A stretch of DNA of 64,000 nucleotides from Dehalogenimonas sp. WBC-2. GTDB taxonomy: Bacteria > Chloroflexota > Dehalococcoidia > Dehalococcoidales > Dehalococcoidaceae. Positions within the stretch are counted from its first letter, which is position 1; each line of letters opens with the position of its first letter. Both the position numbers and the translations under genes were made by a program. This document shows positions 1 through 64,000 of the stretch, one piece after another. The notes under the pieces were generated by a model. It was not told the DNA's origin, searched no databases, and was given only the letters and a program-made list of their open reading frames with translations. Location: positions 1 to 64,000 of the forward strand of contig CP011392.1 in assembly GCA_001005265.1 (NCBI GenBank), written 5' to 3'.

Positions 1-1
1 A

Positions 2-70
2 GTGTTTGCTCTGGCTATAGGCGGACTGGTACTATGGATGAGGTTTTCACGACGGCATAAGCCGGGCTGA
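2..70 (+). CDS. C-terminal end of an unidentified membrane protein (partial)
   Basis: An open frame enters the window and stops at TGA 68-70. Its last residues are a hydrophobic stretch (VFALAIGGLVLW) followed by a basic tail (MRFSRRHKPG), the usual look of a final membrane helix with a positively charged cytoplasmic end. The rest of the gene lies outside the window, so the family cannot be named. It runs in the same direction as dnaA and ends about 80 bp before it. Confidence 0.4.
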   Translation: MFALAIGGLVLWMRFSRRHKPG

Positions 71-151
71 GAATATATTCCGAAACATAACAGACCGGGT
101 GATTTTGTGCCTGTTGGGGGCAACCATCTGCGTAGCTTGGAGAAATAGCGT

Positions 152-1507
152 TTGCCGACTGAACAAACCAAATCAATGACTGCTCCCGTACAGGTTTGGG
201 AAACAGCACTTGGAGAGTTAGAGTGTTCTCTAAGCCGTCCCAATTTCCGTACCTGGTATTCCCGTACGGTCGGTCTGAGTTATGAGAATGGCTGCTTTGC
301 CATTGGCGTGCCGAACGCTTTTGTGGCTGAATATCTGGAAAATAACCAGCGTTCAGTAATAGAAAAGACCCTCATTAAGCTCATCAATTGTGAGGGCATA
401 ACACTGGTTTTTCAAGTGGTTTCGGACGGTAAAAGAACTACACACCACTCCAAGAATAGTGATGCTTCAGTTCGTGCGGAAAAAGGATGCCGTTTCAATC
501 CCCGTTATGATTTTGATGCCTTTATTGTCGGCAACGCCAACCGTTTGGCCCATGCCGCAGCGCTGTCCGCCGCTCAAAAACCTGGAGACGGCTACAATCC
601 GCTATTCATCCATGGTTCAAGCGGCCTGGGGAAAACCCATCTATTGCAGGCTATAGGACAGACAGCGGAGCGCGCCGGCAAGAAGGTGTGTTATGTTTCA
701 GGCGAACAGTTTACCTCAGAGTTTGTCGCCGCAATAAGAGAAAAGCGGGCCGATGAGTTCCGTGAGCGCTACCGAAGTGTAGATATTCTCCTGATTGATG
801 ATATCCAATTTATTGCAGGCAAAGCCCAAACCGAGGAGAGCTTTTTCCACACATTCAATGAACTGCACAATTCCAATAAACAGATTGTGTTGTCGGCAGA
901 TTCACCACCGAAAGCTATATCCCAGCTTGAAGACCGCTTGCGTTCCCGTTTTGAGTGGGGACTGACCACGGAAATATCACCTCCGGATGAGAAAATGCGT
1001 TTAGCTATTCTGAAAGCCCGGGCTGAAGAAACCGGGGCGGAGCTTGCTCCTGATGTTCTGGATTATTTAGCTGCTGAAACTATCCGCAATATCCGGGAAC
1101 TGGAGGGCAACCTCAATCGGGTGATGGCTTATTCCCGTTTGCTTCGTTCATCTGTGACCCCGGAACTCGCCCGAAAAGCCCTGAAGAATCTGGTGGATGA
1201 GCCGACCGAAAAGACGGCCAATACACCGCAACTGTTGCTGGGAACGGTGGCGGAGTGTTTTGATATGAGCGCCGAAGATCTGCTTGGCCGCTGCCGCGAT
1301 AAAGAAACGGCAACCGCCCGTCAGGTTGCCATGTATGTACTTAAGAGTCAAAACATGTGGTCGCTGGGGGAGATTGGACGACTGGTGGGCGACCGCACCG
1401 CGGCCACCGTCAGTCATTCATGTGACAAAATCGCCCGGGAGCTTGAGTATAACCCATTGTTGAAGCGCAAACTCATTGACATTGAAAGCCGTCTTGACCG
1501 GAAGTAG
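152..1507 (+). CDS. dnaA: chromosomal replication initiator DnaA (divergent DNA-binding signature)
   Basis: DnaA binds DnaA boxes and opens the replication origin as an ATP-bound AAA+ filament. The 451 residues follow the family order: N-terminal domain (about 10-90), short linker, AAA+ domain with Walker A GSSGLGKT (155-162), Walker B DILLIDD (211-217), sensor I near 247-253 and sensor II NIRELEGN (313-320), then the helix-turn-helix domain IV (about 355-451). The start is TTG 152, supported by GGAG 9 nt upstream; ATG 176 is the alternative. The domain IV signature is unusual: the canonical RDHTTV reads RTAATV here (415-420), so the Asp and His that normally contact the DnaA box are absent. 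No dnaN or clear DnaA-box cluster lies nearby, so it could be a paralogue rather than the main initiator. Confidence 0.9.
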   Translation: MPTEQTKSMTAPVQVWETALGELECSLSRPNFRTWYSRTVGLSYENGCFAIGVPNAFVAEYLENNQRSVIEKTLIKLINCEGITLVFQVVSDGKRTTHHSKNSDASVRAEKGCRFNPRYDFDAFIVGNANRLAHAAALSAAQKPGDGYNPLFIHGSSGLGKTHLLQAIGQTAERAGKKVCYVSGEQFTSEFVAAIREKRADEFRERYRSVDILLIDDIQFIAGKAQTEESFFHTFNELHNSNKQIVLSADSPPKAISQLEDRLRSRFEWGLTTEISPPDEKMRLAILKARAEETGAELAPDVLDYLAAETIRNIRELEGNLNRVMAYSRLLRSSVTPELARKALKNLVDEPTEKTANTPQLLLGTVAECFDMSAEDLLGRCRDKETATARQVAMYVLKSQNMWSLGEIGRLVGDRTAATVSHSCDKIARELEYNPLLKRKLIDIESRLDRK

Positions 1508-1537
1508 AAGCTTATCCTCTGGCTAATTGGGGCAACT

Positions 1538-1565
1538 AAAAAAGAGGGGTTAACCCCTCTTTTTA
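1538..1565. terminator. bidirectional intrinsic terminator between dnaA and rpsT
   Basis: A perfect palindrome GAGGGGTTAACCCCTC (1544-1559) is flanked by six A on the left and a T run on the right, so it can end transcription of dnaA rightward and rpsT leftward. The two genes converge here. Confidence 0.85.
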
Positions 1566-1590
1566 ATGCGGACACAGAATCAGTCTCTAG

Positions 1591-1854
1591 CTATTTGGTG
1601 GCAGCGTTGAGCTTTTTAGTCAGACGGCTCTTTTTACGGGCCGCGGCGTTGGCGTGAATAAGACCCTTCTTGGCTGCTATATCCAGAGCGCTCTGGCTGG
1701 CGACAATGGAAACTTTAGCCTCGTCACTTCCAGCGGCGATGGCTTTCTCAGTCTTACGTACCGTTGTTCTGAGACTGCTGAGGGCGGATTTATTGCGCAA
1801 TGCTTTTTTGGTGGAAGTAAGGATATCTTTTTTTGAACTCTTGGTATTGGCCAA
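1591..1854 (-). CDS. rpsT: 30S ribosomal protein S20
   Basis: S20 binds 16S rRNA early in 30S assembly. The 87-residue, Lys/Arg/Ala-rich helical protein begins MANTKSSKKD and ends RLTKKLNAATK, the normal S20 pattern and length. The start codon is TTG (1854-1852), preceded by AGGAGG at 1866-1861. E. coli rpsT also uses a UUG start, there tied to translational autocontrol; whether that applies here is inference. It is monocistronic and convergent with dnaA. Confidence 0.95.
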   Translation of the reverse strand: MANTKSSKKDILTSTKKALRNKSALSSLRTTVRKTEKAIAAGSDEAKVSIVASQSALDIAAKKGLIHANAAARKKSRLTKKLNAATK

Positions 1855-1932
1855 TGAACGCCTCCTGAAATATTAACCTGATGACAAGAAAGAGATTATA
1901 CAGGATTAAGCCACCTCTACGCAACACTAAAA

Positions 1933-1949
1933 TTACGTTACTAACGTAA
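1933..1949. promoter_or_regulatory. perfect 17-bp palindrome in the rpsT-pyrF divergent promoter region
   Basis: TTACGTTACTAACGTAA reads the same on both strands around a central C. It lies 8 bp upstream of the predicted pyrF -35 box and about 80 bp upstream of the rpsT start, a position suited to a dimeric regulator. There is no T run, so it is not a terminator. The cognate protein is unknown. Confidence 0.5.
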
Positions 1950-1957
1950 AATACCTC

Positions 1958-1986
1958 TTGTCCGCAGCACTCCACCCTGTTAATAT
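1958..1986 (+). promoter_or_regulatory. pyrF promoter, predicted leaderless
   Basis: TTGTCC (1958-1963), a 17-bp spacer and TAATAT (1981-1986) form a good sigma-70 promoter. The pyrF ATG lies only 7 nt after the -10 box, about where transcription should begin, and there is no Shine-Dalgarno sequence. The same -35 (TTGTCC) and geometry occur at dtd. Confidence 0.6.
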
Positions 1987-1993
1987 TACCACG

Positions 1994-2791
1994 ATGAAGT
2001 TTTATGCCAAACTTGCCGCTGCTGCCCGCCACAACAACAGCTGTGTGTGCATCGGGCTGGACCCGGAACCGGAAAAGCTGCCTGCCGGTGTCAGCACACT
2101 TGAATTTTGTCAGGCAATCATTGGGGCGACTCATGATCTGGTGTGCGCTTATAAACCCAACTCGGCTTTCTTTGAAGCGTTGGGGGAAGACGGCTGGAGC
2201 ACACTCAAAGCGGTTATTAAGTGTGTGCCCAAGAATATCCCAGTTATTCTTGATGCCAAGCGCGGCGACATCGGCAATACCGCCAAAGCCTACGCCAGAG
2301 CGGCCTTTGTAGAACTGGGCGCCGACGCGGTCACGGTCAACCCCTACATGGGCTACGATTCTATGGAGCCTTTTATCGGCTACGATGATAAGGGTATCTT
2401 TGTGCTGTGCCGCACTTCCAATCCGGGCGCCGCCGATTTCCAGTCGCTCAAGATCGACGGCGAACCTCTATACCGGCTGGTGGCCAAAAAAGTCGGGGAG
2501 TGGAACGTCCGGGGAAACCTGGGACTGGTGGTCGGGGCGACACAGCCGGAAGAACTCAAGGTCATCCGGCAGAGCCATCCCACGATGCCTATCCTGATTC
2601 CGGGTGTCGGGGCGCAGGGCGGCAGCCTGGAGAAAGCGGTCAAATACGGTACCGGAAATAGCGACGGCCTGGCAATCATCAGCAGTTCGCGCCAGATCCT
2701 TTACGCCTCATCCGGATCCGATTATGCCGCGGCGGCGCGCCGGGCGGCGACAGAGCTGCGGGACGAGATAGAGGGCTACCGGGCGGAGTAG
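1994..2791 (+). CDS. pyrF: orotidine 5'-phosphate decarboxylase
   Basis: Catalyses the last step of UMP synthesis, decarboxylation of OMP, in the cytoplasm. The 265-residue TIM barrel carries the catalytic motif DAKRGDIGNTA (Asp-Lys-x-x-Asp) and a late phosphate-binding stretch IPGVGAQGG. Length and motif fit the longer type-2 (mycobacterial/archaeal-like) PyrF group. The frame is open from TTG 1958, but that codon lies inside the predicted -35 box, so ATG 1994 is chosen. No other pyr genes are nearby. Confidence 0.92.
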   Translation: MKFYAKLAAAARHNNSCVCIGLDPEPEKLPAGVSTLEFCQAIIGATHDLVCAYKPNSAFFEALGEDGWSTLKAVIKCVPKNIPVILDAKRGDIGNTAKAYARAAFVELGADAVTVNPYMGYDSMEPFIGYDDKGIFVLCRTSNPGAADFQSLKIDGEPLYRLVAKKVGEWNVRGNLGLVVGATQPEELKVIRQSHPTMPILIPGVGAQGGSLEKAVKYGTGNSDGLAIISSSRQILYASSGSDYAAAARRAATELRDEIEGYRAE

Positions 2792-2821
2792 GCCGCTGCG
2801 TTCCCGCTTACCGGTTACAAT

Positions 2822-3013
2822 ATGATGGTTGACTTTAAACTTAACGATATCCTCCGCCTCCGCAAGCCACATGCCTGCGGCGGTTATGACTGGCAGATTT
2901 ACCGCCTGGGCGGTGATATCGGTATCATCTGCCGGACCTGCCAGCGGCGCCTCCTGATACCCCGTTCTGAGCTTGAAAAGCGCCTCAAGACCTTCATCGC
3001 CAGGGGTGTGTGA
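2822..3013 (+). CDS. DUF951 family protein
   Basis: A 63-residue protein matching the DUF951 pattern: a start like VDFKLNDILRLRKPHACGG, a central aromatic strand, then CRTCQRRLLIPRSELEKR. The Cys pair plus the earlier Cys suggest metal or nucleic-acid binding, but the function of the family is unknown to me. Tandem ATG codons (2822, 2825) make the start uncertain by one residue. Its stop overlaps the dinB start by 1 nt, so the two are probably translationally coupled. Confidence 0.85.
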   Translation: MMVDFKLNDILRLRKPHACGGYDWQIYRLGGDIGIICRTCQRRLLIPRSELEKRLKTFIARGV

Positions 3014-4248
3014 TGATCCGGCGCATCATGCATATCGACCTGGACGCGTTCTTCGTGTCCGTCGAACAGGTATTTGACCCGGCGCTCAGGGGCAGACCGG
3101 TAGCCGTCGGCGGTATACCGGGACAGGGTCGCGGCGTAGTGGCCGCCGCCTCTTACGAAGCCCGGCAGTTCGGCATCCACTCCGGCATGCCGCTCAAGGA
3201 AGCCGAACGCCGCTGTCCCCAATGTGTCTTCCTTTCCGGCCGCTTTGAACGCTACCGCGATGCGTCGGAGAAGTTCATGGCCATACTGGCTGATTTTTCT
3301 CCCTTTCTGGAGCCGGTAGGTATTGACGAGGCGTTCCTGGAGGTGACCGGCTTTGAGTCTCTTTACGGTACGCTTGCGGTAATGGGTCACCAGATCCGGA
3401 AACGCATCCGGGATGAGATTGGAATTGCTGCCAGCATCGGACTGGCCTCCAGCAAGATAGTGGCCAAGGTGGCTTCCAAGGCGGCCAAGCCTGACGGTCT
3501 GATGGAAATACCCGATGGTGGCGAGGCTGCTTTCCTGGCACCGATGGCTATCGGGAAAATGCCGGGTATCGGGCAGCAGACGGAAAAAGCCCTCAATGCG
3601 CTGGGCATACATACCCTGGGTGAACTGGCCCGGCTGCCGCTGAGCCTGCTGACCGAGCGTTTTGGGGTATACGGCCAGGTGCTGCATGACCACGCCCTGG
3701 GTATTGATCACAGGCTTATTGAGCCGCCTGCCGAGGCCAAATCTGTCAGCCATGAAATGACGCTGGATGAGGACAGCCGAGACCGAGGATTTCTAGAGGC
3801 CAACCTGCGCTACATGGCGGAGAAGGTGGGAGCGCGCCTGCGGCGCTACGGCCAAAAAGGCAGCGTGGTTAATATCCGCCTGCGGTTTTCTGATTTCACC
3901 ACCATCACCCGGCAGCGGAAACTGGGTTTTGCCACCGATGCCAACGAGGTTATCTTTGATGAAGCCAACAAACTTTTTGATAAGGCGATGAGCACCAGCC
4001 GCCTGGCGGTGCGGCTGCTGGGGGTGGGGGTGGGCGGCCTTGGTGGTGCCGAAGGGCAGTTGCCATTGTCCCCGGCCTTTACCGGCCGTTATGCCGCCCT
4101 TGATAAAGTCCTTGACCGGCTGCGCAAGAGATACGGATTTGCCGCCATCCAGACCGGGCGCACCCTGAAGCTGGGCTGGAAGTCCGGCGAGGGACACGAC
4201 GTCCACGGCTTCTCCCGTCAGATCATGGATAATAATAAGCAATCCTGA
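3013..4248 (+). CDS. dinB: DNA polymerase IV (Y-family translesion polymerase)
   Basis: Error-prone polymerase that copies past DNA lesions. It has the N-terminal catalytic motif MHIDLDAFFVSVEQ, the second acidic motif VGIDEAFLEVT, a thumb helix-hairpin-helix (KMPGIGQQTEKAL) and a little-finger domain (about 235-345). GQLPLS at about 350 sits where a beta-clamp-binding QLxLF-type motif is normally found. Length (411 aa) is normal. ATG 3013 is the preferred start; GTG 3010 is the alternative. It is coupled to the DUF951 gene; no SOS box is evident. Confidence 0.95.
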   Translation: MIRRIMHIDLDAFFVSVEQVFDPALRGRPVAVGGIPGQGRGVVAAASYEARQFGIHSGMPLKEAERRCPQCVFLSGRFERYRDASEKFMAILADFSPFLEPVGIDEAFLEVTGFESLYGTLAVMGHQIRKRIRDEIGIAASIGLASSKIVAKVASKAAKPDGLMEIPDGGEAAFLAPMAIGKMPGIGQQTEKALNALGIHTLGELARLPLSLLTERFGVYGQVLHDHALGIDHRLIEPPAEAKSVSHEMTLDEDSRDRGFLEANLRYMAEKVGARLRRYGQKGSVVNIRLRFSDFTTITRQRKLGFATDANEVIFDEANKLFDKAMSTSRLAVRLLGVGVGGLGGAEGQLPLSPAFTGRYAALDKVLDRLRKRYGFAAIQTGRTLKLGWKSGEGHDVHGFSRQIMDNNKQS

Positions 4249-4284
4249 CTCATGTAAATTATATTCCCCTGACCTTGCCTGTGA

Positions 4285-4290
4285 TATTAT
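4285..4290 (+). promoter_or_regulatory. folP -10 box, predicted leaderless
   Basis: TATTAT ends 6 nt before the folP ATG at 4297, so transcription should start at or next to the start codon. The -35 region is weak (TATTCC at 4262-4267), so confidence is lower than for pyrF or dtd. Confidence 0.4.
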
Positions 4291-4296
4291 GAGGTC

Positions 4297-5139
4297 ATGC
4301 TTAATACCTATCCGCCGACGACGAAGATCGGCAAGAAGACCTTTTGCTGGGGCGAGCGCACCTTTATCATAGGCATCCTGAACGTCACCCCGGACTCCTT
4401 CTCCGGCGACGGCGTGGGGTATGACATCGAAGCGGCAGTCGCCCGGGCCAGACGCATGGTTGAAGAAGGCGCCGACATCATTGATGTGGGCGGGGAGTCC
4501 ACCCGGCCCGGCGCGCCGGAAGTCTCTATTGGCGACGAGGTACAGCGGGTGATACCGGTAATCCGGCGACTGTCGGCAGAGCTTGACGTACCCATCAGCA
4601 TTGACAGCTATAAATCTGAAGTTGCCGAAGCCGCGGTTACAGCCGGAGCCAGCCTGTTGAACGACGTCTGGGGACTGAAACGCGATCATCGCCTGGCCGA
4701 TATTGCCGCGAAGTACAAACTGCCGATCATCATTTCCTCCAGCCAGCGTGACGAACCGGTGGCGGACATCATGCCGGCGGTCATCGGAAGCCTTGAGTGG
4801 GCCATCGGAAAGGCCGAGGCGGCGGGGGTGTCGAGGCATAATATCATCGTTGATCCGGGCTTCGGCTTCGGCAAGACGGTATCGCAGAATCTTGAACTGC
4901 TGCGGCGGCTGAGTGAGCTCAAAGTCCTGGGCAGGCCGATCCTGTTAGGCACCTCGCGCAAATCCACTATCGGCAAGGTGCTGGGTGATGCCCCGGCTGA
5001 TGACCGGCTGATGGGTACCGCGGCCACCATGGCCATCGGGATTATGGGCGGTGCCAACATCATCAGGGTGCATGATGTGAAGGAGATGGTTAAAGTGAGC
5101 CGTATGAGCGACGCAGTAATAAGGGGTTTTGCCGGATGA
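4297..5139 (+). CDS. folP: dihydropteroate synthase
   Basis: Joins p-aminobenzoate to dihydropterin pyrophosphate in folate synthesis; target of sulfonamides. The 280-residue TIM barrel shows the family signatures ILNVTPDSFSGDG (residues 26-38), DVGGESTRPGA (63-73) and the late motifs GFGFGKT and GTSRKS. It overlaps folK by 4 nt (ATGA). There is no folB between folP and folK, so the aldolase must be encoded elsewhere or replaced. folC lies at the other end of the window. Confidence 0.95.
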   Translation: MLNTYPPTTKIGKKTFCWGERTFIIGILNVTPDSFSGDGVGYDIEAAVARARRMVEEGADIIDVGGESTRPGAPEVSIGDEVQRVIPVIRRLSAELDVPISIDSYKSEVAEAAVTAGASLLNDVWGLKRDHRLADIAAKYKLPIIISSSQRDEPVADIMPAVIGSLEWAIGKAEAAGVSRHNIIVDPGFGFGKTVSQNLELLRRLSELKVLGRPILLGTSRKSTIGKVLGDAPADDRLMGTAATMAIGIMGGANIIRVHDVKEMVKVSRMSDAVIRGFAG

Positions 5140-5660
5140 GCGATAATGAATTGGTGCTGACCTCAGCGGCGACGGTGTACCTGGGACTGGGTTCCAATGT
5201 TGGCGACCGCATGGCCAACCTGAACCGGGCGCTTGAGCTGATGAACCGGCCGCTTAAAATAGTGCGGCGTTCCCCTGTTTACGAGACCGAGCCGTTTGAG
5301 GTGCCGGAGCAGGAGAAGTTTCTGAACATGGTAGCCGAGGTGCAGACCCATATTGCGCCGGCAGACCTGCTGAAGTTATTAAAGGGCATCGAGCGGATCA
5401 TCGGCCGGGGTAAAGCCGGTTCTGACGAGCCGCGGTGTATTGATATAGACATACTGCTTTACGGCAGCCTCAAGATGGCGACCGAGACGCTGACCATACC
5501 TCATCCCCGCATGATCAGGCGGGCTTTTGTGCTGACGCCTCTTGCCGACCTGGCACCGCGCCTGCGGCCGCCGGGCTCTAAAAAGACGGTGGCTGAACTG
5601 CTGGCCGCACTGGGTAAGGTCAAGAGTGTCGAACTGTTCGGGGAGTCCATCGCACAATGA
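5136..5660 (+). CDS. folK: 6-hydroxymethyl-7,8-dihydropterin pyrophosphokinase
   Basis: Transfers pyrophosphate from ATP to hydroxymethyldihydropterin to make the FolP substrate. At 174 aa it is normal HPPK size and has YLGLGSNVGDR (16-26), PVYETEPF, and the metal-binding DIDILLYG followed by IPHPRM. It overlaps folP upstream and the patatin gene downstream by 4 nt each, so the three are one transcript. Confidence 0.95.
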   Translation: MSDNELVLTSAATVYLGLGSNVGDRMANLNRALELMNRPLKIVRRSPVYETEPFEVPEQEKFLNMVAEVQTHIAPADLLKLLKGIERIIGRGKAGSDEPRCIDIDILLYGSLKMATETLTIPHPRMIRRAFVLTPLADLAPRLRPPGSKKTVAELLAALGKVKSVELFGESIAQ

Positions 5661-6460
5661 AACTCGGCTTAGCATTATCAGGCGGCGCCGCCCGGGCACT
5701 GGCGCACATCGGCGTCATCGAAGTGCTGGAGCGGGAGGGCATCGGCATTGACATGGTCACCGGCACCAGCATGGGGGCGATAGTCGGGGCAGCCTTCGCA
5801 CGTGGTGTGCCTGTCGAAGATATCAAGGCTGAGGCTCTTGATCTGACATGGCGCAGCTTGCTGCCGCTGGTGGACCTGAACCCGTTCCAAACATCGGGCA
5901 TTATCGGCGCTCGAAATATTAGAAAAAAATTAAAAAGTATCATCGGTGATCTGGACTTTAAAGAGCTGAAGATGCCCTTTGCCTGCGTGGCTACCGACCT
6001 GATCTCCGGTGAGGAGGTGGTCTTTAAGAGCGGTTCTGTGCTGGACGCGGTACTGGCCAGCATGTCCCTGCCGCTGGTGTTCAAGGTGCCGAGGGTGGGC
6101 AGGCGCTACCTGGTGGACGGGGGAATCTCAGACCCGTTGCCGGTGGTGCCGCTGAAGGAGTTGGGAGCCGACAAAATCATAGCGGTAAATGTTTTAAAAA
6201 ATTTGGGTATTGACACCTCCAAGAAAAAATCCGGCCAGCGGAAGAAGGCGCCGAACTTTTTACAGGTTGCCAACCAGGTTATATATATCGCCTCAGCGCA
6301 TCTGGCGGAGGTGGGGGTTAAGGCAGCCGATGTGGCCATAGAGCCGGACATGGGCGGCATCCACCTGGCCGACTTCAACATGGCGGCTGAGGCTATCCAG
6401 TGCGGCGAAAAATGCGCTGTGGACATGCTGCCTCAGATCAGGGCGCTGCTCCAGCGATAA
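5657..6460 (+). CDS. patatin-like phospholipase, RssA family
   Basis: Probable Ser-Asp dyad lipid acyl hydrolase. It contains the oxyanion segment SGGAARALAHIGV (8-20), the nucleophile elbow GTSMG (about 36-40) and the Asp motif DGGISDPLPV (about 154-163). The length (267 aa) and lack of extra domains fit the small RssA/NTE-like bacterial group; the substrate is unknown. It is the last gene of the folP operon (4-nt overlap with folK). The functional link to folate is probably only positional. Confidence 0.88.
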   Translation: MKLGLALSGGAARALAHIGVIEVLEREGIGIDMVTGTSMGAIVGAAFARGVPVEDIKAEALDLTWRSLLPLVDLNPFQTSGIIGARNIRKKLKSIIGDLDFKELKMPFACVATDLISGEEVVFKSGSVLDAVLASMSLPLVFKVPRVGRRYLVDGGISDPLPVVPLKELGADKIIAVNVLKNLGIDTSKKKSGQRKKAPNFLQVANQVIYIASAHLAEVGVKAADVAIEPDMGGIHLADFNMAAEAIQCGEKCAVDMLPQIRALLQR

Positions 6461-6688
6461 AAATTGCGGTTCCCGCTGAGCAGGTGAATTGTTTTGACAC
6501 AAATACACCTTTTTTTTGACCCAGAGTTTTGATTCAAAGCAACAATTCAGGTGGTTCCGGACTTCAATTCTTCAGTTTTCAAGGTGCTGCCTTTAGCGTG
6601 TAGGACGGTTCCGGTTGAGGAGCCGGGGGTTGTTTCCCCGAAAGTGAAAAATACTGAAACAACCTCCTTTTTACGATTGAAACAGGCG

Positions 6689-6706
6689 AAAACAACCGGT
6701 TGTTTT
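6689..6706. terminator. 18-bp palindrome, possible terminator of the folP-folK-patatin operon
   Basis: AAAACAACCGGTTGTTTT is a perfect palindrome, A-rich on the left and followed by one more T on the right. It could fold and terminate in either direction, but the stem is short in GC pairs and it lies 230 bp past the operon. Confidence 0.4.
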
Positions 6707-6877
6707 TAGAAGAAACAAAATAATACAAATACTTACTCTTTTTAACTGTTAGATAAATCGAGAACATATGATATAGCACCGGTAGTGGTGTTGTCAATGG
6801 GGTTTTGGAACTATTTGGGGGCAATCACCATAGCAGAACCATCGGGAGGTTCGAGGCACAATACACGTCATTCAATT

Positions 6878-6912
6878 CCGTTTTGTATGCCTGTAGAGGG
6901 GGTACAAAACGG
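6878..6912. repeat. 10-bp inverted repeat with 15-bp spacer
   Basis: CCGTTTTGTA (6878-6887) is matched by TACAAAACGG (6903-6912). It lies about 70 bp upstream of the IS3 OrfA fragment and may be a regulatory or element-end remnant; nothing more can be said from sequence. Confidence 0.35.
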
Positions 6913-6981
6913 ATGCAACCAGATTGGTATCGCCACCAAGTAGAGTTCTCCGCTAAAATATAGTGTTCAAGGAGGGTTCCA

Positions 6982-7110
6982 TTGAGTAGGAAAAAAGTTC
7001 ACTAAAGAGTAGGCATCACAGTGCTCAAGGAAGCCGAAGCAATAATAGGCGAGCTGTGCTGCAAACACAGAGTCAGCGACGGCATCTCTTATTTGCAGTC
7101 GTCTTGGTCA
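6982..7110 (+). pseudogene. IS3-family transposase OrfA remnant
   Basis: Reading from TTG 6982, which has GGAGG 7 nt upstream, gives MSRKKVH, a stop (TAA 7003-7005), then in the same frame VLKEAEAIIGELCCKHRVSD and GISYLQSSW. This matches the start of IS3-family OrfA proteins, where an N-terminal helix-turn-helix reads like LREAE...ELCRKHGISDATFYxW. The frame decays after about 40 codons and no OrfB follows, so the element is dead. A matching OrfB fragment lies at about 50300-50560. Confidence 0.65.
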
Positions 7111-7270
7111 GTTAACAATTTATTATATTGAGTGAACATCTGGTAACTTCGCTGGTAAGTCAATGCCTCCTTCCTTATAAAATCAATAATTCTAATTGAA
7201 ATCTCCTATCAACCAACTATTTCCAATTTCAGTCCGTGCCACCATCTTTCGGACCTCACTATTACAAGTG

Positions 7271-7306
7271 TTGACAAACCTTTTTTAGCATAGTATCATA
7301 ACTATG
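7271..7306 (+). promoter_or_regulatory. promoter and candidate Rrf2 operator of the sulfur operon
   Basis: TTGACA (7271-7276), 17 bp and TATCAT (7294-7299) form a strong sigma-70 promoter. The -10 box is overlapped by an inverted repeat CATAGT (7289-7294) / ACTATG (7301-7306); a second, looser pair GTTGA/TCAAC lies at 7306-7324. Position suggests repression of the following operon by its own first gene product, as for CymR and IscR; this is inference. Confidence 0.6.
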
Positions 7307-7344
7307 TTGATCAGTTTACTCAACTTACAAGATGAGGAATCAAA

Positions 7345-7788
7345 ATGAAACTTAGCACTAGGGCTCGGTACGGTACTCGGGCTCTGCTTGACCTAGCGCA
7401 ACACTACGGCGATGAAGTTGTTCCGTTGAAAGATATCGCGAAAAGACAAGCGATTTCGTTACCATACTTGGAACAGCTTGTCGGACCGCTCGTCGATTCC
7501 AGATTGATTCAATCCGTTCGTGGCTCCCACGGCGGTCTTAAACTTGCCAAACCGCCGGAATCTATCCGGCTTAGCGAGGTGGTCTGCCTGCTGGAAGGTC
7601 CCATCGAGCCAGTGTATTGCATTCACAGCCCCGATAAATGTAACCGCTCCCAATTTTGCGCCACCAGAGATGTGTGGGGCGACGTGGGTAAGGCCGTAAA
7701 CTCGGTGTTGGATAAGACCACATTGGCCGATCTAGTGAGCCGCCAGCAGGCGAAGATGTCTCCTAACGCTAATATGTATTACATCTAA
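7345..7788 (+). CDS. Rrf2-family transcriptional regulator (IscR/CymR-like)
   Basis: DNA-binding regulator of the Rrf2 family, which controls Fe-S cluster and cysteine metabolism genes. The 147-residue protein has the typical start MKLSTRARYGTRALLDLA, a winged helix with YLEQLV and RGSHGGLKLAKP, and three cysteines at 92, 99 and 105, close to the IscR cluster ligands (92, 98, 104). It could therefore bind a [2Fe-2S] cluster, although CymR-type control through CysK is also possible because cysK is in the same operon. It is first in the operon and 41 bp before metY. Confidence 0.9.
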   Translation: MKLSTRARYGTRALLDLAQHYGDEVVPLKDIAKRQAISLPYLEQLVGPLVDSRLIQSVRGSHGGLKLAKPPESIRLSEVVCLLEGPIEPVYCIHSPDKCNRSQFCATRDVWGDVGKAVNSVLDKTTLADLVSRQQAKMSPNANMYYI

Positions 7789-7811
7789 TCAATTCTTAGT
7801 AAACGAAATAA

Positions 7812-9128
<1,317 letters not shown>

Positions 9129-9140
9129 CACGAGGAACCC

Positions 9141-10283
9141 ATGACTGATTCGACCATTAGGGATATTGGGCTCATCCGAACCGAATATTTTAACATCGAC
9201 CGGCTGACGCTTGAATCCGGCGAGGTTATTGCACCGATGACGCTGGCATACGAGACCTACGGCAAACTAAATCCTGATAAATCCAACGCGGTGCTCATTT
9301 GCCACGCCCTCACCGGCGACGCCCACATAGCAGGCGTGAACTCTGACACTGGGAAGGTCGGCTGGTGGGATTCTATGGTCGGACCGGGCAAGGCCTTCGA
9401 CACAGACGAGCTTTTCATCATCTGCTCCAATGTTATCGGCGGCTGCCAGGGCTCGACCGGACCATTATCGCCCAATCCCGCCACCGGCGAAGCGTACGGC
9501 CTGGCTTTCCAAATCATCACTATTGGCGACATGGTGGCAGCCCAGAAAAAACTCGTAGAGCACCTGGGCATCAAACGACTTCTCAGTGTCGGCGGCGGTA
9601 GTATGGGCGGCATGCAAGCCCTCGCTTGGGCGGTAAAATTCCCGGAACACGTCGGCTCGATCATCGCCATTGCCACCACCACCAAACATTCGCCGCAGCA
9701 GATAGCCTTCAACGAGGTGGGGCGCCAGGCCATTCTTTCCGACCCACATTTCAACAACGGGCAGTACTATGGTGGCAAGGCACCGGAGCGCGGATTAGCC
9801 ACGGCGCGAATGGTCGGCCATATCACCTACATGAGCGACGAATCCATGGCCGAGAAGTTCGGGCGACGATTCCGCGAAACGACGTCCAACCAAAAATTCG
9901 TCGCCGACTTCGAGGTGGCAGGTTATTTGCAGTATAAAGGCGACAATTTTGTCAAGCGTTTCGATGCCAATTCTTACCTCTATATCACCCGCGCCGTAGA
10001 TCTTTTCGACCTAGCCGGAGAAAAGGGACTCCCGGCGTCGTTGACCCCCGTCCGGCACGCTCCCTTCCTGGTGTTAGCGTTCAAAAGCGATTGGCTTTAC
10101 CCCGCCCACCAATCAAGAGACTTGGTGCGCGGGTGCAAACTGGCCGGTATCGATGTTACCTATTGCGAAATCAATTCCACCTACGGGCATGACGCCTTCC
10201 TCTTGGAGGTGGCTGAAGAGACACACCTCATCCGACATTTCCTGCGCAAGGTCGGCCACTGGGCTGCGACAATAAAAGCGTAA
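9141..10283 (+). CDS. metX: homoserine O-acetyltransferase
   Basis: Acetylates homoserine with acetyl-CoA, the first committed step to methionine. It is an alpha/beta hydrolase-fold protein of 380 aa with the nucleophile elbow GGGSMGGMQA (Ser154), the Asp region FKSDWLYP and the His in YGHDAFLLE. It is 12 bp after metY and 6 bp before metW, the common metX-metW order. Confidence 0.94.
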   Translation: MTDSTIRDIGLIRTEYFNIDRLTLESGEVIAPMTLAYETYGKLNPDKSNAVLICHALTGDAHIAGVNSDTGKVGWWDSMVGPGKAFDTDELFIICSNVIGGCQGSTGPLSPNPATGEAYGLAFQIITIGDMVAAQKKLVEHLGIKRLLSVGGGSMGGMQALAWAVKFPEHVGSIIAIATTTKHSPQQIAFNEVGRQAILSDPHFNNGQYYGGKAPERGLATARMVGHITYMSDESMAEKFGRRFRETTSNQKFVADFEVAGYLQYKGDNFVKRFDANSYLYITRAVDLFDLAGEKGLPASLTPVRHAPFLVLAFKSDWLYPAHQSRDLVRGCKLAGIDVTYCEINSTYGHDAFLLEVAEETHLIRHFLRKVGHWAATIKA

Positions 10284-10289
10284 TCTACT

Positions 10290-10892
10290 ATGAATACCGT
10301 TAGAAAAGACCACGAGATAATCGCCGGGCTTATCAGCTCCGGATCGAATGTGCTCGATCTGGGCTGCGGTGAAGGTGAACTCATGGTATATCTCGCGGAG
10401 CGACGGTTAGTGAAAGCCCGAGGGGTTGAAATTGCCGAACATGCCATCTATCGCTGTGTCGGTCGCGGCCTTTCGGTATCTCACCAGGACATCGACAATG
10501 GATTGTCTGAGTACGGTGATAAGTCCTTTGACTATGTCATCCTCAACCAATGCTTGCAACAGGTTAAATTGCCGCAGACGGTGCTGGCTGAGGCGGTCAG
10601 GGTAGGGAAAAAAGCCATTGTCGGCGTGTCTAATTTCGCCCATATCTCCGCCAGATGGCAGCTCGGCTTCGAAGGGCGAGCGCCAGTGACCCCGGCGTTG
10701 CCGTTCCAATGGTACGAGTCACCAAATCTCCATTTCTTATCCCTTTCGGATTTTCACAATTATTGCCAGGACCATGGCGTAATGATCGAAAAGGCCCTGT
10801 ACCTCAATAGAGAGTTGAAAGTCCGGTTACTGCCCAACGTGTTAGCACAAACCGGTATTTTTTTAATTTCGAAGAACAATCGAAAGCCGTAA
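10290..10892 (+). CDS. metW: methionine biosynthesis protein MetW (methyltransferase-like)
   Basis: A class I SAM-methyltransferase fold protein of 200 aa with motif I VLDLGCGEGELM (21-32) and the MetW-type segments GVEIAEHAI and NQCLQQV. In other bacteria MetW acts with MetX in homoserine acylation; its exact activity is not settled. The adjacency to metX supports the assignment over a generic methyltransferase. Confidence 0.88.
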   Translation: MNTVRKDHEIIAGLISSGSNVLDLGCGEGELMVYLAERRLVKARGVEIAEHAIYRCVGRGLSVSHQDIDNGLSEYGDKSFDYVILNQCLQQVKLPQTVLAEAVRVGKKAIVGVSNFAHISARWQLGFEGRAPVTPALPFQWYESPNLHFLSLSDFHNYCQDHGVMIEKALYLNRELKVRLLPNVLAQTGIFLISKNNRKP

Positions 10893-10904
10893 AAGGAGAT
10901 CATC

Positions 10905-11915
10905 ATGGTAGCGGAACACAAGATTGAAAAAGTAACCTTCCGGACCAAGAGTTTCCCTGTTCTCACCCGAGGCATCGCCGAAGATATCACCGAAACCATC
11001 GGCAACACGCCGTTAGTACGCCTGAACCGGGTGACAATGGGCACCGATGCAGAAGTGCTCGCCAAGTTGGAATCCTTCAATCCACTTCACAGCGTCAAGG
11101 ATCGCATCGGCGTTGCCATGATCATCGATGCCGAGGCTTCTGGACGCTTGAAGCCCGGCGATACCATGGTGGAGCCGACTTCCGGCAATACCGGTATTGC
11201 CCTGGCCTTTACTGCCGCCGCGAAGGGTTACCATCTTATCCTGACTATGCCTGAAACATTCTCTGTAGAACGCCGGCAACTCCTGTCCATCTTGGGAGCG
11301 GAGATCGTACTCACTCCCGGAGCCGAAGGTATGGGTGGCGCCATAAGGCGTGCCCAGGAGATTGCCGACGCCAACTCCGATTATTTCATGCCTCAACAGT
11401 TCAAGAACCCGGCCAATCCGGAGATTCACCGCCTGACCACGGCGGATGAAATCTGGAGAGATACTGAAGGCCGCGCTGATGTGCTGGTCGCTGGTGTCGG
11501 CACCGGCGGCACCATTACCGGCGTATCTGAGGAGCTCAAGAAACGCAAACCTTCGTTTAAGACCTTCGCCGTGGAACCGTCTGCCTCACCGGTTCTATCC
11601 GGCGGCAAACCGAGTTCGCACAAGATCCAGGGTATCGGCGCAGGTTTCGTGCCCCAGGTTTTGAGGACTGATCTAATTGACGAGATAATTCAGGTATCCA
11701 ACGAGAACGCAGGGATCATGGCTCGCCGCCTGGCACGTGAAGAGGGCATCTTGGCTGGCATTTCCTCCGGCGCCGCCACCTGGGCGGCGGTGGAACTGGC
11801 CAAGCGACCGGAGATGAAAGGCAAGCTCATCGTCGTAGTCCTGCCAGACACCGGCGAGCGTTACCTGTCTACCTGGCTCTTCCAAGAGGTATATCCCGTC
11901 CAACCCATCGTTTAA
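10905..11915 (+). CDS. cysK: cysteine synthase (O-acetylserine sulfhydrylase)
   Basis: PLP enzyme that makes cysteine from O-acetylserine and sulfide. It has the PLP lysine in [11 protein letters not shown] (Lys65), the substrate loop EPTSGNTG and the cofactor phosphate loop [10 protein letters not shown]. An N-terminal extension of about 25 residues precedes the usual start of the fold ([10 protein letters not shown]). No cysE lies nearby, so the acetylserine source is outside the window. It is 12 bp after metW and 16 bp before the desulfurase gene. Confidence 0.94.
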
Positions 11916-11931
11916 TGAAGAGGCAATATTT

Positions 11932-13104
11932 ATGAAACAGGTATATCTCGATAACGCGGCAACGACGCCTGTCGACCCCCGAGTCAAGGCAGCTATGTTG
12001 CCTTATCTCAAAGATGTATTCGGCAATCCATCCTCCGTCCACAGCGCCGGGCAGGTAGTTCGTGCCGCTATGGAAGATGCTCGCAGCCAAGTGGCTGCAC
12101 TTATCGATGCCCGTCCCGATGAAATATATTTCACGAGTGGTGGGACAGAATCCGATAATTGGGCTCTCAAGGGCATGGCCTGGGCCAAGGCTGAAAAGGG
12201 CAACCATATTGTCACCACTGCCATTGAACACCACGCCATACTTGAAAGCTGCCACTATCTGTCTAAACATGGTTTCGATATCACTCTTGTACCAGTAGAC
12301 AAATACGGTCTTGTTGATCCCGAAAACGTGAAAAAAGCCATCACGCCCAAAACAATTTTGGTGTCGGTCATGCACGCTAACAATGAGATTGGCACTATTG
12401 AGCCGGTAGCCGAGATCGGCAAAATTGCACGTGAACGAGATATCCCCTTCCACATCGATGCCGTTCAAACAACCGGGCATCTGCCGATACAAGTAAACGA
12501 ACTTAATGTCGATTTACTTTCTATCTCCAGCCATAAGCTTTACGGCCCCAAGGGTACCGGCGCGCTGTATATCAGAAAAGGCGTCCGTATAGAATCCCTG
12601 CTCTCCGGCGGCAGTCAGGAAAGGGCCAAACGCCCCGGTACCGAGAATGTGCTCGGGATTATCGGTTTTGGTGCCGCGGCTGAGATCGCCCAAACTGAGA
12701 TGAGCGCTGAAGCCGAAAGACTGACCATTCTCCGCGACAGATTAATTAGTGAACTACTGACACGCATCCCAGATTCACACCTCAACGGCCACCCAACTCT
12801 ACGTCTACCCAACAACGTCAACATCTCTTTCGATTACGTCGAGGGCGAATCACTCCTACTCAACCTGGATTTCGAGGGCATCTGCGCCTCCACCGGCTCG
12901 GCTTGCTCATCCTCGTCTCTGGAACCGTCGCATGTATTACTTGCCTGCGGTAAAATCGCGGAAGAAGCCCATGGTTCGCTCCGTTTCAGCCTTGGAAAAC
13001 TCACGGAAGATGAAGACATAGACAAGGTCGTGGAAGCATTACCCCGGATAGTAAAAAAATTGAAAGCCATGTCGCCTTTGATGCCAAAGGCAGCAGCTCG
13101 TTAG
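11932..13104 (+). CDS. iscS: cysteine desulfurase (NifS/IscS family)
   Basis: Releases sulfur from cysteine as a persulfide for Fe-S clusters and thiolated tRNA. The PLP lysine is in SSHKLYGPKG (Lys202) and the catalytic Cys in STGSACSSSS (Cys325), the class I loop. At 390 aa it is normal for NifS/IscS. It is followed after 8 bp by the scaffold gene and then by the remains of an mnmA-like gene, a natural sulfur acceptor. Confidence 0.93.
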   Translation: MKQVYLDNAATTPVDPRVKAAMLPYLKDVFGNPSSVHSAGQVVRAAMEDARSQVAALIDARPDEIYFTSGGTESDNWALKGMAWAKAEKGNHIVTTAIEHHAILESCHYLSKHGFDITLVPVDKYGLVDPENVKKAITPKTILVSVMHANNEIGTIEPVAEIGKIARERDIPFHIDAVQTTGHLPIQVNELNVDLLSISSHKLYGPKGTGALYIRKGVRIESLLSGGSQERAKRPGTENVLGIIGFGAAAEIAQTEMSAEAERLTILRDRLISELLTRIPDSHLNGHPTLRLPNNVNISFDYVEGESLLLNLDFEGICASTGSACSSSSLEPSHVLLACGKIAEEAHGSLRFSLGKLTEDEDIDKVVEALPRIVKKLKAMSPLMPKAAAR

Positions 13105-13112
13105 GAGATAAA

Positions 13113-13544
13113 ATGACAGACATAGGACCTGCGGCCTACAGTCCGCTTGTGATTGATCACGTCAGAAATCCCCGGAATATCGGCGAGATGGAGAACCCCG
13201 ACGGCGTTGGCCGTGTCGGTAATCCCATCTGCGGCGACGTCATGGAGCTCTATATCAAGGTCAAGGTCGGCATCGTCACAGATGCATCCTTTAAAACCTT
13301 CGGCTGCGGAGCTGCCATCGCCACCAGTTCAATGGTGACGGAGATGGTTAAGGGCAAGACCATTGAGGAAGCTTTGGGGATCTCCAACAAAACTGTAGCA
13401 GAAGCGCTGGGGGGCTTGCCACCGGTGAAAATGCATTGCTCAGTGTTGGCCGAAGAGGCTTTGAAGAAAGCCCTTGAAAACTACTATGAACGCCGCGGAG
13501 AAAAACCTCCGTTTGAAACGATTGTATCAGACCATCATCATTAA
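13113..13544 (+). CDS. iscU: Fe-S cluster assembly scaffold IscU/NifU-like
   Basis: Scaffold on which the Fe-S cluster is built with sulfur from the preceding desulfurase. It has the three ligand cysteines Cys40 (NPICGD), Cys65 (FGCGAA) and Cys109 (VKMHCS) and the conserved Asp42. The protein is 143 aa, with no NifU C-terminal domain, and ends in a Glu- and His-rich tail (DHHH). It is the last intact gene of the operon; no hscA/hscB or ferredoxin follows. Confidence 0.93.
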   Translation: MTDIGPAAYSPLVIDHVRNPRNIGEMENPDGVGRVGNPICGDVMELYIKVKVGIVTDASFKTFGCGAAIATSSMVTEMVKGKTIEEALGISNKTVAEALGGLPPVKMHCSVLAEEALKKALENYYERRGEKPPFETIVSDHHH

Positions 13545-13588
13545 CTTTTATCGGGTCAGTTTATATATCAAGTATGATTATAAAAGCA

Positions 13589-13915
13589 ATGATTCTTCCA
13601 AAGGTTCTCGTTGCTTTGAGCGGAGGCGTTGATTCGGTCGTCGCTGCGATTCCACCGGGATTGGCCATCAAGTCGCCGATATAATGATGAAAATCTATAG
13701 CAGTGATGAGAAAACTACCGGAAAAACCGTCAGGCACGGATATTATGACCCCGACAAATTTGGAGACATCGAAGACCCCCGCAAAGTGGCTGACCTGGTA
13801 TCCACTTGGAAATCTCGATTTCAGCCGTTATTACAAGCATGTCATCCGGGATGAAAAAGAATTGGGCGAAATTCAAGAGTATATTCTTGCCAATTCTTTG
13901 AGATGGATGGAATAA
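13589..13915 (+). pseudogene. mnmA: broken tRNA 2-thiouridylase (MnmA-like) gene
   Basis: Starting at ATG 13589 the frame reads MILPKVLVALSGGVDSVVAA, the PP-loop ATP-binding motif of MnmA. It is then disrupted; a second frame continues as HQVADIMMKIYSSDEKTTGK and DPRKVADL, and a third as YPLGNLDFSRYYKHVIRDEK. Three frames over about 330 bp instead of one frame of about 1,080 bp mean frameshifts and a large deletion. MnmA takes sulfur from IscS-type desulfurases, so the gene probably once belonged to this operon. Confidence 0.75.
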
Positions 13916-13918
13916 CTT

Positions 13919-14056
13919 TCCACTTTCTGGAGTCTTACCCGGTTTACCTTTGTCTTTGATGTAATAGGTGGCGGCCTTAACTAACGCTCCATCCTTCCAA
14001 GTCGCTTGTATTAGCTATTTCTGGTACTTCTCCAAAACATACTGTCTCAATTTGAG
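13919..14056 (-). pseudogene. unidentified coding remnant
   Basis: Read leftward from 14056 the frame gives LKLRQYVLEKYQK, a TAG stop, then LIQATWKDGALVKAATYYIK and DKGKPGKTPESGK. The even amino-acid mix suggests a true protein fragment with a nonsense change (TAG perhaps from TGG), but I do not recognise the family. It lies directly after the mnmA remnant on the opposite strand. Confidence 0.3.
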
Positions 14057-14201
14057 TACAGACCATGTTGGATAGGTTCAAAGAGGAAAATGACCCGGGA
14101 TTTCAATTCCAAAGAACCTATTTTGGAATTACCCTATTTTGTTACCGAATAAATTAGGACTAGAATCAAATTATAAAGCATCTAATGAGAAAGAGATCAA
14201 C

Positions 14202-14441
14202 ATGAAGGCTAAAAGACTCCCGAGTATGGTAAAAAAGATGTTCGCCGAAGGTGAGATCACTATGGTTGATGCTGAAACGAAATACAGATATTCGCTGACA
14301 GCCAAGTGTCCCGAAGACGGGGAATATGCGTCGGTGGCAAGGTACGATAAATCAGGTCACTCACTAAAAAGAGTGGTCTTCAAATGCGAGATTTGTTCGA
14401 CTGAATTTGAGGTGCCCCAGTCAGAAATCATGGTGGTATAA
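14202..14441 (+). CDS. small zinc-ribbon-like protein of unknown function
   Basis: A 79-residue basic protein beginning MKAKRLPSMVKKMF with Cys at AKCPEDGE and a CEIC pair near the C-terminus, followed by EFEVPQSEIMVV. The layout (basic or hydrophobic start, then a C-terminal Cys4-type ribbon and a VPxSEI-like strand) resembles the tail of the DUF951 protein at 2822 and the protein at 15266. ATG 14202 is preferred over the TTG at 14139 because of the purine-rich AGAAAGAG just upstream. It sits among decayed DNA. Confidence 0.6.
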   Translation: MKAKRLPSMVKKMFAEGEITMVDAETKYRYSLTAKCPEDGEYASVARYDKSGHSLKRVVFKCEICSTEFEVPQSEIMVV

Positions 14442-14773
14442 GTATTGAGATTGGGTTCACCGTCTGTCTGGGTTACCCAAAGACGTGTCTCTCAGGCTTC
14501 ATGAGTTACTACGATATCAATTCATTCTGATTCGGTTCCTAACTACCTCCACTAATTGGACGTCGGAAATATTAAAGATAATAGTGATTACCAGTCCTCG
14601 GACGTTTAAATAGTACACTTTACCTTAAAACTAGGCAGTTCTTACAGTATATATTGGTAAACAAAACCGAATAATCGGGTAGTTTATCTAATATCGCCCG
14701 GCTATCTGGATTGATATTATCAATGAGCTGAGAAGTTCGATGATACCATCGGGTGCTGAGCGAAGGGGGCAGA
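14442..14773. other. intergenic gap without recognisable gene
   Basis: About 330 bp of AT-rich DNA between two small genes. I see no protein family, no tRNA and no clear terminator, apart from short dyads such as GGTGAACCCAATC-like pairs near 14455-14480. It probably belongs to the same decayed stretch as 13545-14140. Confidence 0.35.
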
Positions 14774-14983
14774 ATGCCTATCAAGATTGGATTATTTGCT
14801 GGGTTAATGCATGGTCTGGGGATTGGTCTGTTGTTGAAGGGATATATCATTTTGGGAATAGGCTGGTTTGCCATTGGGTTCGCCGTTGCATTTGCGCTGT
14901 ATATGAGAGTGAGGGAAGAGCAAAAAGTTGCTATGAAGACGCAGGCTTATCGTGATGCCAAGCATCACGATATAAAAAATTAG
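14774..14983 (+). CDS. small two-helix membrane protein of unknown function
   Basis: A 69-residue protein with hydrophobic segments at about 4-18 (IGLFAGLMHGLGIGL) and 22-43 (Gly/Ile/Phe/Ala-rich), followed by a charged, helical tail ending HHDIKN. ATG 14774 follows GAAGGGGGC; the frame also opens at 14753. I recognise no family; the helix pattern is too short for the anchor proteins of reductive dehalogenases. Confidence 0.5.
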   Translation: MPIKIGLFAGLMHGLGIGLLLKGYIILGIGWFAIGFAVAFALYMRVREEQKVAMKTQAYRDAKHHDIKN

Positions 14984-15265
14984 AGCATAAAACATACCAA
15001 GCCTCTTTTGATGAAGGCTTAAATGGCTTAAGCCTACTGAATCTATAATAACTGTTCTAGTAGTGCTAGACATTTTATTTGCTCACTTTCGGGAGTAAGA
15101 ACCCAGCGTGTGAGATCAGTTGAGCCCATATCACGAGTTGCTGCTGATAGGGTTTAGTCATAATCTTGTCCTTTTGATTTTCCACCGATGATTTCACGTC
15201 TAGAGTTGATTCCTCTTGGGATAGGCGACAGCGGTTTATAACGTTAGTCAATAGGTTCATCCAAT

Positions 15266-15550
15266 ATGTTAAAATACAAAATCGTTCCCCTTCTGCGGGG
15301 GAGCGTCAATCTAACTAGGAGATTAGAAGTGGTTGATATATCCGGGGTAACTATTGACGAACCGGCTCCAAAAACAAGACGAACCATTTTTACCGGTAAA
15401 ACGGTACCCATATTTAAAGGCGATGGCGAGATCAATGTGCTTTGTGGAAGTTGCAAGGCGGTGTTGTGTCAGGGTTTGACCAACAATAAAGTAGATAATA
15501 TAGTGATAAAATGCCCGGTGTGCCAGGGGTTTAATGAGGTAACTATTTAG
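15266..15550 (+). CDS. zinc-ribbon protein of unknown function
   Basis: A 94-residue protein whose C-terminal half holds two Cys pairs, LCGSCKAVLCQG and IKCPVCQGFNEV, a typical zinc ribbon. The N-terminal half is a beta-rich basic segment (ILK/RR/LEVV type). No catalytic motif is visible. It resembles the 14202 protein in general plan, so the two may be distant relatives. Confidence 0.6.
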   Translation: MLKYKIVPLLRGSVNLTRRLEVVDISGVTIDEPAPKTRRTIFTGKTVPIFKGDGEINVLCGSCKAVLCQGLTNNKVDNIVIKCPVCQGFNEVTI

Positions 15551-15575
15551 GGGTTTCCAAGGGACAAAGAGGAAG

Positions 15576-15730
15576 ACCCTTCGACAAGCTTCCCGAGTGC
15601 TAACTCGGGATAAACAGGGCGACCCTTCGACTTCGCTCAGGGTGAACGTAATATTAAAGGACTCTTCGACATGCTCACTGACCTTCGGTCAGTACAAGCC
15701 CGAGTGCCAACTCGGGGCGGGCAGGACTGG
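15576..15730. repeat. dispersed palindromic repeat cluster
   Basis: Two copies of a CCCTTCGAC core (15577-, 15621-) and a diverged third (CTCTTCGAC near 15661) are interleaved with small dyads: CCGAGTGCTAACTCGG, CTGACCTTCGGTCAG and CCGAGTGCCAACTCGG. The CTTCGAC...GCTCAGGGTGAAC type of unit is a common intergenic repeat in many bacterial genomes. It may help end transcription of both the 15266 gene and the converging heliorhodopsin gene. Confidence 0.6.
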
Positions 15731-15735
15731 TCTAA

Positions 15736-16503
15736 CTAGGTGGGGATCAGCACCGGGAAAAATACCTGCCAGGCGAGCAGGGCTTTGGCTGTACCGCTGA
15801 GGATGATGTAAACTCTCTCACCAAAGAGATAGTCCCGCCAGGGGCCGACCTGTTTGTACTGGAGATACATATTCAGGGCAAAGCAGTTGAAGAAGATGAA
15901 TAACGAGATGATGATGCCGTAAACGAATCCGGGCGGTGAGATGCTGAGTCCTGGCGCTATGACATAGATGACGATGGCGATCCAGGGGATGATGCCGGCA
16001 AAACTGCCGAACCAGAAGGGCAGAAAGCTGGGTTTACCCGGCTTTTCGTATTTTTCCTGTAACAGGCCGAAAAGGATCATTGAGGCGTTGACGCCGAAGA
16101 TAGCCAGCAGGGCGGCGATCTCAGAGATGCCGGTAATCTGGGCGATGAGGACGATCATGATTGATGAGCTGAAGAAATACTCTATCCAGCGGCCATAGTT
16201 GCGGCTCTGCAGCAGGTTACGCTTATACCACGGAAAGACGGCCGGTGAAGCCATAATGAGAAGGGCACCGGCGGAGATGGCGAGGAAAGTGAAGACGCCC
16301 CAGCCGGTGGCGATGCTGAATAGGGTATGAAGTTCCGGTGGGGTGCCGGGTGGTCCGCTGATGAAGGTGGCGGTCACCGGAAGAGAGAAGTCATTGGTCA
16401 GGACGGCGATGGCGACGGCCTGGACGGCCAGAATCAGGCCGACGACGATGTTCCAGACGCGGAGGCTTTTTATCCGCGCTTCAGAATACAGGTCAGCGAT
16501 CAT
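15736..16503 (-). CDS. heliorhodopsin
   Basis: A seven-helix retinal protein of the heliorhodopsin family, which sits in the membrane inverted relative to type 1 rhodopsins. The 255-residue protein has the family signatures RWIEYFFSSSIMIVLIA (105-121, Glu108 as probable counterion), FGVNASMILFGLL (136-148), LPFWFGSFAGIIPWIAI, SLFIFFNCFALNMYLQY and GPWRDYLFGERVY. The retinal lysine is in SGTAKALLAWQVF (Lys240). AAAGGAG precedes the ATG by 6-7 nt. No retinal synthesis gene (blh, crtY) lies in the window. It is alone on its strand, facing the TPR gene. The family role (signalling, transport or enzyme partner) is unsettled. Confidence 0.93.
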   Translation of the reverse strand: MIADLYSEARIKSLRVWNIVVGLILAVQAVAIAVLTNDFSLPVTATFISGPPGTPPELHTLFSIATGWGVFTFLAISAGALLIMASPAVFPWYKRNLLQSRNYGRWIEYFFSSSIMIVLIAQITGISEIAALLAIFGVNASMILFGLLQEKYEKPGKPSFLPFWFGSFAGIIPWIAIVIYVIAPGLSISPPGFVYGIIISLFIFFNCFALNMYLQYKQVGPWRDYLFGERVYIILSGTAKALLAWQVFFPVLIPT

Positions 16504-16677
16504 AAAAGGCTCCTTTTGACGGCGTATTATTTTTCGCGGCTTTCCAAGGTTTGCCGATATTAATTATACATAAATATTCAGTAATGTAGTGTTTTTGTAT
16601 GAACAACTATGTAATATCATGTGCCACAGTTGGTAATGGTGACGCACAAGATGATAATCATCAAGGGGGGAAACATA

Positions 16678-17100
16678 TTGGAAATTGATGTCAACAATCC
16701 GGTGGTGAAGTTATGCGGGGAGGGGATACAGGCTGAGTTAGCAGGCAGAACGACAGAAGCTATAGAACTGTGTACCCGGGCGTGGGAGATGAGGAAAGAC
16801 GATTACGATGCCTGTATTGCGGCTCATTATATGGCACGGTATCAGGAAAACGCCGAAGATACGCTTAAATGGAACATGAGGGCACTGGAACATGCCGCGG
16901 CGGTGGATAAACGCGTCTTGGGGTTCTATGCCTCACTGTACTTGAATGTTGGGAAGTCCAATGAAGACCTTGGTAATTTGCCGGAGGCAAGGCACTATTA
17001 CGAGCTGGCATCGGCGAAACTGGATATGGTTCCGGACGGGGAATATAAGGAAACGCTGAAAAGCGGGATCAAAACGGCGCTTGAGCGAGTCGGTGAATAA
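16678..17100 (+). CDS. TPR-like helical repeat protein
   Basis: A soluble, all-helical protein of 140 aa with tetratricopeptide-like pairs: LAGRTTEAIELCTRAWEM, DACIAAHYMARYQENAED and EDLGNLPEARHYYELASAKL. TPRs mediate protein-protein contacts; no enzyme motif is seen. The start is taken as TTG 16678 because AAGGGGGG lies 7 nt upstream; the frame is open from GTG 16621. A decayed copy of its middle part lies at 19464-19577, on the other side of the kinase gene. Confidence 0.75.
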   Translation: MEIDVNNPVVKLCGEGIQAELAGRTTEAIELCTRAWEMRKDDYDACIAAHYMARYQENAEDTLKWNMRALEHAAAVDKRVLGFYASLYLNVGKSNEDLGNLPEARHYYELASAKLDMVPDGEYKETLKSGIKTALERVGE

Positions 17101-17136
17101 CGGCATGCGGCTTCAGGGTAGCCAGGAGTCAGGGCG

Positions 17137-19245
17137 TCACGTGTCGTCAATCATTCGGCGGACAGCCTGGAGAAGGTCTGAGATCGAATAGGGTTTCTGG
17201 AGATAGTGGTAGCCTGATCCGGCGATTTTATCCCGGTTGTTCAATGATCCGACATAGGCGCTGCTCAAGATGACACGGGTGCCGGGGCGCAGATTATGGA
17301 CGAGATCCATCCCGGTGCCGTCGGGCAGGACGACGTCCGAGACGATCAGGTCAATATCGGCATGACGTTTGAGGGTTTCTTGCGCTGTGGCGAGGCTTTC
17401 CGCAGTGTAGACGATGTAGTCCCGGCTCCTGAGGACCCTGGAGGCGAAATCATTGACTAATCTATCATCGTCGACAACAAGTATCTTCTCATTTTTACCG
17501 GACGGGTCGGGCTGCATCTTCGGCGGATTATCGGTGCAAGTGCCGGCATCCTCCTCAGAGACGGGCAGATAGATGCGAAAAACGGTGCCCTTATCCGGTT
17601 CGCTGTAGACATTGACAAAGCCATGGTGCGATTTGACCACACCGTAAACGACAGCCAACCCAAGTCCGGTGCCTTTGCCCTCCGGCTTGGTGCTGAAGAA
17701 AGGTTCAAATATATGCGCGATTGTCTCCTTGTTCATACCAATACCGGTGTCTTCCATCGAGAAACAGACGTAATTTCCCGGTTTGAAATCGGCGTTCATC
17801 AGGTAGTGATCCTCATCCAGGTAAATATTCTCCGTCTTGATGGTTAGGTTTCCACCGTCCGGCATGGCGTCCGAGGCATTCACCGCCAGGTTCATCATCA
17901 CCTGTTCCAGCTGATTGTGGTCGCCGCGGATCTCAAGAATCCCTTCACCCGGCAGAAAGTTGAAATTGATGTTGGCGCGGACGATGTGGCGTAAGAGTTT
18001 TTCGACACCCGTTATGACATCGTTGAGGCAGATGATTTCATCCTGTGTCTCGTGACGGCGGCTGAACACCATGAGTTGCTGGGTCAGTTTAGCGGCCCGC
18101 TCCCCGGCATGAATGACCTCGGTGATGTTTTCTTTTATCTGTTCTTTGTCGTCAAGGTCATAAAGGGTCATCTCTGCATAGCCCAGGATGCCGGTCAGCA
18201 GATTGTTAAAGTCATGGGCGACACCCCCGGCCAACTGGCCGACGGCTTCCATCTTCTGTGATTGGATGAGAGCAGCCTGAATCTTTTCCCTCTCTTCTTC
18301 AGTGCGGTGGCGGAGTTTGCGCTCATAGGCATACTCACGGCGCTTCGCGGCCAGTTCTGATGTGCGGCGCCGGATGCTGATGCGGAGTCGGGCGGAGGTC
18401 AGAATGAACAGCCCCAGGATGAGAAGGGTTATGCCCATGACCCAGAATACCCAGGGCTGAATCACCGATTTTTCGACAACCGGACTTTCAATCCAGCGCA
18501 TTAAGGCCTGGTGGTAGATGGAATCAGGATCGGCTTTCATCTCCGCCAGATATGCGTCGATTGTGGAGATCAGCTCCGTGTGTCTGCCTTTGGTGAAAGC
18601 GAAACGGATTTCGATGGGATTGAAAATAATATCACTGGGAATCACGTCGTATTCAGGCGCGAGGCGGAGGGCTACTAACCGGTTGACGATGCCCGCCTCG
18701 GCGGTACCGTCTGTGAGGGCGGCGAACACAGCGTCATAACTGTCCAGTTCCTCGAAGACGCAATTGATACCGAATAACTGGGTCTGTTTTTGAAAGGCCG
18801 AGTAATGGATATCATCTCTGACGGCGGCGATGGTGCGGCCATTCAGATCAAGGATTGAGGTGACGCCGCTGCCTTTAGGCAGATATATCCGGGCCCAGTT
18901 GGAGATGATGTTTATAGAATTGAAATCAAAAAGCTGCTGCCGATCGGCATTCACCCCGACCGAAACGAGGATGTCGATGGCGCCGGTTTCCAGCATGTCC
19001 AGTCCGTCGCTGAAGATAAGGGGGACGTACTCTATGTTCCAGGACTCAGCTTTGGCAATGCTGTCCAGGACTTCAATGAAAATGCCCTGAGGTTTGCCGT
19101 CTTCTTCCCAGAAGACCTGCGGGTGATTCTGGTAGATACCGACCCGGATGGAAGGAGTTTGGGCATGTGCAGGCAATGCCCCAGCGCAGAGAAAGAGAAT
19201 TGACGCAAGGCATCCCATTATTAACCGATGAATGGGCAGCGGCAT
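17137..19245 (-). CDS. hybrid sensor histidine kinase with periplasmic solute-binding sensor domain
   Basis: Membrane sensor kinase of 702 aa. It has a signal peptide (1-28, ending AHA), a type-3 extracellular solute-binding domain (about 31-255, starting [14 protein letters not shown]), one membrane helix (264-286), a coiled linker, a HisKA domain with the phosphorylated His344 ([11 protein letters not shown]), an ATPase domain with DTGIGMN and [11 protein letters not shown], and a C-terminal receiver domain with Asp637 ([10 protein letters not shown]). The binding domain suggests sensing of a small polar ligand such as an amino acid. The receiver at the end implies a phosphorelay to an unlinked partner. 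AGGAG precedes the start; an 11-bp tandem operator lies upstream. Confidence 0.92.
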
Positions 19246-19274
19246 AAGCCTTTCTCCTATTTTGTTATTGTTAG

Positions 19275-19310
19275 ATTTTACAAAAAGGATTCTTACCAGA
19301 TTCTTACCAG
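19275..19310 (-). promoter_or_regulatory. 11-bp tandem direct repeat and -10 box upstream of the hybrid kinase
   Basis: On the kinase strand CTGGTAAGAAT occurs twice in exact tandem (19310-19289), followed after 8 nt by TAAAAT (19280-19275). Two 11-bp direct repeats just above a -10 box are the classic arrangement of a PhoB/OmpR-type response-regulator site that replaces the -35 box. Confidence 0.55.
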
Positions 19311-19463
19311 AATAAAGGCCTATGAATATTATTAATATTCACACCACTGTTATACAACGGCAGAGGGTAGAAGAGCAATAGCTAAAATATGACAGGCGCA
19401 AAGATATCACCGAGTCCATGTTATTTAAGGCTATCACTTCGTTTTCTTGGTAGCGGCCAACCT

Positions 19464-19577
19464 ATTGATGCCTGTATAGCAGCTCATTATATGGTGCCGT
19501 ATCGGGATAACACCGAAGATAGGCTCAAGTGGGACATGAGGGTGGGGACGTTCGATGAACGCGTGAGGCTTCATTGA
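19464..19577 (+). pseudogene. decayed partial copy of the TPR gene
   Basis: The frame encodes DACIAAHYMVPYRDNTED then RLKWDMRV and DERV, matching DACIAAHYMARYQENAED, TLKWNMRA and DKRV of the protein at 16678. Only about 35 codons of the repeat region remain, with no start or ribosome site and a small internal deletion. It indicates an old duplication spanning the kinase locus. Confidence 0.7.
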
Positions 19578-19602
19578 AGACGGAACTGGCTCCTGTTACA
19601 CT
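19574..19602 (+). promoter_or_regulatory. amidohydrolase promoter, predicted leaderless
   Basis: TTGAAG (19574-19579), 17 bp and TACACT (19597-19602), with the GTG start 6 nt later at 19609. There is no Shine-Dalgarno sequence, so initiation on a leaderless message is likely. Confidence 0.45.
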
Positions 19603-19608
19603 CTAATA

Positions 19609-20454
19609 GTGATAGTTGACTTTCACACTCATATTTTCTCCCCGGAACTCATTGCCCGGCGTGATGAATATGCCGCTAATGACAAGTGTTTTAGTCTGCT
19701 GTACGGCAGCGCTAAAGCCAAGCTGCGGACGGCTGAAGAGCTAATTGCCGGGATGGATGCAAGCGGTGCTGACATGGCCGTTATTCAGAATATCGGCTGG
19801 ACGAACCATGAACGGTGCGTGGAGACCAATGATTATCTCCTGGAAGCGCGGGCGAAATATCCCAATCGGCTGATTACTTTTATTTCGGTGCAGCCAGCGG
19901 ACATAAGATCGATAGACGAGATAACACGTTGTGCGGCGGCGGGGGCGAAAGGCGTCGGGGAGCTCCGGCCGGATGTGCAGGGGTTTGAACTGAACAACCG
20001 GGTGGTCATGGATCCTTTTATCGGCACGCTGGTCGAACAAAACCTGATATTGTCCTGCCATGCTGATGAGCCTCTTGGGCATGATTATCCGGGCAAAGGC
20101 GGCGTGACTCCCGAGATACTCTTTCCGTTTATTGAACGATACCCGGATTTGAAATTAGCGCTGGCGCACTGGGGCGGCGGACTGCCTTTTTATACGCTGA
20201 TGCCGGAAGTGAAGAAAGCGCTGAAGAATGTATGGTTTGACAGCGCGGCGACGCCTTTCTTATATCAGGCCACGGTGTATGAACGCGCGGCAGACCTGAT
20301 TGGAGCAGACAAGATACTATTTGGTACCGACTGGCCTCTACTTGGTCAGCGGCGGTGCATAGAAGAGCTCCAGGCCCTGAATCTGTCGATGCAGACATTA
20401 AACGCTATCCTCGGCGGCAACGCCGAGGCGCTGTTTAGGTTGAACGAGCGATGA
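19609..20454 (+). CDS. amidohydrolase family 2 metal-dependent hydrolase
   Basis: A TIM-barrel hydrolase or decarboxylase of the ACMSD/amidohydrolase-2 group, 281 aa. Visible metal-site motifs are DFHTHIF (residues 4-10), a His in LSCHADEP, a His in LALAHWGGG and the Asp in FGTDWPLLG near the C-terminus. The substrate cannot be told from sequence. The stop overlaps thpR by 4 nt, so they are co-transcribed. The start is GTG 19609. Confidence 0.85.
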   Translation: MIVDFHTHIFSPELIARRDEYAANDKCFSLLYGSAKAKLRTAEELIAGMDASGADMAVIQNIGWTNHERCVETNDYLLEARAKYPNRLITFISVQPADIRSIDEITRCAAAGAKGVGELRPDVQGFELNNRVVMDPFIGTLVEQNLILSCHADEPLGHDYPGKGGVTPEILFPFIERYPDLKLALAHWGGGLPFYTLMPEVKKALKNVWFDSAATPFLYQATVYERAADLIGADKILFGTDWPLLGQRRCIEELQALNLSMQTLNAILGGNAEALFRLNER

Positions 20455-21047
20455 CTGAGACAGACCTGATCCGCGCTTTTATCGCCGTGGAACTGCCGCA
20501 GACAGTCAAAGATGAGCTTGGGGTATTGCAAAAGCGGCTGGCGGCGGCACCGATGGGGGGCATAAAGTGGGTAGCGCCGGAGGGCACCCATCTGACGCTT
20601 AAGTTTTTAGGCCCTGTGGCTCCCCAGCGCCTTGATGAAGTGAAAACGGCTATGACCGCGGCGGTTAAGGACATTGGCCGGTTTGAGTTGGGAGTGGCGG
20701 GATTGGGTGGATTCCCCAATCTGCGGCGACTGAGCGTGGTGTGGTGCGGTCTCACCGGTGATCTGGGACGACTGAGACAACTGCAACAGGCAATTGAGGA
20801 ACAGATTTCACCACTGGGTTTCCCCTCTGAAAATCGAGCATTCTCGCCTCACCTGACGCTGGCCCGCCTGCGAGAGGATGTTGCCGCCGAGGCAAGGCAG
20901 GCGTTGGCAGAAAAGCTGAGGGAGATCAAATTTGAATCTCAGTATAATATTAGGGTGGATGCGGTCAGCTTAATGCAGAGCCGGCTGCTGCCAGCGGGGG
21001 CGGTGTACAGCCGGGTGGGGGAGTTCCCCTTGAAAGCAGACGGGTGA
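20451..21047 (+). CDS. thpR: RNA 2',3'-cyclic phosphodiesterase
   Basis: 2H phosphoesterase that opens 2',3'-cyclic phosphates on RNA ends. The 198-residue protein has the two HxTx motifs HLTLKFLG (about 47-54) and HLTLARLR (about 128-135), and the family start RAFIAVELP. It is coupled to the amidohydrolase by an ATGA overlap. Older annotation calls this family LigT 2'-5' RNA ligase. Confidence 0.92.
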   Translation: MTETDLIRAFIAVELPQTVKDELGVLQKRLAAAPMGGIKWVAPEGTHLTLKFLGPVAPQRLDEVKTAMTAAVKDIGRFELGVAGLGGFPNLRRLSVVWCGLTGDLGRLRQLQQAIEEQISPLGFPSENRAFSPHLTLARLREDVAAEARQALAEKLREIKFESQYNIRVDAVSLMQSRLLPAGAVYSRVGEFPLKADG

Positions 21048-21066
21048 ACCTGCTTGTGGTTGAAAC

Positions 21067-21843
21067 ATGATGATACACGTTGCGATAGAACCCCCACAGG
21101 TTATCGAGGCCGGTCTGGTGATGAAAGTTGCCGCGGTACTTAAGAGGGAACCAAGTGATACGCGGCTGCTATTGGCCGGGAAAATACCCAAGATTATCGC
21201 CCATTACGACGACAATGCGGCGGCAGAGTCGGCTGTTGAAGGGCTTAAAAGCCTGGGTTTGACCGCCATGGCCATCGGTGATGAAGAGTTACATCAATCC
21301 GTGCCGGGGTTTGAAACGCGGAATCTGGAATTGATGCCCAGGGAAATCATTTTCCGCGACGGTGCCGGACATGAAAAAAGAATAGGCGCAGACGACATTT
21401 TTCTGATTATCGAGGGTATCATCCACACCAGAACGGAGACATCAGGTACCAGACAGAGTCGAAAGCTCAATATAGCCGGAACGCTTCTGATGGGCGGCCT
21501 GCCGGTTTTTAGCAAGGTCAACGAACCGACCACGGGCCAAACGGTGAATACCGAGCCTTTTATCCGGCTTTATCCTAAAGCTCCCGGCGGCATTATTGTT
21601 GAAATAAGCCGGAGTAATTTGACCAGTTATACATTCCTCGGAACCGGGAAACAGGGTTCTTCCTATGTCAATTTTGAAAATACCGTTTTGAAACTTAGAG
21701 AATTATGCCCGGCAGCAGTTTTTGATAACCGGCTGATGAAAGTATCGGCGGCGGTGGAGTATTCCGGACGAGCTAATGAAGATAATGCGCTGAACTGCCA
21801 GCTTATGTATCTATTCCACCTGATGGTTGCCAGGGGTGAATAG
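21067..21843 (+). CDS. conserved hypothetical protein
   Basis: A soluble 258-residue protein with mixed alpha/beta predicted character. I recognise no family. Visible features are an N-terminal block around LLLAGKIPKIIAHYDDNAAA, a middle segment with REIIFRDGAGHEKRIGADDI, and SRKLNIAGTLLMGGLPVF. There is no signal peptide, membrane helix or Cys cluster. It follows thpR by 19 bp and is probably in the same transcript. Tandem ATG codons at 21067 and 21070 leave the start uncertain by one codon. Confidence 0.65.
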   Translation: MMIHVAIEPPQVIEAGLVMKVAAVLKREPSDTRLLLAGKIPKIIAHYDDNAAAESAVEGLKSLGLTAMAIGDEELHQSVPGFETRNLELMPREIIFRDGAGHEKRIGADDIFLIIEGIIHTRTETSGTRQSRKLNIAGTLLMGGLPVFSKVNEPTTGQTVNTEPFIRLYPKAPGGIIVEISRSNLTSYTFLGTGKQGSSYVNFENTVLKLRELCPAAVFDNRLMKVSAAVEYSGRANEDNALNCQLMYLFHLMVARGE

Positions 21844-21860
21844 GGACTAAATCTTTGTTT

Positions 21861-22520
21861 TTAAAGCTTTTCAGGACTTTTTCTCTGACCGGCCAGTACT
21901 TTAAACATGCCTAAGTCCGCCCTATACTCCAGCAGTTCACCGGTGGCAAGGTCAAAATACCAGCCGTGCAGGGCGAGAGTGCCGGCGGCGAGCTGTTCAG
22001 CGATAAACGGGAAAGAGTGCAGGTTTTCAAGCGACAACAGTATAGTTGCCTGTTCCGCGGCGCGCTGCTGCAATTTTGACTCTTTTCCCGGCAGTTCCGC
22101 CAGAATACGTTGCCGCACCGGCGCGGCGATGGACATCCAGCGGGCAACAAAACCGTTGCCCTGACAGCCGCCGTCACCGGTCATCAAAGCCTGAATACCG
22201 CCGCATTGAGAATGTCCCAGGACAATGATGTGATCAACTTCCAGGACGCAGACGGCAAATTCAAGAGCGGCGCTCACGCCGTGGTAGCCAACATTTTCCT
22301 CATATGGGGGCACTAAATTGGCGACGTTACGGACGGTGAAAATATCGCCGGGTTCACAGTTGGTCAGGATAGCCGGGTCAACCCGTGAATCAGAGCAGCC
22401 GATAATCATAGTCTTAGGATTCTGAGCGTGTCGGAGGGTTTGATAGTGAGAGCTGTCAGGGCCGAAATAGTCCTTCTGGAAAGCCCGGAAGCCGGTTATG
22501 AAACGTTCTATATCTTTCAT
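21861..22520 (-). CDS. can: beta-class carbonic anhydrase
   Basis: Zinc enzyme interconverting CO2 and bicarbonate, supplying bicarbonate for carboxylations in an autotroph-like or acetate-assimilating cell. The 219-residue protein has the metal and catalytic residues Cys42, Asp44 and Arg46 (GCSDSRVDP) and His103/Cys106 (GHSQCGG). GGGAGG precedes the ATG. Monocistronic; the 21067 gene converges on it. Confidence 0.95.
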   Translation of the reverse strand: MKDIERFITGFRAFQKDYFGPDSSHYQTLRHAQNPKTMIIGCSDSRVDPAILTNCEPGDIFTVRNVANLVPPYEENVGYHGVSAALEFAVCVLEVDHIIVLGHSQCGGIQALMTGDGGCQGNGFVARWMSIAAPVRQRILAELPGKESKLQQRAAEQATILLSLENLHSFPFIAEQLAAGTLALHGWYFDLATGELLEYRADLGMFKVLAGQRKSPEKL

Positions 22521-22566
22521 TTATCCCTCCCATAGACTCTTTGTAAAGATAAATAAGGACTCCTGT

Positions 22567-23232
22567 TTACTTGAGATTGCGCCAGCCGAGCGCGGTGACA
22601 CCGATGGTCAGACTAAGAATGATTGAATCGACGAAAATCATGGCATCCTCCCAGAAGCCCCCTGGAAAGAGCATGATAAGATAATCTGTGCGCGGGTCGA
22701 GGAGCCATAAGTCGTTAGCGAAGCTCAACAGGTGGAATTGGGTGAAAAATGCATCGAAATCGGCGATGGCAAGAATGGCCCTAGAAATGACGATGGCCAG
22801 GGTAAATGCGCCGCCCCAGAACAGCGGTGCGGCCAGATGCCGGGGTTGCCGTCGGTATAATATGATTCCTGATACCAACGCCGTATAGATGAAAGTAAAT
22901 GCAAATACCCCGTAATCCAGCCGGACCAGCCCCTTGACGTCATAGAGATGGAGCACCTCACGCTGGTTGAACAGGGTGAACGGCTGGCCGTCCTTCTCGA
23001 CGGTCAGGTCAATGTATTCTTCGCCGGAATTGAAATAGCCGATCAAGCCGCGGGCGGCTTTGGAAAGCTCGGCATCAGCCAGACCGGTGGTGGTTCCGAC
23101 CTCATAGCGGTGGAAACCGTACTCGTAGAGAGGCTGGAAATTGACGGCGAAGGCGATCACGGCGCTGGTGATAATCAGCGGCATGACAAGGACCAGACCC
23201 CAGGCGGCGGTTTTAGACAGCCGGTCAGTCAT
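22567..23232 (-). CDS. DUF1461 (TIGR01906-type) integral membrane protein
   Basis: A 221-residue membrane protein with four predicted helices: one near the N-terminus (LVLVMPLIITSAVIAFAV), an extracytoplasmic loop with LIGYFNSGEE and FNQREVLHLYDVKGLV, then three more helices. The loop motifs (GYFN, F..RE..HL.DVK) match DUF1461 proteins; no function is established. ATG 23232 is chosen because it overlaps the stop of the upstream gene by 8 nt; the frame also opens at 23271. Confidence 0.85.
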   Translation of the reverse strand: MTDRLSKTAAWGLVLVMPLIITSAVIAFAVNFQPLYEYGFHRYEVGTTTGLADAELSKAARGLIGYFNSGEEYIDLTVEKDGQPFTLFNQREVLHLYDVKGLVRLDYGVFAFTFIYTALVSGIILYRRQPRHLAAPLFWGGAFTLAIVISRAILAIADFDAFFTQFHLLSFANDLWLLDPRTDYLIMLFPGGFWEDAMIFVDSIILSLTIGVTALGWRNLK

Positions 23233-23479
23233 CGGTGTCGACATCATCCGGCGTGTCCGCCACTTCTTCAACCTCAGCCAGAATGGCCTTGGCTTCGGCC
23301 AGGCGCTCAGGGGCGACCATCACCCGCATGGGCATCAAGGCTGAGGCCACCTGGAGAAAGGTAGCTGTCGCTGATGACTCAATGAAAGCCGGGATACCGG
23401 AATCAACCAGGATATCACGCAATAGCGTGGCGGCGAACTCGTTGTCGGCGGTGGCGGCGGCTACCCATTTAGTGTCCAT
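23225..23479 (-). CDS. DUF2007-like small protein
   Basis: An 84-residue protein with the plan of DUF2007 (putative signal-transducing) domains: MDTKWVAAATADNEFAATLL, then LVDSGIPAFIES and a hydrophobic MRVMVAPERLAEAKAIL segment, ending in an acidic tail. The ATG at 23479 lies inside the dnaE 3' end (11-nt overlap), so dnaE, this gene and DUF1461 form one coupled operon. Role unknown. Confidence 0.75.
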   Translation of the reverse strand: MDTKWVAAATADNEFAATLLRDILVDSGIPAFIESSATATFLQVASALMPMRVMVAPERLAEAKAILAEVEEVADTPDDVDTDD

Positions 23480-26400
23480 TGTTCTCAAATGTGGCACTGC
23501 CGGCAGTGCCTAAAATGGATTGCAGTTCGCTCAAAAGATCATCGTTGCAGGTCACCCGAACCTGCGGCATTTTAAGATGGTACAGGCGGCCGGGGCAAGT
23601 GATCTGAAGATTAACGCTTTCCGGACCGGGATAGATGCCCAGGATATTCAGCAATTGGTTGAAAAGCTGGAGATCAGACTCCGGATTATCAGTCTGAGAG
23701 AGTACAATATTCAAACGGCAGGACATAGGGCGTGGTGTTTCCTTGTCTATTTGAGTTTTCTTTTGCTCCGGTGAAGCCGGTGCTGTTATCTCGCTGGTAC
23801 TTTTGGGGTGAGCGGCAACCGATTTTTTTGGCCCGGCAAAGACCGCGGGTTGCTTTGGAGGGAAATTACCGCGGCTGTGATAACCGTTACCGCCAGCCGG
23901 TCTCGCCCGTACGATCTGGCCGGCCTGGATGTCATCATTGCCAGCGCCCGGTTGATACAGGCGCACCGCATCGGCGTGGATGGAGCCCCTGTCGCCGCGG
24001 AAGACGACCTTGCCTTCAACCAGGAGCACATTGCCTTCCTGCCAGAACTCTTTAGTCTGGGAGTAGAGCTTTGGCCAGGCGACGACCTCAATGCGGCCGT
24101 TAAGATCTTCCAGTTCTACGGTGGCGAAAGTGTTACCGTCTCGGGTCTGGGCTGACCGGGCGGATACGACCATGCCGGCCAGTGTCACTACCTGTCCCTC
24201 CAGTTCCTCGGTCACCTCGCCGCACAGGGCAGTGGTGTCATGCCCGGCCTGGGCGGCAAAACGGCTGTAAGGGTGGGCTGAAATATAGACGCCCAGGAGT
24301 TCCTTTTCCCAGGTGAGCAGATCATTCTCTGAGACGCTGGTGGCTTCCAGTTCCAGCGGGGCGGCGGCTATTTCAGCGATACCGCCGAAAAGATCAAATA
24401 ATGTGCCCTGGCCGGAGTCTTTGATCTTGCGTTCACGTTCGGCGAAGTCCAGGACGCGTCCGGCGTTGTGTAGCAAAGTGGCGCGGTCACCCAGGCTGTC
24501 CAGCGCTCCGGCCTTGATCAAACTCTCCAGCACTCTCCGGTTCATAGCCCCGGCGTCGGCGCGGCGGCAAAAATCCTCGATGTTGCGGTAAAGGCCGTTA
24601 TTGAGCCGTTCAGCTACCAGCGGTGTCACTGCCGCCTCACCGACGTTCTTGACTGCGGCCAGACCGAAACGGATGGCGGCGCCTTTTTCACCATCTTCAA
24701 TAGTAAAATTGACATCGCTTTTATTGATGTCCGGCTGCAACAGCTCGATACCCAGGCGGCGACAATCGGCGGCGGCGGCGGAGACTTTTTCGGCCACATC
24801 GCGCTGGGTTGCCAGAAACGCGGTCATGTATTCGACGGTATAATTGGCCTTGAGATAGGCCGTCTGGTAAGCGATTAGGGCATAGCTTACGGCGTGGGCT
24901 TTGTTGAAAGCATAACCAGCGAATGGTTCGATCAGGGCAAAGATTTCTTCAGCCAATGCCTCGGTGTAACCGTTCTTGAGGGCGCCGGCGATGAAGTTCT
25001 GTTTTTGCTTCTGCATCACCGCCACGTTCTTTTTGCCCATGGCTTTTCTGAAAATGTCCGCCTGGCCGAGCGAATAGCCGGAAAAAGCCTGGGCGATAAA
25101 CAGCACCTGCTCCTGGTAAACGATGACGCCGTAGGTTTCTTTGAGTATTTCCTCCAGGGCGGGGTGGGGGTAGGTGATGGGCTCTTCACCATGCTTGCCG
25201 CGGATGAAGCGCGGTATCTGTTCCATCGGGCCGGGGCGGTAGAGGGCGACCATGGCCGCGATGTCAGTAAAATGGGTCGGTTTAAGATCTTTGATATAGC
25301 GGCGCATGCCGACGCCTTCCAACTGGAAGACACCCATGGTTTCCCCGGCAGCCAGCAGATCGAAGGTCTTTTGATCATCAAGCGGCAACTGGCGGACGTC
25401 CAGCGGCAGGCCGGTGCGTTCCCGGATGATCTCCTGGGCGCGGGACAGGATAGAAAGGTTGGCCAGTCCCAGGAAATCCATCTTAAGCAGGCCGATCTGG
25501 GCGATGTCCTCCATGGGAAACTGGGTCATGACCAGATCACTTTTACCGCCCGAAGAGTCACGGTTGAGGCGTTGCAGCGGGGCGTGAAGGGCGAGCGGTT
25601 CTTTGGAAATGACCACGCCGGCAGCATGGGTGCTGGCATGACGGGACAGGCCGGATACCTGGCGGGCAGTATCAATGAGTTTTTGCACCGTGCCGTCGGC
25701 GGTGACCGCTGCCCGCAGGTCTGCATTTTCCTCCAGGGCTTTTTCCAGGGTCATATGAGGCCCAAAAGGCACCAGTTTGGCAACGCGGTCAACATCGGAT
25801 AGGTTCATGCCCAGGGCACGACCGACATCACGGATAGCGGCGCGGGCGCCCAAGGTGCCGAAGGTAATGATCTGAGCTACGTGATCCAGGCCGTATTTGT
25901 TGGAGACGTATTCGATGACCTCGTCCCGGCGGTCATCCTGGAAATCCATGTCAATATCGGGCATTTCCTTGCGCTCGATGTTAAGGAAACGCTCGAAAAC
26001 GAGCGAATACTCCAGCGGATCGACCTCAGTGATACCCAGGCATCGAAGAACTATTGAGGCCGCCGCTGAACCGCGGACGCCGTAGTAGATACTGCGTTCT
26101 TTGACGAAACGGATGATGTCCCAGACGACCAGAAAGTAATCAGCGAACTGGGTTTTCTCGATAACATCCAGCTCGTAAGCCAGCCGCTCTTTTACCGCGT
26201 CGGAGGCATCAGGATAGTAAAGAGGAAGGGCTTTGTGGCACAGGTTGGCGACGTATTGGTCGGAGGTCATGTTGTCAGGGCGCTCAATCTGGGGCAGGTG
26301 GAGACGGCCGAACTCCAGCGTCAGGTCACACATAGCGGCAATCTTGTTGGTGTTCTCCAGCGCCTCCGGCAGGTCACGGTAAAGCTCGGCCATTTCAGCC

Positions 26401-27131
26401 TCGCTCTTCAAATAGAAAGAATCGGACTGCATTTTTAATCGAGAAGTTTCCTGTACTGTGGTGCCGGTGCCGATACACAGCAGCAGATCATGAGTGGCGG
26501 CATCCTCACGTCGGATGTAGTGCACATCACCGGTAGCCACTAAAGGGATGCCAAGTTCCTGGGATATGTTAATCAGGCCATTGTTGATCCTGTCCAGTTC
26601 CGGCATGGGATGACGCTGGATTTCAAAAAAGAAATCACCGGCAAAGGTATCGCGGTACCATTCGGCTACCTGACTGGCTTCACTCAGGCGGTTTTCCAAG
26701 ATGAGCCGCGGCACCTCACCGGAAGGACAGGCGGACAGGGCGATAAGACCCTCACAGTATTTGGCAAGTACTTCTTTATCTATCCGCGGCTTGTAGTAAA
26801 AACCATCGGTGTTGGCTAATGACACTAATTGCAGCAGATTGCGGTAGCCGGTGAGATTTTTGGCCAGCAGCACCAGGTGACGGTGGTTTTTGTCGGCGGC
26901 GGTCTTATCGGTGCGGGCGTTGGGGGCGATATAAACCTCGCAGCCGATGATCGGTTTGATGTCCTGGGCCTGGCATTCACGGTAAAACTTGAGGACGCCG
27001 TGCATGGCGCCATGGTCGGTTATGGCCAGAGCGGTCATGCCCAGTTCTTTGGCGCGGGCCACCAGAACCGGAATCCGGCACATGCCGTCCAGCAGACTGA
27101 ACTCAGTATGAACGTGGAGATGAGTAAACAT
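23469..27131 (-). CDS. dnaE: DNA polymerase III alpha subunit
   Basis: Replicative DNA polymerase of 1,220 aa (C-family, DnaE1 type). Order: PHP domain (HLHVHTEFSLLDG 4-16; ITDHGAMHG 37-45), palm with the catalytic aspartates PDIDMDF (391-397), the fingers and beta-binding regions, a helix-hairpin-helix segment, and an OB-fold domain (about 985-1060, VVTLAGMVVSARSAQT). A Pro/Lys-rich linker then leads to a C-terminal domain of about 85 residues (SCRLNIVLSQTDNPESDLQL). The start is the ATG at 27131. It heads the three-gene operon with the DUF2007-like and DUF1461 genes. Confidence 0.97.
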   Translation of the reverse strand: MFTHLHVHTEFSLLDGMCRIPVLVARAKELGMTALAITDHGAMHGVLKFYRECQAQDIKPIIGCEVYIAPNARTDKTAADKNHRHLVLLAKNLTGYRNLLQLVSLANTDGFYYKPRIDKEVLAKYCEGLIALSACPSGEVPRLILENRLSEASQVAEWYRDTFAGDFFFEIQRHPMPELDRINNGLINISQELGIPLVATGDVHYIRREDAATHDLLLCIGTGTTVQETSRLKMQSDSFYLKSEAEMAELYRDLPEALENTNKIAAMCDLTLEFGRLHLPQIERPDNMTSDQYVANLCHKALPLYYPDASDAVKERLAYELDVIEKTQFADYFLVVWDIIRFVKERSIYYGVRGSAAASIVLRCLGITEVDPLEYSLVFERFLNIERKEMPDIDMDFQDDRRDEVIEYVSNKYGLDHVAQIITFGTLGARAAIRDVGRALGMNLSDVDRVAKLVPFGPHMTLEKALEENADLRAAVTADGTVQKLIDTARQVSGLSRHASTHAAGVVISKEPLALHAPLQRLNRDSSGGKSDLVMTQFPMEDIAQIGLLKMDFLGLANLSILSRAQEIIRERTGLPLDVRQLPLDDQKTFDLLAAGETMGVFQLEGVGMRRYIKDLKPTHFTDIAAMVALYRPGPMEQIPRFIRGKHGEEPITYPHPALEEILKETYGVIVYQEQVLFIAQAFSGYSLGQADIFRKAMGKKNVAVMQKQKQNFIAGALKNGYTEALAEEIFALIEPFAGYAFNKAHAVSYALIAYQTAYLKANYTVEYMTAFLATQRDVAEKVSAAAADCRRLGIELLQPDINKSDVNFTIEDGEKGAAIRFGLAAVKNVGEAAVTPLVAERLNNGLYRNIEDFCRRADAGAMNRRVLESLIKAGALDSLGDRATLLHNAGRVLDFAERERKIKDSGQGTLFDLFGGIAEIAAAPLELEATSVSENDLLTWEKELLGVYISAHPYSRFAAQAGHDTTALCGEVTEELEGQVVTLAGMVVSARSAQTRDGNTFATVELEDLNGRIEVVAWPKLYSQTKEFWQEGNVLLVEGKVVFRGDRGSIHADAVRLYQPGAGNDDIQAGQIVRARPAGGNGYHSRGNFPPKQPAVFAGPKKSVAAHPKSTSEITAPASPEQKKTQIDKETPRPMSCRLNIVLSQTDNPESDLQLFNQLLNILGIYPGPESVNLQITCPGRLYHLKMPQVRVTCNDDLLSELQSILGTAGSATFENNGH

Positions 27132-27262
27132 AAGGCAAAATCCGAGATTATTATACCATCCGGGAGGGTGTGACGTCCCATTAATAATCGGCCAGGGTTA
27201 GTTGAAATCAGGTACTGGGAGACCGTGTCCCGCCGGATTTACATTCCCGAGTCCGGACTATT

Positions 27263-27634
27263 TTATGTTGGGGTATCTTCTGTAATTCTGTGAATAACCA
27301 CACTTCCGGCGATCAATAACACGTAGGCTGCAATCAGCCATAAAATGTCACTCCATTGCGCACCGGTGATAAGGGCAAAAAGCGTAATAAACAAGAGGAT
27401 CGAATATACGGTTATTGATGTCCGGCTGCCTTTACGCGGGGAACGAATAACATAATAGATAAGAAGGAAGGGAATCAGCAAAAACCCCAAGGAAGTCAGA
27501 ATTAACATAGCTAAAGCCGGGGGGTCATGTGTTGTCGATTCCTTGAAATATAAAACAAAACGTGACAGTCCTAGAAGTGCCGCCCCAACGCCCATGAGCG
27601 CCAAGCCGAGATGTCGCTTTTGATCGTCGGTCAA
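27263..27634 (-). CDS. small integral membrane protein of unknown function
   Basis: A 123-residue protein with four likely membrane helices (LGLALMGVGAALLGLSRF; ALAMLILTSLGFLLIPFLLIYY; two more after a basic loop SPRKGSRTS). I recognise no family. TTG 27634 is chosen since GGGGAGG lies 9 nt upstream; the frame also opens at TTG 27652, which overlaps that ribosome site. Confidence 0.6.
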   Translation of the reverse strand: MTDDQKRHLGLALMGVGAALLGLSRFVLYFKESTTHDPPALAMLILTSLGFLLIPFLLIYYVIRSPRKGSRTSITVYSILLFITLFALITGAQWSDILWLIAAYVLLIAGSVVIHRITEDTPT

Positions 27635-27652
27635 TTTTTGAGCCCTCCCCAA

Positions 27653-27989
27653 AACTTAGTCACTAGCGCTTCATTTTAGTACTTCCTAGAACTTTTTGAT
27701 ATATCCGACCCATCATTTTACCTACACCAGGCTTCCATAATGGGGTGACGGATTGAAATCATAACCTTGATAGGTTATGATGGTTAAAATACTTGATTGG
27801 TTTCTAATTTCCCCTGACATTGTTCCGCAGATATTTTTGATGAGAGATTTACTGAACGTCCGCTCCTTTCCCTGACCGTTAGCCGGTCGGGCATATTATT
27901 GCTACCCGCAAATTCAAGACCTCATAAACCCCCTGCCAAACGGAATCCGTAGCTTCCAATCTGCGTTTGCGCTTATCCATTTTTTTGAT
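27653..27989. other. intergenic gap before ectABC
   Basis: About 340 bp without a gene. It holds a strong 10-bp dyad (27758-27781) and a smaller GACCG/CGGTC dyad near 27873-27890. No clear sigma-70 promoter for ectA was seen; osmotic control elements cannot be identified from sequence alone. Confidence 0.4.
27758..27781. repeat. 10-bp inverted repeat with TGAT loop
   Basis: ATCATAACCT (27758-27767) and AGGTTATGAT (27772-27781) are exact complements with a 4-nt loop. It lies about 210 bp upstream of ectA. There is no T run, so it may be an operator or an mRNA hairpin. Confidence 0.45.
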
Positions 27990-28487
27990 ATGAGTTATAT
28001 TTTCCGACATCCTAAAACTGAAGACGGCCCCGATATTCAACGACTGGCCCAAGCTTGCGCACCGCTGGATGTGAATTCTATCTACTGCTACCTGTTGCTC
28101 GCCACCCATTTCAGAGAAACCTGTCTTGTGGCCGAAACAGAGGAGGGGACACTTTCCGGTTTCGTTTCCGCATATTGGCGGCCTGATGCGCAAGATACCC
28201 TTTTTGTCTGGCAGATAGCGGTTCATCCGGGGTTCAGGGGGAACGGCATAGCCCGTTCTCTTCTTAGGACACTTTTTAAGCGGCAGGCTGAGAGAAGACC
28301 CTTGAGATACCTTGAACTAACGGTTAATCCATCCAACAGAGCTTCCCGCCGTTTGTTTGCGTCGCTAGCGGCGGAACTTGGTACTAGCGTAACAGAAAAG
28401 GAACTGTTCCCGGAATATATCTTAGGTGACGGCCATGAAGCGGAGATATTACTGTGTATAGGCCCGATATTCGCAGTGACCACATAA
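27990..28487 (+). CDS. ectA: L-2,4-diaminobutyrate acetyltransferase
   Basis: GNAT-fold enzyme that acetylates diaminobutyrate, the second step to ectoine. The 165-residue protein carries family motifs VNSIYCYLLLATHFRETC, GFVSAYWRPD, and the acetyl-CoA loop HPGFRGNGIARSLL, then LELTVNPSNRASRRLF. The position upstream of ectB and ectC confirms it. No Shine-Dalgarno sequence is seen at ATG 27990. Confidence 0.94.
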   Translation: MSYIFRHPKTEDGPDIQRLAQACAPLDVNSIYCYLLLATHFRETCLVAETEEGTLSGFVSAYWRPDAQDTLFVWQIAVHPGFRGNGIARSLLRTLFKRQAERRPLRYLELTVNPSNRASRRLFASLAAELGTSVTEKELFPEYILGDGHEAEILLCIGPIFAVTT

Positions 28488-28505
28488 AAATAGTTAGGAG
28501 ATACA

Positions 28506-29783
28506 ATGCGAATTTTTGAACAGGTTGAGTCCCAGGTCAGGAGCTATTGCCGCGCTTTCCCGACCATCTTTGATACAGCGCAAGGGGCCCGGCTTTTTGA
28601 CGATCAGGGCAATGAATTCATAGATTTCTTTGCCGGGGCAGGAACGCTCAACTATGGGCACAACAACCCTAAGATCAATGATGCCCTGATAGAATATATA
28701 AAGAAGAAAGGCGTGATTCACGGATTAGATCTGGCAACAACGGCCAAACGTGATTTCCTGGAGGCTTTTTATTCTATCATTCTCCAGCCCCGCCACATGG
28801 AGTATAAGGTACAGTTCACCGGGCCGACCGGCACCAACGCTGTGGAGACCAGCCTGAAACTGGCACGGATGGTCAAGCGGCGCAGCAATATTATAGCCTT
28901 CACTAACGGATTCCATGGTCTGACCATGGGTTCCATGGCGGTCACAGGCAACGCATATTACAGGGATGAATCATTTATCAACCGCGCCAATGTTTCCTTC
29001 ATGCCTTTCGATGGATACCTGGGGCCGGAGGTGAATACGGCGGAATATCTCAAGAGGTTTTTAGACGATTACAGTTCCGGCGTTGACCTACCCGCGGCTA
29101 TCATCCTGGAGACGGTGCAGGCCGAAGGCGGTATTAATATCGCCTCAGATGAATGGCTGCGTGAGGTGGAACAGATTTGCCGCGCATATGACATTCTGCT
29201 TATCATTGATGACATTCAGGTTGGCAATGGGCGCACCGGTACTTTTTTCAGTTTTGAGAGTTCCGGCATCAGCCCCGATATCATAACGATGTCGAAATCC
29301 ATCGGCGGTGGGCTCCCGCTGGCCATGGTGCTGATGCGTCCGGAACTGGACCAGTGGCGCCCGGGAGAACATACCGGCACCTTCAGGGGTAATAACCTGG
29401 CTTTTGTGGCGGCGACTCAGATATTTGACTACTGGCAGGGCACAGACATAACTGAAGCGGTAGCCTACCGGGAGAATATCGTCCGCGAAATGCTGACCGC
29501 CATCGCCGAAAAGTATCCCCAACTGGAAGCGACGGTCAGGGGCAAGGGTATGATCTATGGCCTGAGGATCCCAAGCCCAAACTTCTGCTCCGAGGTCTCC
29601 AAGGAGGCATTCTCCCGAGGGCTGGTGATCGAACTGGCAGGGGCCAACGACGATGTGCTAAAACTTCTGCCTCCGCTTATTATCGAAGAAGAACTGCTTA
29701 AAAAAGGCATTGATATCATCGACCAGTCTATAGAAGTTGTCCTGAGTAAAATAGAAAATTTAGTAACAGGTAAAGGCGTATGA
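28506..29783 (+). CDS. ectB: diaminobutyrate-2-oxoglutarate aminotransferase
   Basis: Class III PLP aminotransferase that converts aspartate semialdehyde to diaminobutyrate, the first step to ectoine. At 425 aa it is the normal EctB length; it has [13 protein letters not shown] (41-53), the Asp motif [15 protein letters not shown] and the PLP lysine in [10 protein letters not shown] (Lys264). AGGAG precedes the start, and its stop overlaps ectC by 4 nt. Confidence 0.96.
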
Positions 29784-30172
29784 TTATCCGCAGCTTAAAA
29801 GAATGCACTGGAAATGAGCGTGAAGTCCACGCGCCGAACGGCAATTGGATCAGTCGGCGTCTGTTGTTAAGGGATGACGCTATGGGCTTTTCCTTCCACG
29901 AGACTGTTATTCATGCCGGAACAGAGACTCTAATCTGGTATAAAAACCACCTGGAATCGGTTTATTGCGTGGCAGGTAACGGCAGCATTGAGGACCTGGC
30001 CACCGGAGAGGTGCACAAGATTGAGCCCGGTGTCCTCTATGCGCTTGACCGGCACGACCGCCACATCCTACGCGGCGGTACCGAGGACATGAGGATGTTC
30101 TGCGTCTTCACTCCTCCGCTTAGAGGTGACGAAGTACATAATTCTGAAGGTGCCTATGACCTTAGCGAATAA
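29780..30172 (+). CDS. ectC: L-ectoine synthase
   Basis: Cupin that cyclises N-acetyl-diaminobutyrate to ectoine. The 130-residue protein has the EctC start MIIRSLKE, the central [19 protein letters not shown] and the cupin core [16 protein letters not shown] then [11 protein letters not shown]. Ectoine is an osmoprotectant. No ectD hydroxylase or dedicated aspartokinase (ask_ect) follows, so the product should be ectoine rather than hydroxyectoine. Confidence 0.96.
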
Positions 30173-30201
30173 AGATAATTAGCGGGATGGTAGAAGGATG
30201 C

Positions 30202-30399
30202 CTAATGCGCCCAGGGGTTTTTTATTGACGGCCTGAGCAATAAGTAGAAAATGAACACTGTTGGAAACGTGAAGAAAGCCGCGACACGGATAAGAAAGAT
30301 TTGGAACCGGTTAAGCCCACGGTCTACAGCGTCTTCAGTAGCCAGCATTATGATAGCCACCACGAGAGCTATCATAATGATAATCAGTAAACCATTCAT
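30202..30399 (-). CDS. small two-helix membrane protein
   Basis: A 65-residue hydrophobic protein: helix 1 directly after the start (LLIIIMIALVVAIIMLA), a charged loop TEDAVDRGLNRFQ, and helix 2 (FFTFPTVFIFYLLL), ending IKNPWAH. No family is recognised. The start is unsure: the frame is open to 30447, but ATG 30399 gives the most natural small membrane protein. A TTGACA sequence lies within the upstream extension. Confidence 0.5.
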   Translation of the reverse strand: MNGLLIIIMIALVVAIIMLATEDAVDRGLNRFQIFLIRVAAFFTFPTVFIFYLLLRPSIKNPWAH

Positions 30400-30471
30400 T
30401 TCATTTTTAAATTCTATCACCGTTGTCAAGAACATGTGAGTGCCCATATCATATTGGGTTGTAAAGGCTTT

Positions 30472-30497
30472 CTGGCCTGCCTGGATAGGAAGGCCAG
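30472..30497. terminator. GC-rich hairpin upstream of the lipoprotein operon 3' end
   Basis: CTGGCCT (30472-30478) pairs with AGGCCAG (30491-30497), and AGGCTTTCTG is directly repeated around it. It lies 70 bp past the last gene of the ECF operon (minus strand) and may end that transcript. There is no clean T run. Confidence 0.35.
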
Positions 30498-30564
30498 GCT
30501 TTCTGAGTGCAAAATTGGGCTAAGCAGGGAAAATGTCTCGTCCTACGACCGATACTAGGGAGTT

Positions 30565-31275
30565 CTAGTTTTCCAAATATTCCACGCTAGTGGCGTTATT
30601 GATGTCTTCCATGAGGAACCAGGTTTGCCAGGTACGTTCACCGGGAGGGATAGGAGCGGGCGGGGTGGTGTGAACTCCTGAATCCGTTGATTGCATACGA
30701 AAAACGGTTATGGAACAGCTGGTGAAGCTATGAGCGAAGGAAATTTTCTCAAGTTGGCGCAGTTGACCATCCGCGAGTTCGAAGGCATCTACATATTGAT
30801 AAAGATATGCGACATCGCTATTTTGAAAATCGACCTGTATGGAGAGTCCACCGTTTCCTGGTTCTAGCAAAGATAGATCGAAAACATCGAGTTCGGAGAA
30901 TATCCTGAGCGGGTGACGGAAAACCGGAACGGATAGAGTGGTCATAGTATTCAGTTTTAATACACCGTCGGAATTCAGACTGGCCGAATAATACTTCGGA
31001 TTTCCTTTTGAGTCACGTCCATAGAACCCCAATGAGAAGCGATAAACATTGCTGTCTTCATCAGAACTTACAGTAAATGTTGAGAGTTGTGCCGAATCTT
31101 CCTGGATATCAAGCGAATCCACGATGTCGTTCCATATTTTAACAAGCGCCAAGTCGCCCAGCTTCGTAGAAATAGTGACGGATGGACCGCCACAACCCGA
31201 TAGGGGCAGTATCAACGATAATACAATGGAAAGCACAAGCAAAGTAAAAACCACCGGGCGAAACCTGTTTTTCAT
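30565..31275 (-). CDS. lipoprotein of unknown function
   Basis: A 236-residue exported protein with a lipoprotein signal: basic start MKNRFRP, hydrophobic core, lipobox LSGC (Cys28). The mature part is beta-rich with no known motif and a Pro-rich segment PPAPIPPGERTWQTW near the end. ATG 31275 has AGGAGG upstream, so the longer frame from 31347 is not used. It is the last gene of the sigma-factor operon (31275-34840 region), suggesting a cell-envelope role. Confidence 0.7.
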   Translation of the reverse strand: MKNRFRPVVFTLLVLSIVLSLILPLSGCGGPSVTISTKLGDLALVKIWNDIVDSLDIQEDSAQLSTFTVSSDEDSNVYRFSLGFYGRDSKGNPKYYSASLNSDGVLKLNTMTTLSVPVFRHPLRIFSELDVFDLSLLEPGNGGLSIQVDFQNSDVAYLYQYVDAFELADGQLRQLEKISFAHSFTSCSITVFRMQSTDSGVHTTPPAPIPPGERTWQTWFLMEDINNATSVEYLEN

Positions 31276-31375
31276 GTTGCGGCCTCCTGCGCATTTCAAT
31301 ATACTCCCAGCGGGAAGTAAATAAAACCCCAAACTTGCTGCTATCAATAGCGAAACCGCAAGTACGACCCCACAA

Positions 31376-31948
31376 TCACCTCAATACTGGACCATTGAGC
31401 CTTTTTCGTCTTGCTAACAGAAAAGCACTTAGACCGACGGCTAGTGCCGCGATGAGGACAGCCAACCACCACCAATTATGCCGTTCCACAGGCACAGGCC
31501 CCAAATAAATGAGAGGCGGCGGCTCCCGGTCGACCGCCTTTTTTAAGAGCAGAACTCCGGTTGAACCATCTATCTTGAAAGATAAGGTATTGAACGTATC
31601 CAAAGGCAGAAAGCCGGTGTTTTCTAATTCCGTATCCGGCCCTTCAATCCAGCCCAATTCCTGTTTGGAGACGGTAGAAGGTATTTCAAACGTTACGATA
31701 ACGTATCCTTCAAGGGTATTTCCGGCCAGGCTATTGATAAAATATCCTATTTGCTGAACAGCTTCAGGGATATATGGTGTGGCGATGGCGATTGCCATGT
31801 CTCTGGTGATGACCATTGAGGGCAGAGGGTCGGGGGGGCTGGTTGTGGCGGGTGGGGTTTGGGCATGGACAGACTGTGGAACGGCGCAAACGAATGTGAC
31901 CATCAAAGCCAGGATAACCGCTGTGACTGAATGATTATGGTTTAACAT
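31376..31948 (-). CDS. secreted protein with C-terminal membrane anchor
   Basis: A 190-residue protein with a signal peptide (1-29, ending VHAQ), a low-complexity Pro/Thr stretch (PPATTSPPDPLP), a globular domain, and a C-terminal membrane helix (about 160-178) followed by ARRKRLNG. The anchor plan is LPXTG-like in shape but no LPXTG is present. No family recognised. It is in the ECF operon. Confidence 0.65.
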   Translation of the reverse strand: MLNHNHSVTAVILALMVTFVCAVPQSVHAQTPPATTSPPDPLPSMVITRDMAIAIATPYIPEAVQQIGYFINSLAGNTLEGYVIVTFEIPSTVSKQELGWIEGPDTELENTGFLPLDTFNTLSFKIDGSTGVLLLKKAVDREPPPLIYLGPVPVERHNWWWLAVLIAALAVGLSAFLLARRKRLNGPVLR

Positions 31949-31972
31949 ATCAACGCTTTTTGCGGTCGTGTT

Positions 31973-32932
31973 TCACCGCTTGCGCAACACTAAGAAGACG
32001 GCGATTCCACAAACGAGCGCCACTAAACCCACAATTATTATCCCCGGACCCGCGCCGCTGTCCCAGATGTACCAGTTGCCTACTACCTCACCGACCATCC
32101 AGTAGGGTCCACGACCATTTTCCGGTGGCGATGACCCCGTCAATAATTTGATAGAGGGAACCTCGCCGCCACCAAATTTTTTATATTGGCTAGTTCGGGC
32201 AACAATGTCTCCTTTTTCGTCAATGACTTCAACATCACTCTCTATAGTCCGATATGAATAACCGGGAGGCCAAATCAACAGATAAGACTTGCCTGTCCAA
32301 AGCCTCAAACACCCATCCTCCAAAACGAGTTTCCCCCTACCGAGTACCGCGGGTGATGGGCTGATTTCTTGCTGGATGGGGAAATATGTGATAGAGGGCG
32401 GATTGCAGGCGGTGGCGAACATCACGGTTACTAAAAGCAATAATATGAATATTGCCTTCAAAGGCCAAAGCTTATGCACAAAAATTGTCTCTTTTGTTCG
32501 ATGAGCCTTTTTGAGCAGACCGGTTTCTATAACCGCAGCGGTGAAGAGGAGAGCAGCGGCGGGCAAAAAGAAATAACCGAAATCGGAAAAGCGCTGAGCG
32601 ATGGTAATGGCTATGATAAACAGCAATGCCCAGAGAAAAATCACTCGGCTGGATCGATCTTTAATCCAAAAAACCACTATTCCAAGCAGAGTAATTACGA
32701 ACGGCGCAATGAAGGAATAGGTTACAAATGGGTCAGCCTCAGTCGATGGTATCGGAGGCCAGAAGGCGAAGTGGCGCCAGCCGGTTTCCAGGGCGGGCGG
32801 CTGAGACCAAGGGAAGATTATTCCCTGATATTCATTGAATGCCGGTACGAAGAAGAGATAATACGCGGCCGTGACCGCTGAAATTATAGCCAGGGAAATC
32901 AACAGATAAGTCACTCGGTTAGCTTTAGACAT
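31973..32932 (-). CDS. four-helix repeat-domain membrane protein fused to an extracytoplasmic domain
   Basis: A 319-residue protein. The N-terminal 130 residues form a four-helix unit with FFVPAFNEYQGIIFPWSQPP, FAFWPPIP, and DFGYFFLPAAALLFTAA. This unit is clearly homologous to both halves of the next protein (32925-33863). It is followed by a further helix ending in a lipobox-like FATAC, an extracytoplasmic domain of about 115 residues (KLVLEDGCLRLWTG) and a final helix. ATG 32932 follows AGGAG. Function unknown; it overlaps the upstream gene by 8 nt. Confidence 0.7.
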   Translation of the reverse strand: MSKANRVTYLLISLAIISAVTAAYYLFFVPAFNEYQGIIFPWSQPPALETGWRHFAFWPPIPSTEADPFVTYSFIAPFVITLLGIVVFWIKDRSSRVIFLWALLFIIAITIAQRFSDFGYFFLPAAALLFTAAVIETGLLKKAHRTKETIFVHKLWPLKAIFILLLLVTVMFATACNPPSITYFPIQQEISPSPAVLGRGKLVLEDGCLRLWTGKSYLLIWPPGYSYRTIESDVEVIDEKGDIVARTSQYKKFGGGEVPSIKLLTGSSPPENGRGPYWMVGEVVGNWYIWDSGAGPGIIIVGLVALVCGIAVFLVLRKR

Positions 32933-33863
32933 TAGGGACTCTCCTTGTTTCATTTAGCGCAGCAGCAAAGAGGAAAACAGCGGCGGGGATGAACAAGGTA
33001 CTGAAGTCAAAAAGGAATAAAGATACGGGGATCAATAGAGCCAATAGCCAAGCCCATAGCATGTTGCGTCGCACATATTTTTCTTTCACGGTCATCGTGG
33101 ACAGGAACGCCAGAGCTGCCGCAGCCGCGGGCAGCGTGAAGGCAATCAGTACTAGTGGATCGGGTGGGATATCACGCATGGGTGGCCAAAGGGCAAACCT
33201 CTCCCATGCAGTGACCGGTTCCGGGGGAAGACTCCCGGGGAAGATCACGCCGACATAGGGCTTGAAGGAAGGCACGAATAACAGGAAAAACAGGGCACCT
33301 AGGGCGGTGACCAAGGCACTGGCAGCAAGTAGTCTTGTCATTGTCCTTGCCCTGGACATATCGGCCCCCGCGCCAAGACGGTTCCCGCCGGTTTTTCGCA
33401 AATTGAGGAAATCCCGGCTTTCCTCTATCAAAGCCGCAATGAAAAGCGCCGCAGCGGGAAAGAAGAAGATGCCGAACTTCGACAGAGAGCTTAGAACAGC
33501 GACAGTAAAGATGAAGAATAACAGCCAGAGCGCGATGAGGCGACCCGATTCAGATTTGATCCTGTGCGATGCCACTCCCAGGAACGTGGTGGCGATCGGT
33601 GCAACCATAGAGAAGAAAACGACGGGATACATTATTCTATCCGGTGTCGTTGGGACAAAACCAAATTTCTGCCAAGCTGTCTGTGAGATCGGGTCTTCAC
33701 TAGGGAAGTATGCCCAGCCGTAAGGCTCGAAGGCTGGAACGATGAAGAGGAAGAGAGCGGCCGCGGCGGCCAGCCCTGCTGCCAAGGAAATGAACACTGG
33801 AGCTTGAGAGGCTCGATTAATCAGAATCACGGGTCTGAATTCTTTCTTTTCAGCCTGACCCAT
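32925..33863 (-). CDS. membrane protein with two copies of a four-helix repeat domain
   Basis: A 312-residue protein with two tandem units (about 18-150 and 172-308). Each begins with a helix followed by FxVPxFxPYxxxxFP, then an extracytoplasmic loop with TAWxxFxxxPP, and ends FxxFxPAAxLFxAALxE. A third copy starts the neighbouring protein. No similarity to a named family is known to me. Its start lies 37 nt inside the anti-sigma gene, so translation is probably coupled. Confidence 0.75.
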   Translation of the reverse strand: MGQAEKKEFRPVILINRASQAPVFISLAAGLAAAAALFLFIVPAFEPYGWAYFPSEDPISQTAWQKFGFVPTTPDRIMYPVVFFSMVAPIATTFLGVASHRIKSESGRLIALWLLFFIFTVAVLSSLSKFGIFFFPAAALFIAALIEESRDFLNLRKTGGNRLGAGADMSRARTMTRLLAASALVTALGALFFLLFVPSFKPYVGVIFPGSLPPEPVTAWERFALWPPMRDIPPDPLVLIAFTLPAAAAALAFLSTMTVKEKYVRRNMLWAWLLALLIPVSLFLFDFSTLFIPAAVFLFAAALNETRRVPNV

Positions 33864-34276
33864 AGAATTATCAAAAGAGTAGCAAGAGCGAGCAGTCCGA
33901 GAATTACCATAAGTATAACGGAGGTAAGGTTTTCACTGGTCGGCATAGCAAGCACTATAATAGTTGGTGGAAGGCTGGTCGCTGTCGGTGGGGGTGCGAC
34001 GGAGCCTAATTTGGGATCGTAGAGAAGAATGCCTGCCACGCTGCCGGACATTATGAGCAGCAAAAGATATGTGGTGATGCTTAAAAGAGGTTTTTGTTTA
34101 TCAAACTTAAAAAGTGTAAAGATTTTTGCAAAAAATGATCCGTTTGGGCGAGGTTCCTGGTGACAGGCCACGGCATTGGAAACAGCTTGCTGCCACCATA
34201 CCGGCGATGGCGACACGGACGCGGTTTCAGTCTCAAAAAATGCTTTTAATTCGCCTTCGCTATAATAATTAATCAC
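33827..34276 (-). CDS. probable membrane-anchored anti-sigma factor
   Basis: A 149-residue protein with a short cytoplasmic N-terminal part (MINYYSEGELKAFFETE, then WWQQAVSNAVACHQEP), one membrane helix (about 68-88), a Pro/Thr-rich linker and a second helix (about 117-139) with a basic end. It directly follows the ECF sigma gene (3-bp gap), the classic partner position. It lacks an obvious zinc-binding HxxxCxxC motif, so the assignment rests mostly on position and topology. Confidence 0.6.
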   Translation of the reverse strand: MINYYSEGELKAFFETETASVSPSPVWWQQAVSNAVACHQEPRPNGSFFAKIFTLFKFDKQKPLLSITTYLLLLIMSGSVAGILLYDPKLGSVAPPPTATSLPPTIIVLAMPTSENLTSVILMVILGLLALATLLIILWVRLKRKNSDP

Positions 34277-34279
34277 TGA

Positions 34280-34840
34280 TTACTTCCACCATTGCACCAA
34301 ATCTTGATTTTTGAGGCCGTTGTTCAGTCGGGCCAGGCCGCGGTTTAAACGTGACTTAATGGTCCCCTGGGGCTGATTCATAACTGTAGCTATCTCCGGG
34401 ACAGTGAGATCGGAGTAAAATCTCAGGATTATAGCGTCTCGCTGCTCCGGCGGCAGAGTGTTTAATGCTTGCCTCATGTTGCGGCGGTTTTCGGCTTGGA
34501 TAGCGTCATCCTCCGGTGAGTCCGCTTCACTGGCGATATCGTCTGCCATATCAAGGGGAACCGCAACAAGACGTTTCATTCTGAACTGTTGCTTGACCTC
34601 ATTTACCACAATACGCACTAACCACGCCTTTATGCTCTCCGGTTTTTGCAGTGATGGAAGGTGTTGCCAGATTTTTATTAGACCTTCCTGCACGGCATCT
34701 TCGGCGGAACTCCGGTCACGGGTCATGAGCAAGGCTACACCGAAGAGCGTGTTTTTATACGTTCCTATAAGCTCACGGAATGCCTCCGTGTCTCCAGCCT
34801 GGCAGCGGCAGACTAAGGCTGCCTCTTGGGACTCATCCAA
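34280..34840 (-). CDS. RNA polymerase ECF-type sigma factor
   Basis: An extracytoplasmic-function sigma factor of 186 aa with region 2 (FGVALLMTRDRSSAEDAVQE, about 33-52) and region 4 (LPPEQRDAIILRFYSDLT and IATVMNQPQGTIKSRLNRGL). It probably directs its own operon (anti-sigma and four envelope proteins, down to 30565) in response to an envelope signal. Confidence 0.93.
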   Translation of the reverse strand: MDESQEAALVCRCQAGDTEAFRELIGTYKNTLFGVALLMTRDRSSAEDAVQEGLIKIWQHLPSLQKPESIKAWLVRIVVNEVKQQFRMKRLVAVPLDMADDIASEADSPEDDAIQAENRRNMRQALNTLPPEQRDAIILRFYSDLTVPEIATVMNQPQGTIKSRLNRGLARLNNGLKNQDLVQWWK

Positions 34841-34879
34841 TCGGAGCGCTCCTATTTGAATGATTCTCTAATATATAAG

Positions 34880-34904
34880 ATGCATGAAACAGGGAAAACG
34901 TTCC
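34880..34904 (-). promoter_or_regulatory. candidate ECF-type promoter upstream of the sigma gene
   Basis: On the sigma-gene strand GGAAC (34904-34900) matches the usual -35 core of ECF promoters, followed after 16-17 nt by an ambiguous -10 (GCATC/ATCTTA). Autoregulation would be expected, but the -10 is not convincing. Confidence 0.3.
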
Positions 34905-35040
34905 GTAATTGTTCAAATGCTACCCAAATAGTAGTTTATCACACCAATATGAACAGTTGATGAATATTCTGCTTCAGCAACAATTATTTTCAGCCGTTAT
35001 GACCTTTGGCCCAGGATGGATTATTTGTGAGAAGCCAGTT

Positions 35041-35082
35041 TTGACAATAGTAAATAAAAAATATACAATAAAAATACTATTG
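35041..35082 (+). promoter_or_regulatory. MarR-RND promoter with inverted-repeat operator
   Basis: TTGACA (35041-35046), 17 bp and TACAAT (35064-35069) form a strong promoter. It is bracketed by CAATAGTA (35045-35052) and TACTATTG (35075-35082), exact complements 22 bp apart. This placement over the -35 and start region fits autorepression by the MarR protein encoded next. Confidence 0.65.
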
Positions 35083-35102
35083 ATTAAATAGGGTGGGTGG
35101 CC

Positions 35103-35582
35103 ATGAACAAGAACGAGAATATCGACGTACTGTTGGAACTGATGGGGCAAATGATGAACTATCACCCTCTTATGAGTGAGAATGTTCAGCCATGGTTGCA
35201 TCTTGAGCTTACCCGGGAACAACTGCGGGTAATTTTCTTGCTGGCATGTAAGGGGGAGGCTTCACCGGGGGAGGTGGCAGAAGCATTCGGGGTACCGAAG
35301 GCTAATGTTACCAGTGTTATAGACCGGTTGGTGGGCAAGGGATTGGTTAGCCGACGGGAGAATACTGAAGATCGCCGCGGCTATATCCTATCTCTTACCA
35401 AAGAGGGTGAGAACCAGGTAGAACAGCTGCGGACACTGGGGATCGACTCGTTTAAACGGGTGCTTGAAAGAATGGACAAAGCTGGATTGGAATCATTACG
35501 CTCCGGCCTGGAGGCACTTATCACGGTTATTAAAGAAGGAGAAGAGGCAGGAGAGTGTAAATCAATACCGGCAAGCGGTTAA
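35103..35582 (+). CDS. MarR-family transcriptional regulator
   Basis: A 159-residue winged-helix regulator with the MarR core: LTREQLRVIFLL, VAEAFGVPKANVTSVIDRLV (recognition helix) and GLVSRRENTEDRRGYILSLT (wing). Such proteins usually repress a neighbouring efflux gene and release DNA on ligand binding. ATG 35103 follows GGGTGG; GTG 35097 is the alternative. The RND gene begins 93 bp downstream, so the two are probably co-regulated. Confidence 0.9.
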   Translation: MNKNENIDVLLELMGQMMNYHPLMSENVQPWLHLELTREQLRVIFLLACKGEASPGEVAEAFGVPKANVTSVIDRLVGKGLVSRRENTEDRRGYILSLTKEGENQVEQLRTLGIDSFKRVLERMDKAGLESLRSGLEALITVIKEGEEAGECKSIPASG

Positions 35583-35675
35583 GAGAATCTGGACACTGTT
35601 TGTATCAAGCAGGTTTTTGTACCGTTAGAAGCACTAAAAGGATTCAATTAGTATTTTATTAAGGAGTATCTTTCT

Positions 35676-38600
35676 ATGTGGCATATTACTCAGTTAGCGC
35701 TTAGAAGCAGAATTATTACCATGCTGTTGGCGCTGGTCATCGCCGGAGCCTCTGTCTGGGCGTTTATGGGGCTCAAGGTGGAACTGATGCCCGATATCAG
35801 TTTACCTTATACGACTATTGTAACGGTTTACCCTCAAGCTACCTCAGACGTGGTGGCGAATGAAGTTACCGCACCCATCGAACAACTTGTGTGGGATGAG
35901 TGGTCGGCAAAAGGTTTAAAGCATGTTACATCCACCTCTTCCGTAGGTATGTCCCTGGTCATGGCTGAGTTTGAGTACGGCACAGACATGGTGGCGGTAG
36001 AAAACAGCCTTAATGAAGGTCTCAGCAAGCTCAGCTTACCTGAGGCAGTTATCAATTTTGCCGCGATGATGGGAGCTGACGTTAAAAATCCGCAGATTAT
36101 TCCTATCAATATGAATATATTGCCGATGGTGGAACTGAGTCTGTATGGAGACCTGCCGCCGGACCAGCTCAAACAGATTGCCGATACTCAGATAGTGCCT
36201 GTGCTGGCTCAGGTAGAAGGGGTGCTTCGAATAGATACCGAGGGTGGGGAAAAAGACTATATAGTAATTTCTCCCGACCCGGAGAAGATGAATCAGTACG
36301 GCATCACTGTAGCTCAGATTGCCGGAATTCTTGGCAGCAACTATTCCTCACTAAGTGATGTTGAAAATATTTCTCTTGGTATAGATGATGTTAAACTGTC
36401 CGATGTGGCCACTGTCAGCCTGAGTCCATCGCCATCTTCAGCTATAACCCGCACCAATGGCCGATCAAGTGTAGGCATATCGGTGGTAAAAACAGATTCA
36501 GCCAACACTGTGGACACCGCAAAGGCAATAAATGCCAAGGTGGTCGAATTACAGGGTATCCTGGGTGACGAAATCACAATCACCACGGTTTTTGATCAAT
36601 CTGATTTCATAAACGACAGTATCGGTCAGCTTGAAGAAAAAGCCATCGTCGGCGGCGTGCTGGCCGTGCTGGTAGTATTTCTCTTCCTGTGGGCAGTCCG
36701 TGCCTCAGTGATAGCCGCTATTTCTATTCCTCTTAGTATCTTTTTCGGCTTTCTGTGCATGAATTTGGCCGGGATTACTCTGAATATACTGACCTTGAGT
36801 GCCATGACAATAGCTGTTGGGCGGCTAATTGACGACAGTATTGTGATAATAGAAGTAATTTACCGCCGCATGCGTGAAGGAGAAAACTTCAAAGATGCAG
36901 CTATCGGCGGAGCCAAAGAGGTAGCAACTCCGATTACCGCCGCAACGCTGGCTACGGTGGCTATCTTTGCACCGCTTATGTTCGTCGGCGGTATTGTGGG
37001 CGAGATGTTCATTCCCTTTGGCCTGACAGTAACCTTCGCAATGCTGGCTTCTCTACTAGTCGCCTTAACGCTGATCCCGGTATTATCCAAGTGGCTTATA
37101 GGTCCCAAGCATAAGATAGTTAAGGCACAGGACAATTGGTATCAGAAAACCTATATTAGGGCATTGAAATGGACGCTTGGGCATCGTATTACCGTGGTGA
37201 CGGCGGCAGTGGTGCTGTTGATAGGTAGTGCTGGCCTCATTCCTATGATTGGTACCTCATTCATGTCTGGCGCATTTGGCGAGGAGACCATCACCATAAG
37301 TATCTCTTTGCCGAATACGGCTGATCTCAACGCTACCGATGCTGTTACTGCCAAGGTAGAAGCGTTGCTCAGTCAGAACCCGGCGGTCAGGAGTTTTGAC
37401 TCAACCATCGGCACTTCTACCACCTCATTGGCCGGTATCATGAGCGCGTCTCAAGGGGGGGGCGGATCCAATACGGCAACGATCACTGTTTATCTGAAGC
37501 CTGACGCGGATATGGAACAAGAAGTAGCCGCAATAAGCCTTGCCAGTCAGGGTATTGAGGAAAACGAATTTATCTTCATAAATTCTGGTTCCGGGGGTGG
37601 AATGGGTGGGATGACCGGTTCAGCTATCAATCTTTCCATTCAGGGGCAAAATCATGAAGACATAACTAAAGTCGCCGCCCAATTAATGGATAAACTTCAG
37701 GGTGTCGACGGTATTGTCGATCTTGAAAGCGACTTAACGACGGTTATACCCTCTTTGAGTATCACCGTTGTCCCGGCCAAATTGGCCACTTCAGGATTAT
37801 CAGAAGATCAGATAGCCCAGTTGCAACAGGAATTCGTGCTTCTGATGAATGGCGGGCCTTTAACTGGTAAAACAATAACACTCGACAATGGAAGCTACCC
37901 CATCTACTTGATGGGGGTGTCCAACAGACTTAGTGACGTGGAACAGGCGAAAAACATAAAGATAGGTTTCCCTCAGTCTGTAACCCTAAATGATGTCGCG
38001 GATGTTGCTATTGTGGAATTGCCATCGCATATCAGCCACACTGATACGGTGCTATCTGCCACAATTACGGGTACAATAACCGATAAAAATGTCGGAGCGG
38101 TAAACACAGCAGTTCAAGAGCAAGTTGACGCTTTGCCATCTCATCCGGGAGTGGAAGTAGTGACCACCGGGATAGCTGAGCAAATGGGTGACACTTTCTT
38201 GAAAATGGGTTTGGCTATTCTTGCAGCCATTGTTATTGTGATGCTGATAGTGATACTGATGATGCGCTCAATACGTAATCCGCTGCTTATCATGGTCAGC
38301 ATACCTCTAGCCTTTATTGGCTCTATTCTGGCGCTACTCGTCAGTGGTCATACGCTCGGAGTTTCGGCTCTAATGGGCATACTGATGCTGGTGGGGATTG
38401 TACTGACGAATGCCATAGTACTGGTTACCATGGTTGAACAAAATCGCAAGAACGGCCTGGGTGTAAAAGATGCTCTGCTTGAGGGTGGTAAAACCCGCTT
38501 ACGCCCGATACTCATGACCGCTATGACTACCATCCTGGCGATGATTCCCATGGCGATAAGCGTCAGCTCTGGAACTGTATTAAGCGCTGAGTTAGCAGTT

Positions 38601-38702
38601 GTGGTAATTGGCGGCATGATAAGCTCAACTTTACTGACATTGTTTGTCATTCCTGCCTTATACAGTCTGGTTCATCGGAACCAGAAACAATCGGCCGTTT
38701 AG
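35676..38702 (+). CDS. RND-family efflux transporter (SwrC-like)
   Basis: A 1,008-residue proton-driven transporter of the AcrB/HAE fold: 12 membrane helices in two halves with large extracytoplasmic loops. Helix 4 has the proton-relay pair in GRLIDDSIVIIEVIYRR, followed by TAATLATVAIFAPL. The Arg before the acidic pair resembles the Gram-positive SwrC type rather than AcrB. No membrane-fusion or outer-membrane partner gene is present, as expected in a single-membrane cell. A Gly/Ser-rich loop (GSGGGMGGMTGS) lies near residue 645. AAGGAG precedes the ATG. The preceding MarR gene is the likely regulator. Confidence 0.93.
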   Translation: MWHITQLALRSRIITMLLALVIAGASVWAFMGLKVELMPDISLPYTTIVTVYPQATSDVVANEVTAPIEQLVWDEWSAKGLKHVTSTSSVGMSLVMAEFEYGTDMVAVENSLNEGLSKLSLPEAVINFAAMMGADVKNPQIIPINMNILPMVELSLYGDLPPDQLKQIADTQIVPVLAQVEGVLRIDTEGGEKDYIVISPDPEKMNQYGITVAQIAGILGSNYSSLSDVENISLGIDDVKLSDVATVSLSPSPSSAITRTNGRSSVGISVVKTDSANTVDTAKAINAKVVELQGILGDEITITTVFDQSDFINDSIGQLEEKAIVGGVLAVLVVFLFLWAVRASVIAAISIPLSIFFGFLCMNLAGITLNILTLSAMTIAVGRLIDDSIVIIEVIYRRMREGENFKDAAIGGAKEVATPITAATLATVAIFAPLMFVGGIVGEMFIPFGLTVTFAMLASLLVALTLIPVLSKWLIGPKHKIVKAQDNWYQKTYIRALKWTLGHRITVVTAAVVLLIGSAGLIPMIGTSFMSGAFGEETITISISLPNTADLNATDAVTAKVEALLSQNPAVRSFDSTIGTSTTSLAGIMSASQGGGGSNTATITVYLKPDADMEQEVAAISLASQGIEENEFIFINSGSGGGMGGMTGSAINLSIQGQNHEDITKVAAQLMDKLQGVDGIVDLESDLTTVIPSLSITVVPAKLATSGLSEDQIAQLQQEFVLLMNGGPLTGKTITLDNGSYPIYLMGVSNRLSDVEQAKNIKIGFPQSVTLNDVADVAIVELPSHISHTDTVLSATITGTITDKNVGAVNTAVQEQVDALPSHPGVEVVTTGIAEQMGDTFLKMGLAILAAIVIVMLIVILMMRSIRNPLLIMVSIPLAFIGSILALLVSGHTLGVSALMGILMLVGIVLTNAIVLVTMVEQNRKNGLGVKDALLEGGKTRLRPILMTAMTTILAMIPMAISVSSGTVLSAELAVVVIGGMISSTLLTLFVIPALYSLVHRNQKQSAV

Positions 38703-38709
38703 CGTAATG

Positions 38710-38760
38710 CATGGATTCCGCCAACTCAGGGCTGCTTGTCCTGGGTTGGCGGAATCCATG
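38710..38760. terminator. long 21-bp hairpin after the RND gene
   Basis: Arms 38710-38730 and 38740-38760 are complementary over 21 bp with one G-T type mismatch and a 9-nt loop. It starts 8 bp past the RND stop. There is no T run after it, so it may stabilise the 3' end or act as a mobile palindromic unit rather than a simple terminator. Confidence 0.6.
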
Positions 38761-38874
38761 TTCCGAGGCATTGATACCAATCGGTATAGATAACCTCCGG
38801 CAATTTCGATGGACTGCCAGATTTTGAAGTTGGAGAAAGCAGGTGGAAACTGTTAAAGTAATGTCCGAATTAGC

Positions 38875-39615
38875 ATGACTGAAACATCGGAATCAATCGA
38901 ACCCTCCGCCGCAGGGCATCGCCAGCGGCTGCGTGAGCGATTCAAAAAGGGCGGTTTGTCTGCTCTGGCCGATTATGAGGTTATTGAGCTTATATTGACA
39001 CTGGGCACACCGCGACGGGATTGCAAGCCTGCGGCCAAAGCGGCCATAAAACGCTTCAAGACCTTTCGTGGCGTGTTGGAAGCCTCAGCGGCCGAACTTG
39101 AAGAAGTTGAAGGCATCGGCCCGGCCAACTCTATCGGCATCCGCCTTGTTGCTGAAGCGGCGCGGGAGTTTTTAAAAGAACGTGCCGTTGAACATCCGGT
39201 ATGCGGCACGGCACAGCAGGTCTATGATTATTTATATGCCTCAATGGGCGGCCTGAAGAAAGAAGTTTTCAAGGTATTATATTTAGACAGCCAAAACCGC
39301 ATTATTGAAATTGTGGATTTGTTTCAGGGCACCGTCAACGCTTCGGCGGTGTGGGTGAGAGATGTGGTTGAGGGGGCGTTGCGCCTGCACGCTACAGGCA
39401 TGATCTTTGTCCACAATCATCCTTCAGGCACAATTACTCCCAGCCAGCCGGATAAAGATATTACCCGGGATCTGGTGTTTGCGGCGGCGACGATGAACAT
39501 AAAAAGCCAGGATCATATCATCATCGGCGATAACAAGTATTACAGCTTTAACGCTGATGGACTAATGGATAGATATGCGGCTGAGTTTAGAGGGTTGCGA
39601 GGGAAATCTAACTAG
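38875..39615 (+). CDS. radC: RadC/JAB-domain protein
   Basis: The 246-residue protein has an N-terminal helix-hairpin-helix pair (LEEVEGIGPANSIGIRL) and a C-terminal JAMM metalloprotease-like domain with the metal motif HNHPSGTITPSQPD. Despite the name, a direct repair role of RadC is doubtful in other bacteria. No Shine-Dalgarno site is evident at ATG 38875. It converges with ogt, overlapping its end by 4 bp. Confidence 0.93.
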   Translation: MTETSESIEPSAAGHRQRLRERFKKGGLSALADYEVIELILTLGTPRRDCKPAAKAAIKRFKTFRGVLEASAAELEEVEGIGPANSIGIRLVAEAAREFLKERAVEHPVCGTAQQVYDYLYASMGGLKKEVFKVLYLDSQNRIIEIVDLFQGTVNASAVWVRDVVEGALRLHATGMIFVHNHPSGTITPSQPDKDITRDLVFAAATMNIKSQDHIIIGDNKYYSFNADGLMDRYAAEFRGLRGKSN

Positions 39616-40157
39616 ACGGATGGATTCTTTTTGCCGCTTTTTTCCATCTCGAGCAATTTCTTTTTAGTGTTGATGCCCCCCGAGAATCCGCCCATGCCCC
39701 CGTCAGCAGCGACGACACGGTGGCAGGGGATGAGGATGGGAATGGGATTAGCGCCCAACGCCTGACCGACAGCTCGCGCAGATCCGGGTTTACCAATTGC
39801 TTTGGCTAATTCTCCGTAGCTTCTTGTTTCTCCGAAAGGGATGCGGCAAGCTGCCTCATAGACCTCTTGCTGGAATGTGGTAGCGCCGCTCAGGTCTAAA
39901 CCTTCCTGGAAAACTACTGGTTCACCCATGAAGAAATGTTTCAGGCGATCAGCCAAGCCTGCTCCTCCTGCATCATGGGTAATGTCTTTCTCTTCAATTC
40001 CGAACTCTGCGAGAACAGCGTCGCGGTTATGAGCCGGAAGTGTAACCCTCCGCACTCCCTGTCCGGTGACTTCAAGGCCAATCCACCCTGAATCTGTTTC
40101 GACCAAGTCGAAGAAGGATGCGGTTGATTGTGACTTGTTCAGACGTCTTTGCTTCAT
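39612..40157 (-). CDS. ogt: methylated-DNA-protein-cysteine methyltransferase
   Basis: Suicide repair enzyme that takes the alkyl group from O6-alkylguanine. The 181-residue protein has the active Cys145 in the invariant PCHRVV motif, the Arg finger region SARAVGQALGANP (126-138) and the C-terminal GGFSGGINTKKKLLEME. No Ada regulatory domain is present. Confidence 0.95.
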   Translation of the reverse strand: MKQRRLNKSQSTASFFDLVETDSGWIGLEVTGQGVRRVTLPAHNRDAVLAEFGIEEKDITHDAGGAGLADRLKHFFMGEPVVFQEGLDLSGATTFQQEVYEAACRIPFGETRSYGELAKAIGKPGSARAVGQALGANPIPILIPCHRVVAADGGMGGFSGGINTKKKLLEMEKSGKKNPSV

Positions 40158-40260
40158 TGTTATATTCCCCTGTGCTATTTTTACTCTTCGCGCGGTGTTG
40201 CATGTTGGCGGCCAGGAATAAAGATGGTTTTAGACCGAAACGTTTGGCATTACCTACCTC

Positions 40261-40791
40261 TTATGCGGCCTCGCTGACCACCAGTTTAAAGCCGCCATTT
40301 GATTGCCGCCGCAGTAAATTGACCTCACCTCGCTCATTATGGAAGAGCAGCAGGTCATCGTTGCTGCCAGCCAGAGTGGCCATTGCCTCGTCAAGAGACA
40401 TGGGTTTGGTGGCGTAGCGTTCAATTTCCAACCTGGACTCCAGATCAGCATCAACAATGTCGGGAGGGGTGAAGCGGGGACTATCATGGTCAATATCGGA
40501 GCCTTTAGTCTTGAAGTCCTGTGCTTGTCGGCTGATAACACTCTCCAGTTGATCGATAACCGTCGGCAATGTCGCGGCTCGGGCTTCGGCGTTAAGGACA
40601 GGCCCAAAAACGTCAAGAAAGGCGCGCGCCACAAAGCGGTCTTTGACGGCCTTGGTGGCTTCTTCGGTGATCTCCACTCGCAACTCCCGCGCTTGCGGCA
40701 GGTGGCGGCCGATCTTGGATAATTTACGCTCAATCTGTTTGCGGGTACTCTCGGACAGGGTCAGATTCTTGGTGGTGATGATAATCTCCAC
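40261..40791 (-). CDS. hpf: ribosome hibernation-promoting factor, long form
   Basis: Binds the 30S decoding centre and dimerises 70S ribosomes in resting cells. The 176-residue protein has the N-terminal HPF/YfiA fold (1-105; MEIIITTKNLTLSESTRKQI) and the C-terminal dimerisation domain (KPMSLDEAMATLAGSNDDLL then LLRRQSNGGFKLV), so it is the long type. The start is GTG 40791 with GGAGG upstream. It follows comF by about 20 bp on the same strand, as in many bacteria. Confidence 0.94.
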   Translation of the reverse strand: MEIIITTKNLTLSESTRKQIERKLSKIGRHLPQARELRVEITEEATKAVKDRFVARAFLDVFGPVLNAEARAATLPTVIDQLESVISRQAQDFKTKGSDIDHDSPRFTPPDIVDADLESRLEIERYATKPMSLDEAMATLAGSNDDLLLFHNERGEVNLLRRQSNGGFKLVVSEAA

Positions 40792-40812
40792 GGATACCTC
40801 CTCGAACCTAAT

Positions 40813-41502
40813 TCATATTTCACGGGCTAGGGTCAACGCCCGAACTTCAAGAGCACCACCAGCGGTGAGCGCCCGGGCACAGGCGGACAAAGTAGCTCCT
40901 GAGGTGGCGACGTCATCAATAAGAATAACGCACCGCCCTTTGACACCATTATAACACCGGAAGGAATCAACTACCGCAAGACGTCGCTGGTCAACAGATA
41001 AGCTATTGGCCTGTGGCGGTGTCGGTTTTATTTTTTTTAGGGTATCAACAAAGAGAGGAAGCCCGGTCAGGTGATGCAAAACAATCGCCAGTAATTCCGA
41101 TTGATTGTAACCTCGCTCACGCAGACGGGATTTATGAATGGGTACCGGTACCAGAGCGTCACCGGGCACGCTATTGGATTTGAGGTAACCGGCCATGAAA
41201 TCAGCCAGTGGAGCCGCGACATCGCGCAGATTCTGGTATTTAAGCTGGTGTATCGCTTTTTTGATGACGCCTTCAAAACGGAAAGCGGAGTGTAGCTCCA
41301 AGAGTTCCGATGCCAAGTCATCACAGCTGGGATGATGATCCAGGCTCTTTCCACAAGTAGAACAATAAGGAGGGGACTGGAAGGGCAGACCGTTGCGGCA
41401 ACGCTGGCAAAAATAAGCTCCCTCCTTCCCGCAACCGAGACAGTAGCGTGGAAAAAAGAAGTCCAGAACCTTGTCGCGGTTATCCAGCAGCCGGCCGAAC
41501 AT
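40813..41502 (-). CDS. comF: ComF family amidophosphoribosyltransferase-like protein
   Basis: A 229-residue protein with an N-terminal Cys4 zinc site (CLGCGKEGAYFCQRC, then CSTCGKSL) and a phosphoribosyltransferase domain with the PRPP loop VILIDDVATSGATL. Needed for DNA uptake in naturally competent bacteria; other com genes are not in the window. The ATG lies right after the T run of an upstream hairpin. Confidence 0.93.
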   Translation of the reverse strand: MFGRLLDNRDKVLDFFFPRYCLGCGKEGAYFCQRCRNGLPFQSPPYCSTCGKSLDHHPSCDDLASELLELHSAFRFEGVIKKAIHQLKYQNLRDVAAPLADFMAGYLKSNSVPGDALVPVPIHKSRLRERGYNQSELLAIVLHHLTGLPLFVDTLKKIKPTPPQANSLSVDQRRLAVVDSFRCYNGVKGRCVILIDDVATSGATLSACARALTAGGALEVRALTLAREI

Positions 41503-41508
41503 GGGAAA

Positions 41509-41524
41509 AACCGGGATCCCGGTT
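41509..41524 (-). terminator. hairpin terminator between the zinc-ribbon gene and comF
   Basis: AACCGGGATCCCGGTT is a perfect palindrome followed, on the minus strand, by a T run (TTTTT with the last stem bases). It starts at the stop codon of the upstream gene and ends 7 nt before the comF ATG, so it could attenuate comF transcription. Confidence 0.55.
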
Positions 41525-41747
41525 AGTAATTTACCGGATTGCGCTGCCGCATATTGTTGGCGCCGTTGCCGATAGGCTCGTTGATATAAACGTCACCATT
41601 ACGGATCTTCAAATTGTAGCCGCATTCCGGATTTGTGCACACCCAAGCCTTGTAATGGATAGGCGCGCCCTGATTACCGAAATCAGACAATGGTACCAAG
41701 TCACCCTCTTTGCACTTTTGGCACTTGGGGAATGTTGAACTGTCCAC
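41523..41747 (-). CDS. small zinc-ribbon protein
   Basis: A 74-residue protein with two Cys pairs, FPKCQKCKEG and VCTNPECGY, forming a zinc ribbon, then a polar tail with NMRQRNPVNY. GTG 41747 is chosen since GGGAGG lies 8 nt upstream, and the longer frame to 41807 overlaps a promoter-like TTGCTA-N17-TATACT. Function unknown. Confidence 0.65.
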   Translation of the reverse strand: MDSSTFPKCQKCKEGDLVPLSDFGNQGAPIHYKAWVCTNPECGYNLKIRNGDVYINEPIGNGANNMRQRNPVNY

Positions 41748-41888
41748 AGAAACTGCCTCCCAACCGTTTTTAGCCACTCGCTTACTTGGGAAAGAAGTAT
41801 ATATCAAGCTCCGGCACTTAGCAAGATATTGTCAAATTTGATAAGAAATATTTGGCATGAATTAAAGTTTTACTCAGCAGGTAGAAAT

Positions 41889-41927
41889 AAAAAAACCACC
41901 ATTCCATATCGGAATGGTGGTTTTTTT
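41889..41927. terminator. strong bidirectional intrinsic terminator
   Basis: A7CCACCATTCC (41889-41905) and GGAATGGTGGT7 (41911-41927) pair fully with a 5-nt loop. It ends the 41941 gene on the minus strand and insulates the zinc-ribbon gene. Confidence 0.9.
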
Positions 41928-41940
41928 AAACACTACCAGA

Positions 41941-42243
41941 TTAAGTGAAAGGTTGCATCATATCAATGATGATGTCTGCATTTTCGTCGAATTCCAGAAG
42001 CGGTTTCACGGAAAATTCGGTCAATGGCGACAAAGGAAAAGTGAGCAGCAGCCGTGTCAAAGAGGCATGGTCGCACGTGTCCATGATGAACACACCGCCG
42101 CCGTCAGCGAAACTATAGGCTGCTTCAAGTGAGCCATTATCTTTATTTTTCTGTACCCAAGCTTTCCCAGCCTTTAAATACATGACCTGATCAGAATGGC
42201 CAGCGCCGGGGATCACCTGGTGACCGGTGACCAGATATTTCAT
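41941..42243 (-). CDS. muconolactone isomerase-like / DUF3303-type small protein
   Basis: A 100-residue protein of the dimeric alpha/beta-barrel type: MKYLVTGHQVIPG, a helix LKAGKAWVQKNKDNGSLEAA, the strand FADGGGVFIMD, a helix SLTRLLLTFPL and a final strand SVKPLLEFDE. The pattern matches muconolactone-isomerase-like proteins of unknown function. GGAGG precedes the ATG. Monocistronic. Confidence 0.7.
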   Translation of the reverse strand: MKYLVTGHQVIPGAGHSDQVMYLKAGKAWVQKNKDNGSLEAAYSFADGGGVFIMDTCDHASLTRLLLTFPLSPLTEFSVKPLLEFDENADIIIDMMQPFT

Positions 42244-42329
42244 AGCCCGCCTCCTTAACTATCGCATAATTGCCACGATTACTTTAATACTACCATCTAT
42301 TCACCTGGGATTAAAGGTACAGACTGTTT

Positions 42330-42746
42330 TCAGGACAGGGAACTTACCTTGAGTTCCAAGACGTATTCCGATGAGTTGATGGTATCGTTTAGTTTGGGAT
42401 AAGGTTTGACGTTAAATTCCAGGCGATATTTATCATAAATCTGGGAAGCGGCAGTGTCTGACCCGGATTGAGTAAGAGTCAGCTGTTCCGTCTTGCCATC
42501 CAGTTTGATAGATATCAGACATTGCACCTGTCCCTCCCAGATACAGGTGGCACCAACGGGACAACGGCTGTCATTGAGTACTTTGTTAAAAGTGATGGCA
42601 ATGTCTTCAGACGTGATTTTGGCGGATTGGCCGGGACTCAAAGTGAACTGTTGATTGAGAGGATAGTCCTGAGCTCCAGTGTTGCAACCAGCCAAGGAGG
42701 CAACAAGACAAAATGATACAACCAATAGAGTAATGAGTTTTTTCAA
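42330..42746 (-). CDS. lipoprotein of unknown function
   Basis: A 138-residue exported lipoprotein: MKKLITLLVVSFCLVASLAGC gives a clean signal with lipobox LAGC, here stated in two parts (start MKKLITLLVV, lipobox LAGC). The mature part is beta-rich with a Cys pair in RCPVGATCIWEG. TTG 42746 is the start, since the GGAGG just upstream lies within the ATG 42758 codon context. Function unknown; a single-domain protein. Confidence 0.7.
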   Translation of the reverse strand: MKKLITLLVVSFCLVASLAGCNTGAQDYPLNQQFTLSPGQSAKITSEDIAITFNKVLNDSRCPVGATCIWEGQVQCLISIKLDGKTEQLTLTQSGSDTAASQIYDKYRLEFNVKPYPKLNDTINSSEYVLELKVSSLS

Positions 42747-42875
42747 TTTTTCCTCCATTTTAGATTCTTCCGATATTCAGTATAACGCGAGATTTGCCAA
42801 ACTGTTAGCTACGACTGAAGTAAGGAGTCCCGCTCTGTGGTAAGGTAAATTGGTTAGGAAATGCGAAGATAATGG

Positions 42876-42902
42876 AAAAAGGGCCTTATTAAAGCCCTTT
42901 TT
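42876..42902. terminator. intrinsic terminator
   Basis: AAAAAGGGC (42876-42884) pairs with GCCCTTTTT (42894-42902) with a 9-nt loop. It can end transcription of the FmdB-family gene on the minus strand (about 80 bp away), or rightward transcription. Confidence 0.75.
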
Positions 42903-42984
42903 ATTGGAAATGTCTTACACCAATTAGCTCAACACATATAATATCATGAATGAAAACGTCTTTGGCACCAGACGAACCGAATCT

Positions 42985-43203
42985 TTAGTGGCAACTGCTA
43001 CATGATGAAGAAGAACAACTGGTGCAGCCGCCACCGCCGCCAAGACTCTGGCCGCCGGAACCTTTGGCCATGAAGTTGGAGGCGATACGCTTGGACTGAC
43101 CTTTACAAGTTGGGCATTCAGCCGGGTCCGTTGATTGACTCATAGGCCGCAACAGATCGAACTTCTTGCGGCAATCCATACAGCGGTATTCATAAATAGG
43201 CAT
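42985..43203 (-). CDS. FmdB-family zinc-ribbon protein
   Basis: A 72-residue protein with the family start MPIYEYRCMDC, Cys pairs at 8/11 and 30/33, and a Gly/Ser/Cys-rich tail with CTSCSSSSCSSCH. These are putative regulatory proteins with no settled role. AGGAG precedes the ATG. Confidence 0.88.
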   Translation of the reverse strand: MPIYEYRCMDCRKKFDLLRPMSQSTDPAECPTCKGQSKRIASNFMAKGSGGQSLGGGGGCTSCSSSSCSSCH

Positions 43204-43342
43204 GTTTCTTTTATTCTCCTATAAGTAATATTGTAATACCAAAACGCCGGGCCGTCAATATTGACTAGGGTTCGATTTAATCGCCCCAAAATACTTGACC
43301 CCGGACAATCAAAGGTCTGAATCTTGATAATCTTTCGGCAAG

Positions 43343-43371
43343 TTGCCAGCGCTGTGAGCATCTGGTATATT
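43343..43371 (+). promoter_or_regulatory. promoter of the liv operon
   Basis: TTGCCA (43343-43348), 17 bp and TATATT (43366-43371) precede the livH start by 30 nt. Confidence 0.55.
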
Positions 43372-43400
43372 GACGCGGATTTTCTACAGTGTGACGGGCA

Positions 43401-44282
43401 TTGAACTGGGCACAAATACTATTTAATTCCGCGGTTACCGGGAGTCTGTATCTCATCTCAGCCGTAGCGCTGACACTGGTATACGGACTGGCTCGATTTC
43501 CCAATTTTGCTCATGCCGAGATTATGGCACTCGGCGGTTTCATCGGTTATTTTGTCGCCGAACAACTTGGGGCTCCTATGCCATTAGCCTTTGTTGCCGC
43601 TTTTCTGGGCTCAGGTCTCATCGGCTATTTAAGCTATCGTGGTATTTTCAAGCCTTTGGCCGACAGGGGCGCCAGTCTTATCCATCTTATGGTTGCCTCG
43701 ATGGCGCTGGGTTTCATCCTGCGCCACACCATCGGTGAGATATGGGGGTTTTCTCCTCTGACATTTAGTATCGTTTGGCCGGCTTTCGATGTCGGACCGC
43801 TCCGGATCAGCCTGAATTGGATCATCCTGATTATCACGGCTGTTGTGGTAAGCGTCGGCCTTCATTTTGTTCTGACCAAGACTAAGATCGGTAAAGCCAT
43901 CCGCGCCACGGCTTCAAACCCTAAGCTGGCGCTGTCATCCGGCATCAATACCACCAAGGTAATGATTTTCACCTGGTTTGTTTCCGCAGGGCTGGCGGGT
44001 ATCGCCGGTCTATTCAGGGGCGTTGAGACCCGGCTTTCGCCTTATCTGGGCTGGGACATCCTTTTACCGACCTTTGCTGTTGCCGTGCTTGGCGGTATCG
44101 GCAGCTTTTATGGGGCAATCGTTGCTGCTATTATAATCGGCCTGGCGGAGAATATCGGGGTAGTTTTGTTGTCGCAGGTCGGGCTATCAACCGAATACCG
44201 AATCGCTATCCCATTTGTAATCCTGATTGTGGTGCTCATTTTCAAGCCTCAGGGACTGGCAAAAGCGTTTAAGGGAAATTAA
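43401..44282 (+). CDS. livH: branched-chain amino acid ABC transporter permease LivH
   Basis: One of two membrane subunits of a type I importer for branched-chain amino acids or related amides. The 293-residue protein has about eight helices and the signature region AIRATASNPKLALSSGIN, then LPTFAVAVLGGIGSFYGA. The start is TTG 43401; the ribosome site is weak (GACGGG). Its stop abuts livM. Confidence 0.92.
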   Translation: MNWAQILFNSAVTGSLYLISAVALTLVYGLARFPNFAHAEIMALGGFIGYFVAEQLGAPMPLAFVAAFLGSGLIGYLSYRGIFKPLADRGASLIHLMVASMALGFILRHTIGEIWGFSPLTFSIVWPAFDVGPLRISLNWIILIITAVVVSVGLHFVLTKTKIGKAIRATASNPKLALSSGINTTKVMIFTWFVSAGLAGIAGLFRGVETRLSPYLGWDILLPTFAVAVLGGIGSFYGAIVAAIIIGLAENIGVVLLSQVGLSTEYRIAIPFVILIVVLIFKPQGLAKAFKGN

Positions 44283-45215
44283 ATGGATCCGATACTTATT
44301 TACGCTGTCAACGCCCTGGTCTACATCGGAATATTCGCCATCGTTGCTTTGTCGCTTAATGCCGAGTACGGTTACACCGGCCTGGCTAACTTCGGCAAAG
44401 TGGCCTTCTTCATGGTCGGGGCTTACAGCTATGCACTGTTAGTTCAGGCAGGCGTTCCATGGCCGTTGGCGATGGCATTAGCGGCGTTAATATCTTCGAT
44501 CTTCGGTTTGCTTGTATCTTTGCCTGCGATACGCCTTCGCGAAGATTACCTGGCAATAGTTACTCTCACTTTCGGCGAAATCCTCCGTATCTTTATTAAA
44601 TCTGAAGACTGGCTGGCTAACGGAGTTTGGGGTATAAGCATCCCGCCCGTTTTTGCCGCAGGTGATTTCGTCACAGGTTTATGGATGAACCTGGCACTGG
44701 TCTTCGGTCTGCTGGTAGCGTGCTACATCTTTATGAGTCTCCTGGCTAATTCACCCTTCGGCCGGATCATGCGGGCACTCCGTGAAGACCAGGTGGCCGC
44801 TGACGCCATTGGCAAGAACCGCATAGTTTATAAAAGCCAGATTTTCATGATAGGATCGGCCATGGCCGGCCTCGGCGGCGCTCTCTTCGCCAATTTCGTG
44901 GGTTATATCGCCCCGGAATCTTTCCTGCCAATTATCACTTTTACCATCTGGATGATGGTCATCCTTGGCGGTCCGGCCAACAACTTTGGTGTTATCATCG
45001 GTGCGGCGGCAGTGCAACTCTTCGAACGCGGCACCATCATCTTGAAAGACTATGTAACTTTACCTATTGACCCAACCAACCTACAGAATATCCTCTTCGG
45101 TGTGATCATCATTACCATCCTGATGTTCCGCCCGAGTGGCCTGTTCAAGGAAAGCAAGATCAATACTCTGGGTACCAGGAGGGCCATGCGATGGCTGAAC
45201 CCCTCCTCAAAGTAG
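44283..45215 (+). CDS. livM: branched-chain amino acid ABC transporter permease LivM
   Basis: Second membrane subunit, 310 aa. It has LALNAEYGYTGLANFGKVAFF-type N-terminal helices (LSLNAEYGYTGLANFG), the loop FGRIMRALREDQVAADAIGK and the C-terminal FGVIIGAAAVQLFERG. It starts right after the livH stop and overlaps livG by 25 nt. Confidence 0.93.
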   Translation: MDPILIYAVNALVYIGIFAIVALSLNAEYGYTGLANFGKVAFFMVGAYSYALLVQAGVPWPLAMALAALISSIFGLLVSLPAIRLREDYLAIVTLTFGEILRIFIKSEDWLANGVWGISIPPVFAAGDFVTGLWMNLALVFGLLVACYIFMSLLANSPFGRIMRALREDQVAADAIGKNRIVYKSQIFMIGSAMAGLGGALFANFVGYIAPESFLPIITFTIWMMVILGGPANNFGVIIGAAAVQLFERGTIILKDYVTLPIDPTNLQNILFGVIIITILMFRPSGLFKESKINTLGTRRAMRWLNPSSK

Positions 45216-45970
45216 AAGGACTGGTTAAGAATTACGGCGGCTTGTGTGCGGTTGGCGGCGTCGACCTGGAGGTCGGGCGGGGCAAATTCGTCGGCCTGGT
45301 CGGCCCTAACGGCTGCGGCAAGACGACGCTGCTTTCTTCGATCTACGGTCTGCGACCTTCAGACGGTGGCCATGTTACGTTCGCCGGACGGCATATTGAA
45401 AAGATGGCGCCGCACCAGATATTCGACCTCGGCATGGGTAACGCCTTCCAGTTCCCGAGACTTTTCCCGACCATGACTGTCCTTGATAACATGATCATCG
45501 CTGCCCGTAATCAGCCGGGTGATAAACTCTTCAATTCGCTCTTCCGCCGGGGCAAATGGCACCGCGACGATGAGCGTCTGGCCATCCGTGCCATGGAACT
45601 GCTGCAACTGCTCAATATCAGTCACCTGACTTTTTCCAAGGCTGGTGAGATGTCCGGCGGTCAGCAAAAGTTGCTTGAGATCGGCCGGTCGCTGATGGCG
45701 GAACCTGAACTGCTGCTTCTTGACGAACCGGCTGCTGGCGTCAATCCTGTGCTGGGGAAGCAGATATTTGAGGAACTTGACAAGCTCAAGCGTGAAAAAG
45801 GCATGAGCTTCTTTATCATCGAGCACAGGCTGGAATTGCTGATGGCTTATACCGACTGGGTCTACGTTATGGACCGGGGCAAGATAGCTTTGCAAGGTGA
45901 ACCGAAACAGGTGGTCAATGACCCGATATTCTTCGACGTATATATAGGCAGTCGCGGAGGTCAAACATGA
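45191..45970 (+). CDS. livG: branched-chain amino acid ABC transporter ATPase LivG
   Basis: Cytoplasmic ATPase of 259 aa with Walker A GPNGCGKTTLL, a Q-loop in NAFQFPRLF, signature MSGGQQKLLEI and Walker B LLLLDEPAAGVNP, and the extended LivG-type C-terminal end. AGGAGG precedes the ATG within the livM end. Confidence 0.94.
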   Translation: MAEPLLKVEGLVKNYGGLCAVGGVDLEVGRGKFVGLVGPNGCGKTTLLSSIYGLRPSDGGHVTFAGRHIEKMAPHQIFDLGMGNAFQFPRLFPTMTVLDNMIIAARNQPGDKLFNSLFRRGKWHRDDERLAIRAMELLQLLNISHLTFSKAGEMSGGQQKLLEIGRSLMAEPELLLLDEPAAGVNPVLGKQIFEELDKLKREKGMSFFIIEHRLELLMAYTDWVYVMDRGKIALQGEPKQVVNDPIFFDVYIGSRGGQT

Positions 45971-46689
45971 GTGACATCTTGACTGCTACCGGGATTACCG
46001 CTGGTTATGGCGATGTGCATATAGTAAATGATGTTTCAGTGCATCTGGAATATGGCGGCAGTGTTGCTATTGTGGGGCCAAACGGCTCCGGTAAATCGAC
46101 GCTGCTTAAGAGCTTGATCGGATTTGCCAGGCTGTTTGAGGGCAACATCATGTTTGACGGCCGGGATATCACTGGCATGACATCAGATAAGACAGTGGCC
46201 ATGGGTCTGGGTTACGTATCTCAAACAGACAACGTTTTTGCCAATCTTACCATCCAGGAGAATCTGGAAATGGGCGCCTATGTCCGTCATGACTCCGCCG
46301 CAGTCAAACAGGATATAGAGCGGATGTATCAGATGTTCCCGGAACTGGAACGCCGTAAGAAATTCTACGCCGGCAGCCTTTCCGGCGGCGAACGCCAGAT
46401 GCTGGCGATAGCCCGGGCGATGATGGCTAACCCGCGCGCCTTGCTCCTTGATGAACCTCTTGCCTCACTCTCACACAAAGCGGTCGAAACAATCGTTGAC
46501 AAATTGCGTCTTATCAATGAGTCCGGCACTGCGCTAATGATTATCGAGCAGAATACTCGCCGAATTCTATCGTTCGCCCGCCGTGCATATGTCCTGGTCA
46601 CAGGAAAACTGGCACTCGAAGGCGAAGCAGCCACCATCCTCGAAAACGAAGACGCCCGTAAACGCTACCTCGGCCTCAGCGTAGACTAG
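45967..46689 (+). CDS. livF: branched-chain amino acid ABC transporter ATPase LivF
   Basis: Second ATPase, 240 aa, with Walker A GPNGSGKSTLLKS, signature LSGGERQMLAIARAM and Walker B LLLDEPLASLS. It overlaps livG by 4 nt. The operon has no livJ/livK binding protein, so the receptor must be encoded elsewhere. Confidence 0.94.
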   Translation: MSDILTATGITAGYGDVHIVNDVSVHLEYGGSVAIVGPNGSGKSTLLKSLIGFARLFEGNIMFDGRDITGMTSDKTVAMGLGYVSQTDNVFANLTIQENLEMGAYVRHDSAAVKQDIERMYQMFPELERRKKFYAGSLSGGERQMLAIARAMMANPRALLLDEPLASLSHKAVETIVDKLRLINESGTALMIIEQNTRRILSFARRAYVLVTGKLALEGEAATILENEDARKRYLGLSVD

Positions 46690-46738
46690 CAAGCCTCTCT
46701 CGCGCTAGAATAGCCGGAGAATCCGGGGAGGTGACCAA

Positions 46739-47113
46739 ATGTACTACATCAATGTGGAATCCCACTTTGACGCCGCCCATTTTCTCCGCGGCTATGCCGG
46801 TAAGTGTGAAAACTTACATGGACACCGCTATAAAGTGGCGGTGAAGATCGCCTCGGAAAATCTCGATGACATCGGTATGGCGTATGATTTCACCAACCTG
46901 AAAGCTGTCCTCAAACCTCTTCTGTCCCGCTATGATCACACACTGCTGAACGACGTACCGCCGTTCGATAAGATAAACCCGTCTGCTGAGAATATCGCCC
47001 GTGCCATTTATGAAGCGCTCGCGCCCGAGATTAAAGGCGTCAGATTGGAATCGGTGACAGTGTGGGAGTCCCCGGAGAGCTGCGCCGAGTACAGGGCAAC
47101 AAACCCAACCTGA
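46739..47113 (+). CDS. queD: 6-carboxytetrahydropterin synthase / PTPS family
   Basis: Zinc enzyme of queuosine precursor synthesis. The 124-residue protein has the zinc histidines in AAHFLRG (His14) and ENLHGHRY (His27, His29), the catalytic Cys23, and the end ESPESCAEY. GGGGAGG precedes the ATG. queC and queE are not nearby; a true PTPS role is less likely in this lineage. Confidence 0.9.
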   Translation: MYYINVESHFDAAHFLRGYAGKCENLHGHRYKVAVKIASENLDDIGMAYDFTNLKAVLKPLLSRYDHTLLNDVPPFDKINPSAENIARAIYEALAPEIKGVRLESVTVWESPESCAEYRATNPT

Positions 47114-47159
47114 ACGCAAGCTGAATACTATTTACATCCGCCCGCCGCCGGTTTATAGT
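47109..47159 (+). promoter_or_regulatory. operator and leaderless promoter of the two-component system
   Basis: An 11-bp-period direct repeat CCTGAACGCAAGCTGAAT (47109-47126) sits just upstream of TTTACA (47131-47136), a 17-bp spacer and TATAGT (47154-47159). The response-regulator ATG is 6 nt after the -10 box, with no ribosome site. A near copy (15 of 18 identical on the other strand) lies at 49393-49410. Confidence 0.6.
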
Positions 47160-47165
47160 CTAACC

Positions 47166-47840
47166 ATGCGTATCCTGCTGGTAGAAGATGACACAGACCT
47201 GGTCTGGGCTATTAAGTCCCGGATGGAACAGGACGGCTACGCTGTTGACCATGAATCCGACGGCCCGTCCGGCCTGAACCGTGCCGCCGACACCTATGAC
47301 GTCATCATCCTGGACATCATGCTGCCGGGTCTTGATGGTTTCGAGGTATGCCGCCGTATCCGCAGTCAGGGCATCAAAACGCCCATCCTCATGCTTACCG
47401 CCCGCAGCCGGGAAGACGACAAAGTACGCGGCCTGGACTGCGGCGCCGATGATTATCTGGCCAAACCGTTCAGCTATCCCGAGCTTTTCGCCCGAGTTCG
47501 GGCACTGATTCGGAGGTCCCACAATCATCTAACGAACGAGCTGATCGTAGGCCCGTTGCATATTGATATTGCTTTGAGAACTGCCGCTTACCATGGCCGG
47601 GAACTGATACTGACTTCCAAGGAATACGGCATCCTTGAATATTTAACCTTGAACAGAAATGCGGTCGTGACCAAGGATATGATCGAGCAGCATATCTGGG
47701 GAGATGACAACAATATCTATTCCAATGTCATCGAGGTGTTGGTCAGCCGGGTAAGGAACAAGCTGGACCCGGAGAACAAGGAAGCGGTCATCAAGACCGT
47801 CAGGAGTTTGGGGTACATCATCAAGAATGAAAAGCCTTAA
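47166..47840 (+). CDS. OmpR/PhoB-family response regulator
   Basis: A 224-residue regulator with a receiver domain (phosphorylated Asp50 in IILDIMLPG; Lys in YLAKPFSYPE) and a C-terminal winged helix (LTSKEYGILEYL, HIWGDDNNIYSNVIEVLVSR). It overlaps its kinase gene by 14 nt. Its probable sites are the 11-bp repeats upstream of itself and at 49393. Confidence 0.93.
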   Translation: MRILLVEDDTDLVWAIKSRMEQDGYAVDHESDGPSGLNRAADTYDVIILDIMLPGLDGFEVCRRIRSQGIKTPILMLTARSREDDKVRGLDCGADDYLAKPFSYPELFARVRALIRRSHNHLTNELIVGPLHIDIALRTAAYHGRELILTSKEYGILEYLTLNRNAVVTKDMIEQHIWGDDNNIYSNVIEVLVSRVRNKLDPENKEAVIKTVRSLGYIIKNEKP

Positions 47841-49305
47841 TCTCAAATTAATCTTATTGTACGTTGCCTCCGTGTTCATGATAGTGACTACGGTGTTTAT
47901 GGTCAATGAACATAGCGCTTATGAAAGATCAGAAACGACCGCAGTTCAATTGATGGAAATAGGTCCTGGTTACATCAACAGCGCAACACTTGACACTATT
48001 GAAGTGGAAGCGCGGAATCAGGGTGAAAATATTTTTGATATTCTCTCAGAGTTCATAACAGGAACCACTGCAACCGGAATACTTGAGACCTTCCATCCAG
48101 TTTTTCCGCTTCTTGGGCCTGGAGGACGAGGCGATAGCACAACGATAACTCTACTTCCAGAGTTATTCCGTTCAAGCGACAATTATTACCTCATAGACGA
48201 TCCTTCTTCTGAAATAGGTCCATTGATTATTTCAGATAATTATTTCTCTTCAACCATATCTCTATTCATTGATGGACCGCCATGGCGCAGGTTGTATTAC
48301 TCTCAAGTAGACGGCTACGACGATCTGGTAATCATAGGCTCATTGGACATACGTTTTCTCCCTGAAAAGAACTGGCTGGGCAAGGTGCCCGGAGATGTCT
48401 TGCTAGTAACTCCGCTTGTCATGGTAGCAGCCTTACTCCTTGGTTCAATTATTACACGTATAACGGTTAGCCCGGTTATCCGCCTGACCCGGTTTTCGGA
48501 AAAACTGGCCGCAGGAAGCTTAAATGAAAGAACTGGTTTTACATCAAAAGATGAACTGGGGCGGCTTGCTCATTCGCTTAATTTGATGGCTGCCCGGTTG
48601 CAGGATACCTTTAATTCCCAGAAGAAATTCGTTTCCGACGCTGCCCATGAATTGAAAACTCCTCTGGCATCAATGAAGACGGCGGTCACCGGAGCATTAA
48701 TCAATAGTAAGACTAAAGAAGAATACCATCAGTTGATTGATTTCTTGTCCCGCAAGATAGATGTCCAGGAACGTCTTATAACCGACTTGCTCCTCCAAGC
48801 GAAGGCGGATGAGGTTGATTCTGTAACCGCCTGCCAACTGGTAGACATTGCGGACCTCGTTGCTCGGGCGGCCGGGGAATTTGAGCCGATTTTCGATGAG
48901 AAAGGGCTGAACTTCACCCCCGATACTGCTGAACTGCCGCCGCACCGTAAGCTCTACGTTAAAGGAGACGCCGGGCAGCTTTTACACTTGTTCTCCAACC
49001 TGTTTGACAATGCCGCCAAATATACCCCCGCAGGCGGCAGGGTCGGCATTTGTATAACAGCCGATGATGAAAACGTATTCATCAAAGTTAGAGACACCGG
49101 TGGTGGTATCGCCCCTGAACACTTGGACAAGATATTTGATCGATTCTATAAGATTTCTGCGGACAGGACACCAGAATCCGGCTTCGGTCTTGGATTGTCC
49201 ATATGCCGCGGCATCGCCGTCCGTCACGGTGGCGAGATTACGGTGGAGAGCGAGCCCGGAGAGGGCAGTGTCTTCACCGTGCGTTTGCCATTGTATTTCG
49301 GCTGA
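47827..49305 (+). CDS. membrane sensor histidine kinase
   Basis: A 492-residue kinase with two membrane helices (about 5-25 and 188-210) around an extracytoplasmic sensor region of about 160 residues with no recognised fold, a HAMP domain (208-262), HisKA with His274 (SDAAHELKTPLA), and an ATPase domain (NLFDNAAKYTP; GFGLGLSICRG). Partner of the preceding regulator. Confidence 0.93.
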   Translation: MKSLNLKLILLYVASVFMIVTTVFMVNEHSAYERSETTAVQLMEIGPGYINSATLDTIEVEARNQGENIFDILSEFITGTTATGILETFHPVFPLLGPGGRGDSTTITLLPELFRSSDNYYLIDDPSSEIGPLIISDNYFSSTISLFIDGPPWRRLYYSQVDGYDDLVIIGSLDIRFLPEKNWLGKVPGDVLLVTPLVMVAALLLGSIITRITVSPVIRLTRFSEKLAAGSLNERTGFTSKDELGRLAHSLNLMAARLQDTFNSQKKFVSDAAHELKTPLASMKTAVTGALINSKTKEEYHQLIDFLSRKIDVQERLITDLLLQAKADEVDSVTACQLVDIADLVARAAGEFEPIFDEKGLNFTPDTAELPPHRKLYVKGDAGQLLHLFSNLFDNAAKYTPAGGRVGICITADDENVFIKVRDTGGGIAPEHLDKIFDRFYKISADRTPESGFGLGLSICRGIAVRHGGEITVESEPGEGSVFTVRLPLYFG

Positions 49306-49392
49306 GGTAAGCACGGGAATTCCGGGGTTATATCTTCCCGGTACCATCGTTTACGGTATTTCAGTACTATTTTCTACTGTTTGACCTTTTTC

Positions 49393-49425
49393 GTTCAGGT
49401 TGTGTTCAGGTTGCCGTGGTAGAGT
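49393..49425 (+). promoter_or_regulatory. second copy of the response-regulator operator
   Basis: GTTCAGGTTGTGTTCAGG (49393-49410) is a tandem 11-bp direct repeat whose complement matches the site at 47109-47126 at 15 of 18 positions. TAGAGT (49420-49425) may be the -10 box. The downstream gene is the truncated exported protein at 49549. Confidence 0.5.
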
Positions 49426-49548
49426 GTCTCCGCGTCCATGGAGAGGAAAATAAGGCTGGCATGGACGGAGGAGGGAGCTGATATGAATGTGTGAGAGTTT
49501 CCCAAGTGGCTGCCAGGAGACTAAAATATTAGAAAGGATAAATACAAG

Positions 49549-49716
49549 ATGCAGTTCAGGAAACGGTTTCTAATGGTTTTCATGTCATTGGCTCTTCTGG
49601 CCGGGATGCTGGGGGGTGGAACGGTGGCAGCAGCTGATACAAAGCTTTCATGGGAAAGCATCTCTAATGGGAGCATCTTAACTATTCATCTGCCGTTATC
49701 CCAAAGAGTAAGGTAA
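49549..49716 (+). pseudogene. truncated exported protein
   Basis: A 55-codon frame with a clear signal peptide (MQFRKRFLMVFMSLALLAGM then GGGTVAAAD) and only about 26 mature residues before TAA. AAAGGA precedes the ATG. The length is too short for a normal secreted protein, so the 3' part has probably been lost; a short peptide precursor cannot be excluded. It is the likely target of the upstream regulator site. Confidence 0.5.
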
Positions 49717-49780
49717 AATAGATGTAAATGTAAGCAGAATTACGCATCGAGTAGAGCTGAAGTATATTGGGAGGGTTAAC

Positions 49781-50233
49781 ATGAGATTCGGCGCACCCGA
49801 AATAATAGTATTTTCCTTGAGCATCACTCTCTATGCCTTTATCTTTTACTATCTGAATAAGCATACCGACGATGACCAAACCCTGCGACACACAATTCGA
49901 AGTCGTAGCTTCCAATTAATGCTTTCTGGTGACTTCATTATGTTCATCGGCGGTCTAACTCTGGGGATTGGAGGGCTAATCATCAGTATTCCATTTTTAA
50001 TATTGCTCGGTTATTTGGCAGTATTAGCTAATAGATCACCACTGAACGGCAATGTTTTTGCCTTGATATTTGCTATCATCCTCATCGGTCAACGCTCAAT
50101 TTTGTACTTCGGCGGTGGGTATCCAGATATTCAATCATGGATAATTGTTATCTTTTACTTGGGAGCTGCCATTTATGTACTGCCGTCATCAATCATACTC
50201 ATAAAGAGCGGGGTCGCAACAGGCTGGAGATAA
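49781..50233 (+). CDS. integral membrane protein of unknown function
   Basis: A 150-residue protein with four or five membrane helices and a short charged loop (NKHTDDDQTLRHTIRSRS) after helix 1. GGGAGGG precedes the ATG by 6 nt. No family recognised. Confidence 0.6.
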   Translation: MRFGAPEIIVFSLSITLYAFIFYYLNKHTDDDQTLRHTIRSRSFQLMLSGDFIMFIGGLTLGIGGLIISIPFLILLGYLAVLANRSPLNGNVFALIFAIILIGQRSILYFGGGYPDIQSWIIVIFYLGAAIYVLPSSIILIKSGVATGWR

Positions 50234-50299
50234 GATTGTTAAGTGAAGCACTCTTAGCGCGCATGATCTTATTTTCATCTCCTGTTTATCTTGGAGTGG

Positions 50300-50560
50300 T
50301 AGCTGTTCAATAAACAGGTTGTCGCTATAGCAACCCTTGCCGTCCATGTTGATCCTGACGTGGTGTTCCTTCAGTAAACGGTAAAGGCTTCATCGGTAAC
50401 CTGAATGCCTTGATCGGTGTTGAATATTTCAGGAGTCTCCTTACTTCAGGCTTCTTCCAAAGCAGCGACACAGAAGTCTGCATTCAGCGTATTAGACAAG
50501 CGCCAAGAAATGATATACTGGCTGTATCAGTCAATGTGGCTACGGGGTAAAACTCCCCCT
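50300..50560 (-). pseudogene. IS3-family transposase OrfB remnant
   Basis: Read leftward, three frames together give SWRLSNTLNADFCVAALEEA, then TPEIFNTDQGIQVTDEAF, then HHVRINMDGKGCYSDNLFIE. This is the DDE-domain stretch of IS3-family OrfB (normally TPEIFNTDQGSQFTS...SMDGKGR..DN.F.ERLWR). At least two frameshifts and stops are present and both ends are missing. Confidence 0.75.
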
Positions 50561-50568
50561 TAGATACC

Positions 50569-50593
50569 TGTCTAATTTTTGGGGACCACCTCA
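50569..50593. mobile_element. probable IS3-family terminal end
   Basis: TGTCTAATTTTTGGGG followed by ACCACCTCA resembles the terminal inverted repeats of IS3-family elements (TGTCTAAxTTTTGGGGxCCA). It lies 9 bp from the OrfB fragment; the opposite end was not found. Confidence 0.5.
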
Positions 50594-50692
50594 TATTTGG
50601 GCGTTATTTCTTTAGGACAATATTAAGAAAAGAATAAGATTGAAAATATGAAAACCGCACTTAAAACTCACAACGCGGAGCCGTGACATGCG

Positions 50693-50821
50693 GCTTTTGA
50701 CTTAGTCAGCCAGCTTGAACAGAAGGCATGCTACCTCACCGCCGAAGACCCCGTGCCCTACAGCTACGTTCTTCCTGTGACGCTCATACCCAGTTTGTCG
50801 AGGACACCTACAACTAATTAA
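50693..50821 (+). pseudogene. unidentified coding remnant
   Basis: An open stretch reads AFDLVSQLEQKACYLTAEDP then VPYSYVLPVTLIPSL before TAA. It has protein-like composition but no start codon or ribosome site, and I cannot name the family. It touches the plsY 3' end on the other strand. Confidence 0.25.
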
Positions 50822-51501
50822 CTCAAAGCTTTGCTGCTATTCTCCGGCCGGGATATCCAGGTTTTCCGGTCGCGGATATCACGGTCGAAAAGCAGACGAT
50901 TGGTTATCAGTTCTCCGGTTGACAGGCCGGTTGCCAGTTCTGAGCGGCGGCCGATGAGCCGTCTTCCCAGGGAGATGGTGGTGAGCGCGGCAAAACCGGC
51001 GGCCACTGGGCCGGGTTCTGATATGTTGAAAAATCCGGACAGGTAATAAGCCAGCAAGGGCAGCGACAGAAAGCCTATGAAAACGCTCAGCGACAATTTC
51101 TTAAGAGGCGACAGTGATAAAGCGATTGCCAGAATAACCAGGCCTAATAGGGGCGATACGCCCGCGACGACTCCGAGACTTGTTAGATTGCCGCGCCCTC
51201 CACGAAAACCCAGGAACAGCGGCCAGATCTGACCGGTGATGGCAGCGATGCCGACGACCATCTGCATTCCGGTTTCCAGCCCGGCCCAGCGCGCCACCCA
51301 AACCGCCAGGAGCCCCTTGGCGAAGTCGAAGAGGACTACCGGTAGCGCCCACCGTTTGGAAGTGGCCTTCAGTGCGTTGGAAGAACCGACGTTGCCGGAA
51401 CCGAATTTGCGGAGGTCAACGCCGCGGGTCCAGCGGGCAATGATGTAGGCTATTGGGATGCTGCCTATGAGATAAGCGGCTATCACCAGAAGTAGTGTCA
51501 T
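50818..51501 (-). CDS. plsY: acyl-phosphate:glycerol-3-phosphate acyltransferase
   Basis: Membrane enzyme that starts phospholipid synthesis from acyl phosphate. The 227-residue protein has the three conserved loops: GSIPIAYI, GSGNVGSSNALK and GFRGGRGNLTSLG (usually GGKGVAT). The C-terminal tail of about 30 residues is longer than usual. ATG 51501 follows AGGAGC; TTG 51507 is less likely. Confidence 0.93.
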   Translation of the reverse strand: MTLLLVIAAYLIGSIPIAYIIARWTRGVDLRKFGSGNVGSSNALKATSKRWALPVVLFDFAKGLLAVWVARWAGLETGMQMVVGIAAITGQIWPLFLGFRGGRGNLTSLGVVAGVSPLLGLVILAIALSLSPLKKLSLSVFIGFLSLPLLAYYLSGFFNISEPGPVAAGFAALTTISLGRRLIGRRSELATGLSTGELITNRLLFDRDIRDRKTWISRPENSSKALS

Positions 51502-51618
51502 AAACAAGCTCCTGATATTCCAATAAAATTGGGTGATGATTCAAAATATATTGTCATATTGTGATTAAATAAATGGCTTCTGCGTATGCAAAACGGTGTG
51601 TTTGATATCGGTTGGGAT

Positions 51619-52467
51619 TCAGTCCCGAGAGTCATTCTCTTTTGGCAACCGGGCAAGCAATTTTTTAACCGCTGCCAGGGGCACGCTCTGTCCGCCGATC
51701 ATCGTCTCAGTGGCTGGATCCAGGCCGTGGTAATCGGTGCCGCCAGTGGCCACCAGCCCCAATCTTTCGGCCAGGCGTTTCAAATGCTGGATCTCATATT
51801 GGCGGTAGCTGGCGTAATAGACTTCAATACCGGTCAAGCCTGCCGCCGCAAGATTCTCAACCATGGGCTCGTAATTCGGCAAGGTCAAGGGGTGGGCCAT
51901 TACTGCCAGGCCTCCGGCAGACTTGATAAGAGTCACAGCATCGGTGGGGGTGAGCTTGATGCGTTCGGCATAGGCCGGGCCGTCGCGGCTGATATATTTT
52001 TCAAAAGCTTCACCGATATAACTGATGTAACCTTTTTCTACCATGGCCTGGGCGATATGCGGCCGGCCGATGACGGCATCACCGGCAATTTCCTTCACTC
52101 TGGTCCATTCCAGCGGCATACCCAACGCCGCCAGTTTTTCAACCATGGCTAAGCCGCGGTCTTCCCGTGAGTCTCTCATACCGGACAACTGGTGTTTGAA
52201 GTTTGTGTTCTGCCAGTCTATAAAATAACCAAGGACATGCACGTCACCTTCAGCGACATTGGTGGAAATCTCGACTCCGGGAATGACGGTAAGTCCGGGA
52301 TGGTTCTCCGCTTCGGCCAGGGCTTCGGCGATGCCGTCAATGGAATCGTGGTCGGTTAGAGCCATGTATCTCAAACCGCGCGCCGCCGCCATTTTGACTA
52401 CTTCAGCCGGAAGAAAGACGCCATCAGAAGCGGTAGAGTGCAGGTGCAGGTCAACCAGGCTGGTCAT
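51619..52467 (-). CDS. PHP-domain phosphoesterase (TrpH/YciV-type)
   Basis: A 282-residue PHP hydrolase with LVDLHLHSTASDG (4-16), LTDHDSIDGI (37-46), PGVEIS and a late AHPLTLP and TGGTDYHG. Relatives act on 3',5'-nucleoside bisphosphates or ssRNA ends. It overlaps ymdB by 4 nt, pointing to a nucleic-acid metabolism operon. Confidence 0.9.
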   Translation of the reverse strand: MTSLVDLHLHSTASDGVFLPAEVVKMAAARGLRYMALTDHDSIDGIAEALAEAENHPGLTVIPGVEISTNVAEGDVHVLGYFIDWQNTNFKHQLSGMRDSREDRGLAMVEKLAALGMPLEWTRVKEIAGDAVIGRPHIAQAMVEKGYISYIGEAFEKYISRDGPAYAERIKLTPTDAVTLIKSAGGLAVMAHPLTLPNYEPMVENLAAAGLTGIEVYYASYRQYEIQHLKRLAERLGLVATGGTDYHGLDPATETMIGGQSVPLAAVKKLLARLPKENDSRD

Positions 52468-53240
52468 GCCAGGGCCGCCGTTTCTCGGTCGATGCGTTCG
52501 ATGGCAATAGCCCGGCCATTTGAATCGGTGGTGATAAGCACTGAGTTAAAGGTAACGCGCCCTTTGCCGACCGATAAACGGTTGGGCATACCGCTAAGGA
52601 ACCGTTTCAGGACGTCATCCGGGGTGTCACCTATTATAGAATCAGTAGGCCCTACCATGCCGATGTCGGAGACGCTGGCAGTGCCGCCGGGCAGGACGCG
52701 GGCATCTACTGTGCCGACATGGGTATGGGTGCCGACGACGGCGGTGACCCGGCCGTTCAGGTACCAGCCCATGGCTTGTTTCTCTGAAGTGGCTTCAGCG
52801 TGAAAGTCCACGATGATGTGCTTAGGCGGCTCTTTATATTCAGCCAGGAGTGTATCCATGGCGCGGAAGGGGCAGTCTACTAAGCTGTTGAGAAAAGTGC
52901 GGCCTAACAGGTTGACCACCAGCACTCCTTTGACTGAGGTAAAGCCTTTTCCGGGCGCATCGGGCGGGTAGTTAAGCGGCCGTATTACCGGGGCACTGCC
53001 TTCCAGCAGCGGCAGGATTTCCATCTGTGACCAGATATGATTGCCAGAGGTGATAGCGTCAACACCATAGGAAAAAAGTTCCTCGGCAACGTCAGGTGTC
53101 AGCCCCAAACCGCCAGCGGCGTTTTCACCATTGGCGATGACCATGTCAACACCCAGTCCCAGCTTCAGGGCAGGCAGAATCTCTTTCATGGCACGGCGAC
53201 CCGGTTTGCCGATGATGTCGCCGATAGTCAATATTTTCAT
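52464..53240 (-). CDS. ymdB: YmdB-family metallophosphoesterase
   Basis: A 258-residue phosphodiesterase (TIGR00282 type): start MKILTIGDIIGKPGRRA, metal ligands in ANGENAAGG, TSGNHIWSQ, DFHAEATSEK, and VGTHTHVGT. Bacillus YmdB degrades cAMP-type phosphodiesters and affects biofilm; in this lineage the role is inferred only. AGGA precedes the ATG. Confidence 0.92.
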   Translation of the reverse strand: MKILTIGDIIGKPGRRAMKEILPALKLGLGVDMVIANGENAAGGLGLTPDVAEELFSYGVDAITSGNHIWSQMEILPLLEGSAPVIRPLNYPPDAPGKGFTSVKGVLVVNLLGRTFLNSLVDCPFRAMDTLLAEYKEPPKHIIVDFHAEATSEKQAMGWYLNGRVTAVVGTHTHVGTVDARVLPGGTASVSDIGMVGPTDSIIGDTPDDVLKRFLSGMPNRLSVGKGRVTFNSVLITTDSNGRAIAIERIDRETAALA

Positions 53241-53330
53241 TTAGTTCCTAACTGAGATTTATTGTTGATTATCCTATTATGCCATTCATTGGGTAAGCGT
53301 TCAACGTTGAGGTCTGCAGTGAGATGAGAT

Positions 53331-53427
53331 TTATCGCGGTTGGAGGCGGTCGCGGGAATCAAGCATTATGGTGACCGGACCATCGTTAACCAGTTCTAGC
53401 TGCATGTGTGCCTGGAAACGGCCGGTG
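53331..53427 (-). pseudogene. detached 3' end of dtd
   Basis: Read leftward from 53427 the frame gives [20 protein letters not shown], then [11 protein letters not shown] and TAA (53333-53331). This is the exact C-terminus of D-aminoacyl-tRNA deacylase; the intact gene at 57827-58285 ends DRLLPR. Only about 31 codons remain, with no start. It marks the left border of the signalling module. Confidence 0.85.
53347..53427. repeat. 81-bp direct repeat, left copy (dtd 3' end)
   Basis: Identical to 57843-57923 at 80 of 81 positions (one G/A difference at 53352/57848), including 75 bp without any change. It is in the same orientation, so the 4.4 kb between is bounded like an integrated segment. Confidence 0.9.
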
Positions 53428-53565
53428 CAGTATTGACATAAGCCACTAATAGGTACAATATTATTCATAAGTAGACTTTAATAACGCTAATGCATTTGTT
53501 AGTAGTTACCGACTTACTAGCCTGAGGGAATAAGTGGCTGAAAACCGGTATATCGGGGATCAACT

Positions 53566-55437
53566 GTGAAAGTTGAAGAAGCTACAGTGGATAATCGGCC
53601 CCCCAGGACCATTCGGTTCGGTCTGGGTGTTCGTTTCATCAGTTTTGTTGTATTGGTGGCTCTGTTGTCCGGGGGGCTGGGTGGATTAATGCTGATTGAA
53701 ATGAACCGGGATTACCTGCACAGGCAAATACTTCAAACCAACCTGAGTCAATCTGAATTAGCAGCAGAGTTCACTGATAAGTACATCACCGCAGTCCATG
53801 CGCACGTGGAGGTATTTGCCCACCGTCCGGATGTGATGCAGGCTGTGAGTGAAAACTTACCTGAACAGCTCCAGACAACTATTTCCGAGTTCGTGAACGT
53901 CCAAACTGCTTTGGAAAATGTTGGTATTTATGATATTTACGGCATTCAAAGGGTTGTGAGCAATTCAAACGTAAGCGCTCTGGGGCGGTCTTTTATTGAT
54001 GCCCTCTGGTTTAAGACGGCTTTATCAACAGGTCTGCCTTATCAAGATTTACCGACAATATCGATAATTTCCGGAGAACCGGTGATTCTTTATGCAGTAC
54101 CTGTGGTTAACGGATCCGGTTTGGTTACCGGAATCCTGACGGGTGAAATCTCTCTTAAGGGATTAGCCGAAGCGATTGTGAACGTTGATTATGGAACGGA
54201 TACCAGCGCATTAGTGGCAGATCTCCGCGGCGAAGGTATCATTATTGCCGATACGAATCCTCAATATGTAATGAGACCGCTTTCAGACCGATTCGATCAA
54301 ACCGTCTTGAGCTTAACGGTGGGCTCCAGTGATTCTTTCGAAGCTAGCAACAAGGGTGAAACAGAGCTCATTGGATTTGCGTCCGTACCGAATTTGCCAT
54401 GGTCTGTGCTGGTTAGTACTCCCAAGGGAACGGCAACCGCGATGGTTGACGTAATGATGAAAAACGCAAGCCTCCTGCTGGCGGGTATTATATTAGTCTC
54501 CGCTATCGTGGGCGGGTTTGCTATTCTAAGCGTATCCAGGCCTTTGGTGCAGATGAGGAATATCTCTGCCAAGATTGCCGCGGGAGACCTCACAAAAAGG
54601 GTTGAAGTTAGCCAGAACAGTGAAATCGGCGACCTTGGCGCGGCTTTCAACCATATGGCGCAAGAGATAGCCGAAAAAGAATCCAGACTGGTCGAATATG
54701 CAATGGACCTGGAAAAACGCGTCGAAGAACGTACGCTGGAACTTTCCCGTTCCAACACCGACCTGGAGCAATTTGCATATGTGGCCTCCCATGATCTTCA
54801 GGAACCGCTCCGGATGGTATCCAGCTACATGCAGCTGTTGGAGAAGCGTTATGGATCCAAGCTTGAATCCGAGGCCAAGGAATTCATGAACTACGCGGTG
54901 GACGGCGCAAACCGCATGAAGGTGATTATAAACGACCTGCTGCAGTATTCCAGAGTCGGCACAAGAGGCAAATCCCCGGAACCGGTCAACATGGAAAAAG
55001 TACTGAAAATCGCGATAGCAAATCTCAGCCTGGCCATCAAAGAATACGGCGCCATCATATCGCACGAGGAACTGCCGGTAATTCAGGCCGATGAAAGTCA
55101 GATGGTGCAAGTGCTTCAAAATCTCATCGGCAACGCAATGAAATTTCACAGCGATGCCCGGCCTGAAATACATATCGGCGTTGTTGATAAGGATTCGGAA
55201 TGGCAGTTTTCAGTCAGTGACAACGGCATCGGCTTGGATCCGAAATATGCCGACCGTATATTTATCATCTTCCAGAGGTTACACACGCGTGACGAATATC
55301 CGGGCAGCGGAATAGGGTTGGCTATGAGCAAGCGGATCATTGAACGTCACGGCGGGAAAATATGGGTGGAATCTACGCCTGGCCAAGGCGCCACCTTTTA
55401 CTTCACGATAACGAAAAAGGAGAATGAGAATGAATGA
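53566..55437 (+). CDS. sensor histidine kinase with dCache-like sensor and HAMP
   Basis: A 623-residue kinase: helix 1 (about 23-45), an extracytoplasmic double-Cache-like sensor (46-300; contains IYDIYGIQRVVSNSN and ISGEPVILYAVPV), helix 2 (302-323), HAMP (324-376), a coiled coil, a phytochrome-type HisKA with His409 (FAYVASHDLQEPLRMV) and an ATPase domain (LIGNAMKFHS; GSGIGLAMSKRI). The Rcp1-like regulator next to it is the expected partner. Confidence 0.92.
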   Translation: MKVEEATVDNRPPRTIRFGLGVRFISFVVLVALLSGGLGGLMLIEMNRDYLHRQILQTNLSQSELAAEFTDKYITAVHAHVEVFAHRPDVMQAVSENLPEQLQTTISEFVNVQTALENVGIYDIYGIQRVVSNSNVSALGRSFIDALWFKTALSTGLPYQDLPTISIISGEPVILYAVPVVNGSGLVTGILTGEISLKGLAEAIVNVDYGTDTSALVADLRGEGIIIADTNPQYVMRPLSDRFDQTVLSLTVGSSDSFEASNKGETELIGFASVPNLPWSVLVSTPKGTATAMVDVMMKNASLLLAGIILVSAIVGGFAILSVSRPLVQMRNISAKIAAGDLTKRVEVSQNSEIGDLGAAFNHMAQEIAEKESRLVEYAMDLEKRVEERTLELSRSNTDLEQFAYVASHDLQEPLRMVSSYMQLLEKRYGSKLESEAKEFMNYAVDGANRMKVIINDLLQYSRVGTRGKSPEPVNMEKVLKIAIANLSLAIKEYGAIISHEELPVIQADESQMVQVLQNLIGNAMKFHSDARPEIHIGVVDKDSEWQFSVSDNGIGLDPKYADRIFIIFQRLHTRDEYPGSGIGLAMSKRIIERHGGKIWVESTPGQGATFYFTITKKENENE

Positions 55438-55882
55438 ACCGCTAAAACCGATCCAGGTATTGCTTGTCGAAGATAATGAAGCTGACGCACGTTTGATGAA
55501 AGAGGTAATAAAGGATTCAAAAATCATTATTGACCTGAATATCGTTTCTGATGGTATCGAGGCGCTGGATTACGTCAACCAACGCGGTAAGTTCAAACAG
55601 GCCTTAAAACCGGATTTGATACTGCTGGACCTCAATCTGCCCAAAAAAGACGGACGCGAGGTCCTGGCGGAAATCAAAAACAGTCCCAGTCAGAAGCGTA
55701 TTCCGGTAGTAATTATCACAAGTTCTCAGGCTGAAGAAGATATCGTCAAGACTTATGATCTGCATGCCAACGCATACGTGACCAAACCTCTGGACCTGGT
55801 GCAGTTCAGCAAAGTTGTAGATTCTATCGAACTATTCTGGTTTACTGTAGTAAAGCTGCCCAGCGGGTTAGGTGATGGCTAA
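55430..55882 (+). CDS. Rcp1-like single-domain response regulator
   Basis: A 150-residue receiver without an output domain. It has acidic residues in LLVEDNEADARL, the phosphorylated Asp in LILLDLNLPKKDG and Lys in YVTKPLDLVQF. Rcp1-type regulators normally pair with phytochrome-like kinases of the preceding type. ATG 55430 is preferred: AGGAG lies 7 nt upstream, within the kinase 3' end. Confidence 0.92.
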   Translation: MNEPLKPIQVLLVEDNEADARLMKEVIKDSKIIIDLNIVSDGIEALDYVNQRGKFKQALKPDLILLDLNLPKKDGREVLAEIKNSPSQKRIPVVIITSSQAEEDIVKTYDLHANAYVTKPLDLVQFSKVVDSIELFWFTVVKLPSGLGDG

Positions 55883-57794
55883 GAATTCTCTGGCTGTCCT
55901 CTTAATTGAAGATAATCCGGGCGATGTCCGATTGATGCGGACGATCCTTACCGGTTCTGGCGGAAGAGAATTTAATATTCAGTCCTTCAGCCGGCTTGAT
56001 GAGGGATTGAGTTATATCTGTGATAATTGGATTGATGTTGCTATCCTTGACCTCAATCTGCCTGATTCAAGCGGGGTCGAAACTCTACGCAGGCTTCATC
56101 ATGCATATCCTGAATTGCCCATCGTTATCATGACCGGCAGTGATGATGATGAATTGATGAAAGAGGCCGCAAGCGAAGGTGCCCAGGATTATCTTTTAAA
56201 GGGTGAGATAACCGAAAGCCGAATCCTAATAAGAATTATCGACTATGCTATTGAACGGAAGCATGGGGAGGCCAGGTTATTGCGGTCCGAAGCCGAATTG
56301 AAAAAAGCCCAGAAAATCGCTCATGTCGGGAGTTGGGTATGGAATCTGAAAACCGATCGAATGGAGTGGTCGGACGAAATGTTCCACATCTTCGGCATCG
56401 ACAGAGATAATCTTCAAGGTGAACTGAAACAAGTTATGGCCGATGCTGTTTATCCCGATGACAGAGCCGCGGTGGAAGCCACAAATAACGCAGTTTGTAG
56501 TGGTAAAAGCCCGGTTCCGCTGGAATACCGGGTGATCAGGTCTGACGGCAGCGTCCGTACGGTCTGGGCGGAATTCGGCGAACTGGTCACCGATAAATGC
56601 GGCGCTGTCGAGACTATTTCAGGCATTGTACATGATGTTACAGAACGCAAGAAAGAAGAGACTGATAACCAGCAACTCCGGGATAAGGCGGAGATGACCA
56701 GCCGTTTAGCCGCTGTTGGTGAGATGGCGTCCGGTATAGCACATGAGATCAATAACCCCCTCACCGGTGTGGTCGGTTTTTCAGAACTGTTACTGGAGAT
56801 ACAGGACCTGCCGGATGAGGTGAAAGAGGGTATAAGGATCATCAACGATGGCAGTCAAAGGGTGAAAGACATCGTTGGCCGGATGCTTACCTTTGCCAGA
56901 CAATCGAGGCCGCAGAAAAACGCAACCAACATCACGGAATTGATTGATAATACTCTGGAACTTCGCCGTTATGTCCTCAGCACCTCAAATATTGAAGTTG
57001 TGAAGGATTATTCTCCCGATTTGCCCTGGGTGGTTGCCGACGCCGGTCAACTGCAGCAGGTTTTCCTTAACCTTATTGTCAACGCTGAGTTTGCGATGAA
57101 AAAAGCTCATGACAGGGGCAAGTTGACGATAAAAACGGAAAAACTTGAAAACCGTATCTGTATCTCTGTCGCGGATGATGGCCCGGGTATGTCGGCCGAG
57201 GTTATGTCCAAGATTTTTCTGCCTTTTTTTACCACCAAAGGTCCTGGAGAAGGCACAGGCCTCGGATTGGCTCTGTCATTTGGTATTGTTCAGGAACATG
57301 GCGGTATTCTTCGTGTGGACAGCGTTCTCGGTCAGGGAGCGACGTTCGTAATTGATCTGCCGCTCAATTCGGCGGAAGTCCAATCAGAATCAGAATCACC
57401 GGTCTCTCAACCATTCCTTGAATATAAAGATGTCTCAGTACTGGTAATTGATGATGAGTCTCATGTGAGGTCTTTAATCCGCGCGATTCTTAGCAAACAT
57501 GGATACGCGGTGGAAGAGTGCGATTTGCCCGAAAAGGCACTGGAGAAACTGAAAACGAACAAGTATACCATCGTCTTTATGGATATCCGCATGCCTGGTA
57601 TGAGCGGAATGGAACTCTATGAAAAGATCTCACGGAGATGGCCGGAAATGGCTGGCAGGGTGGTATTCGTTACCGGAGATACCTCCGACCGCCTTACCAG
57701 GGAATACCTGGCTTCTCATAAACTGTCCCATATCGCCAAGCCGTTTGATAGAAGGGCTCTGGAAGAGAAAGTCAGTAATATTCTGGCCAGGTAA
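55875..57794 (+). CDS. hybrid histidine kinase: receiver-PAS-kinase-receiver
   Basis: A cytoplasmic, 639-residue phosphorelay protein without membrane helices. Order: receiver (Asp near 59, [13 protein letters not shown]), PAS domain (about 148-258, [19 protein letters not shown]), HisKA with the His in [13 protein letters not shown] (about 290), ATPase domain ([12 protein letters not shown]), then a second receiver (Asp near 570, [12 protein letters not shown]). It overlaps the preceding regulator by 8 nt, so the three genes form one relay. Confidence 0.92.
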
Positions 57795-57826
57795 ATCTGC
57801 TCTGGCAAACCGCTTGTTGCCGGTAC

Positions 57827-58285
57827 TTACCGCGGCAGCAGCCGGTCACGGGAATCAAGCATTATGGTGACCGGACCATCGTTAACCAGTTCTAGCTGCA
57901 TGTGTGCCTGGAAACGGCCGGTGGCAACGGAAATACCGGTGTTTCGGGCTTCGGCGACGAAGTCATCGAATAGTTTCTCGGCTAGTTCGGGAGGTGCCGC
58001 GCCGGTGAAGCTGGGACGGCGGCCTTTCCGGGTATCGGCGATGAGGGTAAACTGGCTTATTAGTAGTAGCTCTCCACCGGTGTCGAGCAAGGAAAGGTTG
58101 AACTTTCCTTCGGCATCGGCGAAAACGCGCAGGTTGATAATCTTGTTCAATAAATAGTTAATGTCAGTCTTTTCATCACCGGTAGCGATACCGATGAGGG
58201 CGACAAGACCGCCTTTGATATTGCCGATAATTTCATCATCGACGCTTACCAGAGCCCGGCTGACCCTTTGTACCAGAGCCTTCAT
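57827..58285 (-). CDS. dtd: D-aminoacyl-tRNA deacylase
   Basis: Removes D-amino acids from tRNA. The 152-residue protein begins MKALVQRVSRALVSVDD, has the catalytic SQFTLIADTRKGRRPSF segment and the C-terminal [12 protein letters not shown]. It is complete; its last 27 codons lie within an 81-bp repeat copied at 53347-53427. Confidence 0.96.
   Translation of the reverse strand: MKALVQRVSRALVSVDDEIIGNIKGGLVALIGIATGDEKTDINYLLNKIINLRVFADAEGKFNLSLLDTGGELLLISQFTLIADTRKGRRPSFTGAAPPELAEKLFDDFVAEARNTGISVATGRFQAHMQLELVNDGPVTIMLDSRDRLLPR
57843..57923. repeat. 81-bp direct repeat, right copy (dtd 3' end)
   Basis: Right-hand copy of the repeat at 53347-53427, lying within the intact dtd coding region. 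Together they delimit the three signalling genes. Confidence 0.9.
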
Positions 58286-58292
58286 GACTGAT

Positions 58293-58321
58293 ATTGTAGG
58301 CTATATGTTGGTGCCGGACAA
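58293..58321 (-). promoter_or_regulatory. dtd promoter, predicted leaderless
   Basis: On the minus strand TTGTCC (58321-58316), 17 bp and TACAAT (58298-58293) are followed by the dtd ATG after 7 nt. There is no ribosome site. Confidence 0.6.
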
Positions 58322-58365
58322 TACGAGCAACATAAAAAAATATACCCAAAAAGGCTATGGACTTA

Positions 58366-58497
58366 ACCCCTAAAGAGGGGTAGAATGGGACTGTGAGAAG
58401 CATCCTAAGGTATTTCCCGCCATGCGAGTGATTTGCCCCACGACAAATGGGTGCTGAAGCACTGACGCGTACGAAGCGGCGGTGCTTTTTTATTTCT
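58366..58497 (+). ncRNA. structured leader or attenuator candidate upstream of the SWIM gene
   Basis: Hairpins ACCCCT/AGGGGT (58366-58381), ATTTG/CAAAT (about 58431-58448) and a final stem AAGCAC (58457-58462) / GTGCTT (58482-58487) with a T run (58486-58491). The 5' arm of that terminator can pair instead with GTGC (58451-58454), forming GTGC-TGAA-GCAC. This is a mutually exclusive switch, as in riboswitches and attenuators. It does not match a riboswitch class that I can recall. Confidence 0.45.
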
Positions 58498-58522
58498 AAC
58501 TGAAGGTTTGAGGAGGGGTAAA

Positions 58523-58774
58523 ATGCAATCCAGCTTAATCGGCAAAATTGAGAAAGCCCACCGCTACGCCCAGGAGCCAGACCGAATTTCCTTTACTGAT
58601 TTGAAAGTCAAATTTCGTGGTGAAAACGATATTCACAACACCGAATTAAAAGATGGCCAGTGGCACTGCAACTGTGATTTCTTTGTCACCTGGGGGCGTT
58701 GTTGCCACACAATGGCGCTGGAAAAAGTACTGGGCACAATGCTGACCGAGGAAGCCCGCGTCACTGAGTTTTAA
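58523..58774 (+). CDS. small SWIM zinc-finger protein
   Basis: An 83-residue protein with the SWIM motif CxC-x8-CxH (HCNCDFFVTWGRCCH, about 51-65) after a beta-hairpin start. SWIM domains bind nucleic acid or proteins. ATG 58523 has AGGAGGGG upstream. It follows the candidate attenuator by about 25 bp. Confidence 0.8.
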   Translation: MQSSLIGKIEKAHRYAQEPDRISFTDLKVKFRGENDIHNTELKDGQWHCNCDFFVTWGRCCHTMALEKVLGTMLTEEARVTEF

Positions 58775-58961
58775 CCGGAGAAATCACAGATTTAGCACAG
58801 CTATCACATTGTGCTCTCCTGCAATGGAAGAGAAAATGGATGTGCGAAGCGGTTTGCCGCCGGGTGACTTCTGTCATATTTCATTTATTTTGGCTTGATT
58901 TTCTGACTTCATCCCTGATTACATCGGGATAAGTGGTCAGTCTTGCAATGACGATGGGGTA

Positions 58962-60149
58962 ATGGAAAAAGACTTAACAGTAATCATCGGGGGTGGAGCT
59001 GCGGGTATTTGTGCTGCTATCAGTACTGTACGACGCGGCGGGCAAGCCGTTATCTGTGAAAAGACATCGTTCCTGGGCAAGAAAATTCTTGCTACCGGCA
59101 ACGGCCGGTGTAATCTGCTGAACGATGATCTCAGTGAAACGCATTATAACGCTGCTGCCCGAGTCCTGGTGCGTTCAGTCTTTGACCGGTTCGGCAAGGC
59201 GGCAATACTGGATTTCTTCAAGAGCCTGGGACTGGAGACGTATTCTCAGGACGGACGTATCTTCCCCCGCACCAATCAGGCAGCCTCGGTACTGAAGCTG
59301 CTGGAGATGGAATTAAAACGCCTCAACGTGCCGGTGGAATACGGTTTTGACTGTGACGGTGTAGTGCGCTCAGGCAGAGGACTGATGGTAACGTCTAAAT
59401 CCGGTAAGCGGCTGGGGTGCCGCAAGGTCATTATCGCCGGGGGCGGCAAAACCTACCCGGCCTTTGGCGCTGACGGCGGGGCTTTCACTCTTGCCCGGCA
59501 GTTGGGCCATACTATTGTAGAGCCGGTACCCTCGGCAGTACCGCTGGTTATCAAAGACAATCTATGCCACATGTTACAGGGTCAGCGCATTTTTGCCAGC
59601 GCCCGCAGCGTCGTGAACGGCAAACCGGGTGAGGCGGTTAGCGGTGAACTGCTATTCACTAAATACGGCCTTTCCGGCACCTGTGTGTTTGATATCAGTG
59701 AAGCGGTATCGGTGGCTATTAATCGTCAGCATCAAACCGATGTCGAAGTGGCAGTAGACATGGTGCCGTTTATGGACGAGGTGCCGCTAACCAAAGAACT
59801 CGACCGCCGCCGAAAAATGAAAGTGTCCCCGGAAGATATGCTGACGGGGATATTGCCGAATAAATTCGGTCTGGTTTTGAAAGAGCATTTTGAGCAAAAT
59901 AACCTTAATATAGCGGTCAGGTCCCTCAAAAACCGGCACTTCAAGGTATCCGGCACCCGGGGCTGGAATGAGGCAGAGTTCACCAGCGGCGGTGTTACGG
60001 TTGACGAGATCAAACCAGGGACGCTTGAATCAAAACTGACCGAAGGTGTCTATTTTGCCGGTGAAGTGCTGGACGTTGATGGCGGGCGTGGCGGGTATAA
60101 CCTCGGCTGGGCGTGGGCTTCGGGGGTGGTGGCGGGGAATCCAGACTAA
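58962..60149 (+). CDS. NAD(P)/FAD-dependent oxidoreductase, HI0933/BaiN family
   Basis: A 395-residue flavoprotein with the N-terminal dinucleotide motif VIIGGGAAGICAA (8-20), the family signature ATGNGRCNL, GRIFPRTNQA, and the C-terminal FAGEVLDVDGGRGGYNL (GEVLDVDGxxGGYN). Substrate unknown. GATGGGGT lies upstream of the ATG. Confidence 0.92.
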   Translation: MEKDLTVIIGGGAAGICAAISTVRRGGQAVICEKTSFLGKKILATGNGRCNLLNDDLSETHYNAAARVLVRSVFDRFGKAAILDFFKSLGLETYSQDGRIFPRTNQAASVLKLLEMELKRLNVPVEYGFDCDGVVRSGRGLMVTSKSGKRLGCRKVIIAGGGKTYPAFGADGGAFTLARQLGHTIVEPVPSAVPLVIKDNLCHMLQGQRIFASARSVVNGKPGEAVSGELLFTKYGLSGTCVFDISEAVSVAINRQHQTDVEVAVDMVPFMDEVPLTKELDRRRKMKVSPEDMLTGILPNKFGLVLKEHFEQNNLNIAVRSLKNRHFKVSGTRGWNEAEFTSGGVTVDEIKPGTLESKLTEGVYFAGEVLDVDGGRGGYNLGWAWASGVVAGNPD

Positions 60150-60175
60150 GCAATCAAGCTAATAATAATTCCGAA

Positions 60176-60364
60176 TTAAGATTTTTTCCCATGCGAGAAC
60201 CCGCCATGATCTCCTGCCAGACGCGCTCTGACACTGGCTTCGGCGTTTTCCCTGGTCTCTGAACTGCCGACGATCTCGTTGTGGTCTTTATTGATAATCA
60301 CCCATGGCGCAGGGTCACCTTCGGCATTTTTGTGCCCTTCCTGGTATTCGATGCGATACGGCAT
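60176..60364 (-). CDS. small hypothetical protein
   Basis: A 62-residue protein starting MPYRIEYQEG, with VIINKDHNEIVGSSETRENA and RARLAGDHGG. It resembles small uncharacterised proteins with a beta-strand plus helix (a DUF2188-like shape), but this is only a guess. GGGAGG precedes ATG 60364. A dyad ACTGGATCCAGT lies over its predicted start of transcription (60386-60397). Confidence 0.55.
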   Translation of the reverse strand: MPYRIEYQEGHKNAEGDPAPWVIINKDHNEIVGSSETRENAEASVRARLAGDHGGFSHGKKS

Positions 60365-60578
60365 GCAACCTCCCTTTAGCACTTGACTGGATCCAGTATA
60401 ACCCTGCTTGAAGTGATTCGAAATTGGTGAAATTACCTAATTTAGGTGAAATAAAATGCAATCTTCTTTAATGAGCGTGTTTCTTCTTTGAATAATTTGA
60501 CCATGGCCTCCTGGGTTTTGGTCCCGAATCAATGCTCTGAGCTAGTCATTGTTGTATTGAACACATCCTAAAAAATCC

Positions 60579-60607
60579 TTGCCTTAACTAACTACCCGTC
60601 ATATAAT
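60579..60607 (+). promoter_or_regulatory. promoter of the 60651 gene
   Basis: TTGCCT (60579-60584), 17 bp and TATAAT (60602-60607), about 44 nt before the start. Confidence 0.6.
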
Positions 60608-60650
60608 TTCACAAGCAACCTCTTTTCGCCCGTCAAACAGTTAAGATTGT

Positions 60651-60875
60651 TTGAGGTACCGGACTGATTTGAACACTGAAACATATGGGTTAAAGCCGCT
60701 GTGTGAAGTCTGTAACCGGCATAAGTACCCGTGCCAGTGTTCCATTGCCAGTGATGAAATAATCATAGGTTGCAGGCATTTTATCCGGACGGTTGTTTCC
60801 GGGTCCCCCAAATTCGATTACGGCAAAAATTTGCACAACTTCATGCAGATGGGCAATAAACCCTTGGCAGATTGA
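60651..60875 (+). CDS. small Cys-rich, probably metal-binding protein
   Basis: A 74-residue protein (68 if TTG 60669 is used) with LCEVCNRHKYPCQCSI and a later Cys (IIIGCRHF), a possible zinc site. The rest is polar. A good promoter precedes it and a perfect terminator follows. Function unknown; the start is uncertain because neither TTG has a clear ribosome site. Confidence 0.5.
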   Translation: MRYRTDLNTETYGLKPLCEVCNRHKYPCQCSIASDEIIIGCRHFIRTVVSGSPKFDYGKNLHNFMQMGNKPLAD

Positions 60876-60910
60876 GACAACCTCCGGAATATTGAAGGGT
60901 TACTTGTATA

Positions 60911-60938
60911 GAGGAGGTCTGGTTAACCAGACCTCCTC
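60911..60938. terminator. perfect 28-bp palindromic terminator
   Basis: GAGGAGGTCTGGTT (60911-60924) and AACCAGACCTCCTC (60925-60938) are exact complements, followed by TTATTT. It lies between the converging 60651 and peroxiredoxin genes and can serve both. Confidence 0.85.
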
Positions 60939-60965
60939 TTATTTGTTCAGGAATTTCCCGAAAAT

Positions 60966-61682
60966 CTATTCATCAAAAGCCTGGCTGACCTTCCAGACTT
61001 TCCACACGTTACCGACCAGCTCCGGTCCTGGCTTTAACGTTTGTTTGCCGGGTTTCCAGCCGGAAGGAGTGGCCTCGGTTCCCTTGGAATTGCGCACTAA
61101 CTGGAACGCTTTTATCTGACGGATAGATTCGGCGATATTGCGGCCGACCGGGGGTGTCAGGACTTCAAAACCCTGGATATTGCCGTCAGGGTCAATGATA
61201 AATCTACCTCTGGTTTCCACACCGCTGTCTTCATCATAAATGCCATACATCTTACCGATGCTGCCGTCCTGGTCAGACATCATGGCGAAGGGGATATCTT
61301 TGTTAATCATTTTGGACAGTTCATGGTCATTCCACATTTTATGAACGAAGATACTGTCCACGCTCATGGATAGAACCTCTACACCCAGGGCCTGGAATTC
61401 ATTGTATTTTTCAGCAACTGCTGAAACTTCGGTGGCTCAGACAAAGGTGAAATCACCTGGATAGAAGCATAGCAACACCCACTTGCCTTTGTACTCGGAA
61501 AGGCTGGTGTTGATGAACTTGCCATTGTGAAAAGCTGACGCTGTAAAATCAGGGGCGGGTTTACCTACTTTAACCATGGGCTTTCTTACCTCCTTCACTG
61601 GTGTTTCAGCGGACACAGGGGTTTCAGCCGCCGTTTTTTTGATTGCGGGTCTCTGACATCCGGGTTTGAATTCTTCAGGCAT
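60966..61682 (-). CDS. peroxiredoxin with in-frame UGA at the peroxidatic position (probable selenoprotein)
   Basis: AhpC/Prx1-type peroxidase. Read through UGA (61439-61437) the frame gives 238 residues. It begins [12 protein letters not shown], has the thioredoxin-fold start [17 protein letters not shown], then UGA at codon 82, [24 protein letters not shown] and WKPG near the end. The family motif PxxxTxxC is PGDFTFV-UGA, so the catalytic Cys position is the UGA. The frame after it is fully intact, and a SECIS-like hairpin follows 10 nt later. The C-terminal resolving Cys is absent ([10 protein letters not shown] where VCP is usual); Cys9 and Cys72 are the only cysteines. AAGGAGG precedes the ATG. 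A recent nonsense mutation is the main alternative. Confidence 0.8.
61409..61426 (-). promoter_or_regulatory. SECIS-like hairpin in the peroxiredoxin gene
   Basis: On the coding strand TTTCAGCAGTTGCTGAAA folds into a 7-bp stem with loop AGTT. The stem starts 10 nt after the UGA and the loop 17 nt after it, with G as the second loop base. Bacterial SECIS elements lie within the coding region directly after UGA with a small loop holding an early G, which this matches. Confidence 0.65.
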
Positions 61683-61796
61683 AACACCTCCTTGTCACTA
61701 ATGTATTATATTATACTACAAGGACAAGCGGATTTATGCCTTAAAGAATCAAAACATAAAAGACATAATTTTTTTGAAGCTGGTAATGCAGAGAGG
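61683..61796. other. peroxiredoxin promoter region
   Basis: Short gap between folC and the peroxiredoxin. On the minus strand TTGTCC is followed by the AT-rich TATAATATAATACA, a plausible promoter with an unclear spacer length. Confidence 0.35.
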
Positions 61797-63125
61797 CTAG
61801 ACAGTTTCCAACGCCTCACCCACTACGAATAACGACCCGGTGATACATACAAGACCGTTGTTTCCTGCCAGGTCCATTCCCAGTTGTATTGCTTTGCCGA
61901 CAGTTTCGACCCGGTGAACCGCCTTCCTGCGGCTTTCAAACGCGGCGCTCAATCGTTCGATATCCATTGACCGGGGATGACGGGCGCGGGTAATGACCAC
62001 CTCATCGAATTCGGGTATGAGTACCTCGACCATGCCGCCGATATCTTTATCGGCCGATGCCCCAATGACCAGGATGGCAGGGTGGGGACGGGTGGGCAGG
62101 TATGCCTTGATGGAAATAATGAGCTCACATGCGGCGGCGGGGTTGTGGGCTCCGTCCACGATCACCAGAGGGTGTTGCCGGACTATTTGAAAGCGTCCCG
62201 GCCATTCAGTGGCCGCTAAACCGTCCTCAATATTGTTTTTAGTAATATTAACACCCTGCTCAATAAGTGATTCCAGCGTTGCTACAGCTACCGCAGTGTT
62301 GATGCGCTGGTAGCTGCCCAGAAGCGGAAGTCGAATATTATAGCGGTTCAATCGTCCAGTGATAGAAAAAAATTGCCATTCGTCTTTGAAGTATGATGGC
62401 GATAATGATGCCATATGTGTCAGCCGCAACGGCGCGCCCCGGCGGCGGCAGGTATCCTCAATGACCTTTTCTACATCCCCGGCTTGCGGTGCGCTGACCA
62501 CCGGCACGCCGGGCTTAATAATTCCTGCCTTTTCAGCGGCAATCTCGGACAGGGTACTGCCTAAGACCTCGGTATGTTCCAGATTGATAGTGGTAATGAC
62601 GGCAATATCCGGAGTCACAACATTGGTGGCATCCAGCCGCCCGCCGAGACCGACCTCAATGACCTGCCATTCTACATTCTGCTCACTGAAGAACACGAAG
62701 GCCATGACGGTCATAATCTCAAAGGTGGTCAGTTCACCAAACCTGGCTTCGGCGTTAATGGCCGCCACCAGCGGTTTTAGCTTCAAAGCCACAGCGACGA
62801 ACTCAGCCTGAGTGATGTCGCGACCATTGACCCTAAAACGTTCAGTTGTCTCGATGAGATGCGGTGAGGTGTACAGACCAACTTTGAAACCTGATTGCCG
62901 TAATACGGAATAGACCATAGCGGCGGTGGAGCCCTTGCCCTTGCTGCCGGCGATATGGACGGTTCTGGTTTTCAGGTGGGGATTGCCAAGCTTTTCTAAG
63001 AGAAGGCAGACTCGCCGCAGGTCATAGCGCGATGGATCACGGGGACGGGCCACCGCCTCATAATCTACAAAGCCATAGAGCCACTCAAGGGCGACAAGGT
63101 ATTCCTGATCCGGTACCAAACTCAT
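61797..63125 (-). CDS. folC: folylpolyglutamate synthase / dihydrofolate synthase
   Basis: Adds glutamate to dihydropteroate and to folates. The 442-residue Mur-ligase-like protein has HIAGSKGKGSTAAMVYSVL (57-75), TSPHLIETTERF (86-97), DATNVVTPD and the C-terminal VDGAHNPAA. It overlaps the DUF2807 gene by 1 nt. Confidence 0.95.
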   Translation of the reverse strand: MSLVPDQEYLVALEWLYGFVDYEAVARPRDPSRYDLRRVCLLLEKLGNPHLKTRTVHIAGSKGKGSTAAMVYSVLRQSGFKVGLYTSPHLIETTERFRVNGRDITQAEFVAVALKLKPLVAAINAEARFGELTTFEIMTVMAFVFFSEQNVEWQVIEVGLGGRLDATNVVTPDIAVITTINLEHTEVLGSTLSEIAAEKAGIIKPGVPVVSAPQAGDVEKVIEDTCRRRGAPLRLTHMASLSPSYFKDEWQFFSITGRLNRYNIRLPLLGSYQRINTAVAVATLESLIEQGVNITKNNIEDGLAATEWPGRFQIVRQHPLVIVDGAHNPAAACELIISIKAYLPTRPHPAILVIGASADKDIGGMVEVLIPEFDEVVITRARHPRSMDIERLSAAFESRRKAVHRVETVGKAIQLGMDLAGNNGLVCITGSLFVVGEALETV

Positions 63126-63901
63126 TAGCCCTTGCTTATAGACGAGCCGCCGCTGACGTTAACCTCGCCTAGTGACGGGTTGCCGAAGTAGCGGAGAGAG
63201 GAGGCTCCGGATAGTTGGACATCCAGGCGACCATCGGAGTTAACTGAACCGGAGGTAGCGCCGGAGAAGTTGACCTTGACGTTGCCGCAGGTGAAGTCTT
63301 TAAGAGTGGCATGAGATGCTCCGGAGGCGGTAACATCAAGTGCATTGCCGCTGCCGGTGAGATCCACCGATGAAGCGCCGCTGACATTAAAGCGGGCATC
63401 GGCGCTGACTAGACCACCATTGATGTGGGATGCGCCGAAGACCTCCATATCAACATCACCGGATTTAACATTGGTTAAATCGATGCTGCTGGCGCCGGTG
63501 GCTTTGAGTGTAAGTGAATGAGTGAAGTTGAAGTTGCTGACAAGTCCCGACGAAGCGCCAGAAACCTCCAGACTGAAGAGATCCGGCATGGTTATCTGAG
63601 CTTTGAGAGAGGCGAAGGAATAGCTGCCCGCGCGTAGCTGTACTTTGAGGGTATCGCCGTTTTGTTGTAAATCAAGATATTCGAAAATGTTCTCATTGGT
63701 AGTGACGGCGACGCTGAAATCGTTTGACTTAATGATTTCAACATTAAACGAGGTGGCAACAATAATCCGGGTGAAGCCGGTAAAATCAAAGTTCTGTGTC
63801 TCTACCGGGCCTCGACCGACGATGCTGCCGATGGTGAAACACCCGGCTGCCGATACGGCTAGTGCCATTATAATTAACAGAGTAACTATTTTTTTGAACA
63901 T
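63125..63901 (-). CDS. DUF2807 (GIN-domain) lipoprotein
   Basis: A 258-residue exported protein with lipobox SAAGC (Cys21) and a beta-helix-like repeat of the DUF2807 type (SGASS, GASH, SGASSVDL and similar units spaced about 20 residues). Surface-located; function unknown. GGGGAG precedes the ATG. It heads the operon with folC. Confidence 0.9.
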   Translation of the reverse strand: MFKKIVTLLIIMALAVSAAGCFTIGSIVGRGPVETQNFDFTGFTRIIVATSFNVEIIKSNDFSVAVTTNENIFEYLDLQQNGDTLKVQLRAGSYSFASLKAQITMPDLFSLEVSGASSGLVSNFNFTHSLTLKATGASSIDLTNVKSGDVDMEVFGASHINGGLVSADARFNVSGASSVDLTGSGNALDVTASGASHATLKDFTCGNVKVNFSGATSGSVNSDGRLDVQLSGASSLRYFGNPSLGEVNVSGGSSISKG

Positions 63902-64000
63902 TTTTGTCTCCCCTAGCGTTCAATATAAATCAATAGCAATTAGAACACACCAGGCAAATCGGGAGTTTTGTACTGACCTTTTGAATAGTGTCATTCTTAC
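63902..64000. other. upstream region of the DUF2807-folC operon
   Basis: About 100 bp at the window edge, AT-rich, holding the promoter of the minus-strand operon; TTGCCT near 63960-63955 is a possible -35 but the -10 is unclear. Confidence 0.3.

Follow-up and report, generated by a model that had tools for sequence, protein, structure and literature searches.

The heliorhodopsin of Dehalogenimonas sp. WBC-2 belongs to a single clade in which both histidines of the Schiff-base cavity are replaced by leucine (hereafter Leu/Leu), and its host, a strict anaerobe, has none of the known genes for making retinal. We favour, with modest confidence, the reading that the protein is a functional, conserved photosensor that would work on scavenged retinal and whose output would be lipid or photo-oxidative protection. 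The window, i.e. the whole stretch of 64,000 nucleotides analysed here, runs from position 1 to 64000 of one 1,725,728-bp contig, a closed chromosome (99.75% complete) that starts at dnaA; the genome has been reported at 1.73 Mb, and its RefSeq record is suppressed (PMC13390414). The features at the locus, compared with the congeneric genome G006, are as follows.

15266..15550, plus strand: small zinc-ribbon protein, convergent neighbour of heliorhodopsin, syntenic in G006 (64% identical)
15551..15735, no strand: heliorhodopsin 3' region, with two copies of the palindrome CCCGAGTGCYAACTCGGG at 15592 and 15699
15736..16503, minus strand: heliorhodopsin, uninterrupted ORF of 255 aa
16504..16620, no strand: divergent intergenic gap of 117 bp, A+T-rich, between heliorhodopsin and the TPR gene
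16621..17100, plus strand: TPR-like protein of 159 aa, divergent from heliorhodopsin
17137..19245, minus strand: hybrid sensor histidine kinase (SBP_bac_3, HisKA, HATPase_c and response regulator)
19467..19566, plus strand: relic of a second TPR gene, with 84% DNA identity over 76 nt to 16807-16882
19609..20454, plus strand: amidohydrolase, 72% identical in G006, a synteny anchor

The first-pass annotation had placed a heliorhodopsin at 15736-16503 without giving its strand, and family models together with the predicted fold confirm the gene as a genuine heliorhodopsin. The window protein scores 311 bits against PF18761 (cut-off 26.7) and 318.5 bits against the NCBIfam equivalog NF038020, ‘heliorhodopsin HeR’ (cut-off 100). 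Its AlphaFold2 model (mean pLDDT 87) shows seven transmembrane helices along with the A-B hairpin; the TM-score of the model to 48C12 (6su4) is 0.90, clearly above type-1 rhodopsins. The nearest solved structures are 48C12 itself (6su3/6su4/6uh3), a protein of the same family and fold from an uncultured actinobacterium that is 54-55% identical, and TaHeR of a Thermoplasmatales archaeon (6is6, 7u55), which also has the same fold. Lysine and arginine residues number 4, 3 and 2 in the B-C, D-E and F-G loops and 0 in the A-B, C-D and E-F loops; since the positive charge is confined to the former, the positive-inside rule predicts an inverted topology with a cytoplasmic N-terminus. The two motifs used to define heliorhodopsins (PMC9601134) are found as S236-K240 (SxxxK, TM7) and E108, S112 and L119 (E-S-L, TM3), so that family models, fold, topology and motifs all place the protein among the heliorhodopsins.

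Most of the retinal pocket is retained. E108 aligns to the counterion E107 of 48C12 and K240 to its Schiff-base lysine K241, as annotated, and S77/S112/S236, R105, E150, E229, W245 and Q28 are kept as well; the GPPG motif of the A-B loop, the E/K/S/R network and the Q26-W246 pair are common to both proteins. The equivalents of S76, R104, W105, S237 and W173 are invariant in a 91-sequence set, and those of Trp246, Gln26, Asn16 and Tyr92 also stay conserved. Loss of Lys240, which had been named as a ground for refutation, was never seen: counterion glutamate and retinal lysine are invariant in 144/144 heliorhodopsins, all anaerobe lineages included. The earlier statement that all family signatures are present holds for K240, E108, SxxxK and E-S-L and fails for the cavity histidines, because H23 and H80 of 48C12 correspond to L25 and L81. 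These histidines are common in heliorhodopsins but are not accepted as defining, and a retinal-competent heliorhodopsin in a Dehalococcoidia anaerobe remains supported. Moreover, dN/dS (Nei-Gojobori) ranges from 0.03 to 0.11 over the 11 measurable heliorhodopsin pairs, which include both types, and two further pairs were saturated; the measured values indicate strong purifying selection on the gene.

The replacement of the two histidines is not scattered over the family. Among 144 heliorhodopsins from Dehalococcoidia and their nearest relatives, surveyed at positions 23 and 80, 91 are His/His, 51 are Leu/Leu and none is mixed, while the remaining two are truncated and have Leu at position 80. 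Just four alignment columns distinguish the Leu/Leu group from the other members of the 91-sequence set, positions 23 and 80 among them. The group forms one clade with 100/100 support even when these four diagnostic columns are removed, and the tree requires one change, hence multiple origins of the Leu/Leu state are rejected. The window protein, with Leu at both positions, falls inside this clade, whose members come from Dehalococcoidia and actinobacterial MAGs. The Dehalococcoidia sequences (32 rows, 99/94) are nested within a grade of actinobacterial MAG sequences, which is consistent with transfer from Actinomycetota. Heliorhodopsins of MAGs labelled Thermoleophilia (L035, L063 and L071), for instance, are Leu/Leu members of the same clade and 65-83% identical to the window protein, but belong to another phylum. 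Judging by their record names, many members may come from fens, bogs, lake sediment, groundwater, springs and digesters. The Leu/Leu clade is a new point: our literature search, in which an earlier mention may have been missed, returned neither a prior report of the type nor experimental work on one of its proteins.

Both types occur within Dehalogenimonas. The window genome, G004, G005 and G006 have Leu/Leu proteins (the latter three 79-83% identical to the window protein), whereas those of G001, G003 and G007 are His/His and just 46-49% identical to it, indicating that members of the genus hold heliorhodopsins of separate descent. Two genomes of another Dehalococcoidia family, G147 (L165/L180) and G209 (L182/L184), have a His/His and a Leu/Leu copy each, the Leu/Leu copy of G209 being cut by a contig end. 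The MAG Zod_Metabat.597 (L053, L067) has two Leu/Leu genes, whose products share 74% and 84% identity with the window protein. Only two viral contigs with heliorhodopsins were found, both His/His.

The Schiff-base cavity of 48C12 contains H23 and H80, which have been proposed to accept the proton and to initiate a relay toward Gln26 and Trp246 (PMC9726877, PMC9385722). In TaHeR, a cavity water/anion site and a putative signalling path via His-23 have been described (PMC9385722), at a position that is Leu in the Leu/Leu clade. The photocycle of 48C12 is slower in the H23F and H80F mutants (PMC9726877), and H23A/H80A retains the 550-nm pigment (PMC6951262); from these mutants we predict that a Leu/Leu protein is a slow but functional photosensor. 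One group, however, reported H23/H80 to be non-essential for proton transfer (PMC6951262), in conflict with the acceptor view, and the switch to Leu/Leu may accordingly have little effect. The window protein would sit in the membrane with its N-terminus inside, bind its retinal through K240, E108 being the counterion, and absorb green light. With Leu in place of both cavity histidines, the Schiff-base proton would be expected to remain close to E108 and the cavity water, and the photocycle to be slow; the signal cannot leave by the His23-to-Trp246 relay that has been proposed for 48C12 and TaHeR.

The host is supported as a strict anaerobe that respires organohalides: its genome has 21 reductive-dehalogenase family matches, and the type strain of D. 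alkenigignens is an obligate anaerobe (PMC4918011). The first-pass annotation had regarded a light sensor as unexpected in such an organism. This does not hold for the group, in which heliorhodopsin is found in 7/8 genomes of the genus (missing from G002), 3/3 of the sister genus (putatively Dehalococcoides), 21/61 close relatives and 82/394 sampled Dehalococcoidia; a distribution this wide makes the protein normal in an anaerobe of this class. Nor is the presence of heliorhodopsin in a strict anaerobe new in substance. It has been described in strictly anaerobic Firmicutes (PMC8612252), and DaHeR of D. alkenigignens, from the same genus and family and likewise from a strict anaerobe, was expressed in E. 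coli in 2021 and formed a 539-nm pigment with added retinal (PMC7807009), the sole such measurement for the genus. If G007 is that strain, DaHeR is His/His with a polar A-B loop and ~47% identical to the window protein, which in contrast is Leu/Leu with GPPG. Contamination of the contig from a surface organism, raised earlier as a risk, was rejected as very unlikely: the chromosome is closed, and the genes on either side of heliorhodopsin are syntenic with G006.

The earlier expectation that Blh-type retinal synthesis would be out of place here was borne out, and the gap extends further. Phytoene synthase (PF00494) was found in none of the 11 genomes of the genus and family, compared with 7/14 control genomes in which it was detected; Blh (PF15461) was absent from 61 genomes, although the same method detects it in 2/12 actinobacteria; and no RPE65-type carotenoid oxygenase was found in 22 genomes. 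All three are absent from the host, which, unlike that of 48C12, has no carotenoid pathway at all. Lack of phytoene synthase implies lack of C40 carotenoids and hence of any known route to retinal. The absence of every known retinal gene alongside strong selection on the retinal pocket is likewise new. Carotenoid synthesis is rare across hosts of the Leu/Leu clade, with phytoene synthase in 1/20 Dehalococcoidia and 4/17 actinobacterial genomes (among the latter the Thermoleophilia-labelled MAGs) versus 14/18 His/His actinobacteria. Leu/Leu is not a clean marker of carotenoid loss, as His/His members of the same family are also without carotenoids.

Rhodopsin hosts are often without their own retinal synthesis, for which the usual answer is exogenous retinal, and scavenged retinal has been proposed for aquatic actinobacteria that lack Blh (PMC12422013). 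Scavenging seems the simplest reading for this host too: as it has no known route to retinal, the protein would be assembled from retinal taken up from the surroundings, e.g. from the necromass of carotenoid makers. An oxygen-independent route as yet undescribed, leading to retinal or to another polyene aldehyde chromophore, would also reconcile a selected pocket with missing synthesis genes, and the scarcity of carotenoid synthesis in the clade fits it. We find this barely plausible, since the C40 precursor would require phytoene synthase, the window shows no candidate gene in linkage with heliorhodopsin, and reliance on exogenous retinal is so common. More serious, if still rather unlikely, is a role that dispenses with retinal, in which the apo-opsin would act as a membrane scaffold or regulate a partner protein and light would be irrelevant in a dark habitat. 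It draws on the missing retinal pathway in genome, genus and family, on the dark, anoxic surroundings, and on gene partners in relatives (below) that look lipid-related rather than photic. However, an apo-protein has no known need for the Schiff-base lysine and counterion kept in all 144 sequences, and DaHeR does bind added retinal.

We return to the photosensor reading and its possible output. The TPR protein and sensor kinase adjoining heliorhodopsin, pointed out in the first-pass annotation, are indeed there, but the comparison of neighbours that it recommended shows that they are not kept beside heliorhodopsin in relatives, and a conserved operon of the three is therefore rejected. The hybrid kinase is found at none of the relatives' heliorhodopsin loci examined. 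In G006 a TPR gene is also near heliorhodopsin, at the opposite end of the operon, and the amidohydrolase directly flanks that operon (heliorhodopsin-DegV-DUF1295-DUF2177); in the window, the TPR gene has heliorhodopsin on its other flank, and the hybrid kinase occupies the corresponding site. The TPR relic just upstream of the amidohydrolase gene is a sign of local duplication and rearrangement. A two-component photoreceptor formed by heliorhodopsin, kinase and TPR protein has in its favour the adjacency of the genes and the over-representation of two-component genes around the heliorhodopsins of several phyla, Chloroflexi among them (PMC8612252). It is nevertheless very unlikely, given that the kinase has a periplasmic SBP_bac_3 sensor of its own and is missing from the loci of relatives; moreover, the three genes do not form one transcript, as the TPR gene separates the other two and is read from the opposite strand.

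The convergent zinc-ribbon gene and the palindromes on its 3' side suggest that heliorhodopsin is transcribed alone. A REP-like stretch, CTTCGACTTCGCTCAGGG, also lies 3' of the gene within 15592-15716. The promoters of both heliorhodopsin and the TPR gene are presumed to lie in the 117-bp gap, where no convincing sigma-70 match was found. Nearby, 13700-15260 is A+T-rich (GC 0.44) with small ORFs only, one of them without a Pfam match. No tRNA is present in the 64-kb window, and tRNA-associated integration of the region was rejected on that ground.

A different set of partners is found in relatives. G003, G004, G006 and G007 appear to have their heliorhodopsin, DegV, DUF1295 and DUF2177 genes in one operon, and the same cassette accompanies Leu/Leu (G004/G006) and His/His (G003/G007) proteins. 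DUF2177 lies at most 1.8 kb from heliorhodopsin in eight genomes (G003, G004, G006-G011), as in the DUF2177-type heliorhodopsin operons already described (PMC11109279). Among 61 relatives, 10 of the 11 genomes with DUF2177 also have heliorhodopsin (Fisher p 3e-5, and 0.003 among more complete genomes, both uncorrected for kinship). The order heliorhodopsin-DegV-DUF1295 of G006 recurs in the actinobacterial MAG sequence L063 (4257-5000 and downstream). In addition, an unnamed hydrophobic membrane protein of ~178 aa without Pfam match adjoins heliorhodopsin and DegV at ~10 Dehalococcoidia loci, for instance:

L109, 9246-9785: ~178-aa membrane protein
L117, 6818-7348: ~178-aa membrane protein
L120, 10072-10608: ~178-aa membrane protein

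The ten neighbour groups listed in PMC11109279 include neither DegV nor DUF1295, and the DegV/DUF1295/DUF2177 cassette is a new point. Its DegV proteins resemble the fatty-acid carrier FakB. Genes of the DUF2177, DUF1295 and DUF1365 families are induced by singlet oxygen in Chlamydomonas (PMC4067076), and furan fatty acids of Dehalococcoides have been proposed to protect against free radicals (White 2005, as cited in PMC6222795). Taken with the linkage to a DegV/FakB-type protein, DUF1295 and DUF2177, these reports suggest that the output is most likely protection of membrane lipids or against photo-oxidation. In this reading heliorhodopsin would sense light exposure facultatively and would not convert energy. 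A point against a photo-oxidative output is that singlet oxygen requires O2, and a strict anaerobe encounters O2 only by accident.

The window genome, unlike the published operons, has no DUF2177; DUF1295 is missing too, and its DegV paralogues are distant (45% or less), so evidence from the partners is not directly applicable to it. Here the cassette partners have been lost and heliorhodopsin is left alone. G001 and G005 are also without the cassette, and G002, the member without heliorhodopsin, has a truncated DUF1295 gene (L130, 5826-6206) that is possibly the remnant of a lost cassette. Such losses would fit a relict gene, useful to an ancestor nearer the light and now decaying in organohalide respirers. 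We consider decay improbable, as the dN/dS values are low, the pocket is intact, and so are the ORFs in every genome of the genus and sister genus that carries the gene. Observations that count against the photosensor reading itself are that light is scarce in the groundwater or sediment enrichments of the host and that G002 does without the gene.

A wider proposal, possible although we advance it only tentatively, is that the Leu/Leu clade, with its largely carotenoid-less hosts, may run a different, long-lived low-light cycle on scavenged retinal and regulate a DegV/DUF1295/DUF2177 lipid-protection module. The function of heliorhodopsins has yet to be settled, and in the leading mechanistic models the signal passes via His80 and His23. 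A natural clade that lacks both histidines, with 51 sampled members, means that this relay is not universal and offers ready-made test proteins. It also raises the question of how obligate anaerobes without carotenoids get retinal, or manage without it, and since cultures of Dehalogenimonas and Dehalococcoides exist and both find use in bioremediation, this question is directly testable.
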